Assembly: GCA_945875915.1 (NCBI GenBank)
Contig: CAMCMT010000014.1
Coordinates: 1 to 59,940, forward strand
Reading direction: 5' to 3'
Source of the DNA: Synechococcus sp. UW140
Lineage (GTDB): Bacteria > Cyanobacteriota > Cyanobacteriia > PCC-6307 > Cyanobiaceae
Length of the DNA stretch: 59,940 nt
Shown here: positions 1 through 59,940 of the stretch, in pieces
Position numbering within the stretch: the first letter of the stretch is position 1
How the letters are laid out: each line of letters opens with the position of its first letter
The notes under the pieces: model-generated
Databases searched by the model: none
The model's input: only the letters and a program-made list of their open reading frames with translations
Told to the model about the DNA's origin: nothing
Made by a program: the position numbers and the translations under genes

Positions 1-471
1 AATCCACCAGTAGGCGTAGGTGGAAAACTTATAGCCCCGGGTGGGATCAAATTTCTCCACACCCCGCACCAGCCCAATCGTGCCCTCCTGGATTAAATCC
101 AGCAGTTCCATATTGCGCTTGGTGTATTTCTTCGCCACGCTCACCACCAGCCGCAGGTTCGCCGCCACCATCCGCTCCTTTGCCCGCCGGCCGCCGCTCA
201 GCCGTTTCTTCAAGACAGCGGGGCTTAGGCCCGCAGCAGCAGCCCACTCAGCCTCGCTCGGCTTGATGCCGCCTGCGCGCATGGTCAGCTCCAGCTCGAT
301 CTCCTCGATCGCCATCAGCTCCTGCACCTGCCGGCCCAGGGTGATCTCCTGCTCATGGCTCAGCAATGGCACCCGGCCGATGTCCCGCAGGTAGGACCGC
401 ACCAGATCGCCGTCCACCGGAGGCATGGAGCGGCCCGGTGACGACATGCGAACCGAGGGGACCGACTCCAT
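1..471 (-). CDS. Group 2 RpoD-like sigma factor, N-terminal part (cut by window edge)
   Basis: This is the N-terminal part of a primary-like (group 2) sigma-70 factor, which directs RNA polymerase to promoters. The reverse-strand translation contains region 1.2 ([16 protein letters not shown], then [15 protein letters not shown]) and region 2 ([34 protein letters not shown]), and runs off the window in YAYWW. The large acidic region 1.1 of the housekeeping SigA is absent, which fits the group 2 sigmas that cyanobacteria keep in several copies for light, nutrient and clock responses. The start is uncertain: ATG at 471 is used here, ATG at 447 is also possible, and GTG at 576 would add about 35 residues. 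Regions 3 and 4 lie outside the window. Confidence 0.9.
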
Positions 472-774
472 AACAGATTCAGACTGGGACTGGCCAACGG
501 CCGTAGCAACGGACGCCCGGGAAGCACTGGAAACAAACTGGAGCCCCTGATCTGGCAGGGACAGGGCGGCGACCACGGCTAAAGGTTGAAGATGTGCAAA
601 GCCTAACCTAAAGAAGTGTGAAGCCTTTCTCAGAAATCAGCCCAATTCAGCCAGCTGGGGGCCGTCCTAGCGGCGGTTAAACCAGGCCAACCAACGGATC
701 CCAGGCTCCTGAAGACGAAAGAGCTGAAGGAGGAAGGGACCAGCCCCGGGCGGAGAACCAGGCCCAGGAAAGCC
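472..774. other. Intergenic region between the sigma factor gene and mgtE
   Basis: About 300 bases lie between the start of the leftward sigma factor gene and the end of the leftward mgtE gene. The sigma-gene frame stays open well into this stretch, so part of it may be coding if the GTG at 576 is used. I see no convincing promoter, RNA gene or strong hairpin here. It presumably holds the sigma-gene promoter. Confidence 0.4.
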
Positions 775-2223
775 CTAGACCAAAGGAAACCGGTGCAGCA
801 ACCAGGTCGCCGTACTGAGGTAGATGAACACCCCGGCCACATCCGTAACGGTCGTGATCGAAGGGGTGGACATCAAGGCCGGATCCAAGCCGAAGCGCTC
901 ACAGAGCAGGGGCAAGGAGGCCCCACCCGCCGCCGCCAGGGTGGTGATCACCACCAGGCTGATGCCGGCGGCGGCGGCGACCTGGGGGTTGCCGCCCAGG
1001 GTCCAGGCCCAGGGCACCACGGCCACCAGCATCAGGCAGCCCAGCAGAAAACCAGCCAAGGCTTCGCGGCCGATGCTGGGTCCAGCCCCAAGACCCTGCA
1101 GGCGCTGGGTGCTGAGGCCGCGGATCACCACCGTGGCGCTCTGGGCGCCGACGATGCCACCGGCGCCGATCAACAACGGGATGAAGGCAGCCAGCACAAC
1201 CATCTGTTGCAACACGTCCTTCTCGGCCACGATCAGGGCCGAGGTGCCGGTGTTGGCGATCAGCAGCACGATCAACCAGACCACCCGGCGCCGGGCCACG
1301 GTGAACAAGCTGCTCTGGAAGTAGTCGTCCTCGTCGCCGGCCTGGACCGCCCCGGCCGCATACAAATCTCTCGTGGCCTCGTGCTGGATCACGTCGATCA
1401 CGTCGTCAACGGTGACGATCCCGACCAGCCGCTGCTCCCGGTCCACCACCGGCAGGGCCAGGAAGTCATACCGCTGGATCGCGCGGGCCACCTCCTCCTG
1501 GTCGGTGTCGGTGGTCAGCCGCACCACCTCCCGGGTCATCACGGCGCCGATGCGGTCGTTCGGGTCGGCCATCACCAGATCCCTCAGGGACAGGATGCCG
1601 GTGAGGTGGCGCGAGGCGTCGGTGACGTAGAGGCTGTAGACCGTTTCGGTGTCGGAGGCGCGGCCGCGCACGATCTCCAAGGCTTGGGCGGCCGTATGGA
1701 ATTCCTTGAGGTCGATGAATTCGGTGGTCATCAGCCGACCGGCCGTTTCCGCCTCGTAGCCCAGCAGCTGGGCCGTAATACGTCGCTCCTCCGGGCTCAG
1801 TTCGGCCAGTAGGCGCCGCACCACCTTGGCCGGCAGTTCGTCAAACAGGCGCACCCGGTCATCGGGGGACATCTGCTCAACCAGTTCGAGCACCTCGCCC
1901 GAGCGCAGCCGATCGAGCAGGGTCTGCTGCACCGTGCCATCGAGATATTCATAGATGGCGATCGCTTCGTCCTTGGGCAACAGCCGGAAGGCCAGGGCCT
2001 GGAGGGTGCGGGGCAGAAGCCCGATCGCCTCGGCGGTGTCCACCTCCTGCACGGGCGCGAGCAGCAGTTTGACGGCGTCGTAGTTGCCCACCTCAAGCAG
2101 GGACTGGAGCTGCTGGGCCACCAACTCGGCCAACACAGGTCCACCAGGTCCAGTCGCCGGTAAGGATCCACCAGCAGGCATGGGGCTCCCCTGGTCTGGG
2201 ATTCCGCCCGTTGCCTCCGTCAT
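775..2223 (-). CDS. mgtE: Magnesium transporter MgtE
   Basis: This is an MgtE-type Mg2+ channel of the inner membrane. The N-terminal superhelical MgtE_N domain includes DRLRSGEVLELVEQMSPDDR and LAELSPEERR. Two CBS domains follow (YSLYVTDASRHLTGILSLRDL; FLALPVVDREQRLVGIVTVDDV). The C-terminal membrane part has about five hydrophobic helices and runs through GAGGIVGAQSATVVIRGL to the end. CBS and N domains sense cytosolic Mg2+ in characterised homologues. Starting at ATG 2223 gives 482 residues, near the usual 450-480; TTG 2247, GTG 2244 and ATG 2181 are alternatives. It is divergent from the glutathione peroxidase gene with under 80 bases between starts, leaving no room for an Mg2+ riboswitch leader. 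Confidence 0.93.
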   Translation of the reverse strand: MTEATGGIPDQGSPMPAGGSLPATGPGGPVLAELVAQQLQSLLEVGNYDAVKLLLAPVQEVDTAEAIGLLPRTLQALAFRLLPKDEAIAIYEYLDGTVQQTLLDRLRSGEVLELVEQMSPDDRVRLFDELPAKVVRRLLAELSPEERRITAQLLGYEAETAGRLMTTEFIDLKEFHTAAQALEIVRGRASDTETVYSLYVTDASRHLTGILSLRDLVMADPNDRIGAVMTREVVRLTTDTDQEEVARAIQRYDFLALPVVDREQRLVGIVTVDDVIDVIQHEATRDLYAAGAVQAGDEDDYFQSSLFTVARRRVVWLIVLLIANTGTSALIVAEKDVLQQMVVLAAFIPLLIGAGGIVGAQSATVVIRGLSTQRLQGLGAGPSIGREALAGFLLGCLMLVAVVPWAWTLGGNPQVAAAAGISLVVITTLAAAGGASLPLLCERFGLDPALMSTPSITTVTDVAGVFIYLSTATWLLHRFPLV

Positions 2224-2300
2224 CAAGCCCGTATGCAGGAGCACCAAGAGTGTATGGGGATCCCCCGCTAGGGTCCCGCCTTCCCCGATACCGCAAACCC

Positions 2301-2780
2301 ATGGCGATCAATGTCTCCGATGTCGTCGTCACCACGGCCAGTGGCACGCCCCAACGCCTAGGCGAGCTGGCGGGCCAGGTGCTGTTGATCGTGAATGTGG
2401 CCAGCCGCTGCGGCTTCACCCGCCAGTACGCCGGCCTTGAGCAACTGCAGCAGACCTACGGGCCCCAGGGCCTGGTGGTGCTCGGCTTCCCCTGCAACGA
2501 CTTCGGCGCCCAGGAGCCCGGCACCCTGGAGGAAATACAGACCTTCTGCTCCACCACCTACGGAGCCACCTTCCCCCTCTACGCCAAGGTGCACGCCACT
2601 GGAGCCAAGACCGCTCCCTACGATCAACTCACCCAGGCTGAGCCGGCCGGCGATGTGGCCTGGAACTTCGAGAAGTTCCTGATCGGCAAGGACGGCATGG
2701 TGTTGGCCCGTTACAAGAGCGCCGTAGAGCCGGCCGATCCCGCCTTGGTGGCCGCGATCGAGCAAGCCCTGGCGGTCTAG
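2301..2780 (+). CDS. Glutathione peroxidase family protein (Cys type)
   Basis: This 159-residue thiol peroxidase has the GPx fold and reduces lipid or organic hydroperoxides; cyanobacterial members usually take electrons from thioredoxin or NADPH systems rather than glutathione. The peroxidatic residue is cysteine (NVASRCGFT, Cys37). The second GPx signature reads GFPCNDFGAQEPG, with the conserved Gln, and the third is WNFEKFLI with the conserved Trp. The usual GFPCNQFGGQEPG is changed at two positions. The ATG at 2301 begins MAINVSDVVV as in family members; an in-frame upstream ATG at 2211 would overlap mgtE and is not favoured. Confidence 0.92.
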   Translation: MAINVSDVVVTTASGTPQRLGELAGQVLLIVNVASRCGFTRQYAGLEQLQQTYGPQGLVVLGFPCNDFGAQEPGTLEEIQTFCSTTYGATFPLYAKVHATGAKTAPYDQLTQAEPAGDVAWNFEKFLIGKDGMVLARYKSAVEPADPALVAAIEQALAV

Positions 2781-2798
2781 CACCGTGGTGGGACAGGG

Positions 2799-3224
2799 TT
2801 AGAACTGGGGCTGGCGGCCGCCAAACAGGCGGCGGCTACAGGCCCGACCGCCCAGGGCCGCCAACAATCCCAGAGCGAGACTGGTGAGCACCAGGGCCAG
2901 GCCCCCCAGGCTCTGGCCCTGGTCCTGCAGGCTGGCCAAATCGAGGATCCAGCCGCTGAAGGTGGTGAGGGAGCCGCAAAACCCGATCCCCAGGAGCAGC
3001 ATCAAGGGGGTGCGGTAGGGCAAAGGCCCGCTCAAAAAGCCAAGCAAGAGGCAACCCGCCAGGTTGGCCAGCAGGTTGGCGCCCCAGGGCCCACCGAGCT
3101 GGGGCCCGAGCAGCCCGACCAGCTGCCAGCGCACCAGGGCGCCCGGAACCGCCCCCGCAGCCACCAGGGCCAACGCCTTCAACTCAGACCACAACAGGCG
3201 ATCAGGCCTCTCCAGGCGAGCCAT
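2799..3224 (-). CDS. crcB: CrcB/FEX fluoride channel, second of two adjacent copies
   Basis: This 141-residue membrane protein belongs to the Fluc/CrcB family, which exports fluoride as an antiparallel dimer. It shows the family motifs GAVPGALVRWQL near the N terminus, NLLANLAGCLLLGFL, and GFCGSLTTFSGW (the TTFS element that lines the pore), with four hydrophobic helices. The ATG at 3224 is one base beyond the stop of the upstream crcB, so the two are translationally coupled. Adjacent, diverged crcB pairs often make an obligate heterodimer in which each subunit has a fixed orientation. That role is inferred here. Confidence 0.9.
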   Translation of the reverse strand: MARLERPDRLLWSELKALALVAAGAVPGALVRWQLVGLLGPQLGGPWGANLLANLAGCLLLGFLSGPLPYRTPLMLLLGIGFCGSLTTFSGWILDLASLQDQGQSLGGLALVLTSLALGLLAALGGRACSRRLFGGRQPQF

Positions 3225-3225
3225 C

Positions 3226-3597
3226 TCAGAGGCCCCCCAGCCAGCGGCCCAGTTCGAGGGCCAACAATCCACCCGCCACGGACACACCCGCCAGCCCAAG
3301 GGCATCGCCCACCTGGCCCTCGCCCAGGGCCGCCATCAGCTCGACCACAAAGGTGGAGAAGGTGCTGAAACTGCCGAGAAAACCCACGGCGAGTAGCAGC
3401 TCGAGGCGATGCAAATCCCTGCAGCCATCCCCAAGGGAGAGCAGCAGCCCCAGGGCCAGACAGGCCACCAGGTTGACCACGGCCGTGGCCCAATGCTTGC
3501 GCGGTAAGAGCGGCTGGAGGTGGTTCACCAGGACAAAGCGCAGCCAGGCGCCAGGAACGGCTCCAGTGGCCACTAGAACGCCATCGGCAAGGGCCAC
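3226..3597 (-). CDS. crcB: CrcB/FEX fluoride channel, first of two adjacent copies
   Basis: This is a second Fluc/CrcB family protein of about 123 residues. It has GAVPGAWLRFVLVNHL, AVVNLVACLALGLLLSLG and GFLGSFSTFSTFVVE, the last matching the pore signature GxxGxxTTFSTF with Ser in place of the first Thr. The start is set at GTG 3597, eight bases beyond the stop of the SH3-domain gene, because longer versions overlap that gene and add a low-complexity extension not typical of the family. It lies in an apparent operon: gyrB, SH3 protein, crcB, crcB. I see no fluoride riboswitch in front of it. Confidence 0.85.
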   Translation of the reverse strand: MALADGVLVATGAVPGAWLRFVLVNHLQPLLPRKHWATAVVNLVACLALGLLLSLGDGCRDLHRLELLLAVGFLGSFSTFSTFVVELMAALGEGQVGDALGLAGVSVAGGLLALELGRWLGGL

Positions 3598-3604
3598 GAC
3601 CGGC

Positions 3605-3951
3605 TCAACCAGCCAGCCAGCCGCGGCGGGGCGTGCCCGGACCGGCGGCGGTTTGCACCTGCAACCAGCGGCGACCGCTGGGGGACCACCAGCTGCGCAA
3701 CACCTCCAGCGGTTCACCCGCCTCCAAGCGCGCCAAAGCGGGCGCTTGCTGCCGCGGTGCACAGCGCAGGGCCAGGGGCCCGGGGGCCAGAAGGGGATCG
3801 CCGGCCTGGCGGCGGCGCAGCTCCGGTTGGCGCCGCTCCGCTCCCCCAGCTGGCAGGGCCGCGGGGGCGATCAAGGCCAGGCCTAGCAGGGCCGCCAACC
3901 GCCAGGAGGGCAAGGCCGACAGGAAGAACGGGGGACGCTGGAAGGGCCCCA

Positions 3952-3952
<1 letters not shown>
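3605..3952 (-). CDS. Secreted SH3-like (SH3b) domain protein
   Basis: This small protein of 115 residues has a hydrophobic N-terminal segment (LAALLGLALIAPAALPAGGA) that looks like a signal peptide. A short bacterial SH3-like domain follows: LALRCAPRQQAPALARLEAG, then EPLEVLRSWWSPSGRRWLQV. SH3b domains generally bind cell-wall peptides or mediate protein contacts in the periplasm. Its ATG overlaps the gyrB stop codon (TGATG), so its translation is coupled to gyrB. It is probably a lipid-free periplasmic protein. No specific function can be assigned. Confidence 0.7.
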
Positions 3953-5952
<2,000 letters not shown>

Positions 5953-6064
5953 TCAGGCTTAATCTACCATCGCCGGAATGCAGGGGCTTCTGGGGGCCTC
6001 TGTGGCGCTTTTCATGTCAGGGGTGCAACCCGGTCCCAGTCCTGGCCCCGGGCAAAGTGGGCCG

Positions 6065-7090
6065 ATGGCCTCCGTCTTCAGCCCCGAAACCAGCGCTGCC
6101 CAGCCTGATCCCGGCCTCGGCGCCGATGCCCCGTTGGTGATCGTGCTGCTCGGGCCCACCGCCAGTGGCAAAACCGACCTGGCCATCGCCATCGCCGAGG
6201 CCTTGGACCTGGCCGTGTTGTCGGTGGACTCCCGCCAGATCTACACAGACATGGACATCGGCACCGCCAAGGCCAGCGCCGCCCAACGGGCGCGGGTGCG
6301 GCACCGGCTCCTGGACCTGCGGCCGCCGGACCGGCCCATGAACCTGCAAGAGTTCCGCACCGAAGCCGAAGCCGCCATCGCCGCCGAGCACGCCCGCCGC
6401 GGCGTCGCCTTTCTGGTGGGGGGCAGTGGCCTATATCTCAAAGCGATCACCCAGGGCCTGCTGCCGCCAGCCGTGCCGCCCCAACCCCAGCTGCGGGCCC
6501 AGCTCACGGCCCTGGGCCAGGCCTGGTGCCATCCGCTGCTAGCGGGCGTAGATCCCCTAGCGGCCGACCGCATCGCCCCCGCCGATGCGGTGCGCACCCA
6601 ACGGGCTCTGGAGGTGATCTATACCACCGGCCGGCCCCTCTCAGCCCAGCAGGGGTTCCGCCGCCCCCCCTGGCGCCTGCTGGAGCTAGGGCTCAATCCC
6701 GGCGATCTGGCCCAGCGGATCCGCCAGCGCAGCGCCGGGCTCTATGGGGCCGGATTGGTGGCAGAAACGCAGCGGCTGTTGCGCCGCTATGGCCAGGCCT
6801 GCCCCCTGCTGGACACGATTGGCTACGGCGAAGCCAAACGACTGCTGGCCGGCGAGCTGGATGAGACGAGCGCGATCGGCCTGACAACCCAACGAACCCT
6901 GCAGTTCGCTAAACGCCAACGCACCTGGTTCCGGCGCCAGCACCGGCCCCTGTGGCTGTCCGGGCCCGACCAGACCCAAGGTCCAGCCAAGGACAACAAT
7001 TGCGAACGGTCCGAACTGGCCGGCGCCAGCGGGCCCGAGCCGGATCTGGTGAAGCTGGCGTTGTCTGCGCTAGGGCAGGCTCTAGGGTGA
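6065..7090 (+). CDS. miaA: tRNA dimethylallyltransferase MiaA
   Basis: This enzyme transfers a dimethylallyl group to N6 of A37 in tRNAs that read UNN codons. The P-loop [17 protein letters not shown] is followed by the family signatures [32 protein letters not shown] and [12 protein letters not shown], and the end region contains [11 protein letters not shown]. Using ATG 6065 gives 341 residues; ATGs at 5978 and 6014 would add an unconserved Pro/Gly-rich extension. It is divergent from gyrB and precedes infC by under 50 bases, so the two may be co-transcribed. Confidence 0.94.
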
Positions 7091-7138
7091 AGGATGGACA
7101 CCACCTGTTTTCACCTTTTCGTCCCCTCGCTTTCCTGA

Positions 7139-7783
7139 ATGCCACCCCGTCCCCGTTTTGACCGTCGCGCTCCTGTGCGGGAGCTCCCCAACATCAATGA
7201 CCGCATCAGCTACCCCCAGCTCCGGGTGGTTGATGCCGACGGCAGTCAGCTGGGGGTGATCACAAGGGAGGAGGCTCTGGAGGTAGCCAAGGACCGGGAG
7301 CTCGACTTGGTGCTGGTCAGCGAAAAGGCCGACCCACCGGTTTGCCGGATCATGGATTACGGCAAATATAAATTCGAGCAGGAAAAGAAGGCCAAGGAAG
7401 CGAAGAAAAAGTCGCACCAAACCGAGGTTAAGGAAGTTAAAATGCGCTACAAGATCGATTCGCATGACTACCAAGTGCGCATTGGTCAGGCAGTGCGCTT
7501 CCTCAAGGACGGCGACAAGGTGAAGTGCACCGTGATCTTCCGCGGCCGCGAAATCCAGCACACGGCCCTGGCCGAACAGCTGCTCTTCCGCATGGCCAAG
7601 GATCTCGAAGAGAGCGCCGAGATCCAGCAGGATCCCAAGCGGGAAGGCCGCAACATGATCATGTTCCTGAGCCCGCGCAAAACCCCCCTGGCCAAGGAAA
7701 AGGATGCGGCCATTGCCGCCACCAAGGCCGTGCGCACGATCGAAACCAGCCGCGACATCAACCGCGAACCAACCCGGTTCTAG
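7139..7783 (+). CDS. infC: Translation initiation factor IF-3
   Basis: IF-3 binds the 30S subunit, keeps it apart from 50S and proofreads start-codon selection. The N domain contains [20 protein letters not shown] and [18 protein letters not shown], the linker begins [16 protein letters not shown], and the C domain contains [19 protein letters not shown] and [17 protein letters not shown]. The protein has 214 residues, with a C-terminal extension of about 30 residues after MFLSPRK that is longer than in E. coli. In this organism infC is not linked to rpmI-rplT, which lie 37 kb away. E. coli infC starts with AUU, but an ordinary ATG is available here. Confidence 0.96.
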
Positions 7784-7790
7784 GCACCGA

Positions 7791-7818
7791 GGCCCAGGCA
7801 GGCGCTCCCTGCTGGGCC
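7791..7818 (+). terminator. Hairpin just downstream of infC, possible terminator
   Basis: Eight bases after the infC stop, GGCCCAGGCAG and CTGCTGGGCC can pair as a roughly 10-bp GC-rich stem with one bulged G and a loop of about seven bases. There is no T tract after it, so it may act as a factor-dependent or processed 3' end rather than a classical intrinsic terminator. Confidence 0.4.
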
Positions 7819-8240
7819 ACAACCGGCCCTAAGCGTGGTTAGCCCTGGGTCAGGCCCACCTACTCAACGGTTGGTCAGTCCTGGTGGCTGGGGGATTCAT
7901 CTGCCATGGCCGCAAACAGGCCGAGCATCGCGCTCCAGGCTGGGCGGGCCATAGTGATTAACGCTAAGGCGGCGTAGCCGCAGCTGCCAGCCGGTCGGTC
8001 ACGCTGCGCACCCAGCCGTTAACGCCGAATCGCGACCGCTACAGGCTCCCTCATCGGCTCAGGGGCTGGGGCGCCGGTCTCGGCGACGGCCACAGGACCC
8101 AGGACGCAGGTTGGGGGCCTTCAAAACCCCCGGGGCCGCCAACCGGCACAGCCCGGCACAGGCGCTTATGCCAACGGGGGAATTGTCACCATGACCAAAG
8201 CTCCTTATGGTGACCAACACCAGCTCTGTCCCCCTCCGGC
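7819..8240. other. Non-coding region between infC and the GntR regulator
   Basis: No credible gene is visible in this stretch of about 420 bases. It holds several short perfect hairpins: GCGGC-gta-GCCGC at 7969-7981, and GGGGG/CCCCC arms at 8113-8117 and 8127-8131. It also has two copies of TTAACGC about 60 bases apart, and the dyad at 8185-8214 described separately. It could carry a small RNA or the promoter region of the regulator-cysE pair. Confidence 0.4.
8185..8214. promoter_or_regulatory. Inverted repeat upstream of the GntR gene, candidate operator
   Basis: GTCACCAT at 8185-8192 and its exact reverse complement ATGGTGAC at 8207-8214 are separated by 14 bases, so half-site centres are 22 bp apart, about two helical turns. 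The dyad ends 26 bases before the regulator's GTG start, where an autoregulatory site would be expected. Binding is inferred only. Confidence 0.45.
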
Positions 8241-9233
8241 GTGCGCTTTCATATCCAGCAGGACAGCGACATCCCGGCCTCGACGCAGCTGTACAACCAG
8301 ATCTGCTTCGCGATCGCGGCTCGCCACTACCCGCCGGGCCATCGCTTGCCCAGTACGCGCCAGCTGGCGATGCAGACAGGCCTGCACCGCAACACGATCA
8401 GCAAGGTCTACCGCCAGCTCGAAAACGATGGCGTAGTTGAGGCCATGGCCGGCTCGGGCATCTACGTGCGCGACCAGCAAAAACCCCGCGAAATCAAGCC
8501 ACCGCCGGGGATCCGCGGCAAGGCCATGCCCGACATCGATCGTGAAGTGCGCCAGAGCGTTGATGGCCTGCTCAACGCCGGCTGCACCCTGCAACAGACC
8601 CGCGACCTACTCACCCGCGAAATCGACTGGCGGCTGCGCTGCGGCGCCCGGGTGCTAGTCAGTACGCCCCGCGAAGACATCGGCGCCTCCCTCCTGATCG
8701 CCGAGGAACTAACCCCCAACCTGGCAGTGCCCGTGGAGGTGGTGCCCATGGAGGAGCTCGAAGCCGTGCTCGAAACCTCCAGCAATGGCACAGTGGTGAC
8801 CAGCCGCTACTTCTTGCAGCCAGTGGAGGAGATCGCCAAGCGCCATGGCGTGCGAGCCGTGGCCGTGGATCTCAACGACTTCCGCCACGAACTCGACCTG
8901 CTCAAGGAGCTGCGTACGGGCAGCTGCGTCGGCCTGGTGAGCATCAGCCCAGGCATCCTGCGCGCCGCTGAGGTGATCCTGCACAGCATGCGCGGCAATG
9001 AGCTGCTGGTGATGACCGCCACCCCGGATGTGGGCAGCCGGCTGCTGGCCCTGCTGCGGGCCGCCAGCCACGTGCTCTGTGACCGGCCGAGTCTGCCCCT
9101 AGTGGAGCAGAGTTTGCGCCAGAACCGCAGCCAGTTGATGCGCCTGCCCCAGGTCCACTGCGCCCAGAGCTACCTGGGGGCTGCCACCATCGACTTGCTG
9201 CGCAAGGAGATCGGACTGCAGTCGGCGGCGTGA
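8241..9233 (+). CDS. GntR-family transcriptional regulator
   Basis: This 330-residue protein begins with a winged-helix GntR domain: [20 protein letters not shown], then [20 protein letters not shown] and [21 protein letters not shown]. The C-terminal part of about 230 residues is unlike the standard FCD, UTRA or aminotransferase effector domains. It contains [20 protein letters not shown], an alternating alpha/beta pattern and several TSRYF/VVPMEEL-type segments suggestive of a periplasmic-binding-like fold. The start is GTG 8241. Its stop overlaps the cysE ATG (TGATG), so the two are translationally coupled, and a role in cysteine or sulphur control is a reasonable guess. A perfect 8-bp dyad lies just upstream. 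Confidence 0.88.
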
Positions 9234-9973
9234 TGCTCAACGCATTTCGGGCCGATCTGGCGATCATCAAGGAACGGGATCCGGCCGCCCGCGGCACCTT
9301 CGAAATCCTGCTCTGTTACCCTGGGCTCCATGCCCTCACCCTCCATCGCCTCAGCCACAAGCTCTGGAGCCTGGGCCTGCCCCTGATACCACGGCTGATG
9401 AGCCAGCTGGGCAGGCTTTTCACCGGCGTCGAAATCCACCCGGGCGCCCGCATCGGCCAGGGAGTGTTCATCGACCACGGCATGGGCGTAGTGATCGGCG
9501 AAACCTGCGTGATCGGCGACAACTGCCTGCTTTACCAGGGGGTGACCCTGGGCGGCACCGGCAAGGCCACCGGCCAGCGCCACCCCACCCTGCGCCAGAA
9601 CGTGGTGGTGGGGGCCGGCGCCAAGGTGCTGGGGGCGATCACCGTGGGGGCCAACACCCGCATCGGCGCCGGCTCAGTACTGCTGCGCGATGTGGCCGCC
9701 GACAGCACGGTGGTGGGCATCCCCGGCCGGGTTATTCACCAATCGGGGGTGCGGGTCGACCCCCTGGCCCACTCGGCCCTACCCGATGCCGAAGCGCGGG
9801 TGATCCGCAACCTGATGGAAAGGATCGACAGCCTCGAAAATGAACTGGGGCGCCTACAGAGCTGCCTGCTTGAAGTCGCTGCAGGAAGGCCCCTGCTCGA
9901 ACCCTGCCGCGGCCAGGCCCAGAATCTGCGCGACCGTGAAATCATCGAATTTCTGGGCGATGGCCCTCCCTAA
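9233..9973 (+). CDS. cysE: Serine O-acetyltransferase
   Basis: CysE makes O-acetylserine from serine and acetyl-CoA, the first committed step of cysteine synthesis. The 246-residue protein starts with the helical SATase domain ([35 protein letters not shown]) and then has the left-handed beta-helix of hexapeptide repeats ([35 protein letters not shown]). His and Asp in [12 protein letters not shown] are the expected catalytic pair. The tail after about residue 190 contains a helical segment ([16 protein letters not shown]). It is translationally coupled to the GntR gene through TGATG; a GTG three bases earlier is also possible. Confidence 0.95.
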
Positions 9974-10006
9974 AGGGAAAGGCCAAAGGGCCCGCTCGTC
10001 TCGTCC

Positions 10007-12853
10007 TCAGCCAATCGCCGCCTGTTCAGAGCTGGGGGCCGGCTGAAACATGAACATCGAATAGATGACATTGCGACGCATCCCCGTCATCATCTCCAGG
10101 AACATGTCGTAGCCCTCATTTTTATATTCGATCAGCGGATCCTTTTGGCCGTAGCCACGCAGGCCCACTGATTCGCGCAGGGCATCCATCGCCTGGAGAT
10201 GCTCGCGCCAGAGGGTGTCTATCTGCTGGAGGATGAAGAAGCGTTCAGCTTCGCGCATCAGGCCGGGCCTCAGCTGCTCCACCTGGCCCTCCTTAATGTC
10301 ATAGGCATTGCGCAGCTGCTCCTGGAGGAAGGCCTTGAGCTCCTCCACCTGCAGACCGGCTAAATGGTCGGGCGCCATGTCATCGAGCAGATAGACAAAC
10401 TCCTTCACCTTGGCCACCAAGCGGGCGAGATCCCACTCTTCGGGCGGCAGGTCCGGGTTGACATAGGCAGCAACGATGTCGTCCATGGTGCGCTCGCCAT
10501 AGCCGATCACCTGCTGCTTCAGCTCCCGACCTTCCAGCACACGACGCCGCTCGGCATAGACAGCCCGGCGCTGGTTATTCATCACCTCATCGTACTCAAA
10601 CACCTGTTTACGGATGTCGTAGTAATAGGTTTCTACCTTCTTCTGGGCCCCCTCAAGGGAGCGGGTGAGCATGCCCGATTCGATCGGCATATCCTCCTCC
10701 ACCCGGAAGGCATTCATCAGCCCGGCCACCCGATCGCCACCGAAAATACGTAGCAGGTTGTCTTCCAACGAGAGGAAAAAGCGGGTGCTGCCCGGGTCCC
10801 CCTGGCGGCCGGACCGACCACGCAGCTGGTTATCGACCCGGCGGGATTCGTGGCGCTCCGTGCCGATCACATGCAGGCCGCCGGCCTCGCGCACCTGGCC
10901 ATCCTCCTGCTTGACCACCAGCTCGTATTCGCCCTTGACCCGGGCGATGAGCTGGCGCAATTGCTGAATGTGGGGGTCTTCGGTGGGGGCCTTCTCGGCC
11001 GCCTGGGCAATGCGATCCTCCAGCTCCAGCACGGTGAGGGCCCGATCGCCCCAGGCGGCTACGAGGTCGTGGGCCAGCTCGGAGAGGGAATGCTCGGTGG
11101 CATCGCTGAGGGCACAGGGGTAAAGGGCGCCAATGGCACGGGCCTCACTGGGGGGCTGGAACGGGGCCGCCTGGGCCGCCTCACCAAAGCCGCCGCCCCC
11201 GGCCGGGGCCCGCTGCAGGGGCACGGGTGGGCGATGGCCGTCCTCGGGGCGCCCTAACCGGGGCAGCAACACCTCGCGCAACTTCAGGCGCGCCATGTAG
11301 TCGCTGTTGCCGCCGAGGATGATATCGGTGCCGCGGCCGGCCATGTTGGTGGCAATCGTGACGGCCCCAACGCGGCCCGCCTGGGCAATGATTTCCGCTT
11401 CCCGCTCCACGTTTTCGGGCTTGGCATTGAGCAAGTTGTGGGGAATCTCCTGTTCGGCCAGCAGGGCCGAGAGCACTTCGGATTTCTCCACTGAGGTGGT
11501 GCCCACGAGCACGGGACGGCCCTGCTTGTGGATCTCGGCCGTTTCTAGGGCCACGGCCCGCCATTTGGCAGCCTCATTTTTGTACACCTGGTCGGTCCAA
11601 TCGGAGCGGGAACGCACGCGGTTGGTGGGCACAATCGCCACTTCGAGTTTGTAGGTTTTCTCGAACTCCACCTCCTCGGTTTTGGCCGTGCCGGTCATGC
11701 CCGCGAGGCGGGGATAGAGCAGGAAGAAGTTTTGATAGGTGATGCTGGCCAGGGTTTGGGTTTCCGGCTGAATCGCCAGGCCTTCCTTGGCTTCGATCGC
11801 CTGATGCTGGCCATCGCTCCAGCGGCGCCCCGGCATCACCCTGCCGGTGAATTCATCCACGATCACCGCATCGCCTTCGCGCACGATGTAGTTGACGTCC
11901 TTAATGAACAGCTCCTTAGCCTTCAGGGCATTGGTCATGTAATGGGCCCAGGGATCGGCCGGGTCGAACAGATCGGCCACGCCCAGCAACTCCTCGGCCT
12001 TGGCATAGCCCTCATCGGTGAGGGTGGCGTTGCGTTGCTTTTCATCGACCTCATAGTCGCCTTCCGGATCGACACCGTCCTTGCCGATCTCGGCGGAGCG
12101 CACCAACGCATTGGCCACCTCAACGGCGCGCTGGTATTTCTCCTGGGGACGCTCCACCTGGCCCGAGATAATCAAGGGCGTACGAGCCTCATCGATCAGG
12201 ATTGAATCGACCTCATCAATGACGCAGTAATGGAAATCGCGCTGCACCACCTCGGCGATGTCACTCGCCATGTTGTCGCGCAGGTAATCAAAGCCCAGCT
12301 CCGAGTTGGTGGCGTAGGTGATGTCGCAGCCGTAGTTGCGACGGCGCTCGGCCGGGCTCATCTCCTGCTGGATCAGGCCCACGCTTAGGCCCAAGAAGCG
12401 ATGGACCTGGCCCATCCACTCAGCGTCGCGGCGGGCTAGGTAGTCGTTCACCGTGACCACATGGACGCCGCGGCCGGTGAGGGCGTTGAGGTAAGCCGGC
12501 AGGGTGGCGACCAGGGTCTTCCCTTCGCCGGTTTTCATCTCGGCGATCTGGCTGGCATGGAGCACCATGCCGCCGATCAACTGCACATCGAAGTGGCGCA
12601 TGCCCAGCACCCGCTTGCCGGCTTCGCGCACCACGGCAAAGGCCTGGGGCAGCAACTCATCAAGCAGGGCCTTCTCGCGGTTGCCCTGGCCCGCCACCTT
12701 CTCGAGCTTGAGCCGGAACTCGGCGGTGAGACCGCGCAACTCCTCATCACTAAGGGGCTCAACCTCCTCTTCCAGCAGGTTGATATCGGAAACAATCGGC
12801 TGGAAGCGCTTCAGCTTGCGGGCATTGGGATCTCCCAGCAGCAGCTTGAGCAT
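10007..12853 (-). CDS. secA: Protein translocase ATPase SecA
   Basis: SecA is the ATP-driven motor that pushes preproteins through SecYEG in the plasma and thylakoid membranes. The 948-residue protein has Walker A MKTGEGKT (106-113), DEVDSIL (214-220), [10 protein letters not shown] and [12 protein letters not shown]. Around residues 535-620, between the GRGTD motif and the later [19 protein letters not shown] motif, there is an insertion rich in Pro, Gly and Ala, as in cyanobacterial and plastid SecA. The C-terminal zinc-binding SecB-docking motif (CxCxSGx5CH) is absent; the protein ends shortly after [10 protein letters not shown], consistent with organisms lacking SecB. Confidence 0.97.
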
Positions 12854-13048
12854 GGATCGGGGCCGGCCAATTGGATAAACCCTACCACCGCCAAGCCGTC
12901 AGCCAAGGCCGAGAAGCAAGACGGGGCAAGGGTTTTGCCCATCCCAGTGGGCCTTCTGGGCCCCTGCTGGCTACGACGCTTAGGCCCGGCTGCAGCAGCT
13001 GCGCTCTAAAGGCGAGGATTTAGGCCATCCGGCCGGCACCCCAGCCCC

Positions 13049-13498
13049 TTGAGCGACCACGCCCCGATCCGTCTGATTCGCCACAGCCGGCTCTCCCTGA
13101 GATTGCGCTGGCGGTTGGGGGCCCTGCGGGCCCTGCTCGATCACCACAGCTTCTGGGCTAGGGGACGGCAGCACCAGGAGCTGGTAGCCATGCTCAGGGG
13201 CAGCCAGGCGGTGGTGAGCGCCTGGCAGGGCCAGCAGCTGGTGGGTTTTGGCCGGGCCAGCAGCGATGGGGTCTTCCGGGCCGTGCTCTGGGATGTGGTG
13301 GTGGCGGGCGAACACCAGGGCCTGGGCCTGGGCCGGCGCCTCGTGGCCGAGCTCCTGGCCTGCCCGGCCGTGGCCCGGGCGGAGCGTGTTTACCTGATGA
13401 CCACAAACAGCGCCGGCTTCTACGGGCGCCTTGGATTTAGCACTAGTCATGCCCAACACCTGATGGTGTGGCACCGACAACAACAATCAAGCGGATGA
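13049..13498 (+). CDS. GNAT-family N-acetyltransferase
   Basis: This 149-residue protein has the GCN5-related acetyltransferase fold. Beta strand 4 and the acetyl-CoA pyrophosphate loop are visible as AVLWDVVVAGEHQGLGLGRRLV (motif A, Q/RxxGxG/A), and motif B as YLMTTNSAGFYGRLGF. The substrate is unknown; the family acetylates amino groups of small molecules or protein N termini. The only plausible start is TTG 13049, so the N terminus is uncertain. Its stop codon falls inside the 3' end of the convergent tRNA-Gly gene. Confidence 0.82.
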   Translation: MSDHAPIRLIRHSRLSLRLRWRLGALRALLDHHSFWARGRQHQELVAMLRGSQAVVSAWQGQQLVGFGRASSDGVFRAVLWDVVVAGEHQGLGLGRRLVAELLACPAVARAERVYLMTTNSAGFYGRLGFSTSHAQHLMVWHRQQQSSG

Positions 13499-13561
13499 AG
13501 AGATTCGAACTCTCGACCCTCTCCTTGGCAAGGAGATGCTCTACCACTGAGCTACATCCGC
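13490..13561 (-). tRNA. trnG: tRNA-Gly (anticodon GCC)
   Basis: Read on the minus strand, the gene folds as a standard cloverleaf. The acceptor arms are GCGGATG and CATCCGC, the D arm is GCTC...GAGC, and the anticodon stem CTCCT/AGGAG encloses TGCCA with anticodon GCC. The T arm is GAGAG-TTCGAAT-CTCTT. No CCA is encoded. The 3' end overlaps the last codons of the acetyltransferase gene on the other strand. Confidence 0.95.
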
Positions 13562-13646
13562 CCACGCACCACAACCCTTAAGGGCGCTGGTGATGGCATC
13601 GGTAAGGAACCGACTTAAGGAGCATGCCCTACGGGCCTGCCCCCGG

Positions 13647-14759
13647 TCAAATCGCTGGGACGCCCAGACGCTCGCCCCTGTGGCCGGCGCGGGCCTGAAC
13701 CCGCTGGCACCAGTCGCCGTTGGCCAGGTACCAATCAACCGTGGCGGCCAGGCCCTGCTCGAAGCTGTGGCGGGGCTGCCAGCCCAGTTCGCCGCTGATG
13801 CGGGCCGGGTCGATGGCGTAGCGGCGGTCGTGGCCGGGTCGGTCGCTCACCCGGGTAATCAGGCGACTGTGGGGGGCCGCCGCAGGCCGCCGCTGGTCGA
13901 GCAGGGCACAGATCACCTCCACCACCTGCTTGTTGGTGCGCTCGCCATGGCCACCAACGCAGTAGGCCTGGCCCAGGCGCCCTCGGGTCGCCGCCAACAG
14001 CAGGGCCTCAACGTGGTCGTCGACATAGAGCCAGTCGCGCACGTTGGCGCCATCGCCGTAGAGGGGGATCGGCTCGCCGGCCAGGGCCTTGAGGATCACC
14101 ACCGGGATTAGCTTCTCGGGGAACTGCCAGGGGCCGTAGTTGTTGCTGCAGTTGGTCAGCACCACCGGCAGGCCATAGGTGTGGTGCCAGGCGCTGACCA
14201 GGTGGTCGCTGGCGGCCTTGCTGGCCGAATAGGGGGAGCGGGGGTCGTAGGGAGTTGTTTCGCTAAAATGCCCCTGGGGCCCTAGGGAGCCGAAGACCTC
14301 GTCGGTGCTGATGTGATGGAAGCGGAAGCGGGCGGCACGCTCCGAGGGCAACTGCTCCCAATGGGCGCGCACCGCCTGGAGCAGCTGGAAGGTGCCGGTG
14401 ACATTGCTTTCGATGAAAGCCCCCGGGCCATCGATCGAGCGATCCACATGGCTCTCGGCGGCCAGGTGCAGCACCAGGTCGGGATCGGCCCGCCGCACCG
14501 CCTCGGCCGTGGCGGCCCCATCCACCAGATCCACCTGTAGCAGCTGGTGGCGCAGGCCCCCGGGCCCCTGGGCCGCCGGCCCCAGGGCGGCCAGTTGCTG
14601 CTCGATGCCGGCCAGGTCGCTGGCGTAGCCGCATTTATCCAGGTTGAAGACCGTGGCGCCGCTATCACGCAGCAGGCGCCGCACCACCGCCCCGCCGATG
14701 AAGCCGGCACCACCGGTAACCAGGACCCGGTCCGTGCCGGGGGGGAGCAGCTGGTCCAT
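13647..14759 (-). CDS. rfbB: dTDP-glucose 4,6-dehydratase
   Basis: RfbB catalyses the second step of dTDP-L-rhamnose synthesis, oxidising and dehydrating dTDP-glucose. It is an extended short-chain dehydrogenase: VLVTGGAGFIGGAVVRRLL binds NAD, TDEVFG carries the Thr-Asp-Glu dehydratase residues, and YSASKAASD holds the Tyr-x3-Lys pair. The 370-residue length fits. Its ATG overlaps the rfbD stop (TGATG). It ends the rfbA-C-D-B run, all leftward. The product feeds cell-surface polysaccharide. Confidence 0.95.
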   Translation of the reverse strand: MDQLLPPGTDRVLVTGGAGFIGGAVVRRLLRDSGATVFNLDKCGYASDLAGIEQQLAALGPAAQGPGGLRHQLLQVDLVDGAATAEAVRRADPDLVLHLAAESHVDRSIDGPGAFIESNVTGTFQLLQAVRAHWEQLPSERAARFRFHHISTDEVFGSLGPQGHFSETTPYDPRSPYSASKAASDHLVSAWHHTYGLPVVLTNCSNNYGPWQFPEKLIPVVILKALAGEPIPLYGDGANVRDWLYVDDHVEALLLAATRGRLGQAYCVGGHGERTNKQVVEVICALLDQRRPAAAPHSRLITRVSDRPGHDRRYAIDPARISGELGWQPRHSFEQGLAATVDWYLANGDWCQRVQARAGHRGERLGVPAI

Positions 14760-15703
14760 CAAGCCTCCGTCAATGGTTTGGCGCAGAGTAAGGGGCTCCG
14801 ATCAGGGGTACGCAAAGCCGCCAGCTGGCCCAACACCTGGGCAAGGGCCGCCCGCCAATGGCTCGGCTCCAGCCCCAACACGTCCCGGCTGGCCGTGCAA
14901 TCCAACAGCGAATAGGGGGGCCGGGCCGCCGGGGTGGGGTAGGCGGAAGTAGGGATCGGCCGCACCCGGGCGGCTTGCTCGAGCAAGCCGGCGGCCACGC
15001 CCAACTCGCCGATCGCCACGGCGAAGTCGTACCAGCTGGCGGCGCCGGCGTCGCTCCAGTGCAGGATCTCTGGGGCTCCAGGGTCGGCCCCGATCCCGAT
15101 CGCCCGCCAACAGGCGGCCGCCAAGCCGGAGCTGGCGGTGGGGCAGCCGACCTGATCAGCCACCACGGCCAGGGGTTCGCCAGCCGCCGCCTTAAGGGCA
15201 TGGAGCCGCAGCATGGTGAGGCAGAAATTGGCGCCCACGGGGCCATAGACCCAGCTGGTGCGCAGGATCCGGGCCCCGCCCGGGCCCAGGGCCGCCAGCA
15301 CGGCCCGCTCGCCCGCTGCCTTGCTGGCGCCATAGACCCCCAGGGGCTCGGGCGCTTGCTCGGGGCGATAGGGGCTGCCCTGCTGGCCATTGAAGACAAA
15401 ATCGGTACTCACCTGCAGCAGCCGGCCGCCGGTCTCGGCCAGGGCCTCAGCAAAGGCCTGGGGTGCGCCTGCGTTCACGGCCATCGCCAGGTCAGGGTCG
15501 CCCTCGGCCCGATCGACGGCGGTGTAGGCGCCGGCATTGAGCAGCCAGGCGGGTTGGTGCTGCCGCACCAGCTGGCGACAAGCGTCGGCGTCGGCCAGAT
15601 CGAGGTCGCTGCGCCGCAAGGGCAGCAGCTCCACGCCCTCGGGCCTGGAAGCGAGCAGGGCCTGGCCCAGCTGGCCGCCAGCGCCGGTGAGCAGCACCTT
15701 CAT
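14759..15703 (-). CDS. rfbD: dTDP-4-dehydrorhamnose reductase
   Basis: RfbD reduces dTDP-4-dehydrorhamnose to dTDP-L-rhamnose, the last pathway step. The 314-residue protein has the NAD(P)-binding motif VLLTGAGGQLGQALL, the family segment LLNAGAYTAVDRAEGDPDLA, STDFVFNGQQGSPY, and YGASKAAGE with the catalytic Tyr-x3-Lys. It sits between rfbC (about 30 bases upstream) and rfbB, with which it overlaps. Confidence 0.95.
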   Translation of the reverse strand: MKVLLTGAGGQLGQALLASRPEGVELLPLRRSDLDLADADACRQLVRQHQPAWLLNAGAYTAVDRAEGDPDLAMAVNAGAPQAFAEALAETGGRLLQVSTDFVFNGQQGSPYRPEQAPEPLGVYGASKAAGERAVLAALGPGGARILRTSWVYGPVGANFCLTMLRLHALKAAAGEPLAVVADQVGCPTASSGLAAACWRAIGIGADPGAPEILHWSDAGAASWYDFAVAIGELGVAAGLLEQAARVRPIPTSAYPTPAARPPYSLLDCTASRDVLGLEPSHWRAALAQVLGQLAALRTPDRSPLLCAKPLTEA

Positions 15704-15733
15704 TGGACCAGCATTGTCATGGAACCCGAACCG

Positions 15734-16318
15734 TCATGGGAACAGCTCGCCAGGGGCCAGCTCCGCCAACAGGGACGCATCGCCATCCTTTCCGGAGAGC
15801 TGGGGGCTGGTGCCACCCAGGGCAGCCAGGGGCCAGGCAATCGCCAACTCCGGGTCATCCCAACGGATCGCCCGCTCGCACTGCTTGCTCCAGTAGTCGC
15901 TGGTTTTGTAGAGCACCTCGGCCTGGTCGCTGAGGGTGAGAAAACCATGGGCAAAGCCAGCCGGCACCCAGAGCTGCTGATGGGTTGCAGCGTTCAAGCG
16001 GGTGCCAGCCCAGTGGCGGAAGGTGGGCGAGCTGCGGCGCAAATCCACCGCCACATCAAAGATTTCACCCACTACGCAGCGCACCAACTTGCCCTGGGGC
16101 TGGGGCGGCAGCTGGTAATGCAAGCCGCGCAGCACGCCCTGGGCCGAACGGGAATGGTTGTCCTGCACAAAGGCCACGGGGCCGGCCAGGGCTTCAAAGG
16201 TGCGCTGGTTCCAGCTTTCGAAGAAAAAGCCGCGCCCATCGCCAAACAGCCTGGGCGTGAGCAGCAAGGGGCCCCCTAGGGCCAGGCCACCGCAGCCAAT
16301 CAGTTGGTCAACCTGCAT
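15734..16318 (-). CDS. rfbC: dTDP-4-dehydrorhamnose 3,5-epimerase
   Basis: RfbC epimerises C3 and C5 of the 4-keto sugar. The 194-residue cupin has [19 protein letters not shown], the signature [18 protein letters not shown] with the catalytic His, [20 protein letters not shown], and the late motif [17 protein letters not shown]. It overlaps the end of rfbA by 11 bases, so translation of the two is probably linked. Confidence 0.95.
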
Positions 16319-17258
16319 GGCGTCCGCCCAAGCTGGCCTGCAGCAGGCTGTGGTCGCTGCTGCTTTCCTCGAGCAACTTAATCAAGTAATCGCCGTAGCC
16401 GCTCTTGCGCAGGGGGGCGGCCAGCTGCTCCAGCTGGTTGGCACTAATCCAGCCCTGGCGCCAGGCCACCTCCTCAGGGCAGCCCACCTTGAGGCCCTGG
16501 CGATGTTCGAGGGTGCGGATGTAGCTGCCGGCTTCGTGCAGGGAATCGCAGGTGCCCGTATCGAGCCAGGCCATGCCCCGACCCATCAACTCCACCTTGA
16601 GCAGGCCCTCAGCCAAATACATGGCGTTGAGGTCGGTGATCTCCAGTTCACCCCGGGGGGAGGGGCGCACCTGGCGGGCCCGCTCCACCACCGTGTCGTC
16701 ATAGAAATAAAGGCCCGTAACGGCGTAGCGGCTGCGGGGTTTGACCGGCTTCTCCTCCAGGCTGAGCACCCGGCCATCGGCGGCAAATTCCACCACGCCG
16801 TAGCGTTCCGGATCGCGCACCGGATAGGCGAACACCGTGGCACCGGTGATCGCACCGGGATTGGTGCCAGCCACCCCGCCATTGCTGGCCTGCAGCTGGG
16901 GCACCAGGTCGTGGCCATGGAAAAGGTTATCGCCCAACACCAGGGCCGCCGGCGAGCCGGCCAGGAACCCATCGCCAATCAGGAAGGCCTGGGCCAGGCC
17001 ATCGGGGCTGGGTTGCACCGCATAGGTAATCGCCATGCCCCAGCGGCTGCCATCGCCCAGGAGCCGTTCAAAGGCTGCCTGGTCCTGGGGGGTGGTGATG
17101 ATCAGCACCTCCCGAATCCCCGCCAACATCAAGGTGGTGAGCGGGTAATAGACCATCGGCTTATCAAAAACCGGCAGCAGCTGCTTACTCACCGCCTGGG
17201 TGATCGGATGCAGGCGGGTGCCGCTGCCTCCGGCCAGGATGATGCCCTTGCAGCCCAT
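16308..17258 (-). CDS. rfbA: Glucose-1-phosphate thymidylyltransferase
   Basis: RfbA activates glucose-1-phosphate with dTTP, the first step of dTDP-rhamnose synthesis. The nucleotidyltransferase signature [17 protein letters not shown] opens the 316-residue protein. [33 protein letters not shown] and the metal-binding [11 protein letters not shown] region follow. This length and these motifs match the tetrameric RmlA class. It begins the rfbACDB run and follows ribH by a few bases. Confidence 0.96.
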
Positions 17259-17262
17259 GGGT

Positions 17263-17742
17263 TCAGGCGGGCATCGCCGCCATCAGGGATCCCATTTCAA
17301 TGGCCTGCAGGCCGTAGCTCCAGCCCAGGTTGGCCTTGATGCCGGCCCGTTCCAGGGCCTGCTGCAGGGTGTCGGTGGTGAGCACGCCGAAAATCACCGG
17401 CACGCCCGTGTCACGGGCAACGGCGGCCACGCCCTTGCTCACCTCATTGACCACCACATCGAAATGGGGCGTGTCGCCACGGATCACGGCCCCCAGGGTG
17501 ATCACCACCTGGTAGCGGCCGCTGGCCGCAAGCCGCTGGGCCACCAGGGGAATTTCAAAGCAACCGGGCACCCAGGCCACATCCAGCTGGCTGCTGGTGG
17601 GGCTGACATCAATGCCGTGGCGGGTGAGCGAATCGAGGCAGCCGCTCAGCAGCTTGCCCGTCACCAAATCATTGAATCGGGCCACCACGATGGCGACCCG
17701 CAGGCTGCTGGCAGCGGTGAAGAACCCTTCGAAGACCGTCAA
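17263..17742 (-). CDS. ribH: 6,7-dimethyl-8-ribityllumazine synthase
   Basis: RibH condenses 5-amino-6-ribitylaminouracil with dihydroxybutanone phosphate, the penultimate step of riboflavin synthesis, and assembles into pentamers or 60-mers. The 159-residue protein has [53 protein letters not shown] with the catalytic His, and [20 protein letters not shown]. The start is TTG 17742; an in-frame TAG lies a few codons upstream and no ATG or GTG is available. It may share a transcript with psbZ upstream and rfbA downstream. Confidence 0.95.
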
Positions 17743-17764
17743 GCGCCAGGAATCGCGAGTGAGC

Positions 17765-17953
17765 TCAGACTACGAAGAAGCTGACGCCCCAGTTGAGCAG
17801 CACCAGCCCAACCCAGGCGAGACCGCCCAACAGAATCAAACGGTTAGAGCGGCCGCTGTCTTCGTTGCTGGCGTAGAGCACGGGCACAGCCACGATCAGC
17901 GCGAACGACAGCACCACCAGGGCCAGAACGGTGAGGGTGTTGAGGATCTGCAT
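17765..17953 (-). CDS. psbZ: Photosystem II protein PsbZ (Ycf9)
   Basis: PsbZ is a small two-helix subunit of the photosystem II core, near CP43, that stabilises dimers and antenna contacts. The 62-residue protein has two hydrophobic helices ([19 protein letters not shown] and [20 protein letters not shown]) joined by the short polar loop [12 protein letters not shown] and ends in SFFVV, as in other PsbZ proteins. A 16-bp perfect palindrome lies just upstream of its ATG. Confidence 0.93.
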
Positions 17954-17971
17954 GGATCAGTGTCGGGTTGG

Positions 17972-17987
17972 CCGGCCCGCGGGCCGG
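17972..17987. repeat. Perfect 16-bp palindrome between psbZ and mutS
   Basis: CCGGCCCGCGGGCCGG is a perfect palindrome located 19 bases before the psbZ start, in the divergent region shared with mutS. A related GGGCCCGCG follows directly. It could be an operator or a structured 5' leader of psbZ, or simply a GC-rich chance palindrome. Confidence 0.5.
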
Positions 17988-18144
17988 GGGCCCGCGTCGG
18001 TCAGTGGGCGGATTCTCCCACGCCGTTCTGGCCAAAGGGGCAGGCGCTGGCTGGTTCCTTCACAAGTTGTCGGGAGTAGGGCGCAGCGCCCATCAAGACG
18101 TCCAGCAAGCCCTCCTACGATCAGGCCCCCTGCCCCAAGGATCC

Positions 18145-21018
18145 GTGGCTGCGGAAGCCCCCCAGCAGCTTTCGCCCGTGCCAGGCCCCGGTTTATCCGA
18201 AACAGCCCTGCAGGGCAACCTGTTTGGGGCCCCCGAAGAGCCCAAGCCGGCGGCCCGGCTGGCCCGGCCCGGGGCCCTGGCCGATCCCGGCGAACTTGAC
18301 GATGCCGCCCTCGAGGCCGATGCCAGTAGCCGGCCCCGGCGGCGGCGCCAAACCAAGGCAGGGGCGGCTGGTCCCGATCCGACGGGTCCCACCCCTACGG
18401 AACCAGCCCCCGCCGGACTTGCCACACCCGATCCAGGCCCCCCGGATGGAGCCCCCGCTGAGTTGCCAGACCCAGCCAGCGAAAGCAAGCCCCCAACGGC
18501 TGCGCCCCCCGACAGCGACCTGCCCCCTTGGCACCACCATTCCCTGGTGGATCCCCAGCAGCTGCCGCCGATGCTGCGCCACTACGTGGAGCTCAAGGCC
18601 GCCCATCCCGAGCGGCTGTTGCTCTACCGGCTCGGCGATTTTTTCGAATGCTTCTTTGAAGACGCGATCACCCTCTCCCAACTGCTGGAGCTCACCCTCA
18701 CGGGCAAGGAGGCGGGCAAGGCCCACGGGCGGGTGCCGATGGCGGGCATTCCCCACCACGCGGCCGAGCGCTACTGCGGCGACCTGGTGCGCCGCGGCTT
18801 GTCTGTCGCCCTTTGCGACCAGCTCGAAGCCACCGCCGCCAAGGGAGCCCTGCTCAAGCGCGACATCACCCGGGTGCTCACCCCCGGCACGGTGATCGAG
18901 GAGGGGATGCTCTCGGCGCGGCGCAACAACTGGCTCTGCGGAGTCGTGGTGGAGGGCAGCCGTTGGGGCCTGGCGGTGGCGGACGTCAGCACCGGCGAAT
19001 TCCGGGTCACCGAGCGCCAGGGCAGCGACCTGCTGCACCAGGAGCTGCTGCAACTGGACGCCGCCGAAGTGGTCTGGGCCGGCGAGGGGAACCGCCCCGG
19101 CTGGTGTGCCGAAAACCTGCGGCTAACGCCCTCGGCCCTCACCCCCTTCGCCGGGCCTGAGGCCAGGGCTTGCCTGCTTAAGCGCTTCAAGCTGGCCAGT
19201 CTGGCGGGCCTGGGCCTGGCCGACCTGCCCCTGGGCCAGCGGGCCGCTGGCGGGCTGCTGCGCTATCTCGACGACACCCAGCCGGGCGCCGCCATCCCCC
19301 TGGACCTGCCCACCACCTGGCATGCAGGCGACCAGCTGGTGCTCGATGCCCAAACCCGCCGCAACCTGGAACTCACCCGCACCCAGCTAGGCGGGGGCGT
19401 ACAGGGGTCCCTGCTGTGGGCCCTCGATCGCACCGTCACGGCCATGGGCGGCCGCTGCCTGCGCCGCTGGATCGAGGCGCCCCTGGTCGATCGGGCCGCC
19501 ATCGGCGCCCGCCAGGACGGGGTGAGCGAACTGGTGAACCAACGCCCCCTGCGCCAGGCCCTGCGCCGGCTGCTGAGGCCCATGGGCGACCTGGAACGGC
19601 TCGCAGGTCGGGCAGGGGCGGGCAGCGCCTCCGCCCGGGACTTAGTGGCCGTGGCCGATGGGCTCGAACGACTGCCCCAGCTGGCCTCCCTGCTAGGGCA
19701 GGCCAGCAGCCCGCCCCTGGCAGCCCTTGCCAGGCCCTGGCCTGAGCTGGCCGAACTGGCGGCCCTGGTCCGCCACCACCTGGTGAATACGCCGCCCCTG
19801 GCCCTCACCGAGGGAGGCCTGATCCACGACGGCGTCGACAGCCGCCTCGATGGCCTGCGCAACCAGCTCGATGACCAGGACGCCTGGCTGGCCGAGCAGG
19901 AAGCCCAAGAGCGCCGCGCCAGCGGCATCGCCAACCTGCGCCTGCAGTACCACCGCACCTTCGGCTACTTCCTCTCGGTGAGCCGCGCCAAGGCAGCCGC
20001 CGTGCCGGAGCACTGGATCCGCCGCCAAACGCTCGCCAACGAGGAGCGCTTCGTCACCCCCGAGCTCAAGGGCCGCGAAGGCCGGATCCTGCAGCTCAAG
20101 GCCCGCGCCGCCCAGCGGGAATTCGAGCTGTTCAGCGAGCTGCGCAGCCAGGTGGGCGCCGAGGCCACGCCGATCCGGGCCGCGGCCCGGCTGGTGGCCG
20201 ACCTCGATGCCCTCGCCTCCCTGGCCGAGGTGGCCGCCACCGGCGGCTATTGCCGGCCCGAGATCACGGCCGGGCGCGAGCTGCTGATCGAAGCCGGCCG
20301 CCATCCGGTGGTGGAGCAGCTGCTTGTCGAAAGCCCGTTTACCGCCAATGGCATTGCCCTGGGCGGCGGCCCGGCGCCGATCGGCCGCCCCGACCAGGAC
20401 GGCAGCCCCCCGGACCTGCTCGTGCTCACGGGCCCCAACGCCAGTGGCAAAAGCTGCTACCTGCGCCAAACGGGGCTGCTGCAACTCATGGCCCAGATGG
20501 GCAGCTGGATTCCGGCCCGCTCCGCCCAGCTCGGCCTCGCCGATCGCATCTTCACCCGCGTCGGTGCCGGCGACGACCTGGCCAGCGGCCAGTCCACCTT
20601 CATGGTGGAAATGGCCGAAACGGCCAACATCCTTCACCACGCCAGCAGCCGCTCCCTGGTGTTGCTCGATGAGATCGGCCGCGGCACGGCCACCTTCGAT
20701 GGCCTTTCGATCGCCTGGGCCGTGGCCGAACACCTGGCCGTTGAGATCCAGGCCCGCAGTGTGTTTGCCACCCACTACCACGAGCTCAATGAACTCGCCG
20801 AGCTGCACGCCAACGTGGCCAATGTGCAGGTGCTAGTCGAGGAAACGGGCGACGACCTGCTGTTCCTACACCGGGTCGTGGCCGGAGGCGCCAGCCGCAG
20901 CTACGGCATCGAAGCCGCCCGCCTGGCCGGGGTGCCGGCGGCAGTCGTGCTGCGGGCCCGCCAGGTGCTGGGACGGATCGAAGCCAACAGCCATGTGGCG
21001 GTGGGGTTGCAGCCCTAG
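18145..21018 (+). CDS. mutS: DNA mismatch repair protein MutS
   Basis: MutS recognises mispairs and starts mismatch repair. Visible parts are domain I with the mismatch-reading Phe-x-Glu ([16 protein letters not shown]), the lever and clamp helices, and the ATPase: [13 protein letters not shown] (Walker A about residue 763), [34 protein letters not shown] and ATHYHEL. The first about 130 residues are a Pro/Ala-rich extension absent from E. coli MutS. It contains LQGNLFG, which fits the QxxLF sliding-clamp motif. The C terminus ends soon after the ATPase, so the tetramerisation tail is missing. The start is taken at GTG 18145; the frame is open further upstream to 17968. Confidence 0.93.
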
Positions 21019-21076
21019 GCGCTCGGGCCCAAGCCGCAGGCGGGCGGGAGCCAGTTGCTGGAGCCGGATGCCTGCC

Positions 21077-21730
21077 TCACCGGGGCTGATCGAGCCAGGC
21101 CCGCCGCAGCAGGGCATTGGCCGCCGCGGCCACCAGGGCCGCCCCGCCCCGGCTGCCATCGAGCCGGATCTGGGCCAGGCCGCTGGCGGCCAGGTGGCGC
21201 TTGCTCTCGGCCACGCCGACGAAGCCCACGGGCATGCCAATCACCAGGGCCGGCGGCGGCCCCTGCTGGGCCAGCTCCAGCAACTGCTCTAGGGCCGTGG
21301 GGGCGCTGCCAATCAGCACCACGGCACCGGGGTGGAGCTCCAGGGCGGCCGCCATGCCCAGGGCCGTGCGGGTGCCACCCACCGGGGCCCGCTGGGGCGC
21401 CCAATCGAGCACGCTGCGCACCGGATTGGCGAAGGTGCGCCGGGCCATCGGCTGCACCGCCGCCGCCGCCATGGCCGTGTCGGTGAGGATCACGGCGCCG
21501 GCCGCCAGGGCCGCCATGCCCTGGGCGCAGGCCCCAGCGGACCAGTGCAGATCAGTGGCGAGGCTGAGGTCGCCGCCGCTGTGGATCACCCGTTCAACCA
21601 GGTCCTGCTCGGCGGGATCGAAGTCGGTGGGCCCCAGCCAGCCGCGGATACGCCGCACGCTTTCGCTGAAGATCGGATGGTCAAAGGGCGCCGCAGCCGG
21701 GATCTCGCTAATGGTCTCGCCGACGCCCAC
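21077..21730 (-). CDS. cobH: Precorrin-8X methylmutase
   Basis: CobH/CbiC moves the C11 methyl group to C12 to form hydrogenobyrinate or cobyrinate in corrin-ring synthesis. The roughly 217-residue protein has FDHPIFSESVRRI, ERVIHSGGDLSLATDLHW with the conserved His, ILTDTAMAAAAV, and ALVIGMPVGFVGVAESKRHL, all diagnostic. GTG 21730 is chosen; TTG 21754 would add eight residues. It is convergent with mutS and divergent from holA. A second corrin gene, cbiD, lies about 32 kb away. Confidence 0.93.
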   Translation of the reverse strand: MGVGETISEIPAAAPFDHPIFSESVRRIRGWLGPTDFDPAEQDLVERVIHSGGDLSLATDLHWSAGACAQGMAALAAGAVILTDTAMAAAAVQPMARRTFANPVRSVLDWAPQRAPVGGTRTALGMAAALELHPGAVVLIGSAPTALEQLLELAQQGPPPALVIGMPVGFVGVAESKRHLAASGLAQIRLDGSRGGAALVAAAANALLRRAWLDQPR

Positions 21731-21794
21731 TCCACACCCTGAGACAACCCACAATTGAGCTTACGAATGGGCTCCCGCAGCCAGGAGCGCGCCG

Positions 21795-22781
21795 ATGCCG
21801 ATCCATCTCTTCTGGGGGGATGACGAAGCGGCCCGCAACCGGGCCGTGGACGCCCTGATCCAGCAGGTCTGCGACCCGAGCTGGCAGACCATCAACCTCA
21901 CCCGCCTCGATGGCAACGACCAGGGCCAGGCGGCCCAGGCCCTGGCCGAGGCGCGCACGCCGCCCCTGGGGGCAGGCGACCGGGTCGTGTTGCTGCAGCG
22001 CAGCCCCTTCTGCAACCAGTGCCCGGCCGACCTGGCCAGCCAGCTGGAGGCGGCCCTAGGCCAGATCCCCGACCACTGCCACCTGGTGCTGGTCAATGGC
22101 GCCAAGCCAGATGCGCGCCTGCGCACCACCAAGGCGCTCAAGGGCGTGGCCGAGGAACGCAGCTTCAACCTGCCGGCGGTCTGGGACGGGGCCGGCCAGG
22201 TGGAGCTGGTGAGTCGCACGGCCCGGGAGATGGGGCTGGCCGTGGAGCCAGCGGCAGCCTTGGCCTTGGCCGAGGCGATCGGCAGCGACAGTGCCCGCCT
22301 GGCCAGCGAACTGGAGAAGCTCTCGCTCTATGCCGGCACCGGCAAAGCCGGCGGCCCTGGCGCCCCGATCACGGCCGCCGCCGTGGCCGCCCTAATCGGC
22401 AGCCACGCCACCTCCAGCCTGCAGGTGGGCGATGCCCTGCTGGCTGGCCAGAGTGCCGAAGCGATCGCCCTGGTGGATCAGCTGCTGGAGGTCAACGAGC
22501 CGGCCCTGCGGATCGTGGCGGCCCTCAGCAGCCAAATCCGGGGCTGGCTCTGGGTCAGCCTGCTCGATGCCCAAGGGGAACAGGACGTAGCCGTGATTGC
22601 CAAGGCGGCCGGGATCGGCAACCCCAAACGCATTTATGTGATGCGCAAACAGATCCGCGGCCGCCCACCGGGCCGCTTCCTACGCCTGCTGGGCCAGCTG
22701 CTGGAGGTGGAGGCGGCCCTGAAACGGGGCATTGACCCGGGCGATGCCTTCCGCGATGGCTTTTTGCTGGCTGGACCCTGA
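21795..22781 (+). CDS. holA: DNA polymerase III subunit delta
   Basis: HolA opens the sliding clamp as part of the clamp loader. The 328-residue protein has the low-conservation delta fold: an N-terminal Rossmann-like part (IHLFWGDDEAARNRAVDALI, GDRVVLLQRSPFCNQCPADL), then the helical lid (RLASELEKLSLYAG, GDALLAGQSAEAIALVDQLL, LRIVAALSSQIRGWLWV). The second clamp-loader gene of the window is dnaX near 39 kb. No conserved Walker motif is present, as expected for delta. Confidence 0.9.
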   Translation: MPIHLFWGDDEAARNRAVDALIQQVCDPSWQTINLTRLDGNDQGQAAQALAEARTPPLGAGDRVVLLQRSPFCNQCPADLASQLEAALGQIPDHCHLVLVNGAKPDARLRTTKALKGVAEERSFNLPAVWDGAGQVELVSRTAREMGLAVEPAAALALAEAIGSDSARLASELEKLSLYAGTGKAGGPGAPITAAAVAALIGSHATSSLQVGDALLAGQSAEAIALVDQLLEVNEPALRIVAALSSQIRGWLWVSLLDAQGEQDVAVIAKAAGIGNPKRIYVMRKQIRGRPPGRFLRLLGQLLEVEAALKRGIDPGDAFRDGFLLAGP

Positions 22782-22790
22782 TCGGCTTCC

Positions 22791-22823
22791 TGGGCCCACG
22801 AACCCCAAGGCCCGGAGGGCCCA
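22791..22823. terminator. Hairpin between convergent holA and the DUF6165 gene
   Basis: TGGGCCC at 22791-22797 and its complement GGGCCCA at 22817-22823 can form a 7-bp stem between the stops of two convergent genes. It is a candidate bidirectional transcription end, although no T tract follows and the loop is about 19 bases. Confidence 0.3.
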
Positions 22824-22831
22824 AGCCACCC

Positions 22832-23290
22832 TTAATAGGCGGCGTAACTCTTTTCTTCCACCAGCTGGGAGCCGCAGATCTGGTTGATCAGGGCCTTGAG
22901 GGCGGCCCGCCTGTCGTTGGTGCGATACACCGCCCGAGCCAGCTCCACAAAGCCAGGACCGAAATCGCCAGCCCGCTCACAATCGCGGATGCGATCTTCA
23001 ATGTGCCAAAGCTCACCGTTGACAGCCACGAGCTCGGCCGTAGCTGCCGCCAGGCCCGCCAGGCCGGCGGCTGGCTCGACACCCACAAGACCATCAGCAC
23101 TAACGTTTTCAACCTCCCCAGGAAGCGCCCGAGCGACCAGCCCGGCCCCGGCTGCCACCGCCTCTAGGGCAGCCAGCTCGACGGCCACGTTGGCCCGCTT
23201 GGCGGGATCGGCGATCCTCCTGGCCTTGATCTGCAGGATCGTGAGCTTGTCGAGCAATTCTCCCGCTGAGACGGGCACCAGCAGCTCCAT
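22832..23290 (-). CDS. DUF6165 family protein
   Basis: This 152-residue protein begins MELLVPVSAGELLDKLTILQ and is rich in charged helices, with NGELWHIEDRIRDCE in the middle and YRTNDRRAALKALINQ near the end. This arrangement matches the small DUF6165 family, often found beside glycosyltransferase and polysaccharide genes in other bacteria. The function is not known. Here it lies alone between convergent holA and divergent lysC. Confidence 0.75.
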   Translation of the reverse strand: MELLVPVSAGELLDKLTILQIKARRIADPAKRANVAVELAALEAVAAGAGLVARALPGEVENVSADGLVGVEPAAGLAGLAAATAELVAVNGELWHIEDRIRDCERAGDFGPGFVELARAVYRTNDRRAALKALINQICGSQLVEEKSYAAY

Positions 23291-23360
23291 CGCCAGGCTC
23301 GATCCAGGGATCCCAGGCTAGGGGTCGATAATCGGTCCATCACGCACAGCAACATCGGGA

Positions 23361-25172
23361 ATGGGCCTGCTGGTTCAGAAGTTCGGCGGCACCTCGCTCG
23401 CGGATGTGGAACGGATCCAGGCGGTGGCCGAACGCATCGCCGCCAGCCGCGAGGCCGGCCATGACCTGGTGGTCGTGGTCTCGGCCATGGGCCACACCAC
23501 CGACGACCTCACCAGCCTGGCCCGCGCCATCAGCAGCGACCCGCCCCGGCGGGAAATGGACATGCTGCTGGCCACCGGCGAACAGGTGTCGATCGCCCTG
23601 CTAGCCATGGCCCTACATGCCCTGGGGGTGCCGGCGGTCTCGATGACCGGGCCCCAGGTGGGCATCGTCACCGAATCGACCCACGGCCGCGCCCGCATCC
23701 TCGAGGTGCGCACCGAACGGCTGCAGCGCCACCTCGACAACGGCCTGGTGGTGGTGGTGGCGGGCTTCCAAGGCACCAGCAGCGGCCACGCCGGCACCCC
23801 TGAGATCACCACCCTGGGCCGGGGCGGCTCCGATACCTCGGCCGTGGCCCTGGCCGCGGCCCTGGGGGCCGAGGCCTGCGAGATCTACACCGATGTGCCG
23901 GGGGTGCTCACCACCGACCCCCGCAAGGTGGCCGATGCCCAGCTGATGACCACGATCAGCTGCAACGAGATGCTGGAACTGGCCAGCCTCGGGGCCGCCG
24001 TGCTGCACCCCCGGGCGGTCGAAATCGCCCGCAACTACGGCGTGCCCCTGGTGGTGCGCTCCAGCTGGAGCGACGCCCCCGGCACCCTGCTCACCAGCGA
24101 TGGCGGCAGCCGCCGCCCCGGCCACACGGGCCTGGAGCTAAGCCGGCCGGTGGATGGGGCCGAACTGGAGGAGCACCAGGCCGTGCTGGCCCTGTCCCAT
24201 GTGCCCGACCAACCGGGCGTGGCGGCTCGCTTGTTCGAGGCCCTCTCCGCCGCCGGTCTCAATGTGGATCTGATCGTGCAGGCCACCCATGAGGGAGCCA
24301 GCAACGACATCGCCTTCACCCTGGCCGAAACGGAAATGGAGCGGGCCCGCAGCGTTTGCCAGGAGCTCCTGGCGGCCATGGGGGCCGACCAAGCCACGCT
24401 TACGGCCGAGGCCGGCATGGCCAAACTCAGTATTTCGGGCGCTGGCATCCTGGGCCGCCCCGGGGTAGCCGCACGCCTGTTCGACATCCTGGCCAAGGCC
24501 AGCATCAACCTGCGCCTGATCGCCACCAGCGAGGTAAAGGTGAGCTGCCTGATGGCGGGGCACCAGGGCCACAAGGCCCTACAGGCGGCGGCCCAGGCCT
24601 TCGAATTGGCCGAGCTGCAGCTGCAGCTCAACCCGAGCCCGGCGGGCCTGGACGAACCGGCAGTGCGCGGCGTCGCCCTCGACCGGGACCAGGCCCAGGT
24701 GGCGGTCCATCGCATTCCCGACCGGCCCGGCAGCGCCGCCTCCGTCTGCAGGGCCCTGGCCGATGCGGGCCTCTGCCTTGATGCGATTGTCCAGTCGGAG
24801 CGCACCCACGGCAGGGGCGACCAGCTCAGCCGCGACATGGGCTTCACCCTGCGCCGCGACGACCTGGCCCGGGCCCAGGCAGCCCTACAGCCCCTGCTGG
24901 CCCAGTGGCCCGAAGCGCGCTTTGAGCAGGGCATGGCCATCGCCCGGGTGAGCGCGGTGGGGGCGGGCATGCCCTCTACCCCCGGCACGGCCGCCCGCAT
25001 GTTCCGCTGCCTGGCCGAGGCCGGCATCAATATCGAAATGATCGCCACCAGCGAAATCCGCACCAGCTGCGTCGTCGCCGAAGCCGACGGGGTGGCGGCC
25101 CTTCAAGCCGTGCATGGCGCCTTCGGCCTGGGCGGTGCGGCCGTTCACAAGGCCGAAGGCACCGAGGCTTGA
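23361..25172 (+). CDS. lysC: Aspartate kinase (with duplicated ACT regions)
   Basis: LysC phosphorylates aspartate, the entry to lysine, threonine and methionine synthesis. The kinase domain (about residues 1-250) has [31 protein letters not shown] and [15 protein letters not shown]. The remaining 350 residues contain four ACT units in two pairs, starting at [59 protein letters not shown] and [20 protein letters not shown]. The cyanobacterial enzyme commonly has this doubled form; it is 603 residues rather than about 400. ACT domains bind lysine or threonine for feedback control. Its products feed asd and dapA near 33 kb. Confidence 0.95.
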
Positions 25173-25185
25173 AGCGCAAACGGAA

Positions 25186-25202
25186 GGGGTCTTAGCGACC
25201 CC
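25186..25202. terminator. Perfect hairpin between convergent lysC and uvrB
   Basis: GGGGTC, the 5-base loop TTAGC, and GACCCC form a perfect 6-bp stem in the 33-base gap between the two stop codons. It is well placed as a bidirectional terminator. There is no T tract on either strand. Confidence 0.5.
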
Positions 25203-25205
25203 GGT

Positions 25206-27212
25206 TCAGGCCTTGCCCACCAGTTTCTGGCGCAGGGTCTTGATGCGGTCGCGCAGGGTGGCGGCCCGTTCGTATTCGAGATTTTTAGCGGCTTCCTTCA
25301 TGCGCTCTTCGAGCTGGGTGATCAGCTCCGGCAGGGATTCGAGCGACACTTCGTTGTGTACGGCCTGGTCGGTAGCCTCCTCCAGCTGCTCATCATTGAG
25401 CCGGCGCGACACCTCCAGAAAGGCAAGAATCGAATTGCCGGCCCGCTTGCCGGCCGGCGTGGGCGTGATGCCATGTTCGACGTTGTAGGCGTGCTGAATG
25501 GCGCGGCGCCGCTCCGTTTCCGAGATCGCCTTGGCCATCGAATCGGTGAGGTTGTCGGCATAGAGCAGGGCTTTGCCTTCGATGTGTCGGGCCGCCCGAC
25601 CAATCGTCTGGATCAAGGAGCGCTCCGCCCGCAGGAAGCCCTCCTTATCGGCATCGAGAATCGCCACCAGCGACACCTCAGGCAGGTCCAATCCTTCCCG
25701 CAGCAGGTTGACACCCACGAGCACGTCGTATTCGCCATTGCGCAGATCCTGGATGATCTCGATCCGCTCAATCGAATGAATTTCGGAGTGGAGATAGCGC
25801 ACCTTCACGCCATTTTCAGCCAGGTAGTCGGAGAGGTCCTCGGCCATGCGCTTGGTCAAGGTGGTGATCAGCACCCGTTCATTTTTATCGGCCCGCACTC
25901 GAATTTCGCCGAGCAGGTCATCCACCTGGCCCTCGGTTGGACGCACCTCAACGATCGGATCGAGCACTCCGGTTGGGCGGATCACCTGCTCTACGATCTG
26001 GCCCTTGCTCTGGGCCATTTCCCAGGTGCCAGGGGTAGCGCTGACAAAGATCGTCTGCTGGGCCTTTTCCCAGAACTCATCGCCCTTGAGCGGCCGGTTA
26101 TCGGCGGCCGAGGGCAGGCGGAAGCCGTGCTCAATGAGCACCCGCTTGCGCGATTGGTCGCCGTTGTACATGGCCTGTAGCTGGGAACAGGTGACATGGC
26201 TTTCATCAACCACCAGTAGCCAATCCTTAGGGAAATAATCAATTAGGCATTCGGGCGGGGTGCCGGCGGGCCGGCCAGCCAGGTGGCGGGCGTAGTTTTC
26301 AACGCCATTGCAATAGCCCACCTGCTCGAGCATCTCCAGGTCGTAGGTGGTGCGCTGCTCCAGCCTCTGGGCCTCCAACAGGCGCCCTTCCCGGTTGAGC
26401 AGGTCAAGGCGGTCATGCAACTCACCGCGAATTTCGGCAATCGCCCCCTCCAGACGCTCCTTCGGGGTCACAAAGTGCTTGGCGGGGTAGATGTTGATCG
26501 TGTCAAGGCTTTGCAGGATCTCGCCGGTGGTGGGTTCGACATAGCGAATCGCTTCGATCTCATCGCCAAACAATTCAATCCGCACCAGGCGATCCTCATA
26601 GGCCGGTCCGATTTCAAGCACATCGCCACGCACCCTGAAACGGCCCCGCGAGATTTCCAGATCGTTGCGGGAATATTGATTATTAACAAGTTCCCGCAGG
26701 GAGCCCCGCAGGTCCAGGGTTTCACCCACCTGGAACTTCACCGCCGCCTTAAGGTATTCCGAGGGAATGCCCAGACCGTAGATGCAGCTGATCGAGGCCA
26801 CAACGATCACATCGGAGCGCTCAAACAAAGAGCGCGTGGCCGAGTGGCGCAGCATGTCGATCTCTTCGTTGATCGAGGCGGTCTTGGCGATGTAGGTATC
26901 CGAGACCGCTACATAGGCCTCCGGCTGGTAATAGTCGTAGTAGGAGATGAAATATTCAACGGCATTGTTGGGGAAAAATTCCCGCAACTCATTGCAAAGC
27001 TGGGCCGCCAGGGTCTTGTTGTGGGCTAGTACCAAGGTGGGACGGCCCGTGCGGGCGATCACATTGGCGATCGAAAAGGTTTTGCCGGTGCCGGTGGCGC
27101 CCAGCAGGGTCTGGTAGCGCTCGCCGCCATCGACACCGCGAACCATGGCCTCAATGGCCGTGGGCTGGTCGCCTTTGGGTTCGTAGGGGGCGTGGAGCTC
27201 GAAGTAGGCCAT
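25206..27212 (-). CDS. uvrB: UvrABC excinuclease subunit B
   Basis: UvrB is the damage-verifying helicase of nucleotide excision repair. The 668-residue protein shows Walker [10 protein letters not shown] (about residues 38-46), the beta-hairpin region [15 protein letters not shown] that clamps [32 protein letters not shown], and [19 protein letters not shown]. The C-terminal UVR motif ([20 protein letters not shown]) contacts UvrC. ATG 27212 ([12 protein letters not shown]) is the likely start, with an in-frame start six codons upstream. Confidence 0.97.
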
Positions 27213-27325
27213 CGCATCATTCTCAGCCAAACAGGGCCAGGCCAGGGGTGGTCCACCGACCCAGAACAGACGTCAAACCCGCCGGGAGCTCCCAAAAGGA
27301 CCCCGGACGGGCCTGACTCATTTAC

Positions 27326-27370
27326 CTAGGGCAGGCAGAACGGGCGACTAGGGCAGGCAGAACGGGGCGA
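27326..27370. repeat. Two-copy tandem direct repeat (22/23 bp) upstream of uvrB
   Basis: A 22-base unit beginning CTAGGGCAGGCAGAAC at 27326-27347 is repeated immediately at 27348-27370 with one extra G. The pair sits in the 167-base gap between uvrB and the ycf23-like gene, and the second copy runs into a HIP1 octamer at 27367. It may be a recent slippage duplication or a pair of protein-binding sites. Confidence 0.8.
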
Positions 27371-27379
27371 TCGCCGCGC

Positions 27380-28141
27380 TCAGGACTGGGCCGAAACGGC
27401 GGCGCCGCTGCCCAGGGCCTCCCGCAGGCTGCGTACCACGGCCACCATGGCCAGCTCATCGCCGAGGCGATTGACAGCCGAACCCACGCCAACGCCGCTG
27501 GCGCCGGCAGCGATCGCCAGGGGCAGGGTCACGGCCGAGAGGCCGGAGGCGCAGAGCACGGGCACGGAGACGGCGCGGCTGATCGCGTGGGCGGCGGCCA
27601 GGGTGGGGGCGGCCTTCTCAATCAGGCCGAGGCTGCCGGCACTGAAGGGCCGGGCGCTGGTGCCGCCCTCGGTCTGGATCAGGTCGGCTCCGGCTTCCAC
27701 CAGATCAATCGCGAGCTGCTCCTGCTGGTCGAGGGGCAGCACGTGGGGCACGGTGACCGACAGCACCACCTCGCTCAGCAGGGCCCGGGTGCGGCGGGTG
27801 AGCTCCAGGACCTCAGCGGCATCAAAGAGGCGCCCAAGGGGATAGAAGGCGTCGTAGTTGCCGATCTCGACCAGGGCGGCGCCGGCGGCCACGGCGGCGG
27901 GGAACAGCTCGGGATCCACCGCCGAGACGCAGATCGGCAGGCCGGACACGGCAGTGGCACGGCGTACCAGCTCGGGATCACAGGCCAGATCGATCAGGTC
28001 GGCGCCACCGAGACCGGCGGCGCGGCTGATGCGCTCCACCGAGGCGACATCAAAATTGGTGAGGCCGGCGATCACCTTGAGCAGGCGCCGCGAGGCCAGG
28101 GCTTGCTGCAGTTGAAGCGGCAGGCTGGACAGACGGGACAT
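27380..28141 (-). CDS. DUF561 (Ycf23-like) TIM-barrel protein
   Basis: This 253-residue protein matches the cyanobacterial and plastid Ycf23/DUF561 family, a TIM-barrel resembling indole-glycerol-phosphate or thiazole synthases but of unassigned reaction. Characteristic parts are LLKVIAGLTNFDVASVERIS, DLACDPELV, PICVSAVDPELF, VEIGNYDAFYPLGR and LIQTEGGTSA, ending with VLCASGLSAVTLPLAIAAGA and GVGVGSAVNRL, which resembles a phosphate-binding loop. The ATG at 28141 is 17 bases from the divergent tilS start. A longer N-terminal frame to 28315 overlaps tilS and is rejected. Confidence 0.87.
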   Translation of the reverse strand: MSRLSSLPLQLQQALASRRLLKVIAGLTNFDVASVERISRAAGLGGADLIDLACDPELVRRATAVSGLPICVSAVDPELFPAAVAAGAALVEIGNYDAFYPLGRLFDAAEVLELTRRTRALLSEVVLSVTVPHVLPLDQQEQLAIDLVEAGADLIQTEGGTSARPFSAGSLGLIEKAAPTLAAAHAISRAVSVPVLCASGLSAVTLPLAIAAGASGVGVGSAVNRLGDELAMVAVVRSLREALGSGAAVSAQS

Positions 28142-28158
28142 GGGCGGCCGGACAGCGA

Positions 28159-29256
28159 ATGAAACCGATTCTCCCATCCGAAGCCTCGCCGCAGCCTGGC
28201 CCGCCCCAGGGGCCCTCCGGCGTTGGCGGCCAGTCGCGCCCCCCCTGGGGCCCGGTCCATGCCGCCCTGCACCAACGCCTGCGCAGCGACCCGGACCTGC
28301 TGCCCACCGGGGCACCCCTGCTGCTGGCCGTGTCCGGCGGCCAGGACTCCATGGCCCTGACCCACCTGCTGCTCGATCTGGGCCGGTTACACGGCTGGAG
28401 CCTGCAGCTCTGGCACGGCGACCACGGCTGGCGCCCCGAATCGGCTCGCCAGGCTGAAGAACTCCAGGCCTGGGCGGAAGGCTGGGGCCTGGCGATCACG
28501 GTGGAGCGGGCTAGCGAACCCCCCGCCAGCGAAGCCGCGGCCCGGGCCTGGCGCTACGACCGCCTAGAAGCCCTGGCCTTGGAGCGGGCCTGCGCCCATG
28601 TGGTGACCGGCCACACCGCCAGCGACCGGGCCGAGACCTTGCTGCTGCACCTGGCCCGCGGCAGCCACCGCCAGGGCTTGGCCAGCCTGCGGCGGCGCCG
28701 GCCGATCAGTCCTGGCTCGCCGATCAGCCTGGTGCGCCCCCTGCTGGGCCTCAGCCGGGCCGACACCGGGCAATTCTGCGCCGACTGGAGCCTGCCGATC
28801 TGGCTTGACCCCAGCAATGCCAGTCCCCGCTTCAGCCGCAACCGGATCCGCCAGGAGGTGATGCCGGTGCTGGAGGAGCTCCATCCCGGCAGCGCCGGCC
28901 GCATCAGTGCCCTGGCAGAACGGCTCGAACAGGAACAGGCCGGACTGGAGGAGCTGCTCGACTTCGCCCTGGCTCGCCTCATCCCTCCGCAAGCGGAGGG
29001 AACGGCACCGGGCCTAGACCGGGCCGGCCTCACCCGCCTAGGGCACCCCAACCAGAGGCAGCTGCTGCACCACTGGCTCAAACGCCAGAGCGGCCTCAGC
29101 CTGGAGGCCGCCAGCCTGGAGTCCCTGCTGGGCCAGCTCCAACCCAACCAGGGCCCAGGCGAGCGACCCTTGGGCCAGGGCTGGCGGCTGGGCTGGACCC
29201 GGCGCCTGCTGGTGTTAATCCCCCCAGACAAGGGGTCTGGCCCAGGGCCGGCCTAA
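28159..29256 (+). CDS. tilS: tRNA(Ile)-lysidine synthase
   Basis: TilS converts C34 of tRNA-Ile(CAU) to lysidine so that it reads AUA. The 365-residue protein has the PP-loop LLAVSGGQDSMALTHLLL (SGGxDS at about 59-64), VVTGHTASDRAETLLLHLARG, and the substrate segment LDPSNASPRFSRNRIRQEVM, all diagnostic. It lacks the long C-terminal domain of E. coli TilS. The first about 30 residues are an unconserved Pro/Gly-rich stretch, so the true start may be further in. Confidence 0.93.
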   Translation: MKPILPSEASPQPGPPQGPSGVGGQSRPPWGPVHAALHQRLRSDPDLLPTGAPLLLAVSGGQDSMALTHLLLDLGRLHGWSLQLWHGDHGWRPESARQAEELQAWAEGWGLAITVERASEPPASEAAARAWRYDRLEALALERACAHVVTGHTASDRAETLLLHLARGSHRQGLASLRRRRPISPGSPISLVRPLLGLSRADTGQFCADWSLPIWLDPSNASPRFSRNRIRQEVMPVLEELHPGSAGRISALAERLEQEQAGLEELLDFALARLIPPQAEGTAPGLDRAGLTRLGHPNQRQLLHHWLKRQSGLSLEAASLESLLGQLQPNQGPGERPLGQGWRLGWTRRLLVLIPPDKGSGPGPA

Positions 29257-29353
29257 CCCAGCCCCGGGGCCAGAAGGATCCAGGTCAGACGTTCAGCCCC
29301 AGTCCCGGTCAGACTCCCGCAACGCCATTGCGTCACCATCGCCTGAACCGTTT

Positions 29354-30043
29354 GTGAGCATCAACCTTCAGGACGCCTATATCGCCGTCGAGCATGCCTA
29401 CAGCATGCAGCAGTTTCCTGAGGCCCTGCGGCTAGCCCAGGACCTCGTGCCCCGCATTCCCAGCGGCTCGGAGGACCAGCTGGATCTGCGGCTGCAATTG
29501 CTGATCGGCCACACCTATCTCTACGGCCTTGGCCTAGCCCAGAAGGCCCTGCCCTGTTATCAACAGGTGTTGAGACTGAGCTACGACCCTACCTACCGGG
29601 AACTGGCCGACCAGGGCGTGGCCCTCTGCCAGCAGGCTGGCGCCAGCCTGCTGGCAGAGGGCTCCAAAAGCGCCAGTCCCAGCCCGGCCGCCGGCACCGA
29701 CGAAGCGCCATCGAGCTCCAGTTCAGGAGCGGCCGTGCCCTGGCTGGAGGACCTGAGCACCCTGGGCACCACCGGCCAGGCTGGACAGGACGGCCCCCAG
29801 GGCCAACCTGGATTAGAGGGGGAAACGGCGGCGGCCCAACCCTGGCAACGGAAGGCTGGGGAGTCGGTGAAAGCCGAGCTGGTCGAGAGGATCGAAGTGA
29901 TCGAACCTGACCTGGTCGAGGGGATTGGGGGGCCTGCCCCCTCCTCGCTGGAACCCGCGGGCGGCCTGGGGAGTCCCCAGGCCTTCACCCCCGCCGAGGC
30001 GGCCGAACTGGCCAAGGGCCTGCTCAAGGTGGTGTTGCGCTGA
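29354..30043 (+). CDS. Hypothetical TPR-like protein with disordered tail
   Basis: This 229-residue protein is of unknown function. The first about 90 residues look like two or three TPR-type helical pairs (AYIAVEHAYSMQQFPEALRL; LQLLIGHTYLYGLGLAQKAL; YREL-ADQGVALC). The rest is low-complexity, rich in Gly, Ser, Glu and Pro, with a short final helix (FTPAEAAELAKGLLKVVL). This architecture suggests a protein-interaction adaptor. The start is GTG 29354. It is convergent with rnj. Confidence 0.7.
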   Translation: MSINLQDAYIAVEHAYSMQQFPEALRLAQDLVPRIPSGSEDQLDLRLQLLIGHTYLYGLGLAQKALPCYQQVLRLSYDPTYRELADQGVALCQQAGASLLAEGSKSASPSPAAGTDEAPSSSSSGAAVPWLEDLSTLGTTGQAGQDGPQGQPGLEGETAAAQPWQRKAGESVKAELVERIEVIEPDLVEGIGGPAPSSLEPAGGLGSPQAFTPAEAAELAKGLLKVVLR

Positions 30044-30094
30044 GGCCCAGACCGGGGTTGAACCGGCCCAGGCAAGGCGCGGCGGGCAGTGCCC

Positions 30095-32167
30095 TCAGCT
30101 GGCGGCGCCGGAACGGCGGCGGCGCGTGCGGGTGGCAGCCAGGTCCGGATCTTCGATCGGGGCTTCGGCAGCCGCCACCGCCACAAGTTGGCGCTGGGGT
30201 TCAGCCTCGGCTGGTGCCGGGGCTGCGGGCTGGGCAAGGGCCGTGGCAGCAGCGGCCGGAGCCGGGCGATCGCGGATGACATCCCGGTTGATCTCACGGT
30301 GGACGTCGCGATTCACCTCCCGGCTCAGCTCACGGCCGCCATCGCGGCGACCACCCCGGGAAGCGGGACGGCTATCGGGCTCAGCATCGGCACGGCCCTT
30401 GTAGGCAGGGGTGCCGGCAGGGGCTGGCTGGACCAGACAAATGATCAGCGGTTCCACCTGGAGCTCGCGGCGCAGGCGCCGCTGCAGGCCCACTTCGATT
30501 TCGCGCTGCACGCCCATCCAATCGACATCGGGGGCGGCGCCACCACTGTTGCGCGACAACTGGCTCCAGCGGTTCTCCAGGACCCAGCCGATCTCGCGCT
30601 CGGCCCAGAGGGACATCTTGCGGGCATCGGCCGTGGTAACAACGCCGCGCAGGTTGACCCGGGGCGGCGCCGCCATCACGCCATCGGTGCTGATCACGGC
30701 CAACAGGGTGATCACACCGTCTTCGGCCAGCTGCTGGCGCTCCTTGAGCACCCGGGCATCAACGATGCCGTTGCGGGAGGCATCCAGCAGTTCGATACCA
30801 GCTTTGACGGGATCGCCCTTGTGAATCGACTCGGGCTTGAGTTCCACCACATCGCCGTTTTCGATGATTAGACAGTTCTCGGCGGGGATACCCATGGACT
30901 GGGCCGTTTTGGCGTGGGCCACCAACATGCGGTGTTCTCCATGCACGGGCACGAAAAACTTGGGCCGGGTCAGGGCCAGCATCAACTTGTCGTCTTCCTG
31001 GGAACCATGGCCGGAAACGTGGATACCTTCACCCTTGCCATAAACCACCTTGGCGCCAAGCATCATCAGCCTGTCGATCGTGTTCACCACCGAAATGGTG
31101 TTGCCTGGAATCGGGCTGGCCGAGAAGATGATCGTGTCGCTTGACTTCACCTGAACCTGGGGATGGTCGCTGCGGGAGATCCGGCTCAAGGCGGCGAGGG
31201 GCTCGCCCTGGCTGCCGGTCATCAGCAGCAGGGTTTCGCGGTCGGGCAGGTCGCGGATCTGCTTGATTGGCACAAATAGATCATCGGGGCAGCGCATGTA
31301 GCCCAGTTCCCGAGCTTTGGCGATCACGTTAAGCATGGAGCGACCCAGCAGGCCCACCTTGCGGCCATGCTTCATGGCGAGCTCGAGAATCATCGAGACC
31401 CGGTGGGTGGAGCTGGCGAAGGTGGTGAGAATCACCCGGCCTTGGGCATTACCAATGTGGCGATCAAGGTTGGGGAATACGGCCCGCTCTGGCGGTGTGA
31501 AACCGGGCAGCTCGGCGTTAGTGGAATCACTAAACAGGCACAGCACCCCCTGCTCGCCGTAGTGGGCCATGCGCTGGATGTCGAAATACTCGCCATCGAC
31601 CGGGGTGTGGTCGAATTTAAAGTCTCCGGTGAAAATCACCACCCCCGCCGGGGTGGTGATTGCCAAGGAGAAGCTATCGGCGAGCGAGTGGGTGTTGCGG
31701 ATGAACTCCACCTTGAAGTGCTGACCCACCTGCACCACATCGCGCGGGGAGACCGTCTGGAGGATCGTGCGATCCATCACGCCCGCTTCCTCCATCTTGC
31801 CCGTGAGCATGGAGAGGGCTAGGCGGGGCCCATAGATCACCGGAATCGTAAAGTTCTTGAGGTGGTGGGGAATACCACCGATGTGATCTTCATGGCCGTG
31901 GGTGACGATCATGCCGCGAATCCGCTTCTGGTTTTCACGCAGATAGCTGGTGTCGGGCAACACCACGTTGACGCCATGCATGCCATCACTGGGGAAGGCG
32001 AGACCGCCATCCACCAGCATCAGGTCATCACCATATTCAAAAACGCAGGTGTTTTTACCGATCTCATGCAAACCGCCGAGGGGAATGACCCGCAAGGTGG
32101 GCTGGTTATCAGCGGTCTCGGAACGGCCGGCGCTTGCCATACGGGTGATCGGATTGGATGGGCTCAT
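30095..32167 (-). CDS. rnj: Ribonuclease J
   Basis: RNase J is a 5'-3' exo- and endonuclease of the metallo-beta-lactamase/beta-CASP group that matures and degrades RNA. It has the metal-binding VTHGHEDHIGG (His90, His92, Asp94, His95), VIFTGDFKFDHTPVDG, the beta-CASP signature LLMTGSQGEPLAALSRIS, and FVPVHGEHRMLVAHAKTAQ. The 690 residues include a roughly 100-residue C-terminal tail not needed for the catalytic fold: Ser/Arg-rich, then a tetrapeptide repeat R-[ED]-[VI]-x at about 616-633, an Ala/Pro stretch, and a basic end (TRTRRRRSG). The tail may anchor RNA or RNase E. Confidence 0.95.
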   Translation of the reverse strand: MSPSNPITRMASAGRSETADNQPTLRVIPLGGLHEIGKNTCVFEYGDDLMLVDGGLAFPSDGMHGVNVVLPDTSYLRENQKRIRGMIVTHGHEDHIGGIPHHLKNFTIPVIYGPRLALSMLTGKMEEAGVMDRTILQTVSPRDVVQVGQHFKVEFIRNTHSLADSFSLAITTPAGVVIFTGDFKFDHTPVDGEYFDIQRMAHYGEQGVLCLFSDSTNAELPGFTPPERAVFPNLDRHIGNAQGRVILTTFASSTHRVSMILELAMKHGRKVGLLGRSMLNVIAKARELGYMRCPDDLFVPIKQIRDLPDRETLLLMTGSQGEPLAALSRISRSDHPQVQVKSSDTIIFSASPIPGNTISVVNTIDRLMMLGAKVVYGKGEGIHVSGHGSQEDDKLMLALTRPKFFVPVHGEHRMLVAHAKTAQSMGIPAENCLIIENGDVVELKPESIHKGDPVKAGIELLDASRNGIVDARVLKERQQLAEDGVITLLAVISTDGVMAAPPRVNLRGVVTTADARKMSLWAEREIGWVLENRWSQLSRNSGGAAPDVDWMGVQREIEVGLQRRLRRELQVEPLIICLVQPAPAGTPAYKGRADAEPDSRPASRGGRRDGGRELSREVNRDVHREINRDVIRDRPAPAAAATALAQPAAPAPAEAEPQRQLVAVAAAEAPIEDPDLAATRTRRRRSGAAS

Positions 32168-32278
32168 CAGGGGAAGGGGAAAAAAAGGGAAAGGGATGCC
32201 GAACTGAATGCAATGCCTCCGGACCCTTGTTTGCAGATTGGGCTGCTGGGAGGTGGAGGACTGGGATGGGCCTTGGCG

Positions 32279-33208
32279 TCAGGTAGGACGCAGGGCTGCC
32301 AGGGCTGTGGTTAATCGTTCGCGTACATCACTGGAGGCGGAGACCAGGGGAAGACGGGGGGCACCCACGGGCCAGCCGCTCAACTCCAAGGCGGCTTTGC
32401 AAGGAATCGGATTGGTGGTCAAAAACAGGGCCTTGCAAAGGGGCAGTAGCCGTTCGTGTAAGGCCAGGGCGGTGGAATGATCGCCGGCCAGGAAAGCGGT
32501 GACCATCTGGCTGATCTCGCGGGCCACCAGATGGCCGGCCACACTCACGACGCCCACGGCACCCACGGCCAACATCGGCAGGGTGAGGGCGTCATCGCCG
32601 CTATAGATCGCCAGCCGCTCGCCGCAAACGGCCCGCAATTGACTCACCTCCTCGGTGGTGCCGCTGGCGGCCTTAAAACTCACCACATTGGGCAGGTCAA
32701 GTAGGCGGGCCGTGGTCTCGGGGCTGAGGCTGGTGCCTGTGCGACCGGGAATGTTGTAAAGCATTAGGGGTAGCTCGGGCGCCGCCAGGGCCACGGCCCG
32801 GAAATGGGCTTCCAGCCCCTCCTGGGGCGGCTTGTTGTAGTAGGGCACCACCACCAGCGCCCCATCGGCGCCGAGGACCGCCGCCTGGCCGATCGCCTCG
32901 ATCGCCTCAGCGGTGCAATTACTGCCGGTGCCCGCCAGCAGGGCAGCGCGGTTGCCCACGGCAGCCTTGACGGCGGAGAAGAGTTGGTGTTGCTCCTCCC
33001 AACTGAGGGTGGGAGATTCGCCAGTGGTGCCGCAGAGCACCAGACCATCGCAGCCCTCGTCCACCAGGTGGCTGGCCAGCCGGCCGGCCAGGTCGAGATC
33101 CACGGCGCCGTCAGCGCCAAAGGGGGTGACCATGGCCGTCACCACCCGGCCAAAGGGGGCGGGGGAGGCGGCCCCAGGGGTGAGAGTGCTTGCAGGCAAA
33201 CCAGTCAT
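32279..33208 (-). CDS. dapA: 4-hydroxy-tetrahydrodipicolinate synthase
   Basis: DapA condenses aspartate semialdehyde with pyruvate, the first step of the lysine and diaminopimelate branch, and so feeds peptidoglycan synthesis. The 309-residue TIM barrel has [17 protein letters not shown], Tyr151 in [14 protein letters not shown], and the Schiff-base Lys179 in [13 protein letters not shown]. Its ATG overlaps the asd stop by four bases, so asd and dapA form one translationally coupled unit, with rnj next downstream after about 110 bases. Confidence 0.96.
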
Positions 33209-34293
33209 CGGCCCACTCCCGCAACCGCTTCGCCAGCTGGGGCGCCAGCCCGAGCCGCAGCGGGATCGAGCAGCAGCTCGGCGATCTGGATGGCGTTAAG
33301 GGCCGCACCCTTACGGATCTGGTCGCCGCAGAGCCAAAGCTCCAGGGCATTGGGCTCGCTGAGGTCCTGGCGGATGCGGCCCACGGCCACCGGGTCCCGA
33401 CCGGTGACATCGGTGGGCATGGGGAAGCGGTTTGAGCTGAAATCCTCGATCAACTCAACGCCCGGCGCCTGGGCCAACAGGGCACGGGCCTCCTCCACCG
33501 GGAAAGGTTCGTGGAATTCGATGTTGAGGGCCTCGGAGTGGGCCCGCAGCACCGGAACCCGCACACAGGTGGCCGTGACCCGCAGCTCGGGCAGGCCCAT
33601 GATCTTGCGGGTTTCATGGAGCATTTTCAGCTCCTCTTCGCAGTAGCCGTTGTCCTGCAGGGGGGAGTTGTGCAGGAACAGGTTGAAGGCGAGCGAATAG
33701 GGCAGCACGGTGCTTTCGGGGCTGCCGCCATCGAGCACGGTCTGGCTGAGGTTGCGCAGCTCTTCCATGGCGCGGGCGCCGGCGCCGCTAGCCGATTGGT
33801 AGGTACTCACCACCACCCGGCGCAGGGGCCGCCGGGCCGCCAGCGGCGCCAGGGCCAGGGTCATCAAGATCGTGGTGCAGTTGGGGTTGGCGATGATCCC
33901 CTGGTGGCCAAAGGCCGCTTGGGGGTTCACCTCGGGCACCACCAAAGGCACCTGGGGATCGAGCCGAAAGGCGCTGGAGTTGTCGATCACCAGGGCGCCG
34001 GCCGCCGCCGCTATGGGGGCCCATTGCTTGGACACCGATCCGCCGGCCGAGGCCAACACCAGATCAACCCCTATAAAGGCTCCGGCACTCACCGACTGGA
34101 TGGGCCAGGAGCGGCCATTCCATGTCAACGACTGACCGGCCGAGCGGGGTGAGGCCAACAGCACCAGCTCCGCCACCGGGAACTGGCGCTCGGCCAGCAG
34201 GGTGAGCAATTCCTGGCCCACGGCCCCGGTGGCACCGAGCACGGCCACCTTTAGGGGCCGGTTGGGGAGGGAACTGGCGGCAGGGAGGGACAA
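33205..34293 (-). CDS. asd: Aspartate-semialdehyde dehydrogenase
   Basis: Asd reduces aspartyl phosphate to aspartate semialdehyde with NADPH. The 362-residue protein has the nucleotide-binding [18 protein letters not shown], catalytic Cys139 in [12 protein letters not shown], and the substrate-binding region [36 protein letters not shown] follows, with the catalytic His. It is the first gene of the asd-dapA pair. A long non-coding stretch lies between its start and the rightward tig gene. Confidence 0.96.
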
Positions 34294-34970
34294 GGGCGGC
34301 AGGGGAGAAAAGGAACGGTTGGGGCTGGAGCAGGGCTTGGTAGCAGGCTGGACTTAGCTCGTAAAGGCTTGGAATTCGGGAAAATCGAGGAGCCGATGAC
34401 GGCTGCTGGGTCCTGAAGAAGCTGGTCTGAAACCCTGGCTGGCTGGTTCGGCCCTACAAACCATTGGACTCAACAAACCCCTGGCCGTGGAAGACTGGGA
34501 CCAGGGAGCAGGATCCTGGGAGTGGAAATGGGGCTGGCGCAGGCTTGGGGCTTCGGGGGGAACCGGTTTTCCGGTAAGGAAACCTGACGATGGGGCTTTG
34601 CTCTAGATCGAAAGGACCCTGGAGCAGGAGCTCAGGATCGGGGCGACTGAATCGTCGAGGGCGTTGGCCTGGCGGGTAGGGCTTTGGGCTGGCTCAGCAG
34701 GGCTTTAGCTGAGCAGATTTAGGGCTGGATCTGGACTGGGGCTGGCAGGGGGCCTGGGGCTAGGTCGGTGGGAACGGGTAAGTAAGGGGACGTATGGGAG
34801 ACGAAGGATTGGGGCAGCGGCCGGTCCAACCCCCCACCTCAGGGGATGGTCTCAACAATACGCGGCCGTTTGGTCCTTGGCGAAGGGACCCAGGGGGCTC
34901 GTGAGGTCAGTTCCTAGGATCGTTGGCTGCCCCGCCGATCCGGTCCGGCGTTCCTCCCCACCAGCCCGCC
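34294..34970. other. 677-base G-rich non-coding stretch between asd and tig
   Basis: I see no plausible gene in either strand here. The plus strand is strongly G-rich: in the three lines 34501-34560, 34621-34680 and 34741-34800 I count 92 G against 31 C. GGGCTGG-type words recur, and there are two perfect hairpins: ACCGG-tttt-CCGGT at 34562-34575, and GCTCAGC-N9-GCTGAGC at 34692-34714. It must include the divergent asd and tig promoters, but is far longer than needed. A structured non-coding RNA or a long tig leader is possible. It does not contain recognisable RNase P RNA or tmRNA signatures. Confidence 0.5.
34692..34714 (+). other. Perfect 7-bp hairpin in the asd-tig gap
   Basis: GCTCAGC at 34692-34698 pairs exactly with GCTGAGC at 34708-34714 around a nine-base loop. 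The following bases AGATTTAGGG are only weakly T-rich. It could be a terminator of a small upstream RNA or a structural element of a tig leader. Confidence 0.4.
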
Positions 34971-36371
34971 ATGAGTCCTGCCGCCAGCGCCGCCGTCCCC
35001 GCCAGCCTGAAGGTCACCACCAGCCCTCGCCCGGGCAGCCGCCTGGCCCTGGAAGTTGCCGTTCCGGCGGGCCGCAGCCAGTCCAGCTACGACGCCGCCC
35101 TGGAGAAACTCAGCCGCAGCATCAAGTTGCCCGGCTTCCGCAAGGGCAAGGTGCCCCGGCCGGTGCTGATGCAACAAATCGGCCCCCTGCGGGTGCGCGC
35201 CACCGCCCTGGAGGACCTAGTCGATTCCGTGTTCCGCGACGCCCTGGCCCAGGAGGCGATCCCGGCGATCGGCCAACCGGAACTGGCCGGCGGCTTCGAA
35301 GCCCTGCTGGAGCGGTTCGCCCCCGGCGAGGAACTCACCTTGGTCTTAGAGCTGGATGTGGAGCCCACCCCCAGCCTGAAAGTCACCAAGGGGCTGGTGG
35401 TCGCCAGCGAAGCCGTCAGCTACGACCCCGCCCGGGTCGAGGAATGGATCGAACAGTCCCGCCAGAAGCTGGCCAGCCTGGTGCCGGTCGAGGACCGGCC
35501 CGCCCAGGCCGGTGATGTGACCGTGGTCGACTTCAGCGGCACCTTCAGCGATGACGGCAGCCCAATCAGCGGCGGCAGTGGCGAAGGCATGGAAGTGGAA
35601 CTGGAAGAGGGCCGCATGATCCCCGGCTTCGTCGAAGGGGTGATCGGCATGGCGGTAGGCGACACCAAGACCGTGGCCTGCCAGTTCCCCGAGGAGTACC
35701 CCCAGGAGGACTGCCGCGGCCGGGCCGCCAGCTTCGTGCTCACCCTCACCGACCTCAAAACCAAGGAGCTGCCCGAGCTCGACGACGCCTTCGCCCAGCA
35801 GGCCAGCGACAAGGAAACCCTCGCCGAGCTGCGCACCGACCTGGAAGCCCGCCTCCAGGAAGACGCCGAACGGCGCGACAAGGCCAACCGCCATGACGCC
35901 CTGCTCGACGCCCTCGTGGAGCAGCTCGTGGTGGAACTGCCCGAAACCCTGGTGCAGGAAGAGATCCGTGCCCTGCTGGAGCAGACCGCCGGCCAGCTGG
36001 CCCAGCAGGGCATGGATGTGCGCAAACTTTTTACCCCTGAGCTGGTGCGCAGCCTGCGGGACACCTCCCGGCCCGAAGCCGAAAAGCGCCTGCGCCGCAG
36101 CCTGGCCCTCAAGGCCCTGGCCCTGGCCGAAGCGATCGAACTGGCCGAGGAGGAGCTCGACACCAAGCTCAAGGAGCTCTCCCGCAACCTCAGCGAGAGC
36201 GGCAATATCGATCCAGCCCGCCTGCGCCAGGCCGTGCAGGAAGACCTGATGCGCCAGAAGCTGCTCGACTGGCTGGAAAGCCACAGCACCATCACCGCCA
36301 AGACCGCCGAGGACCTGGCTGGGGAGGATGGGGCCATCGCTGGCGGGACCGACGCCGCCGAGCCCGCTTGA
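34971..36371 (+). CDS. tig: Trigger factor
   Basis: Trigger factor is the ribosome-bound chaperone and peptidyl-prolyl isomerase. The N-terminal ribosome-binding segment contains the signature [14 protein letters not shown] (usual GFRxGKxP). The FKBP-like domain follows with [17 protein letters not shown] and [18 protein letters not shown], and the C-terminal helical arms extend to about residue 440. The 466-residue length is normal. ATG 34971 is chosen; an in-frame ATG at 34923 would add 16 residues. It leads the tig-clpP-clpX order widely conserved in bacteria. Confidence 0.95.
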
Positions 36372-36412
36372 GCGCCATAGATTGACCCCACTGCCCTAAG
36401 TCCGACGGCCGC

Positions 36413-37102
36413 GTGATCGACGCCCAACTCCACGCCCTACGCCACCATCCGGTCTTGAACCAATGGCAGGGCGATCGCCCCGAGGCGATCGCACTCAGAC
36501 CCCAGGCCGCCCCTGGGATCCTGCCCACAGTGGTGGAGCAGTCTGGCCGGGGCGACCGGGCCTTTGACATCTATTCGCGCCTGCTACGCGAGCGGATCAT
36601 TTTCCTGGGCACGGGCATCGATGACGCCGTGGCTGATGCCGTGGTGGCCCAGCTGCTGTTCCTCGAGGCCGAAGACCCCGAAAAGGACATTCAGATCTAT
36701 GTGAATTCCCCCGGCGGCTCGGTGACCGCGGGCCTGGCCATCTACGACACGATGCAGCAGGTGACCCCGGACATCGTCACCATCTGCTACGGCCTGGCCG
36801 CCAGCATGGGCGCCTTTTTGCTAACTGGTGGCACCAAGGGCAAACGCCTGGCCCTGCCCAACGCCCGGATCATGATTCACCAACCCCTCGGCGGCGCCCA
36901 GGGCCAGGCCGTGGACATCGAGATCCAGGCCAAGGAAATCCTCTTCCTCAAGGACACTCTTAATGGCCTAATGGCCGAACACACGGGCCAACCCCTCGAG
37001 AAAATCGCCGAAGATACGGACCGGGATTACTTCCTCTCGCCTGCCGAAGCCGTGACCTACGGCCTGATCGACCGGGTCGTGACCGAGGTGAATCCCGCCT
37101 AA
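36413..37102 (+). CDS. clpP: ATP-dependent Clp protease proteolytic subunit
   Basis: ClpP is the tetradecameric serine protease that works with ClpX or ClpC. The 229-residue protein has the catalytic triad Ser131 ([11 protein letters not shown]), His156 ([11 protein letters not shown]) and Asp205 (DTDRDYFLS), the oxyanion-region [19 protein letters not shown], and the processing-region motif [18 protein letters not shown]. The first 40 residues are unusually long and carry two HIP1 octamers (36471 and 36485). The start is GTG 36413, beginning MIDAQ as in cyanobacterial ClpP2. Cyanobacteria have several clpP copies; this one is paired with clpX. Confidence 0.96.
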
Positions 37103-37175
37103 TCAGCCAGCTCCTACCTCCGCATCAGAGCTCCACCCCCCTTGCCCTGGACCTACCCCTTAGACCCTTCCCTCG

Positions 37176-38525
37176 ATGGCCAAGTTCGACGCCCACCTGA
37201 AGTGCTCGTTCTGCGGCAAGTCCCAGGAGCAGGTGCGCAAGTTGATTGCCGGCCCTGGCGTATACATCTGCGACGAATGCATCGATCTCTGCAACGAGAT
37301 TCTCGATGAGGAGCTGACCGAAAGCCAGGTGGCCGCCCGCAGCGCCCCCGAAACCAAGAGCAAAGCCCCCAGTAGGAAAACGTCCAAACCGGCCCCGGTC
37401 CTGGCCGAAGTGCCCAAGCCCCACCAAATCAAGGCCTTCCTCGACCAGCAGGTGGTGGGCCAGGAGCAGGCCAAAAAAGTGCTAGCGGTAGCGGTGTACA
37501 ACCACTACAAACGGCTGGCCTGGCAAGGCGATGGCCAGGGAGAAACGGATCAAACCGCCACCCGCCTCCAAAAGTCGAACATTCTGCTGATCGGTCCCAC
37601 AGGCTGCGGCAAGACCCTGCTCGCCCAGACCCTGGCCGAGATGCTTGATGTGCCCTTTGCCGTGGCCGATGCCACCACCTTGACCGAGGCGGGCTACGTC
37701 GGCGAAGACGTGGAAAATATCCTGCTGCGGCTACTGCAGAAGTCCGACATGGATGTGGAGCAGGCCCAGCGCGGCATTATCTATATTGATGAGATCGATA
37801 AGATCGCCCGCAAAAGCGAAAATCCTTCGATCACCCGCGATGTCTCCGGAGAAGGGGTGCAACAGGCCCTGCTGAAGCTGCTGGAAGGCACCCTGGCCAA
37901 CGTGCCGCCCCAGGGGGGCCGCAAGCATCCCTACCAGGACTGCATCCAAATCGATACCAGCCAGATTCTGTTCATCTGCGGTGGCGCCTTTGTGGGGCTG
38001 GACGATCTGGTGCAGCGGCGCCTAGGTCGCAATTCGATCGGTTTCCTGCCGGCCGATGGCCGTAGCCGCCAACACAAGGACCTCCAGACCAGCCAGGTGT
38101 TGCGCCACTTGGAGTCCGACGACCTCGTGCGCTATGGCCTGATTCCGGAATTCATTGGCCGCCTGCCGGTGAGCGCCATGCTCGAACCCCTGGACAGCCA
38201 AGCCCTCGAATCGATTCTCACCACCCCCCGCGACGCCCTGGTCAAGCAGTTCCAGACCCTGCTGAGCATGGACAACGTGCGCCTCGAATTCGAACCGGGG
38301 GCCGTGCAGGCGATCGCCGCCGAGGCCCACCGCCGCAAGACCGGTGCCCGCGCCCTGCGCGGCATCATCGAAGAGCTGATGCTCGATGTGATGTACGACC
38401 TGCCCTCCAGCACGGAGGTCAAGAGTTTCACAATCACCCAGGAGATGGTGGAGCAGCGCAGCAAGGCCAAGGTGCTGGAGATCCCCAGCAGCAAGGCCGA
38501 CCGGAACAAGCGCGAGTCAGCCTGA
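37176..38525 (+). CDS. clpX: ATP-dependent Clp protease ATP-binding subunit ClpX
   Basis: ClpX unfolds tagged substrates and threads them into ClpP. The 449-residue AAA+ protein has the N-terminal zinc-binding domain (Cys10, Cys13, Cys32, Cys35), Walker [15 protein letters not shown], the pore loop [14 protein letters not shown], Walker [13 protein letters not shown], and the RKH loop [20 protein letters not shown] supplies the IGF-type loop that docks on ClpP. It follows clpP by 73 bases, in one likely operon with tig. Confidence 0.97.
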
Positions 38526-38578
38526 AGCTTCCACCGGATTCCCCGTCCCTTTCCGGTTCCCTGATCGGTCCCCCTGCC

Positions 38579-39268
38579 TTGGCCAGCGCCGACCATCTCA
38601 AGGTGCCCCGCCAGCACGGCCTCTTCGTGCACCACGGCATCGACCTAGGCGATGGCACGGTCGCCCACTACCTGGAGGGTCGACAAATCCTGCGTAGCCC
38701 CCTGCAGGACTTCAGCCTCGGTCAGCCAGTGTCCACGGTCCCTTACCCCCCCGGCAGCTGCTCGCCGCCCGGGGTGAGCGTGCACCGGGCCCTGGGCCGC
38801 CTGGGCGAGCAGCGCTACAACCTGATCTTCAACAACTGCGAGCACTTCGCCCACTGGTGCAAAACCGGCCGTCACCGCAGCGCCCAGGTGGAGGGCTGGC
38901 TGCAGACGGGCAGTCTCGGCGCCCTAGCCCTGGGCCAAATGGTGCCGGCCGCCCTGCTGGCCGGGGTTCGGCTGCTGCTACGCCAGGACCTGCGGCTCGA
39001 TGGCCTGCCGATTGAGCAGGGCCGGGAGCTGGCGCTGCGCAGCCTGGAGCAGCTCGAAGGCCTGCGCCTCAAGCTGCAACAGGCCCTGGAGCAGGAACTC
39101 ACCAAGGCGGAATCCCGTTGGGGCCAGGGCAGCCCCACCAGGTCCGGGACCGGCGCCCAGGGCTTCGAAGGACTGCGGCTGGCGGCCCAGCGCCTGGAGG
39201 ACAAGCTCTGCGAGGTGGAGGAGTTGCAACAGCGGCTTGACCAGCTGGTCAAGGGCCATGAGGTTTAG
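38579..39268 (+). CDS. LRAT-domain (NlpC/P60-like) protein with C-terminal coiled coil
   Basis: This 229-residue protein has a lecithin retinol acyltransferase-type papain-like domain in its first about 110 residues. GLFVHHGIDLGDGTVAHY carries the His pair and NLIFNNCEHFAHWCKTG carries the NCEHF nucleophile motif. A small hydrophobic segment follows (ALALGQMVPAALLAGVRLLL), then a helical, coiled-coil-like tail rich in Glu, Leu and Gln (LEQLEGLRLKLQQALEQEL, LAAQRLEDKLCEVEELQQRL). Relatives act as acyltransferases or phospholipases; the substrate here is unknown. The start is TTG 38579, 53 bases after clpX. Confidence 0.8.
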   Translation: MASADHLKVPRQHGLFVHHGIDLGDGTVAHYLEGRQILRSPLQDFSLGQPVSTVPYPPGSCSPPGVSVHRALGRLGEQRYNLIFNNCEHFAHWCKTGRHRSAQVEGWLQTGSLGALALGQMVPAALLAGVRLLLRQDLRLDGLPIEQGRELALRSLEQLEGLRLKLQQALEQELTKAESRWGQGSPTRSGTGAQGFEGLRLAAQRLEDKLCEVEELQQRLDQLVKGHEV

Positions 39269-39316
39269 CCTCAGGGTCCGACCGTTCGCGGGGACGGAGT
39301 GCGGACGCAGCGACCC

Positions 39317-41278
39317 ATGAGCCAGGCCTACCAGCCGCTGCACCACAAGTACCGGCCCCAAACCTTCGACCAGCTGGTGGGCCAGGAGGCGATCGCCGCC
39401 ACCCTGGGCAACGCCCTGCGCCAGAACCGGATCGCGCCGGCCTACCTGTTCAGTGGGCCCCGGGGCACGGGCAAAACCTCCAGCGCCCGCATCCTGGCCC
39501 GCTCGCTCAACTGCATCAGCGGCGACGGCCCCACCCCAGATCCCTGCGGCATTTGCGCCCTCTGCACCAGCATCGCCGCCGGCAACGCCCTCGACGTCAT
39601 CGAGATCGATGCCGCCTCCAATACCGGCGTTGACAACATCCGCGAACTGATCGAGCGCTCCCGCTTTGCGCCGGTGCAGGCGCGCTGGAAGGTGTATGTG
39701 ATCGACGAGTGCCACATGCTCTCGACGGCCGCCTTCAACGCCCTGCTCAAAACCCTGGAGGAGCCGCCGCCGCGGGTGGTGTTTGTACTCGCCACCACCG
39801 ATCCCCAGCGAGTGCTGCCGACGATCCTGAGTCGCTGCCAGCGGTTTGATTTCCGCCGCATCCCCCTCGACGCCCTCGAAGGCCACCTGCGCTATATCGC
39901 CACGGAAGAGCAAATCGGCATTACCGCCGAAGCCCTGCATGTGGTGGCCCAACGGGCCCAGGGCGGCCTGCGCGATGCCGAGAGCCTGCTCGACCAACTG
40001 AGCCTGCTGCCCGCACCGATCGAGCCGATGGCCGTGTGGGAACTGGTGGGGGCGGTGCCGGAACAGGAGCTGCTGGCCCTGGCCACGGCCCTGGCCCGCT
40101 TTGAACCCCTGGGGGTGGTGGAAGCCTGCCGCGAACTGCTCGACCGGGGCCGGGAACCCTCGGCGGTGTTGCAGGGCCTGACCAGCCTGCTGCGGGACCT
40201 GGTGCTAGCGGCCGTGGCCCCGGACCGGCTGGAACTGACCAGCTTTTCGCCCCAGTTCCGCCCCCAGCTGCCCGAGCTCGCCCAGCAGTTGGGCACGGCC
40301 AAGTTGCTGCAATGGCAAAGCCAACTGAAGGGCAGCGAACAGCAGTTGCGCCATAGCGTCCAGCCGCGCCTCTGGCTGGAGGTGTTGGTGTTGGGTCTGT
40401 TGGCCCAACCGACCGGGGTCAGCGCGCCCCCGGGCCCGAGCACGGCTGCAGGCCAGGCTGCTGCCGTGGGGAACGCTCCGGCCAGCCCCCAGGCTCGCGG
40501 CCCAGCCGCCCCGGCCCAATCCCAGGTCCGGCCAGCCGAACCCGTCCATGGCGGCCCAGCGCCTGCCCCCGCAGCCCATGCCAGGGGGCCCGCCCAGGCG
40601 GCCCCAGCCGCCAGCCCAGCCCCAGATCCGATCCCAGCGTTGAACCGGGAACCGGCTCCAGCACCCCAAGGCGCACCATCGGCGGGCGCCAACCTGCCGG
40701 AGCTCTGGCAACAGATCCTCACCGGCCTGGAGCTGCCCTCCACCCGCATGTTGCTCTCCCAGCAGGCCACCTTGGTGCGGCTGGATGGCCAACGGGCCAT
40801 GGTGCGGGTGGCGGGCAACTGGATGGCCATGGTGCAAGGGCGCCTGCCCCTGCTCGAGCGGGCCATGGAGACGGCCCTCGGCAGCCCCCGCCAGGTGATC
40901 CTCGAAGGCGCCGACGGCCACCAAACCATGGCAACCCCAACCAAGGCCACCCCCGGGCCTGCCCCAAGCCCCAGGCCCCAGGCCCCGGCCCCAGCCCCTG
41001 TCAACAACCCTGCAGCCGCAGGGGCCCTGAACCGGGTACCCAGCCCAGCCCAGGTAGCGCCACCGATCGCGGTGGCCATGACGGCAGCGGTGGTGGCACC
41101 AGCCCCTGCGCCGACGCCTGCAGGCATCGTCACTGCCGCGCCACCCGAAACGGCCCCGACTCCCGTGGAGGCCCCACCCCAGCGGGCGCTACCCGGCAGC
41201 ATCGATGAAAAAGCCAAGCGCCTGGCCGATTTCTTCAACGGCGAAGTGATCTCAGACTTCAGCGACGACATGGCCTGA
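39317..41278 (+). CDS. dnaX: DNA polymerase III subunit gamma/tau
   Basis: DnaX is the ATPase of the clamp loader. The 653-residue protein has Walker A FSGPRGTGKTSSARI (about 46-60), zinc-binding Cys66, Cys77, Cys80 and Cys83, DECHMLSTAAFNALLKTLEE (Walker B) and sensor I RVVFVLATTDPQRVLPTILS. The AAA+ part ends near residue 365. What follows is two Pro/Ala-rich linkers, about residues 375-455 and 537-625, around a small folded block (LPELWQQILTGLELPSTRML to about 535), then a short acidic end (IDEKAKRLADFFNGEV). No intein is present. ATG 39317 gives MSQAYQPLHHKYRP as in relatives. Confidence 0.95.
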   Translation: MSQAYQPLHHKYRPQTFDQLVGQEAIAATLGNALRQNRIAPAYLFSGPRGTGKTSSARILARSLNCISGDGPTPDPCGICALCTSIAAGNALDVIEIDAASNTGVDNIRELIERSRFAPVQARWKVYVIDECHMLSTAAFNALLKTLEEPPPRVVFVLATTDPQRVLPTILSRCQRFDFRRIPLDALEGHLRYIATEEQIGITAEALHVVAQRAQGGLRDAESLLDQLSLLPAPIEPMAVWELVGAVPEQELLALATALARFEPLGVVEACRELLDRGREPSAVLQGLTSLLRDLVLAAVAPDRLELTSFSPQFRPQLPELAQQLGTAKLLQWQSQLKGSEQQLRHSVQPRLWLEVLVLGLLAQPTGVSAPPGPSTAAGQAAAVGNAPASPQARGPAAPAQSQVRPAEPVHGGPAPAPAAHARGPAQAAPAASPAPDPIPALNREPAPAPQGAPSAGANLPELWQQILTGLELPSTRMLLSQQATLVRLDGQRAMVRVAGNWMAMVQGRLPLLERAMETALGSPRQVILEGADGHQTMATPTKATPGPAPSPRPQAPAPAPVNNPAAAGALNRVPSPAQVAPPIAVAMTAAVVAPAPAPTPAGIVTAAPPETAPTPVEAPPQRALPGSIDEKAKRLADFFNGEVISDFSDDMA

Positions 41279-41360
41279 ACGGGGCCCGATTGGAGCACCG
41301 CAGCGGCCACCCTCTGCCCTGGCCAGGCCATGGCCGGGTCGTCCAAGCCCCGCGTCGGAC

Positions 41361-42710
41361 CTACGGCGTCGGATCCACCAGTGCCGGTTCGACGCTGGCA
41401 GCCCCACCCCCATGCGAGGTCTTGGCCCAGACCAGGGTCTTGGGCAACAAGGCCATGCGCAGGGTGGTGTAGGGGATCACCACGAACCAATGGCCTAGAT
41501 AAAGGATGCCCAGCGCCAGGTTGGCCAGGTCCATGGCCGGCAGCGCCGGCCCTTCGCTGGAGCGGCGGCACCCTTTGAGAATCGCTCCGCCGGAGAGACC
41601 AAAAGCCAGCACGGACAGGGGCCACAAGGCTGGGGCCGTGCGGCTCAGCAACGAAGCCAGCAAGTCGGCGGAGGCCATCACCGGCAGGCCATATTGCAGG
41701 AGGAAAAACACCGCCAAATCGAGCCGTTTTTCGACGGGCAGGGCCCCAGACCAAAGCCTGGGCCAGTAGTCAAAGAAGCGCTGCAGACCCCCTTCTGCCC
41801 AACGCTGCCGCTGGCGCCACAGGGCCGCAAGCGTCGTCACCGCCTCTTCCTGAACCGGTGGATTCCAGAGCAGGCCCACGGGCTGGCCTTCGAGCAGCAA
41901 GCGAAAACTGAGATCCAGGTCATCGGTGACCGTGGCCTCATTGAACCCATCGCAAGCGAGCACCACCTCGCGGCGCAACAGCTGGCCGTTGCCGCGCAAC
42001 TCGACCACCCCGCCGGTCTGCAGCCGTCCCTCCTGGATTACCGCATCGAGGGCCATCTCCATGGCCTGACAGCGGGTCACCAGGTTGTGCCCGGCATTGA
42101 CCACCGCCTTGCGCAACTGCACCGCCGCCCAGCCGCCGGCCTCGGCAACGGGCAGCAGCCGCCTGAGCACATCGCTCTGCAGGTCCGCATCGGCATCGAG
42201 CACCATCAGCCAGCGGCCGTTTAGCTGGGGCAACACCGTATTGAGGGCGCCCGACTTACCACCACCGGCGTTGCGGGGCCGGCGCACCACCTGGAGCTGG
42301 GGATGGAGGCGCTGCTGCTCGGCGAGAACGGCTGCAGTGCCGTCCTCGCTGCCGTCGTCCACCACCCAAAAGCACAGTAATTCCTGGGGGTAATCGAGCT
42401 GGCTCAGCCGCTCTACCAAGCGGCCGATGACCGCCTCCTCATCCCGGGCCGCCACCACTAGGTCGACCGCCGGCAGATCGGTTGGCAAAGGCCCCCCCTC
42501 GCCAGGCTTGTCCCCGTCGAGCAAAACCCTGGACGGGGTCAGGAAGACCGCCTTAAACCCATAAGCTCCCAGGGCGATGGCCACCACCACGGCAGGAAGC
42601 GGCGACCAAACCCCCAAACCATGGGGCAAGCTGCCGCCGAGTCCGCAACAGAAAAGGAACAGGGCGGCCTTCACGCGACGGCGTCCTGTGGCTATGCCGC
42701 CCGCGTCCAT
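41361..42710 (-). CDS. Family 2 membrane glycosyltransferase
   Basis: This 449-residue protein is a processive-type GT2 enzyme. Two N-terminal membrane segments are followed by the catalytic domain: VDLVVAARDEEAVIGRLVER, the VVDDGSEDGT motif, LMVLDADADLQSDV, the acceptor-site TDDLDLSF and the QRQRW motif. Three or four C-terminal membrane helices follow. This D, DxD, D, QxxRW set is that of cellulose/hyaluronan synthase-like or poly-N-acetylglucosamine-type enzymes, so it probably makes a surface polysaccharide or glycolipid. The acceptor is not predictable. Confidence 0.85.
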   Translation of the reverse strand: MDAGGIATGRRRVKAALFLFCCGLGGSLPHGLGVWSPLPAVVVAIALGAYGFKAVFLTPSRVLLDGDKPGEGGPLPTDLPAVDLVVAARDEEAVIGRLVERLSQLDYPQELLCFWVVDDGSEDGTAAVLAEQQRLHPQLQVVRRPRNAGGGKSGALNTVLPQLNGRWLMVLDADADLQSDVLRRLLPVAEAGGWAAVQLRKAVVNAGHNLVTRCQAMEMALDAVIQEGRLQTGGVVELRGNGQLLRREVVLACDGFNEATVTDDLDLSFRLLLEGQPVGLLWNPPVQEEAVTTLAALWRQRQRWAEGGLQRFFDYWPRLWSGALPVEKRLDLAVFFLLQYGLPVMASADLLASLLSRTAPALWPLSVLAFGLSGGAILKGCRRSSEGPALPAMDLANLALGILYLGHWFVVIPYTTLRMALLPKTLVWAKTSHGGGAASVEPALVDPTP

Positions 42711-42734
42711 GCGTCCCCCAACCGTTACGACATC

Positions 42735-44288
42735 CTAAAGGCCCTGCTTAAGCGCTTCGATCGGCACCAAGGCTGTGCCGGGGTAGTAGTGCTCAAGAAT
42801 CCGGGCCACGCTCCAGCCGCGCCGGGCCAGGTCGATGGCACCGGCTTGGGAGAGGCCGGCGCCATGGCCGAAGCCTCCGCCCACCACAGTCCAGAGGCCG
42901 GCACCGGCCGGTCGCACCACAAACAGGGTGCTGGGCAGCTGGCGCAGGGCCCGGCGAATGGCATCCCGGCGCAACACCAACGATCCCTTGGTGCCCTGGA
43001 TGCTCAAGGCCAGGACCCGGCCGCTGGCGCCCCGCTCCAGCACCACCAGGCGCCGCACGGCCCCCAGGGCCGTCCCAGCTGTCCCCAAGGCCTGCTCCAC
43101 CTGGGCGGCCGTGAGCTGGCGCTGCCAGCGGTAGCGCGGGTGGTCAGCGCCATAGCCCGCCTCGCCCTGGCGCAGCAAGGCCTGCAGGTTCTGCTTGGTC
43201 AAGGGCAGGGCACAGGCCTGGCGAAAGGGGGCGGGACCGTCGGCAAAGGCCTGGAGGTAGGGCAAGGGCACCCCTCCCCAGGCCTCCTCGAATCCTGCCG
43301 AAACGCCGCCATTGCTGGCGTGATACACGGCATGGATCGGCTGATCGCGCCAAGTCAGCAGCTGGCGGTTGGTGGCGGCCACGGCCCGGCGCAGCTCGGA
43401 GCTGGCCTGGCCAGGATCGCCATAGACCTGGCACTGGGTATCGGCGCAGAGGTGGTAGCCATCGGCCATGAAGCGCTGGCGATTGCGCAGAGCCCAGGTG
43501 CGGGCCAGGATCGCCTGGGCCGAGAGGGCCGCCCCAGGGGCACCGGCGCCAATTTCATGCGGCACAACCCCCAACAGATAGCGCTCCAGGGGCACCACTT
43601 CAACCAACGTCCAGCTGCCGTAGGCATCGCCCTGGAGCCGGAAGGGACCCTTAAACACACCCCCGTCCCAACGCAATCCCGCCGGTGCCCTCAGGCTGAT
43701 CGGCCCCTGCAGGGCCACGGTTCCCTTCGACCCCTGGGCCGCCAGGGCGGTGCGCCGCACTAGGCGCAAGCTCAGCTGGCTGGCCTTGAGTCCCGCCGGG
43801 GCCGCCGTACGCGGCGGCGCCCACACCTCCCAGTCGGCGGGATGGGCGATAACCACCGCCACCCCCTGCTGGCGCCAACGGTCGGCCGCCAAACTGGCGG
43901 CCTCATAGCTGGGAAAGGGACCCAGCACCGTGCGGCTGATCCGCAGAGGACTGGCTAGGGGCTCGGTGCGCCAGACCAGTTTCAGGCTGGGTTCCAGCAG
44001 CCGCTGGCCCTTGGCATCCACCAATTCCAAGGGCCCCTTGACGCTCTCCAGCAGGAGCGGGGCCGCCGAGGGCTTGCTGCCTAGGTGGGCAGCCAGCCCG
44101 ACCCAGAGCAAGGGTTGGTCGCTGCGGACCGCAGGCGGCGGCGGCACGGGCCAGGCGAGCCCGTCGGCGGCGCGGCAGCCGGGCGCCAGTAGGGGCCAGG
44201 CCAGCAACAGGGAAACCAGGGCAAAACGCCTGCGCCCTAGGGGCTTGATACGCAGGCGCGACGGATGGGGCAGGGGGGATGGGGGCAC
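42735..44288 (-). CDS. SpoIID/LytB domain protein
   Basis: This 517-residue exported protein starts with a signal-peptide-like segment ([19 protein letters not shown], whose Cys could be lipidated). An SPOR-like stretch ([20 protein letters not shown]) follows, then the SpoIID domain from about residue 280: [57 protein letters not shown] and [20 protein letters not shown]. SpoIID enzymes cleave denuded glycan strands, and LytB is an amidase enhancer; in cyanobacteria the role is probably peptidoglycan remodelling. The frame is open to 44612, but that part covers rpmI, so GTG 44288 is used. Confidence 0.85.
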
Positions 44289-44363
44289 GGCCTGGGGACG
44301 GGAGCTTGGCGGAAGGCACTTCCGCGTCGTACTTTGATTGTTTGTGCCCGAGCGGCGAGAGAC

Positions 44364-44561
44364 ATGCCGAAGCTCAAGACCCGCAAAGCTGCCGCCAAGC
44401 GGTTCAAGGCCACCGGCAGTGGGAAGTTCATGCGGCGGCGTGCTTTCCTCAATCACCTGCTCGATCACAAGAGCCCGAAGCGCAAGCGCCACCTCGGCAC
44501 CATGGCCCTTGTCAACGAGCGCGACGCAGACAACGTGCGCGCCATGCTCCCCTACAGCTGA
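44364..44561 (+). CDS. rpmI: 50S ribosomal protein L35
   Basis: This 65-residue basic protein has the L35 pattern: [20 protein letters not shown], then [19 protein letters not shown] and [13 protein letters not shown] at the end. It is followed by rplT after 44 bases, the standard rpmI-rplT order. In other bacteria this operon is repressed by L20 binding its leader; no clear L20-binding pseudoknot could be traced by eye here. Confidence 0.97.
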
Positions 44562-44605
44562 TCGCTGCGCGGGTTCCCGTTTTTCCCTTTCCCTGAGATC
44601 CATCC

Positions 44606-44953
44606 ATGGCACGCGTTAAGAGGGGCAATGTCGCCCGCAAACGCCGTAACAAAATCCTGCGCCTCGCCCGGGGCTTCCAGGGCAGCAGTGGCTCCCTGTT
44701 CCGCACCGCCAACCAGCGGGTGATGAAGGCCCTCTGCAATGCCTACCGGGACCGTCGCCGCCGCAAGCGCGACTTCCGCCGCCTCTGGATTGCCCGCATC
44801 AACGCCGCAGCTCGCCTTAACGGCCTTAGCTACAGCCGGCTGATCGGTGGCCTCAAGAAGGTCGATGTGCAGATCAACCGCAAGATGCTGGCCCAGCTGG
44901 CCATTGTTGACCCGACCAGTTTCACCGCAGTGGTTGGCGCCGCCAATAGCTGA
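44606..44953 (+). CDS. rplT: 50S ribosomal protein L20
   Basis: L20 is an early 23S rRNA-binding assembly protein. The 115-residue sequence [38 protein letters not shown] and [20 protein letters not shown] is typical throughout. It follows rpmI in one operon and is 17 bases before the ycf37-like gene, which is probably read through. Confidence 0.98.
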
Positions 44954-44970
44954 ATTCGCCTGGTAGGCCC

Positions 44971-45492
44971 ATGGATCATCTGCTTCCCCAGGCCTATCTC
45001 ATCGGTCTGATCGTTCTGCTTGGTGGCGCCGCCGTGGTGGTTGCCAGGCAGATTTTTCGTGTGCGCCGTGATGAAGCCACCCTGGGCCGGCTCGAGGGGG
45101 TGGCGAAATCCAGCGACCGCTCCTGCGCCGACCTCTACGAGCTGGGCTCGGTGCAACTGCGCAAACGGCTCTATGGCGAAGCCGCCGCAAGCCTCAAGCT
45201 GGCCCTAAAAACCGCCGACGGCGAGCCGGCCGAAGCCCAGGCCCTGATCCAGAACGCCCTCGGCTTTGCCCTGGCCGCCCAGAACAATTACGCCGCCGCG
45301 ATCCGCCACTACCGCTCCGCCCTGAAGTTCAAACAGGCCTACCCGGTGGCCTTGAACAACTTGGCCTTTGCCCTAGAAAAACAAAGTAAGGCCGATGAAG
45401 CCTTAGCAACCTACCGCCAGGTCTTAGAGCTCGATTCCTCCAACAGCACGGCCCGCAAACGACTCAAGCGGCTGGAACGCACAAAGATTTAA
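44971..45492 (+). CDS. ycf37: Ycf37-like TPR protein, photosystem I assembly
   Basis: This 173-residue protein has one N-terminal membrane segment (AYLIGLIVLLGGAAVVVARQ), a short basic linker, and about three TPR units: SCADLYELGSVQLRKRLYGE; AEAQALIQNALGFALAAQNN; and YPVALNNLAFALEKQSKADE. This layout matches Ycf37, a thylakoid-membrane TPR factor needed for photosystem I assembly and stability in cyanobacteria. Assignment rests on architecture and similarity recalled for the family, so another TPR protein remains possible. Confidence 0.78.
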   Translation: MDHLLPQAYLIGLIVLLGGAAVVVARQIFRVRRDEATLGRLEGVAKSSDRSCADLYELGSVQLRKRLYGEAAASLKLALKTADGEPAEAQALIQNALGFALAAQNNYAAAIRHYRSALKFKQAYPVALNNLAFALEKQSKADEALATYRQVLELDSSNSTARKRLKRLERTKI

Positions 45493-45575
45493 GGAGCACG
45501 AGAGCCCCCTACCGACCAAGAATCTCGGCGAAGTTCAAGTTTGGATCCAACCCCCCAAGCCAACGCGACCTACCC

Positions 45576-46124
45576 CTACCAAAGACCCCGAACCGGCTGG
45601 GCCTTGGTGACGCCCAAGGGTGTCCGGCCGGACACCTGAACCGGATTCAAGACCAGCTGGCCCCCACTGTTGGTCAGCCGGGGCGCAATCCAACCATTGA
45701 GGGCTAGGGATTCCAGCCCCTGAAATTCGCCGCCCGCCTCCAGGCCAGCGACCTTGTTGTTAGCAAGCACCAACAGGTCGAGCTGGTCCGATTTGGCATT
45801 GAGATTCCCCTGCACCGGCACCGCCACCGAACCCACGGTCATCTCGCCGTGGAGATCCACCATCTGGCCTAGGGCCCGCACGGTGACCAGCCTGAGGGTC
45901 ACGGGCAACACCGAGCCACCGTTGAAGGCCTGGTAGGTGCCATTCCACTGGCGCGGCAACTGGCTGCTAATCACCACCGCCCGGGCAACCGGATCAAAGG
46001 TATCGATCGGCGCCAGTTCGCCCAGCAAGGCCCGATCGGCCGCCTGCTCGCTGCGGGGAGGCGCCTTGAACGGCACGATGGCGCCCACCGACAGGGGGGT
46101 CGCGGCCAACAGAAAGGGAATCAC
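45576..46124 (-). CDS. Hypothetical exported protein
   Basis: This protein of about 182 residues begins with a hydrophobic segment (IPFLLAATPLSVGAIVPFKA) resembling a signal peptide. The rest is mostly beta-rich: AVVISSQLPRQWNGTYQAFN, VLPVTLRLVTVRALGQMVDL, EMTVGSVAVPVQGNLN and DQLDLLVLANN. It has no familiar catalytic motif and is probably a conserved cyanobacterial periplasmic protein. The start is set at GTG 46124; TTG 46145 is the alternative. It is convergent with ycf37 and divergent from thiG. Confidence 0.65.
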   Translation of the reverse strand: MIPFLLAATPLSVGAIVPFKAPPRSEQAADRALLGELAPIDTFDPVARAVVISSQLPRQWNGTYQAFNGGSVLPVTLRLVTVRALGQMVDLHGEMTVGSVAVPVQGNLNAKSDQLDLLVLANNKVAGLEAGGEFQGLESLALNGWIAPRLTNSGGQLVLNPVQVSGRTPLGVTKAQPVRGLW

Positions 46125-46252
46125 AGCTGCACCTGGAATTGCCAACAGGTTAAGGGCAACTAGGGCGGCGACATCGGCCAGGCAGTACCTTCAAACCAGC
46201 CTCCAATTCTGGAGTTGTCCGTTGTCCATCCCTGGAGAAATCCAAGAGCGGA

Positions 46253-47098
46253 ATGGCCCATAGCCCCAATCCCCTTCCAAGCGCGGCCGTCGCCAGTACC
46301 GCCCAGGACCCTGGCCTGGTGATTGGCGGTCGTCGCTTCCTCAGCCGCCTGATGACCGGCACCGGCAAGTACCCCAGCTTGGCGGCCATGCAGGCCAGCC
46401 TGGTGGCCAGTGGCTGCGAGATCGTTACCGTCGCCGTGCGGCGCGTTCAAAGCCAGGCCGCCGGCCACGAAGGCCTGCTGGAAGCGATCGACTGGCAACG
46501 CATCTGGATGCTGCCTAATACCGCCGGCTGTGCCACGGCGGAGGAGGCGGTGCGGGTGGCCCGCCTCGGCCGGGAGCTGGCCAAGCTGGCCGGCCAGGAA
46601 GAGAACACCTTCGTGAAACTCGAGGTGATCCCGGATTCCCGCCACCTGCTGCCCGACCCGATCGGCACCCTGCGGGCTGCCGAAATCCTGGTGAAAGAGG
46701 GCTTCACCGTGTTGCCCTACATCAACGCCGATCCGATCCTGGCCAAACATCTGGAGGAGGCCGGCTGCGCCACGGTGATGCCCCTGGGCTCGCCGATCGG
46801 CTCGGGCCAGGGGATCCGCAATGCCGCCAACATCGCCCTGATCATCGAAAACAGCCGGGTACCGGTGGTGATTGATGCGGGCATCGGTGTGCCTAGTGAG
46901 GCGGCCCAGGCCATGGAAATGGGAGCCGACGCCCTGCTGATCAACAGCGCCATCGCCCTGGCCGGAGATCCGGCAGCCATGGCCCACGCCATGGGGCAGG
47001 CCTGCGAAGCCGGCCGCACCGCCTTTCTGGCCGGCCGGTTGCCCCGGCGGGCCCAAGCCAGCGCCAGCTCCCCCCAACAGGGTCTGGTGGGCCCTTAA
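46253..47098 (+). CDS. thiG: Thiazole synthase
   Basis: ThiG builds the thiazole phosphate of thiamine from deoxyxylulose phosphate, ThiS thiocarboxylate and an imine. The 281-residue TIM barrel has [30 protein letters not shown] (the Schiff-base Lys of the family lies later in [16 protein letters not shown]), [34 protein letters not shown] and [17 protein letters not shown]. No TPP riboswitch is visible upstream. It is 150 bases before psb34. Confidence 0.95.
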
Positions 47099-47248
47099 TG
47101 GCTAACGGAGGTGGGTAAGGCTCCCAGCTCCTGGCCATCGAGGGCTCAAGGAACGCAAGATCGCCGCTGGGTGAGTGACGTTCAGTACCGGATTGGCGAT
47201 CCGGCCAACGACCCCCCTTATGGTCTGGCCCACGTTCGGTACCACACC

Positions 47249-47416
47249 ATGGCAGTCACCCAGGAGGACGGAGGGCGCCTCAATGCCTTCGCCAAGGAAC
47301 CACGCATGGAGGTGATGGCGGCCGGCCAGGGCCCCAGCCCCGCCAGCCTGGTGCTGATGATCGGCGGGGCGGCCCTGGTGCTGCTGCTGGTGGCCGTGGC
47401 CGTGGGCATCAGCTGA
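47249..47416 (+). CDS. psb34: Photosystem II assembly protein Psb34 (Ssl1498 family)
   Basis: This tiny 55-residue protein has the Psb34 pattern: a polar N terminus EDGGRLNAFAKEPRMEV followed by one membrane helix (ASLVLMIGGAALVLLLVAVA). Psb34 binds the CP47 antenna module during photosystem II assembly, competing with high-light-inducible proteins. ATG 47249 fits the family length; a longer in-frame version from 47111 has no similarity upstream. Identification is from the recalled motif only. Confidence 0.8.
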   Translation: MAVTQEDGGRLNAFAKEPRMEVMAAGQGPSPASLVLMIGGAALVLLLVAVAVGIS

Positions 47417-47553
47417 GGCTGACTGCTCCCTTTCACAAAGTTCCAGGGCCCAAGCCGAATCAAGACTCTTGCGGAGGGTCCAAACCTGCCAAGCAAGCCT
47501 GGGGACCCCTGCCCGGGAAGGGGGGCGGAACACCTGTAGTAGCTTGCCCTAAC

Positions 47554-47567
47554 CGAGCATTTGCTCG
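47554..47567 (+). promoter_or_regulatory. Small hairpin and ribosome-binding site before sqdB
   Basis: CGAGC-ATTT-GCTCG forms a perfect 5-bp stem immediately upstream of the Shine-Dalgarno-like AGGAG near 47574 and the sqdB ATG at 47585. It could be a terminator end for psb34 transcripts or affect sqdB translation. Confidence 0.35.
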
Positions 47568-47584
47568 TTCACAGGAGTCCTGGG

Positions 47585-48781
47585 ATGAAGGTTCTCGTTC
47601 TCGGCGGCGACGGCTTCTGTGGCTGGCCCTGCTCGGTGAATCTGGCGGATGCCGGCCACGATGTCGTGATCGTCGACAACCTGAGTCGCCGCAAGATCGA
47701 CATCGATTTGGGCGTGGAATCGCTCACGCCGATCGCCACGATCCAAGATCGCCTCAGCGCCTGGGAACAGGTGGGCGGCCGGCCGATGCGCTTCGTCTCC
47801 CTCGACGTTGCCAAGAATTACGCGCGCCTGCTGTATTTGCTGCAAACGGAGCGACCCGACGCGATCGTCCATTTCGCCGAACAGCGGGCCGCCCCCTATT
47901 CGATGAAATCAAGCGCCACCAAGCGCTACACCGTCGATAACAACGTCAACGGCACCCACAACCTGCTGGCGGCGATTGTGGAGAGTGGCATCGATCCCCA
48001 CATCGTCCACTTGGGAACCATGGGGGTGTACGGCTACGGCTCCCACCGCGGCGCCACGATTCCCGAGGGCTATCTCACGGTTGAGGTGCCCCAGCCCGAT
48101 GGCAGCCGCTTTACCGAGAAGATCCTGCACCCCACGGATCCCGGCAGCGTCTATCACATGACTAAGACGCTCGACCAACTGCTCTTCTTCTACTACAACA
48201 AAAACGACGCCATCCGCGTCACCGACCTGCACCAGGGCATCGTCTGGGGCACCAACACCGCCCTTACCGAGCAGGATCCGCGCCTCACCAATCGGTTCGA
48301 TTACGACGGCGATTACGGCACGGTGCTGAACCGTTTTCTAATGCAAGCGGCGATCGGCTATCCGCTCACGGTCCATGGCACCGGCGGCCAGACCCGCGCC
48401 TTCATCCACATCCGCGATTCGGTGCGTTGTGTGCAGCTGGCCCTGGAAAATCCGCCCGAACGCGGCGAGAAGGTGAAGATCTTCAACCAGATGACCGAAA
48501 GCCACCAGGTGGGTGAACTGGCCCGCAAGGTGGCTGACCTCACCGGCGCCCAAATCAACTACCTCCCCAATCCCCGCAAGGAGGCGATTGAAAACGACCT
48601 GATCGTGGACAACCGCTGCTTCATCGAGATGGGGCTCAAACCCACCACCCTTGATGACGGCCTGCTCAGCGAGGTGGTCGATGTCGCCCGCCGCTGGGCC
48701 GACCGCTGCGACCGCTCCAAGATCCCCTGCGTCTCCGCCTGGACCACCACCCAGGCCGTCGCGATCCAAGCGCCGGCCTGA
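47585..48781 (+). CDS. sqdB: UDP-sulfoquinovose synthase
   Basis: SqdB makes UDP-sulfoquinovose from UDP-glucose and sulfite, the first dedicated step of the thylakoid sulfolipid SQDG. The 398-residue extended SDR protein has VLVLGGDGFCGWPCSVNLA, VHFAEQRAAPYSMKS, LGTMGVYGYG and YHMTKTLDQL with the catalytic Tyr-x3-Lys. QTRAFIHIRDSVRCVQLAL follows near the C-terminal substrate domain. It is followed by sqdX 51 bases later. Confidence 0.97.
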   Translation: MKVLVLGGDGFCGWPCSVNLADAGHDVVIVDNLSRRKIDIDLGVESLTPIATIQDRLSAWEQVGGRPMRFVSLDVAKNYARLLYLLQTERPDAIVHFAEQRAAPYSMKSSATKRYTVDNNVNGTHNLLAAIVESGIDPHIVHLGTMGVYGYGSHRGATIPEGYLTVEVPQPDGSRFTEKILHPTDPGSVYHMTKTLDQLLFFYYNKNDAIRVTDLHQGIVWGTNTALTEQDPRLTNRFDYDGDYGTVLNRFLMQAAIGYPLTVHGTGGQTRAFIHIRDSVRCVQLALENPPERGEKVKIFNQMTESHQVGELARKVADLTGAQINYLPNPRKEAIENDLIVDNRCFIEMGLKPTTLDDGLLSEVVDVARRWADRCDRSKIPCVSAWTTTQAVAIQAPA

Positions 48782-48832
48782 CCCTGAGCCCGCCGCCCCT
48801 CCGCTCCCACCCATGCGCCCTAACCAGCCCTC

Positions 48833-49966
48833 GTGAGGATCGCCTTCTTCACCGAAACCTTCCTACCGAAGGTCGACGGCATTGTGACGCGGCTCACCAA
48901 GACGGTGGAGCACCTGGTGGCCGCCGGCGATGCCGTGATGATCTTTTGTCCGGAAGGAGCCCCCGAGACCTACCTGGGGGCCCAGGTGGTCGGCGTGCCA
49001 GCGATGCCCCTCCCCCTCTATCCGGAGCTGAAGCTGGCCCTGCCCAGGCCCTCGGTGGCTGAGGCCCTCGACACCTTCGCCCCGGACCTGGTCCATGTGG
49101 TCAACCCGGCAGTGCTCGGCTTGGGCGGGATCTGGCTGGCTAAAACCAAGGGCATCCCCCTAGTGGCCAGCTACCACACCCACCTGCCCAAGTACCTGGA
49201 GCACTACGGCATGGGCATGCTGGAGCCCCTGCTCTGGGAACTGCTCAAGGCCGCCCACAATCAGGCCCAACTCAACCTCTGCACCTCCACGGCCATGGTC
49301 GAGGAGCTACGCGAGCACGGCATCCAGCACACCGCCCTCTGGCAACGGGGTGTCGACACGGAGCTGTTTCGCCCCGAGCTCCGCTCCGAAGCCATGCGGC
49401 AACGGCTGTTCGGTCGCCATGGCGCCAGCGACAGCCTGCTGCTCTACATCGGCCGCCTCTCAGCCGAAAAGCAGATCGACCGCATCCGCCCCGTGCTGGA
49501 AGCCCTGCCCGGCAGCCGCCTGGCCCTTGTGGGCGATGGGCCCTATCGGGCCCAGCTGGAAAAAATCTTCGAAGGCACCGCCACCACCTTCATGGGCTAC
49601 CTGGCCGGCACCGACCTGGCCAGCGCCTATGCCAGCGCCGATGCCTTTCTGTTCCCCTCCAGCACCGAAACCCTGGGCCTGGTGCTGCTGGAAGCCATGG
49701 CCGCCGGCTGTCCGGTGGTGGCCGCCAACCGGGGCGGCATCCCTGACATCGTCAGCGATGGCCTCAATGGCTGCCTCTATGAACCCGACGAAAGCGGCAG
49801 CCTCACCGCCGCCACCCAACGGTTGCTCGGCGATCCCAGCCGGCGCCAACAACTGCGCCTCGATGCCCGCCAGGAAGCCGAGCGCTGGGGCTGGGCCGGA
49901 GCCACCGCCCAGCTGCGTCGCTACTACGACCAAGTCCTGACGCCGCCCCTGCAACTGGTGGCCTAA
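48833..49966 (+). CDS. sqdX: Sulfoquinovosyltransferase SqdX
   Basis: SqdX transfers sulfoquinovose to diacylglycerol to make SQDG. The 377-residue GT4 (GT-B) enzyme has FFTETFLPKVDGIVTRLTK, LVASYHTHLPKYLEHYGMGM, WQRGVDTELFRPE, IGRLSAEKQIDRIRPVLE and the nucleotide-sugar site PSSTETLGLVLLEAMAAGCP (E-x7-E). The start is GTG 48833. It pairs with sqdB upstream in an SQDG operon. Confidence 0.95.
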   Translation: MRIAFFTETFLPKVDGIVTRLTKTVEHLVAAGDAVMIFCPEGAPETYLGAQVVGVPAMPLPLYPELKLALPRPSVAEALDTFAPDLVHVVNPAVLGLGGIWLAKTKGIPLVASYHTHLPKYLEHYGMGMLEPLLWELLKAAHNQAQLNLCTSTAMVEELREHGIQHTALWQRGVDTELFRPELRSEAMRQRLFGRHGASDSLLLYIGRLSAEKQIDRIRPVLEALPGSRLALVGDGPYRAQLEKIFEGTATTFMGYLAGTDLASAYASADAFLFPSSTETLGLVLLEAMAAGCPVVAANRGGIPDIVSDGLNGCLYEPDESGSLTAATQRLLGDPSRRQQLRLDARQEAERWGWAGATAQLRRYYDQVLTPPLQLVA

Positions 49967-50000
49967 GGAGCAGGGGAGCTCTCGCAGAGCAAAGAACAAT

Positions 50001-50015
50001 CCCCCGTTCAGGGGG
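50001..50015. terminator. Perfect hairpin between sqdX and the next leftward gene
   Basis: CCCCC-GTTCA-GGGGG is a perfect 5-bp stem beyond sqdX. Its loop contains the stop codon of the convergent leftward gene ending at 50008. It could end transcripts from both sides; no T tract follows. Confidence 0.4.
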
Positions 50016-50400
50016 CCATTAGCAACCGCTGTTGCAGCTCGGCCAGATCGCTGGAGACCCGGGCCAGGGTTTGCTGCAACAGGAGCCGGTCAGCGGCGGT
50101 GGGGGCCGCTGGCTTGGCGATGGCGCCGGGCTCCGGGTCCCCATCGGCCATCTCCTCAACGGTGACCTTGACCACCGGATTGCCCAGGCCGGGCTGGAGC
50201 CGATCGAGGCTGTCGCGCAGGGAGCGGGCGGCGCCATCCCCTTCCTGCTTGAGGGTGCCCAAGGGATCGCTGGAGTCGGTAAAGGCTTCGATCACATCAC
50301 GGGGACCACCACGGCGGGCCCGTTCCACCACCGCCATGCCCACGGGCAACACCTCCTGCATCAGGGCCAGCCGTAGGGCATCAAGGGGGTCAGCCGCCAT
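50008..50400 (-). CDS. Conserved hypothetical protein
   Basis: This 130-residue protein begins MAADPLDALRLALMQEVLPV. It has GMAVVERARRGGPRDVIEAF, a charged region and a helical end (LLLQQTLARVSSDLAELQQR) that could form a coiled coil. It lacks membrane segments and recognised domains. ATG 50400 is used; an in-frame start at 50424 is possible. It sits between sqdX and another unknown gene, both leftward from guaA. Confidence 0.6.
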   Translation of the reverse strand: MAADPLDALRLALMQEVLPVGMAVVERARRGGPRDVIEAFTDSSDPLGTLKQEGDGAARSLRDSLDRLQPGLGNPVVKVTVEEMADGDPEPGAIAKPAAPTAADRLLLQQTLARVSSDLAELQQRLLMAP

Positions 50401-50460
50401 GGCAGGCACCAGGTGCTTTCGCACTGCTTACTGAATAGCCCCAGTCTGCCCGCCCCGGGC

Positions 50461-51135
50461 TCAGGGTGTGCGGCTCACCCCGGGCTGGACAATCACCTGG
50501 TGGCTGGCCGGCTGGCGAGATCCCAGCCACCAGCCGCCTACCAGGGAGAGCACCAGCAGGGCCGTGAATGGCAGCACCGCCTGGCGGGTCACCTCCAAGC
50601 TGCACCACTCGGCCCAGTTGCGTAGCAGGCGCTCGCGGTCAAAGCGGCGGCGCTCACTGGCCTGCTGTTGCAGCCGGCGCCGCAGGGATTTGGCCACCCA
50701 ACGCTCAAACGCCCGCTTCTTGGTGACCGCCATCTTGCGCTCCACCTCCAGCAGTTGGCCGGAGGTGAGCTCTGGGTTGAAGGTGCTGATCAACTCCAGG
50801 GTCTTGAGGAACATCTCCACGGCGCCATCCTTGATGGCGGTGTCCTCTGGGGGCAGCAGCTCCCAAACCAGCTCCGGGTAAAAGCGGGCCCGGTTGGCCT
50901 GGATCTGGTCCTCCGCCAGCTGGCCGGGCTCCCGCAGCCAGCGATCCGTGTTGGCGTCGAAGCGGCGCCAATACAGGAACGGATTGAGATAGATCGTCTT
51001 TCCAGCCAGCTGAATGCTGTCCTGCTGAAGGCGGCGCTGCAGCTGGATGTCCTGCTCGATGGCGGCCGTCAAGGGTGAGTGGCTGGGCCCCGATGGTATC
51101 GAAATCGGCCCGATGCCACCAGCCCCGCCCCCCAA
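50461..51135 (-). CDS. Hypothetical protein with C-terminal membrane anchor
   Basis: This 224-residue protein is mostly helical and charged: LQRRLQQDSIQLAGKTIYLN, PFLYWRRFDANTDRWLREPG and SLRRRLQQQASERRRFDRER. One membrane segment near the end (AVLPFTALLVLSLVGGWWLG) gives the layout of a tail-anchored cytosolic protein. The region FYPELVWELLPPEDTAIKDG may be a small domain. I do not recognise a family. Confidence 0.6.
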   Translation of the reverse strand: MGGGAGGIGPISIPSGPSHSPLTAAIEQDIQLQRRLQQDSIQLAGKTIYLNPFLYWRRFDANTDRWLREPGQLAEDQIQANRARFYPELVWELLPPEDTAIKDGAVEMFLKTLELISTFNPELTSGQLLEVERKMAVTKKRAFERWVAKSLRRRLQQQASERRRFDRERLLRNWAEWCSLEVTRQAVLPFTALLVLSLVGGWWLGSRQPASHQVIVQPGVSRTP

Positions 51136-51214
51136 GACCCATCCCCTAAAAGGTTGGTGGTTGCGAGCGGGCCGTGGTGAGGACGGCGGCCGGGCCGTGG
51201 GCCGTCAAGGCGCC

Positions 51215-52810
<1,596 letters not shown>

Positions 52811-52878
52811 AGGGGCTCGTTAAGGCGACGGGTCGCGACTGGGCTACAGCCGCCAGATCTGTGGTGAAAGCCTAGGCG

Positions 52879-53985
52879 TCAGGCCTGGAAGGCCTGCCAG
52901 AGCAGCTGTCCCTGGGGACCCTGGGCCGTGATCTGGCGCTGGCGATCGAAGAGCACGGCCCCGACCCGGGTGGCCTGCTGGCCGTAGCGGGCTAGGTAGG
53001 CCTCTGCCCGCTGCTCAACGCTGGTGGCGATTCGCTGACGCAGGCGATCAGCGGTGGCCGGATCCCTAGCCGCCAGACCCGCCAGGCCCGCCTCCACCGT
53101 GGCCGCCCCATGCAGGGCCAGCAGATCGGCACCGTCCAGCCCCTCCAGGGCCGCCAGGGCCACTAGCACCTCCGCGCGGCCATCGGCCAGGTGGTGGTGG
53201 GTGTGAAAGATGCCTCCCGCCAGCTTGATCAACTTGCCGTGGTACCCAAACAGCAACAGCCGCCGCACCCCCGCTTCCGCCGCAGCCACCAGCAAGGGCC
53301 CCAGCCAGTTGCCCGCCTTGAGGAGCAGGTCCGGCGCCAGACCTAGACGCGGGGCGAGATCCATGCCGTTCTCGCCGATCACCAACACCAAATCGCCGTT
53401 GAACCCTGCGGCGCCAGCGCGCCGCTCCAACTCCGAGCGCGCCAGGGCCAACTGGTCCGGGGCGGCGCTGCTTTGGACTAGGGCCTGGGTGCCGATCAGG
53501 GCCAGGCCATCGACCACGCCAAAGGCCGCATTGCTGGTGCGTTCGGCCAGGGCCCGCCCCTGGGGAAACACCAGCCGCAGCACCAGGGCCTGATCTGCGG
53601 GCAGCAGGGGCCGCAGGTTGGTTTCGAGCAGCTGGCGGGCGTAGGCCGAATGGCAGAGGGCCCGGTCTTGTCCATGCACCCCCACGCCTTCGCCGGCCTC
53701 CAACTGCAGCCAGGGCTGCTCCGGCTCCAGGGGCTGGCAACGCACCAGCACCCACACCACCAGGCCGCGGGTGAGGTCGAGCAGGGCCCCGGGTTCGCAG
53801 CGGGCCACCGCCAGGGCCTGGCCATCGCCCAGGGGCGCGGCCGCCTCCACCGGTACCGGCCGGATCTCGGCGGGTTGCACCAGGTCCAGGGGCTGGTCGG
53901 GCCCAAAGGGCTGGCCCTGCAGGGCCAGGAGGGCCGCCCGGGCGGCCGCCGTCACCCACACGGGCAGGGTGTAGCCCTCAGCCAT
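52879..53985 (-). CDS. cbiD: Cobalt-precorrin-5B (C1)-methyltransferase
   Basis: CbiD methylates C1 of cobalt-precorrin-5B in the cobalt-early corrin pathway. The 368-residue protein has YTLPVWVTAAARAALLAL, GVGVHGQDRALCHSAYARQL, RTSNAAFGVVDGLALIGTQA, and LLLFGYHGKLIKLAGGIFHT with the conserved His cluster. This is a CbiD arrangement. In the cobalt-early context cobH in this window would act in the same pathway. Confidence 0.92.
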   Translation of the reverse strand: MAEGYTLPVWVTAAARAALLALQGQPFGPDQPLDLVQPAEIRPVPVEAAAPLGDGQALAVARCEPGALLDLTRGLVVWVLVRCQPLEPEQPWLQLEAGEGVGVHGQDRALCHSAYARQLLETNLRPLLPADQALVLRLVFPQGRALAERTSNAAFGVVDGLALIGTQALVQSSAAPDQLALARSELERRAGAAGFNGDLVLVIGENGMDLAPRLGLAPDLLLKAGNWLGPLLVAAAEAGVRRLLLFGYHGKLIKLAGGIFHTHHHLADGRAEVLVALAALEGLDGADLLALHGAATVEAGLAGLAARDPATADRLRQRIATSVEQRAEAYLARYGQQATRVGAVLFDRQRQITAQGPQGQLLWQAFQA

Positions 53986-54091
53986 CGAACCGATCGGGGC
54001 GCAACATTAAAAGAATGGGGTGTTCACCGTTTTTTATGGTGGTCGATCGCGCCGCCGCGGCGTCACCCCGCCCCTCGCCCCCGCCACTGCC

Positions 54092-55243
54092 ATGCAGGAC
54101 AAACTCACCTTGATGATCCCCGGCCCCACACCGGTGCCGGAAACCGTCCTGCTGGCAATGAGCCGCCACCCGATCGGTCACCGCAGCGCCGATTTCCAGA
54201 AGATCGTCAAACGCACCACCGCCCAGCTGAAGTGGCTGCACCAGACCAGCGGCGACGTGCTGGCCCTCACCGGCAGCGGCACGGCGGCGATGGAGGCCGG
54301 CATCATCAACGTGCTCAGCAAGGGCGACCGGGTGCTTTGCGGCGACAACGGCAAGTTTGGTGAGCGCTGGGTGAAGGTGGCGAAGGCCTATGGCCTGGAT
54401 GTGCAGGTGATCAAGGCGGACTGGGGCCAGCCGCTTGATCCCGAAGCCTTCCGCGCTGCCCTGGAAGCGGACACGGGCAAGGCGATCCGGGCCGTGATCA
54501 TCACCCACTCGGAAACCTCCACCGGGGTGATCAACGACCTCAAGACCATTACCAGCCACGTGCGCGCCCACGGCACGGCCCTCACCATCGCCGACTGCGT
54601 CACCAGCCTGGGCGCCACCAACGTGCCCATGGATGAGTGGGGCCTAGACGTAGTTGGCTCCGGCTCCCAGAAGGGCTACATGATGCCGCCGGGCCTGGCC
54701 TTTGTGGCCATGGGCGAGCGGGCCTGGACCGCCTACGAGCGCTCCGACCTGCCGAAGTTCTATTTGGACCTGGGCAAATACCGCAAATCAGCAGCGGCTG
54801 ACAGCAACCCCTTCACCCCGGCAATCAACCTCTACTTCGCCCTGGAGGCCTCGCTCGAGATCATGCAGGCCGAAGGCCTCGAGGCAATTTTCGCCCGCCA
54901 CGACCGGCACCGCCGCGCCACCCAGGCGGCAATGAAGGCCATCGGCCTGCCCCTTTATGCCGCCGAGGGCTATGGCAGCCCGGCGATCACGGCCGTGGCC
55001 CCCGAGGGCATCGATGCCGAAGCCCTGCGCAAGAAGGTGAAGGATCGCTTCGATATCCTGCTGGCCGGCGGCCAGGACCACCTCAAGGGCAAGGTGTTCC
55101 GCATCGGCCACCTCGGCTTTGTCTGCGACCGGGACGTGATCACCGCCGTGGCGGCGATTGAGGCCACCCTGCAGGAACTGGGCCTGGCCAAGGCTGCCAT
55201 CGGTGCCGGCGTGGGCGCCGCAGCGCTCGAACTGGCCCGCTGA
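54092..55243 (+). CDS. Class V aminotransferase (serine/alanine-glyoxylate type)
   Basis: This 383-residue PLP enzyme of the class V aminotransferase family is related to serine-glyoxylate and alanine-glyoxylate aminotransferases. Visible parts are LMIPGPTPVPETVLLAMSRH, VLALTGSGTAAMEAGIINVL, ITHSETSTGVINDLKTI, and SGSQKGYMMPPGLAFVAMG with the PLP-lysine. In cyanobacteria it probably detoxifies glyoxylate from photorespiration. Old databases called this family soluble hydrogenase small subunit, which the motifs do not support. ATG 54092 starts the conserved part; an upstream start at 54020 is possible. Confidence 0.92.
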   Translation: MQDKLTLMIPGPTPVPETVLLAMSRHPIGHRSADFQKIVKRTTAQLKWLHQTSGDVLALTGSGTAAMEAGIINVLSKGDRVLCGDNGKFGERWVKVAKAYGLDVQVIKADWGQPLDPEAFRAALEADTGKAIRAVIITHSETSTGVINDLKTITSHVRAHGTALTIADCVTSLGATNVPMDEWGLDVVGSGSQKGYMMPPGLAFVAMGERAWTAYERSDLPKFYLDLGKYRKSAAADSNPFTPAINLYFALEASLEIMQAEGLEAIFARHDRHRRATQAAMKAIGLPLYAAEGYGSPAITAVAPEGIDAEALRKKVKDRFDILLAGGQDHLKGKVFRIGHLGFVCDRDVITAVAAIEATLQELGLAKAAIGAGVGAAALELAR

Positions 55244-55332
55244 GCCCGATCGCCGGGTCCGGGTGCCAAGCCCCTGGACCCGGCCCATGCTCCAAATCCC
55301 CTGTCAAGCCAGGGCCGAGCCAACAAACGGGG

Positions 55333-55360
55333 CTGGCAGCCAACCAAAGGCTGCTAATAT
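55333..55360 (+). promoter_or_regulatory. Candidate promoter of tRNA-Gly(CCC)
   Basis: CTGGCA (55333-55338, 4 of 6 to TTGACA) and TAATAT (55355-55360, 4 of 6 to TATAAT) with a 16-base spacer lie so that transcription would start within a few bases of the tRNA 5' end. Confidence 0.4.
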
Positions 55361-55368
55361 TGAACCGT

Positions 55369-55440
55369 GCGGGTGTAATTCAGTGGTAGAATGTCAGCTT
55401 CCCAAGCTGAACGTCGCCGGTTCGAATCCGGTCACCCGCT
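55369..55440 (+). tRNA. trnG: tRNA-Gly (anticodon CCC)
   Basis: The gene folds as a cloverleaf. The acceptor arms are GCGGGTG/CACCCGC, the D arm is ATTC/GAAT, and the anticodon stem is TCAGC/GCTGA with loop TTCCCAA, giving anticodon CCC. The T arm is GCCGG-TTCGAAT-CCGGT. No CCA is encoded. With tRNA-Gly(GCC) near 13.5 kb the window has two glycine tRNAs. Confidence 0.95.
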
Positions 55441-55567
55441 TTGAGAGCTCAGCTGGTACCTATGACTAAGGCCTAACCTTTCAAGCTAAAACTTTGCTCC
55501 CAGGCATGGCGAATCATTGCCCATTCGCCCACGGGAGTGATCGGCCTAACCCTGACCAGGAGGGCGC

Positions 55568-55774
55568 TTAGCCACGGGGCTTTATCAACTGCAGCACCTG
55601 GGGACCAAGACTGCCGGCGCGACGCTCACAATCAAGGGCCCGCAAAATCAAGAGGGCGGCTGCTTCGACATCACCCTGCTCAGCTGCAGCTTCAGCAGCG
55701 GCCTCATGAACGGAAGCCTGACCAATCAGGATCTTTTTCTTATCACCGCTAACGGCCGGTAGGACTGATTGCAT
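55568..55774 (-). CDS. Small hypothetical protein
   Basis: This protein of about 68 residues begins MQSVLPAVSGDKKKILIGQA and is helical with an Ala/Glu-rich centre (EAAAEAAAEQGDVEAAALL) and a final ALDCERRAGSLGPQVLQL. The central stretch resembles a single helix-turn-helix of TPR type. It has no known domain. A start five residues upstream (55789) is possible. It is less certain than the larger genes. Confidence 0.5.
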   Translation of the reverse strand: MQSVLPAVSGDKKKILIGQASVHEAAAEAAAEQGDVEAAALLILRALDCERRAGSLGPQVLQLIKPRG

Positions 55775-56014
55775 GTCTGGCCTGAACAAAACTGATACCT
55801 TCTTAGAAATATACTGCCAGGCGAAACATTTTGGCTTGGGAAGCTGGAAACCTTGATCAACCGGCCAAGATCAAGCAAGCTTGCTGGACCAAGCAGAGCA
55901 ATCTCTGGGTGACCGAGGGTGCTGATCCGGGCATGGCAGAGCTGGTTTGCTGATCAAACCCAGTCCCTCAATATCGGTAGATCAGGCGTGGATGGGGCTG
56001 CCCCGATTCAGGGG

Positions 56015-56263
56015 TCAAGTGCCCGGCTCTTCACGATTGCCCCCCAACTCGACGATCTGGGCCCGGAGTTGGTCCGAACGTTGCTCGTCACCCCGGGTAA
56101 TCGCAACCGCCAGGGCGAATTCCAGCTTTTCCAGTTGGTGGTCCCCTTCCTCTGGGGCCTGACAGGCGGGTGTCCCTGGTCCGACTTTATTGCCATGGCG
56201 CCCGTTACTGGCCTGGCTAGAGATGAATGATTGTCCAGCACACTGGCTGTTGAAGGTTGCCAT
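56015..56263 (-). CDS. Small hypothetical protein with charged helical C-terminus
   Basis: This 82-residue open frame has a poorly structured first half and a convincing helical second half: QLEKLEFALAVAITRGDEQR, then DQLRAQIVELGGNREEPGT. The latter part resembles a small conserved family in picocyanobacteria, judged from memory, so I think it is real. ATG 56263 is used; the true start may be later. Confidence 0.45.
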   Translation of the reverse strand: MATFNSQCAGQSFISSQASNGRHGNKVGPGTPACQAPEEGDHQLEKLEFALAVAITRGDEQRSDQLRAQIVELGGNREEPGT

Positions 56264-56302
56264 CGTTGTCTTTCTTCCCATTGTGGCATCGACGGTCAGC
56301 CC

Positions 56303-56734
56303 TCAGCCAGCCGCCAAGGTGAGGGTCTCCTCGCTAGGCAGCCCGGCTTCCATCCCTGACGCATCGGCTTCTCGAGCCTCCAGCTCCGCCAGGCCTTCCC
56401 AGTCCAAGTCTGGATCCAGGCCTGCCAAATCTGAATCGGTTGCATCGACTGGGGCGATCGGCAGCTCGATGTTCGGCAGCTGGCTATTGGACAGCTCCGT
56501 GTCCGCCAACAGGTTGCGGCAATCGGCCAACAGCTGGTCGACCGAATCCAGGCAAGCCAGCTCGGCCGGATCAACCTCGGGAGCAGTCCTGATATGGGCC
56601 TGGAGGCTGGCACCCTGAACCTCCAGAGCCCTGAGCCGTTGCTCGAGACTCACCAGCCGCTTGGACAGGGCTGCCACCGTCTGGGCCAGGTCCTCAGCGG
56701 TGCGACTGATTCGGAAGGACACGGATTCGGACAC
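56303..56734 (-). CDS. Hypothetical protein with predicted coiled coil
   Basis: This protein of about 143 residues has a leucine-rich heptad segment near the N terminus (EDLAQTVAALSKRLVSLEQR, then LRALEVQGASLQAHI), followed by an acidic, low-complexity region rich in Asp, Glu and Leu to the end. It could be a cytoplasmic scaffold or adaptor. GTG 56734 is taken; other in-frame starts are TTG 56788 and GTG 56722. Confidence 0.55.
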   Translation of the reverse strand: MSESVSFRISRTAEDLAQTVAALSKRLVSLEQRLRALEVQGASLQAHIRTAPEVDPAELACLDSVDQLLADCRNLLADTELSNSQLPNIELPIAPVDATDSDLAGLDPDLDWEGLAELEAREADASGMEAGLPSEETLTLAAG

Positions 56735-56829
56735 GGTCGAGTGGCAAATAGATGGGCCGATCACACCACAGAAATGGCCATCGCTCAAGTGATCTCCCAG
56801 ACTGCCTTCACCCCCAGGAATCGCCCCGG

Positions 56830-57351
56830 ATGCACGGCCCCATCACCCTGCTGCTCTATCTGCTGGCGGGCCTGGGCGGTGGCTTTTTGGCCATCCGCAC
56901 CGGCATTCCCGCCGCCCCCCTGGCGGGTGCCCTGCTGGGGGCCGGGTTGGTGAGCATGAGCGGAAAACTGGAGGCGGCCCAATGGCCCCAGGGCACCCGC
57001 ACGGTCTTGGAAATCGCCATCGGCACGGTGATCGGCACCAGCCTCACCAGCACGGCCTTGGCCGAATTACGCCTGTTGTGGCGTCCCGCCATCCTGATCA
57101 CCGTGACCCTGGTGATGACAGGGCTGGTGGTGGGGCTGTGGTGCAGCCGCCTGCTGGGCATTGATCCGATCGTGGCCCTGCTGGGCGCCGCGCCAGGGGG
57201 CATCAGCGGCATGAGCCTGGTGGGCGCCGAATTTGGCGTGGGGGCAGCCGTGGCGGCTTTGCATGCGGTGCGGTTAATCACGGTGCTTGTGGTGTTGCCC
57301 CTAGTGGTGCGGCTGGTGCTCTCCCTGGATCAGGCCCCACCAACCAATTGA
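56830..57351 (+). CDS. AbrB-type membrane protein (single repeat unit)
   Basis: This 173-residue integral membrane protein has about five hydrophobic helices, with GPITLLLYLLAGLGGGFLAI, IPAAPLAGALLGAGLVSM and PIVALLGAAPGGISGMSLVG. It resembles one repeat of the AbrB/ammonia monooxygenase-like membrane family, whose members normally carry two repeats in about 350 residues. The half length suggests that it works as a dimer. The substrate is unknown. ATG 56830 is chosen since upstream residues are polar. Confidence 0.75.
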   Translation: MHGPITLLLYLLAGLGGGFLAIRTGIPAAPLAGALLGAGLVSMSGKLEAAQWPQGTRTVLEIAIGTVIGTSLTSTALAELRLLWRPAILITVTLVMTGLVVGLWCSRLLGIDPIVALLGAAPGGISGMSLVGAEFGVGAAVAALHAVRLITVLVVLPLVVRLVLSLDQAPPTN

Positions 57352-57460
57352 GGGAAGCAGCGCCACCCCCAGACCGGCCGCCCTGAAAACTGGCGAACCT
57401 GGACAGACGCCAGGCGATCGATACGGTGATCTGATCTTCCCCAGCGCCGGACACCAACCC

Positions 57461-57895
57461 ATGGCGATCCACCCCCTTGCCAGCGCCAGCCAGGCCCTAC
57501 TGATCCCCGCTCTGGCGATGGGCCTCCTGGATCCAAGCCAGCTCCTGGGCCGCCCTGCCCTAGCCGCCGCTGGCGACACCCCGGGGGGCAAGGGCGCCCA
57601 GGTGTATTGCTATATGCGCGTTGCCGGCAACAACCACGAGGTCAGCTGGATCGCTGCCTATGCGTTGATCAAACGCCAAAGCGCCAGCCTGTTCAAAACC
57701 TCGCCTGAACATGCCTCGGTGATGATCACCGAAGCGGTGGTCCAGAACCCCACAAGCTTCCCTGAATGTGGCAAATACCTAGGCAGCCTGTATGAAAAGC
57801 AAGCGGCGGCCGAAGCGGCTGCCGCTGCCGCCCCCGCCGCCAGCCAACCCAGCACGAGCAACAGCGGCGTCAACCGAAGCGATCGACCCAATTAG
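57461..57895 (+). CDS. Conserved cyanobacterial hypothetical protein (DUF6554-like)
   Basis: This 144-residue protein has a short hydrophobic start (ALLIPALAMGLLDPSQLLG), probably a signal segment ending near ALAAAGDT. The conserved part follows: QVYCYMRVAGNNHEVSWIAA, YALIKRQSASLFKTSPEHAS, VMITEAVVQNPTSFPECGKY. It ends in a disordered Ala-rich tail. It resembles the cyanobacteria-specific DUF6554 family, a recalled match not verified. Cys in QVYCYM and PECGKY could form a disulfide. Confidence 0.65.
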   Translation: MAIHPLASASQALLIPALAMGLLDPSQLLGRPALAAAGDTPGGKGAQVYCYMRVAGNNHEVSWIAAYALIKRQSASLFKTSPEHASVMITEAVVQNPTSFPECGKYLGSLYEKQAAAEAAAAAAPAASQPSTSNSGVNRSDRPN

Positions 57896-57985
57896 GTCCT
57901 GGCGCGGCTGACTTGGCTGATCCTGGAGCCGGTGGCAACCCTGGTGTCGGGCGGCCGGCCAACCCTGCAGCCACCACTCCCGCGT

Positions 57986-59560
57986 TCACCAATCCTCCAG
58001 CAGGGCCTTAACCATGGCCGGAAAACCCTGACGCCGCAGCTGCAGCGGCCGGCGCTGCAGCAACAGGGCAATCCGTTCCGCCTTGCTGGCAATCAGGGCA
58101 TCGACCAGCTGGTCAGCCACCCCCAATTGCAGCCAATGGCTAGTGAGGCTGCCCTCCATGCCGATGCGATGGCAGCGGTCCTCGGCCTGCTCGGTATCGC
58201 CGGGGGTCCAGGGGCGCTCCAGCAGCACCACATGGCGGGCCCGCTGCAGGCTGAAGCCCAGGCCGCCGGCCCCGTAGGTGGCAATCAACAGGCGGGAGGC
58301 ACCCGCCTGAAAGGCATCCACGGCACTCTGGCGCTGGGGCGGCGGGACCTGGCCGGTGAGCAGCTGGCCGCCGAGCCGCTCGTGCAGCAATTGGGCAGAA
58401 GCCACAAAACTGCAGAACAGCACCACCGATTCCCCCTGGGCCAGCAGCTGGCCCACCAGGGCGGCCGCCGCCGGCAGCTTGTAGTCGGCACCGATCTGGC
58501 GCAGGGCTGTAAACACGGCCAGGGCCTCGGCATCGCGCCTCACCTCGCCGCGAGCCACCCGACGGCGATAGTCCTCCACCTTGCGTTGCAGCATGTATTG
58601 GAAGCCTCGACCGGCGGCCTCATCCAGCTCTACCGGCACCATCTGCCGTTCCTTGGCCGGCAAATCAAGACAATCCTGTTTTCGGCGATGCAAGAGCAAG
58701 GGCCGGGTCAGGCGCTGCAGCTCCTCGAGCTGGCTAGCGCCCTGGGCCTGCCAATGGCGCACGCCCCCCCGCTCCAGCCAGTGGCCGTGGCAGTAACGCT
58801 CCTCAAAGGCCCGTTGGTCCCGGGCGATCGGATGGCCGATCGCGGCCAGTAGGGGAAACAGCTGGGCCGGCCGGCCATTTTTCATCGGCGTGCCCGTCAA
58901 CAACCAGGCCGCCCTCAGGCGCGGATGGCGGGCCAGGCGCAGGAAGGCCTGGGTGCGGGCCGCCGTGACGTTCTGGGCGTAGTGGGCCTCATCCGCAATC
59001 AAGACCGTGCCGGCCGGGGGCAGGACCCGGGGCAGCTTTGCCCAGCTATGCAGCTCTAGATCCAGCTCCAGGCTGGCGGCCTCGCGGCGCCAGTGGCCAT
59101 GGAGCCCGGCTGGGGCCAGCACCACCACCCGACAATCGGCGCAGCGCACCATCGCCCGGGCTGCCACTAGGGCCGTCAGCGTCTTGCCCAGGCCCATGGG
59201 ATCGGCCAGCAGGGCCCCGCGACGGGCCAGCAGCCAGCGCACCGCACCCCGTTGGTGGGCAAACAGGCGGCGTTGATCAGCCAGGGGCTCCCCAGGGGCA
59301 GCGGCAGCCACCAACTGGCGGTGGGGCGGCAGGGGCGGCAGGGGCTGGTCCAGCCAGGCCAGCCACTGGAGCAGCTCCGGCTCCCAATGAAAACGCTGGC
59401 CCAAGCCAGCGTTGAGGGCACCGCCGGCCTCCAGGGGAAACTCCCAGCAGCGGCGACGCGCAAACCAGTGGCCCTGGGGTCGGATTGCCCGCAGCTGGGC
59501 CTGGGTAACGGCATCGAATGGGGTGACCACCTCGATCGTGCCGGCGGCACCCAGCCGCAT
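57986..59560 (-). CDS. SNF2-family DEAD-box-like helicase
   Basis: This 524-residue ATPase of the SNF2/Rad54-type helicase group has LLADPMGLGKTLTALVAARA (motif I), LIADEAHYAQN (motif II, DEAH), LLTGTPMKNGRPAQLFPLL (motif III), ATYGAGGLGFSLQ (motif V) and QAEDRCHRIG (motif VI). It is compact, with about 100 residues before the ATPase core (IEVVTPFDAVTQAQLRAIRP, HWFARRRCWEFPLEAGG) that resemble the HARP-like segment of SMARCAL1-type annealing helicases. A role in DNA repair or fork remodelling is inferred. ATG 59560 is used; TTG 59584 is possible. Confidence 0.87.
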   Translation of the reverse strand: MRLGAAGTIEVVTPFDAVTQAQLRAIRPQGHWFARRRCWEFPLEAGGALNAGLGQRFHWEPELLQWLAWLDQPLPPLPPHRQLVAAAAPGEPLADQRRLFAHQRGAVRWLLARRGALLADPMGLGKTLTALVAARAMVRCADCRVVVLAPAGLHGHWRREAASLELDLELHSWAKLPRVLPPAGTVLIADEAHYAQNVTAARTQAFLRLARHPRLRAAWLLTGTPMKNGRPAQLFPLLAAIGHPIARDQRAFEERYCHGHWLERGGVRHWQAQGASQLEELQRLTRPLLLHRRKQDCLDLPAKERQMVPVELDEAAGRGFQYMLQRKVEDYRRRVARGEVRRDAEALAVFTALRQIGADYKLPAAAALVGQLLAQGESVVLFCSFVASAQLLHERLGGQLLTGQVPPPQRQSAVDAFQAGASRLLIATYGAGGLGFSLQRARHVVLLERPWTPGDTEQAEDRCHRIGMEGSLTSHWLQLGVADQLVDALIASKAERIALLLQRRPLQLRRQGFPAMVKALLEDW

Positions 59561-59584
59561 CAGGCACCGGGACGGCTCAGCCAA

Positions 59585-59940
59585 GGGTTAACTGCCGACA
59601 GGTTGGAACCCCAGGGCAGCACGGGGGACCCGATCGGGCCATGGGGAGCTGGATCGAACAGGGGGCCACAGGGGATTGCCTCCAGGCCAGTTACAAGCCC
59701 GCTAAGCCAAAGAAAATCTTAAGCAACTTCGCCCCAGCCCGCCAGGGCAGGCTGGCCAGCACAGGAACCTTTGCCAAAGGGGAAAATGGCAGCCGTCGAC
59801 ACATTGACATCTGGGCCGATCGGGCGAGAATTGGCCCAACCGAGACGATCGGATGCACGCCAGGGATGCGGTTTTCCTTGAAGATTTGTGCCCGAAACTT
59901 CGCGTTCGACATTGGAGACAATCTCTCCACAAACACACGG
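59585..59940. other. Right-end region, no confident gene
   Basis: This 356-base stretch is visibly richer in A+T than the rest. A minus-strand frame stays open from 59691 to the window edge (SPMSNAKFRAQIFKENRIP, then MCRRLPFSPLAKVP), so a gene could begin beyond the edge and end at 59691. I do not recognise it, and a second overlapping frame is also open. A short perfect inverted repeat, CCTTTGCCAAAGG, lies at 59768-59780. Confidence 0.3.

Follow-up and report, generated by a model that had tools for sequence, protein, structure and literature searches.

Predicted divergent promoters beside tig and a candidate long C-rich asd leader in the asd-tig gap of a freshwater picocyanobacterium

The 677-nt gap between asd and tig (34294-34970) in the window, that is, the whole 59,940-nt stretch of DNA analyzed here, is probably explained by two divergent promoters located next to tig and a long, C-rich, noncoding leader of the asd-dapA-rnj transcript, a reading that draws on comparative sequence analysis. 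The host is a freshwater picocyanobacterium represented by a 99.9%-complete genome, and the closest named relatives of its trigger factor are those of lake Synechococcus-type MAGs (Baikal-G1, UW140-like), with 93-99% identity. In the window, asd is the first gene of a minus-strand operon that continues with dapA and rnj (RNase J), whereas tig opens a plus-strand operon that continues with clpP and clpX. The TTG start of asd is found at the corresponding place in every family genome in which asd was located. This conserved weak start codon (34293) is preceded by in-frame stops just upstream in many family genomes.

The gap is noncoding and G-rich on the plus strand (265 G vs 161 C), as the first-pass annotation had claimed. 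The 550-nt segment starting at 34251 has a GC skew of +0.37 (z 5.0) and ranks at the top of the 48,740 segments drawn from 1.25 Mb of the same genome; the next-ranked segments, among those inspected, lie mostly inside long open frames. A strong C skew was observed in L115:1-20000, where a single open frame of ~6,666 codons with Ala/Ser/Gly-rich repeats spans the whole stretch and probably encodes a giant cell-surface protein. The asd-tig gap is the longest identifiable in the window, but the description of it as by far the longest was overstated, given another stretch of ~574 nt at 55441-56014; the latter adjoins tRNA-Gly(CCC) and contains no convincing gene. Similarly, the word GGGCTGG, described as recurring, is present in five copies in the gap but is common elsewhere in the window as well. 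No conserved ORF was identified in the gap among six congeners, and within the predicted asd leader, no minus-strand ORF retains its start and stop in all congeners. A hidden gene or leader peptide was therefore rejected. The only ORF with both ends conserved (34846-34915, plus strand) is disrupted by frame-shifting indels, and the tig -10 element supplies its stop codon.

Alignment of the region upstream of tig from 29 genomes sampled within the family revealed a predicted tig -10 element in which T, A and T at positions 1, 2 and 6 are present in all genomes, with positions 3-5 varying; in many marine genomes, the element reads TAAGGT. A second element faces asd, with the plus-strand ANNNTA pattern retained for A in 26, T in 27 and A in 25 of 28 genomes. 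In some genomes, this element is changed to TAAGCT, TAGGGT or TAAGGT, so that the TANNNT form is retained. In the gap, no other TANNNT site is shared by all six congeners, whichever strand is read (Table 1), so that one -10 element (TANNNT) per strand is kept in relatives, as in a divergent sigma-70-type promoter pair. No recognizable -35 element accompanies the predicted pair, in line with cyanobacterial promoters, in which the -10 is present and the -35 is generally weak (PMC3219970).

Table 1. Genes, predicted promoter elements and leader segments in and around the asd-tig gap (window coordinates)
Feature	Position	Strand	Details
asd, aspartate-semialdehyde dehydrogenase, TTG start	33205..34293	-	NCBIfam TIGR01296, 409 bits over cut-off
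asd-proximal end of predicted leader	34294..34331	-	Pyrimidine-rich, no Shine-Dalgarno-like word
Body of predicted leader	34332..34784	-	Fast-evolving; C-/pyrimidine-rich on asd sense strand, G-rich on plus
Conserved hairpin at predicted 5' end of asd transcript	34800..34838	-	16 pairs, kept within genus
Predicted asd TSS	about 34847-34850	-	From TATTGT
Predicted asd -10, TATTGT (plus ACAATA)	34855-34860	-	ANNNTA conserved in 6/6 congeners
Predicted tig -10, TAGGAT	34915-34920	+	Positions 1, 2, 6 read T, A, T in 29/29
Predicted tig TSS	about 34926-34928	+	From tig -10
Predicted short tig 5' leader, ~44 nt	34927..34970	+	Follows from tig -10
tig, trigger factor	34971..36371	+	NCBIfam TIGR00115, 382 bits over cut-off

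The spacing of the two elements is informative. Across the family, the asd-facing element lies 28-74 nt from the tig -10, whereas the stretch separating it from the asd start codon ranges from 72 to 729 nt: most of the small marine-type genomes have about 100-107 nt, and members of this genus have 537-729 nt. In Vulcanococcus limneticus LL (L088), the predicted leader measures 348 nt. Because the element keeps near tig while the distance to asd varies, the extra DNA was inserted between the predicted asd promoter and asd. The tig -10 is only ~50 nt upstream of the tig ATG, which limits the tig leader to the short segment predicted in Table 1. By contrast, if the asd-facing element is used, the G-rich body becomes the asd leader (~555 nt here). 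We infer that both elements act as promoters and that transcription covers the body; alternatively, the element on the minus strand might bind a regulator of tig. Thus, a long regulatory leader, one of the possibilities raised in the first-pass annotation, may well be present, but is predicted for asd on the minus strand rather than for tig-clpP-clpX on the plus strand; the broader suggestion that the region goes beyond an ordinary promoter gap is partly borne out, with the strand and the owner reassigned.

The composition of the predicted leader recurs in the longer leaders of the family. The 29 that reach 150 nt or more all favor C over G on the asd strand, with a C skew of 0.12-0.38 and a pyrimidine content of 55-67%, and distant leaders share this bias yet do not align. 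Leader length correlates with skew (Spearman 0.67), a relationship that is descriptive rather than independent evidence because length, G+C and skew rise together and the genomes are related. In the same operon, the dapA-rnj spacer (32168-32278) shows a like excess on its sense strand (46 C vs 19 G), and upstream sequences across this genome lean weakly toward the same bias. The Shine-Dalgarno signal is low genome-wide (16% vs 9% in shuffled sequences). Polarized substitutions, considered with respect to whether the skew is decaying or maintained, amount to only about 18 events. The predicted leader is far longer than the median 5' leaders of 27-29 nt in Prochlorococcus and 52 nt in S. elongatus (PMC6091082), which counts against the long-leader reading. 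Literature searches returned nothing on a cyanobacterial asd leader.

Conservation along the gap is sharply uneven. The tig promoter and leader (34900-34970) are 92-99% identical between congeners and the window, the predicted 5' end of the asd transcript shows 77-91% identity, and the segment at 34265-34299 has a mean pairwise identity of 95% among the six congeners; the promoter blocks are more conserved than the tig fourfold sites. The body, in contrast, falls below these sites (for example, 57% vs 89% identity between congeners) and contains many indels, a comparison that indicates lack of constraint rather than positive change because tig fourfold sites could be under constraint as well. 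Two congeners carry tandem arrays at the same place in the asd leader (L068:1684-1768, 13-nt unit, 6.5 copies; L069:2148-2187, 6-nt unit, 6.7 copies), which illustrate how the body grows.

The rapid divergence of the body, its richness in indels and the coincident position of these arrays are also what would be expected if the body were untranscribed filler grown by slippage and duplication, with asd driven by a nearby, lineage-specific promoter. We consider this explanation rather unlikely: the genus shares no -10-type site close to asd, whereas the distal one is conserved across the family, and filler alone fails to explain the one-directional skew of all 29 long leaders. A second, non-conserved asd-proximal promoter may nevertheless exist. 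It is decidedly improbable that, as the first-pass annotation proposed, a structured, G-rich noncoding RNA or a long leader of tig is specified by the plus strand. The RNA-like strand is often the purine-rich one, per-base folding is more stable on the plus than on the minus strand, and folding z scores of -1.3 for the window and -2.4 for the genome G004 were obtained relative to shuffles. However, most genomes have z near 0, with the body folding about as stably as its dinucleotide shuffles, on the plus and minus strands alike, in most of the 11 genomes analyzed; G001, in which each strand scores z near -4 to -5 but tandem arrays are present, stands alone. Both reported hairpins were verified as perfect, one of 5 bp at 34562-34575 (ACCGGTTTTCCGGT) and one of 7 bp at 34692-34714 (GCTCAGCAGGGCTTTAGCTGAGC), but neither is kept in congeners. 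Furthermore, the six congeners share no TANNNT on the plus strand ahead of the G-rich body, and the tig -10 is located downstream of the body. Rfam yielded no credible match for the gap. Elsewhere in the window, ARAGORN predicts a tRNA-Ser(GCT) at 19646-19739 that is not listed by the Rfam tRNA model at the gathering threshold.

Alignment folding of related asd-tig gaps did yield one hairpin kept within the genus, at the predicted 5' end of the asd transcript. In this hairpin, 92.7% of the cells are paired on the minus strand vs 77.9% on the plus strand, and 48-64% when the structure is slid; the difference between the strands arises from G-U pairs and fits an RNA read from the minus strand. 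The hairpin contains zero double-sided changes, so that it is conserved without demonstrated covariation. With neither a covarying fold nor a match to a known family found in the gap, the reading as a structured cis-regulatory RNA or riboswitch, and with it the structured-RNA claim, is not supported.

Two further explanations were weighed. The G-rich strand might act as DNA, forming a quadruplex or another strand-asymmetric structure between the operons, and five of the six congeners carry a quadruplex-type motif in a position similar to that of the one near 34770-34798. This possibility appears very remote, given that the number of motifs is close to that in shuffled G-rich sequence, that the motif is absent in L068/G001 and missing from three of five further genera examined, and that its recurrence falls within a block that is conserved anyway for the asd 5' end. 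Alternatively, the C-rich, G-poor leader could serve as a rut site of a Rho-dependent attenuator controlling asd-dapA-rnj. Rut regions are characterized by an excess of C over G on the transcript, which a leader with C exceeding G over hundreds of bases ahead of a biosynthetic gene resembles. Rut sites need Rho, however, and the Rho RNA-binding domain (PF07497) is absent from this 99.9%-complete genome, whereas the same search was positive in 9 of 14 control genomes. The absence of Rho excludes a Rho site, and the rut reading is thus refuted, with almost no probability left to it, unless another factor substitutes for Rho.

Under the divergent-promoter reading, both promoters would sit no more than about 120 nt from tig, dividing the two operons. 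The plus-strand TAGGAT would drive tig-clpP-clpX via its short leader, and the minus-strand TATTGT would drive asd-dapA-rnj via the ~555-nt leader. The asd RNA would begin with the hairpin, continue into a C-rich, pyrimidine-rich, G-poor and mostly unstructured body, and meet a TTG start that is not preceded by a Shine-Dalgarno-like word. What the body does is a matter of conjecture: it might act by composition, for example, through S1-type ribosome loading or as a nuclease entry site, or, on a par with both ideas, it might be functionless and grow by local duplication. S1-type loading on a pyrimidine-rich leader would be reasonable here because of the TTG start that lacks a Shine-Dalgarno-like word; the literature search yielded no paper that directly connects S1 with leaders of this kind in cyanobacteria. 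Nuclease control is another possibility because the leaders of RNase genes in Synechocystis are long and cleaved: rnj (slr0551) has a 455-nt 5' UTR, also seen as NC-117, and the rne 5' UTR is long as well (PMC10989914, PMC10989929).

The Synechocystis leaders and the predicted asd leader would be alike in being long untranslated leaders on transcripts of RNase genes, in this case one carrying rnj. The former directly precede rnj or rne, whereas here the leader would precede asd, two genes upstream of rnj. The promoters, with one -10-type element per strand and no -35, resemble those of S. elongatus and Prochlorococcus (PMC3219970). Unlike in those divergent regions, however, the pair sits right beside one of its two genes, and a single, very long and strongly skewed leader would separate it from the other. 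With rut sites of Rho-dependent terminators, the leader shares the long C-rich, G-poor transcript stretch. Most likely, the gap reflects essentially ordinary cyanobacterial gene control and is of modest interest. What changes is that a noncoding stretch is reassigned to the asd operon, with both start sites predicted throughout the family.

If the body is transcribed, leader composition would persist while the sequence turns over, and selection on leader composition would become testable in Rho-less bacteria. A bolder proposal, which we regard as clearly unlikely, is that in freshwater picocyanobacteria selection acts on the composition of the leader rather than its sequence, with a long, expandable, pyrimidine-rich and G-poor RNA ahead of asd-dapA-rnj recruiting a pyrimidine-binding, S1-like factor or feeding RNase E/J cleavage. 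If true, lysine-pathway output would be tied to the level of RNase J, whose gene belongs to this operon, in cells that lack Rho.
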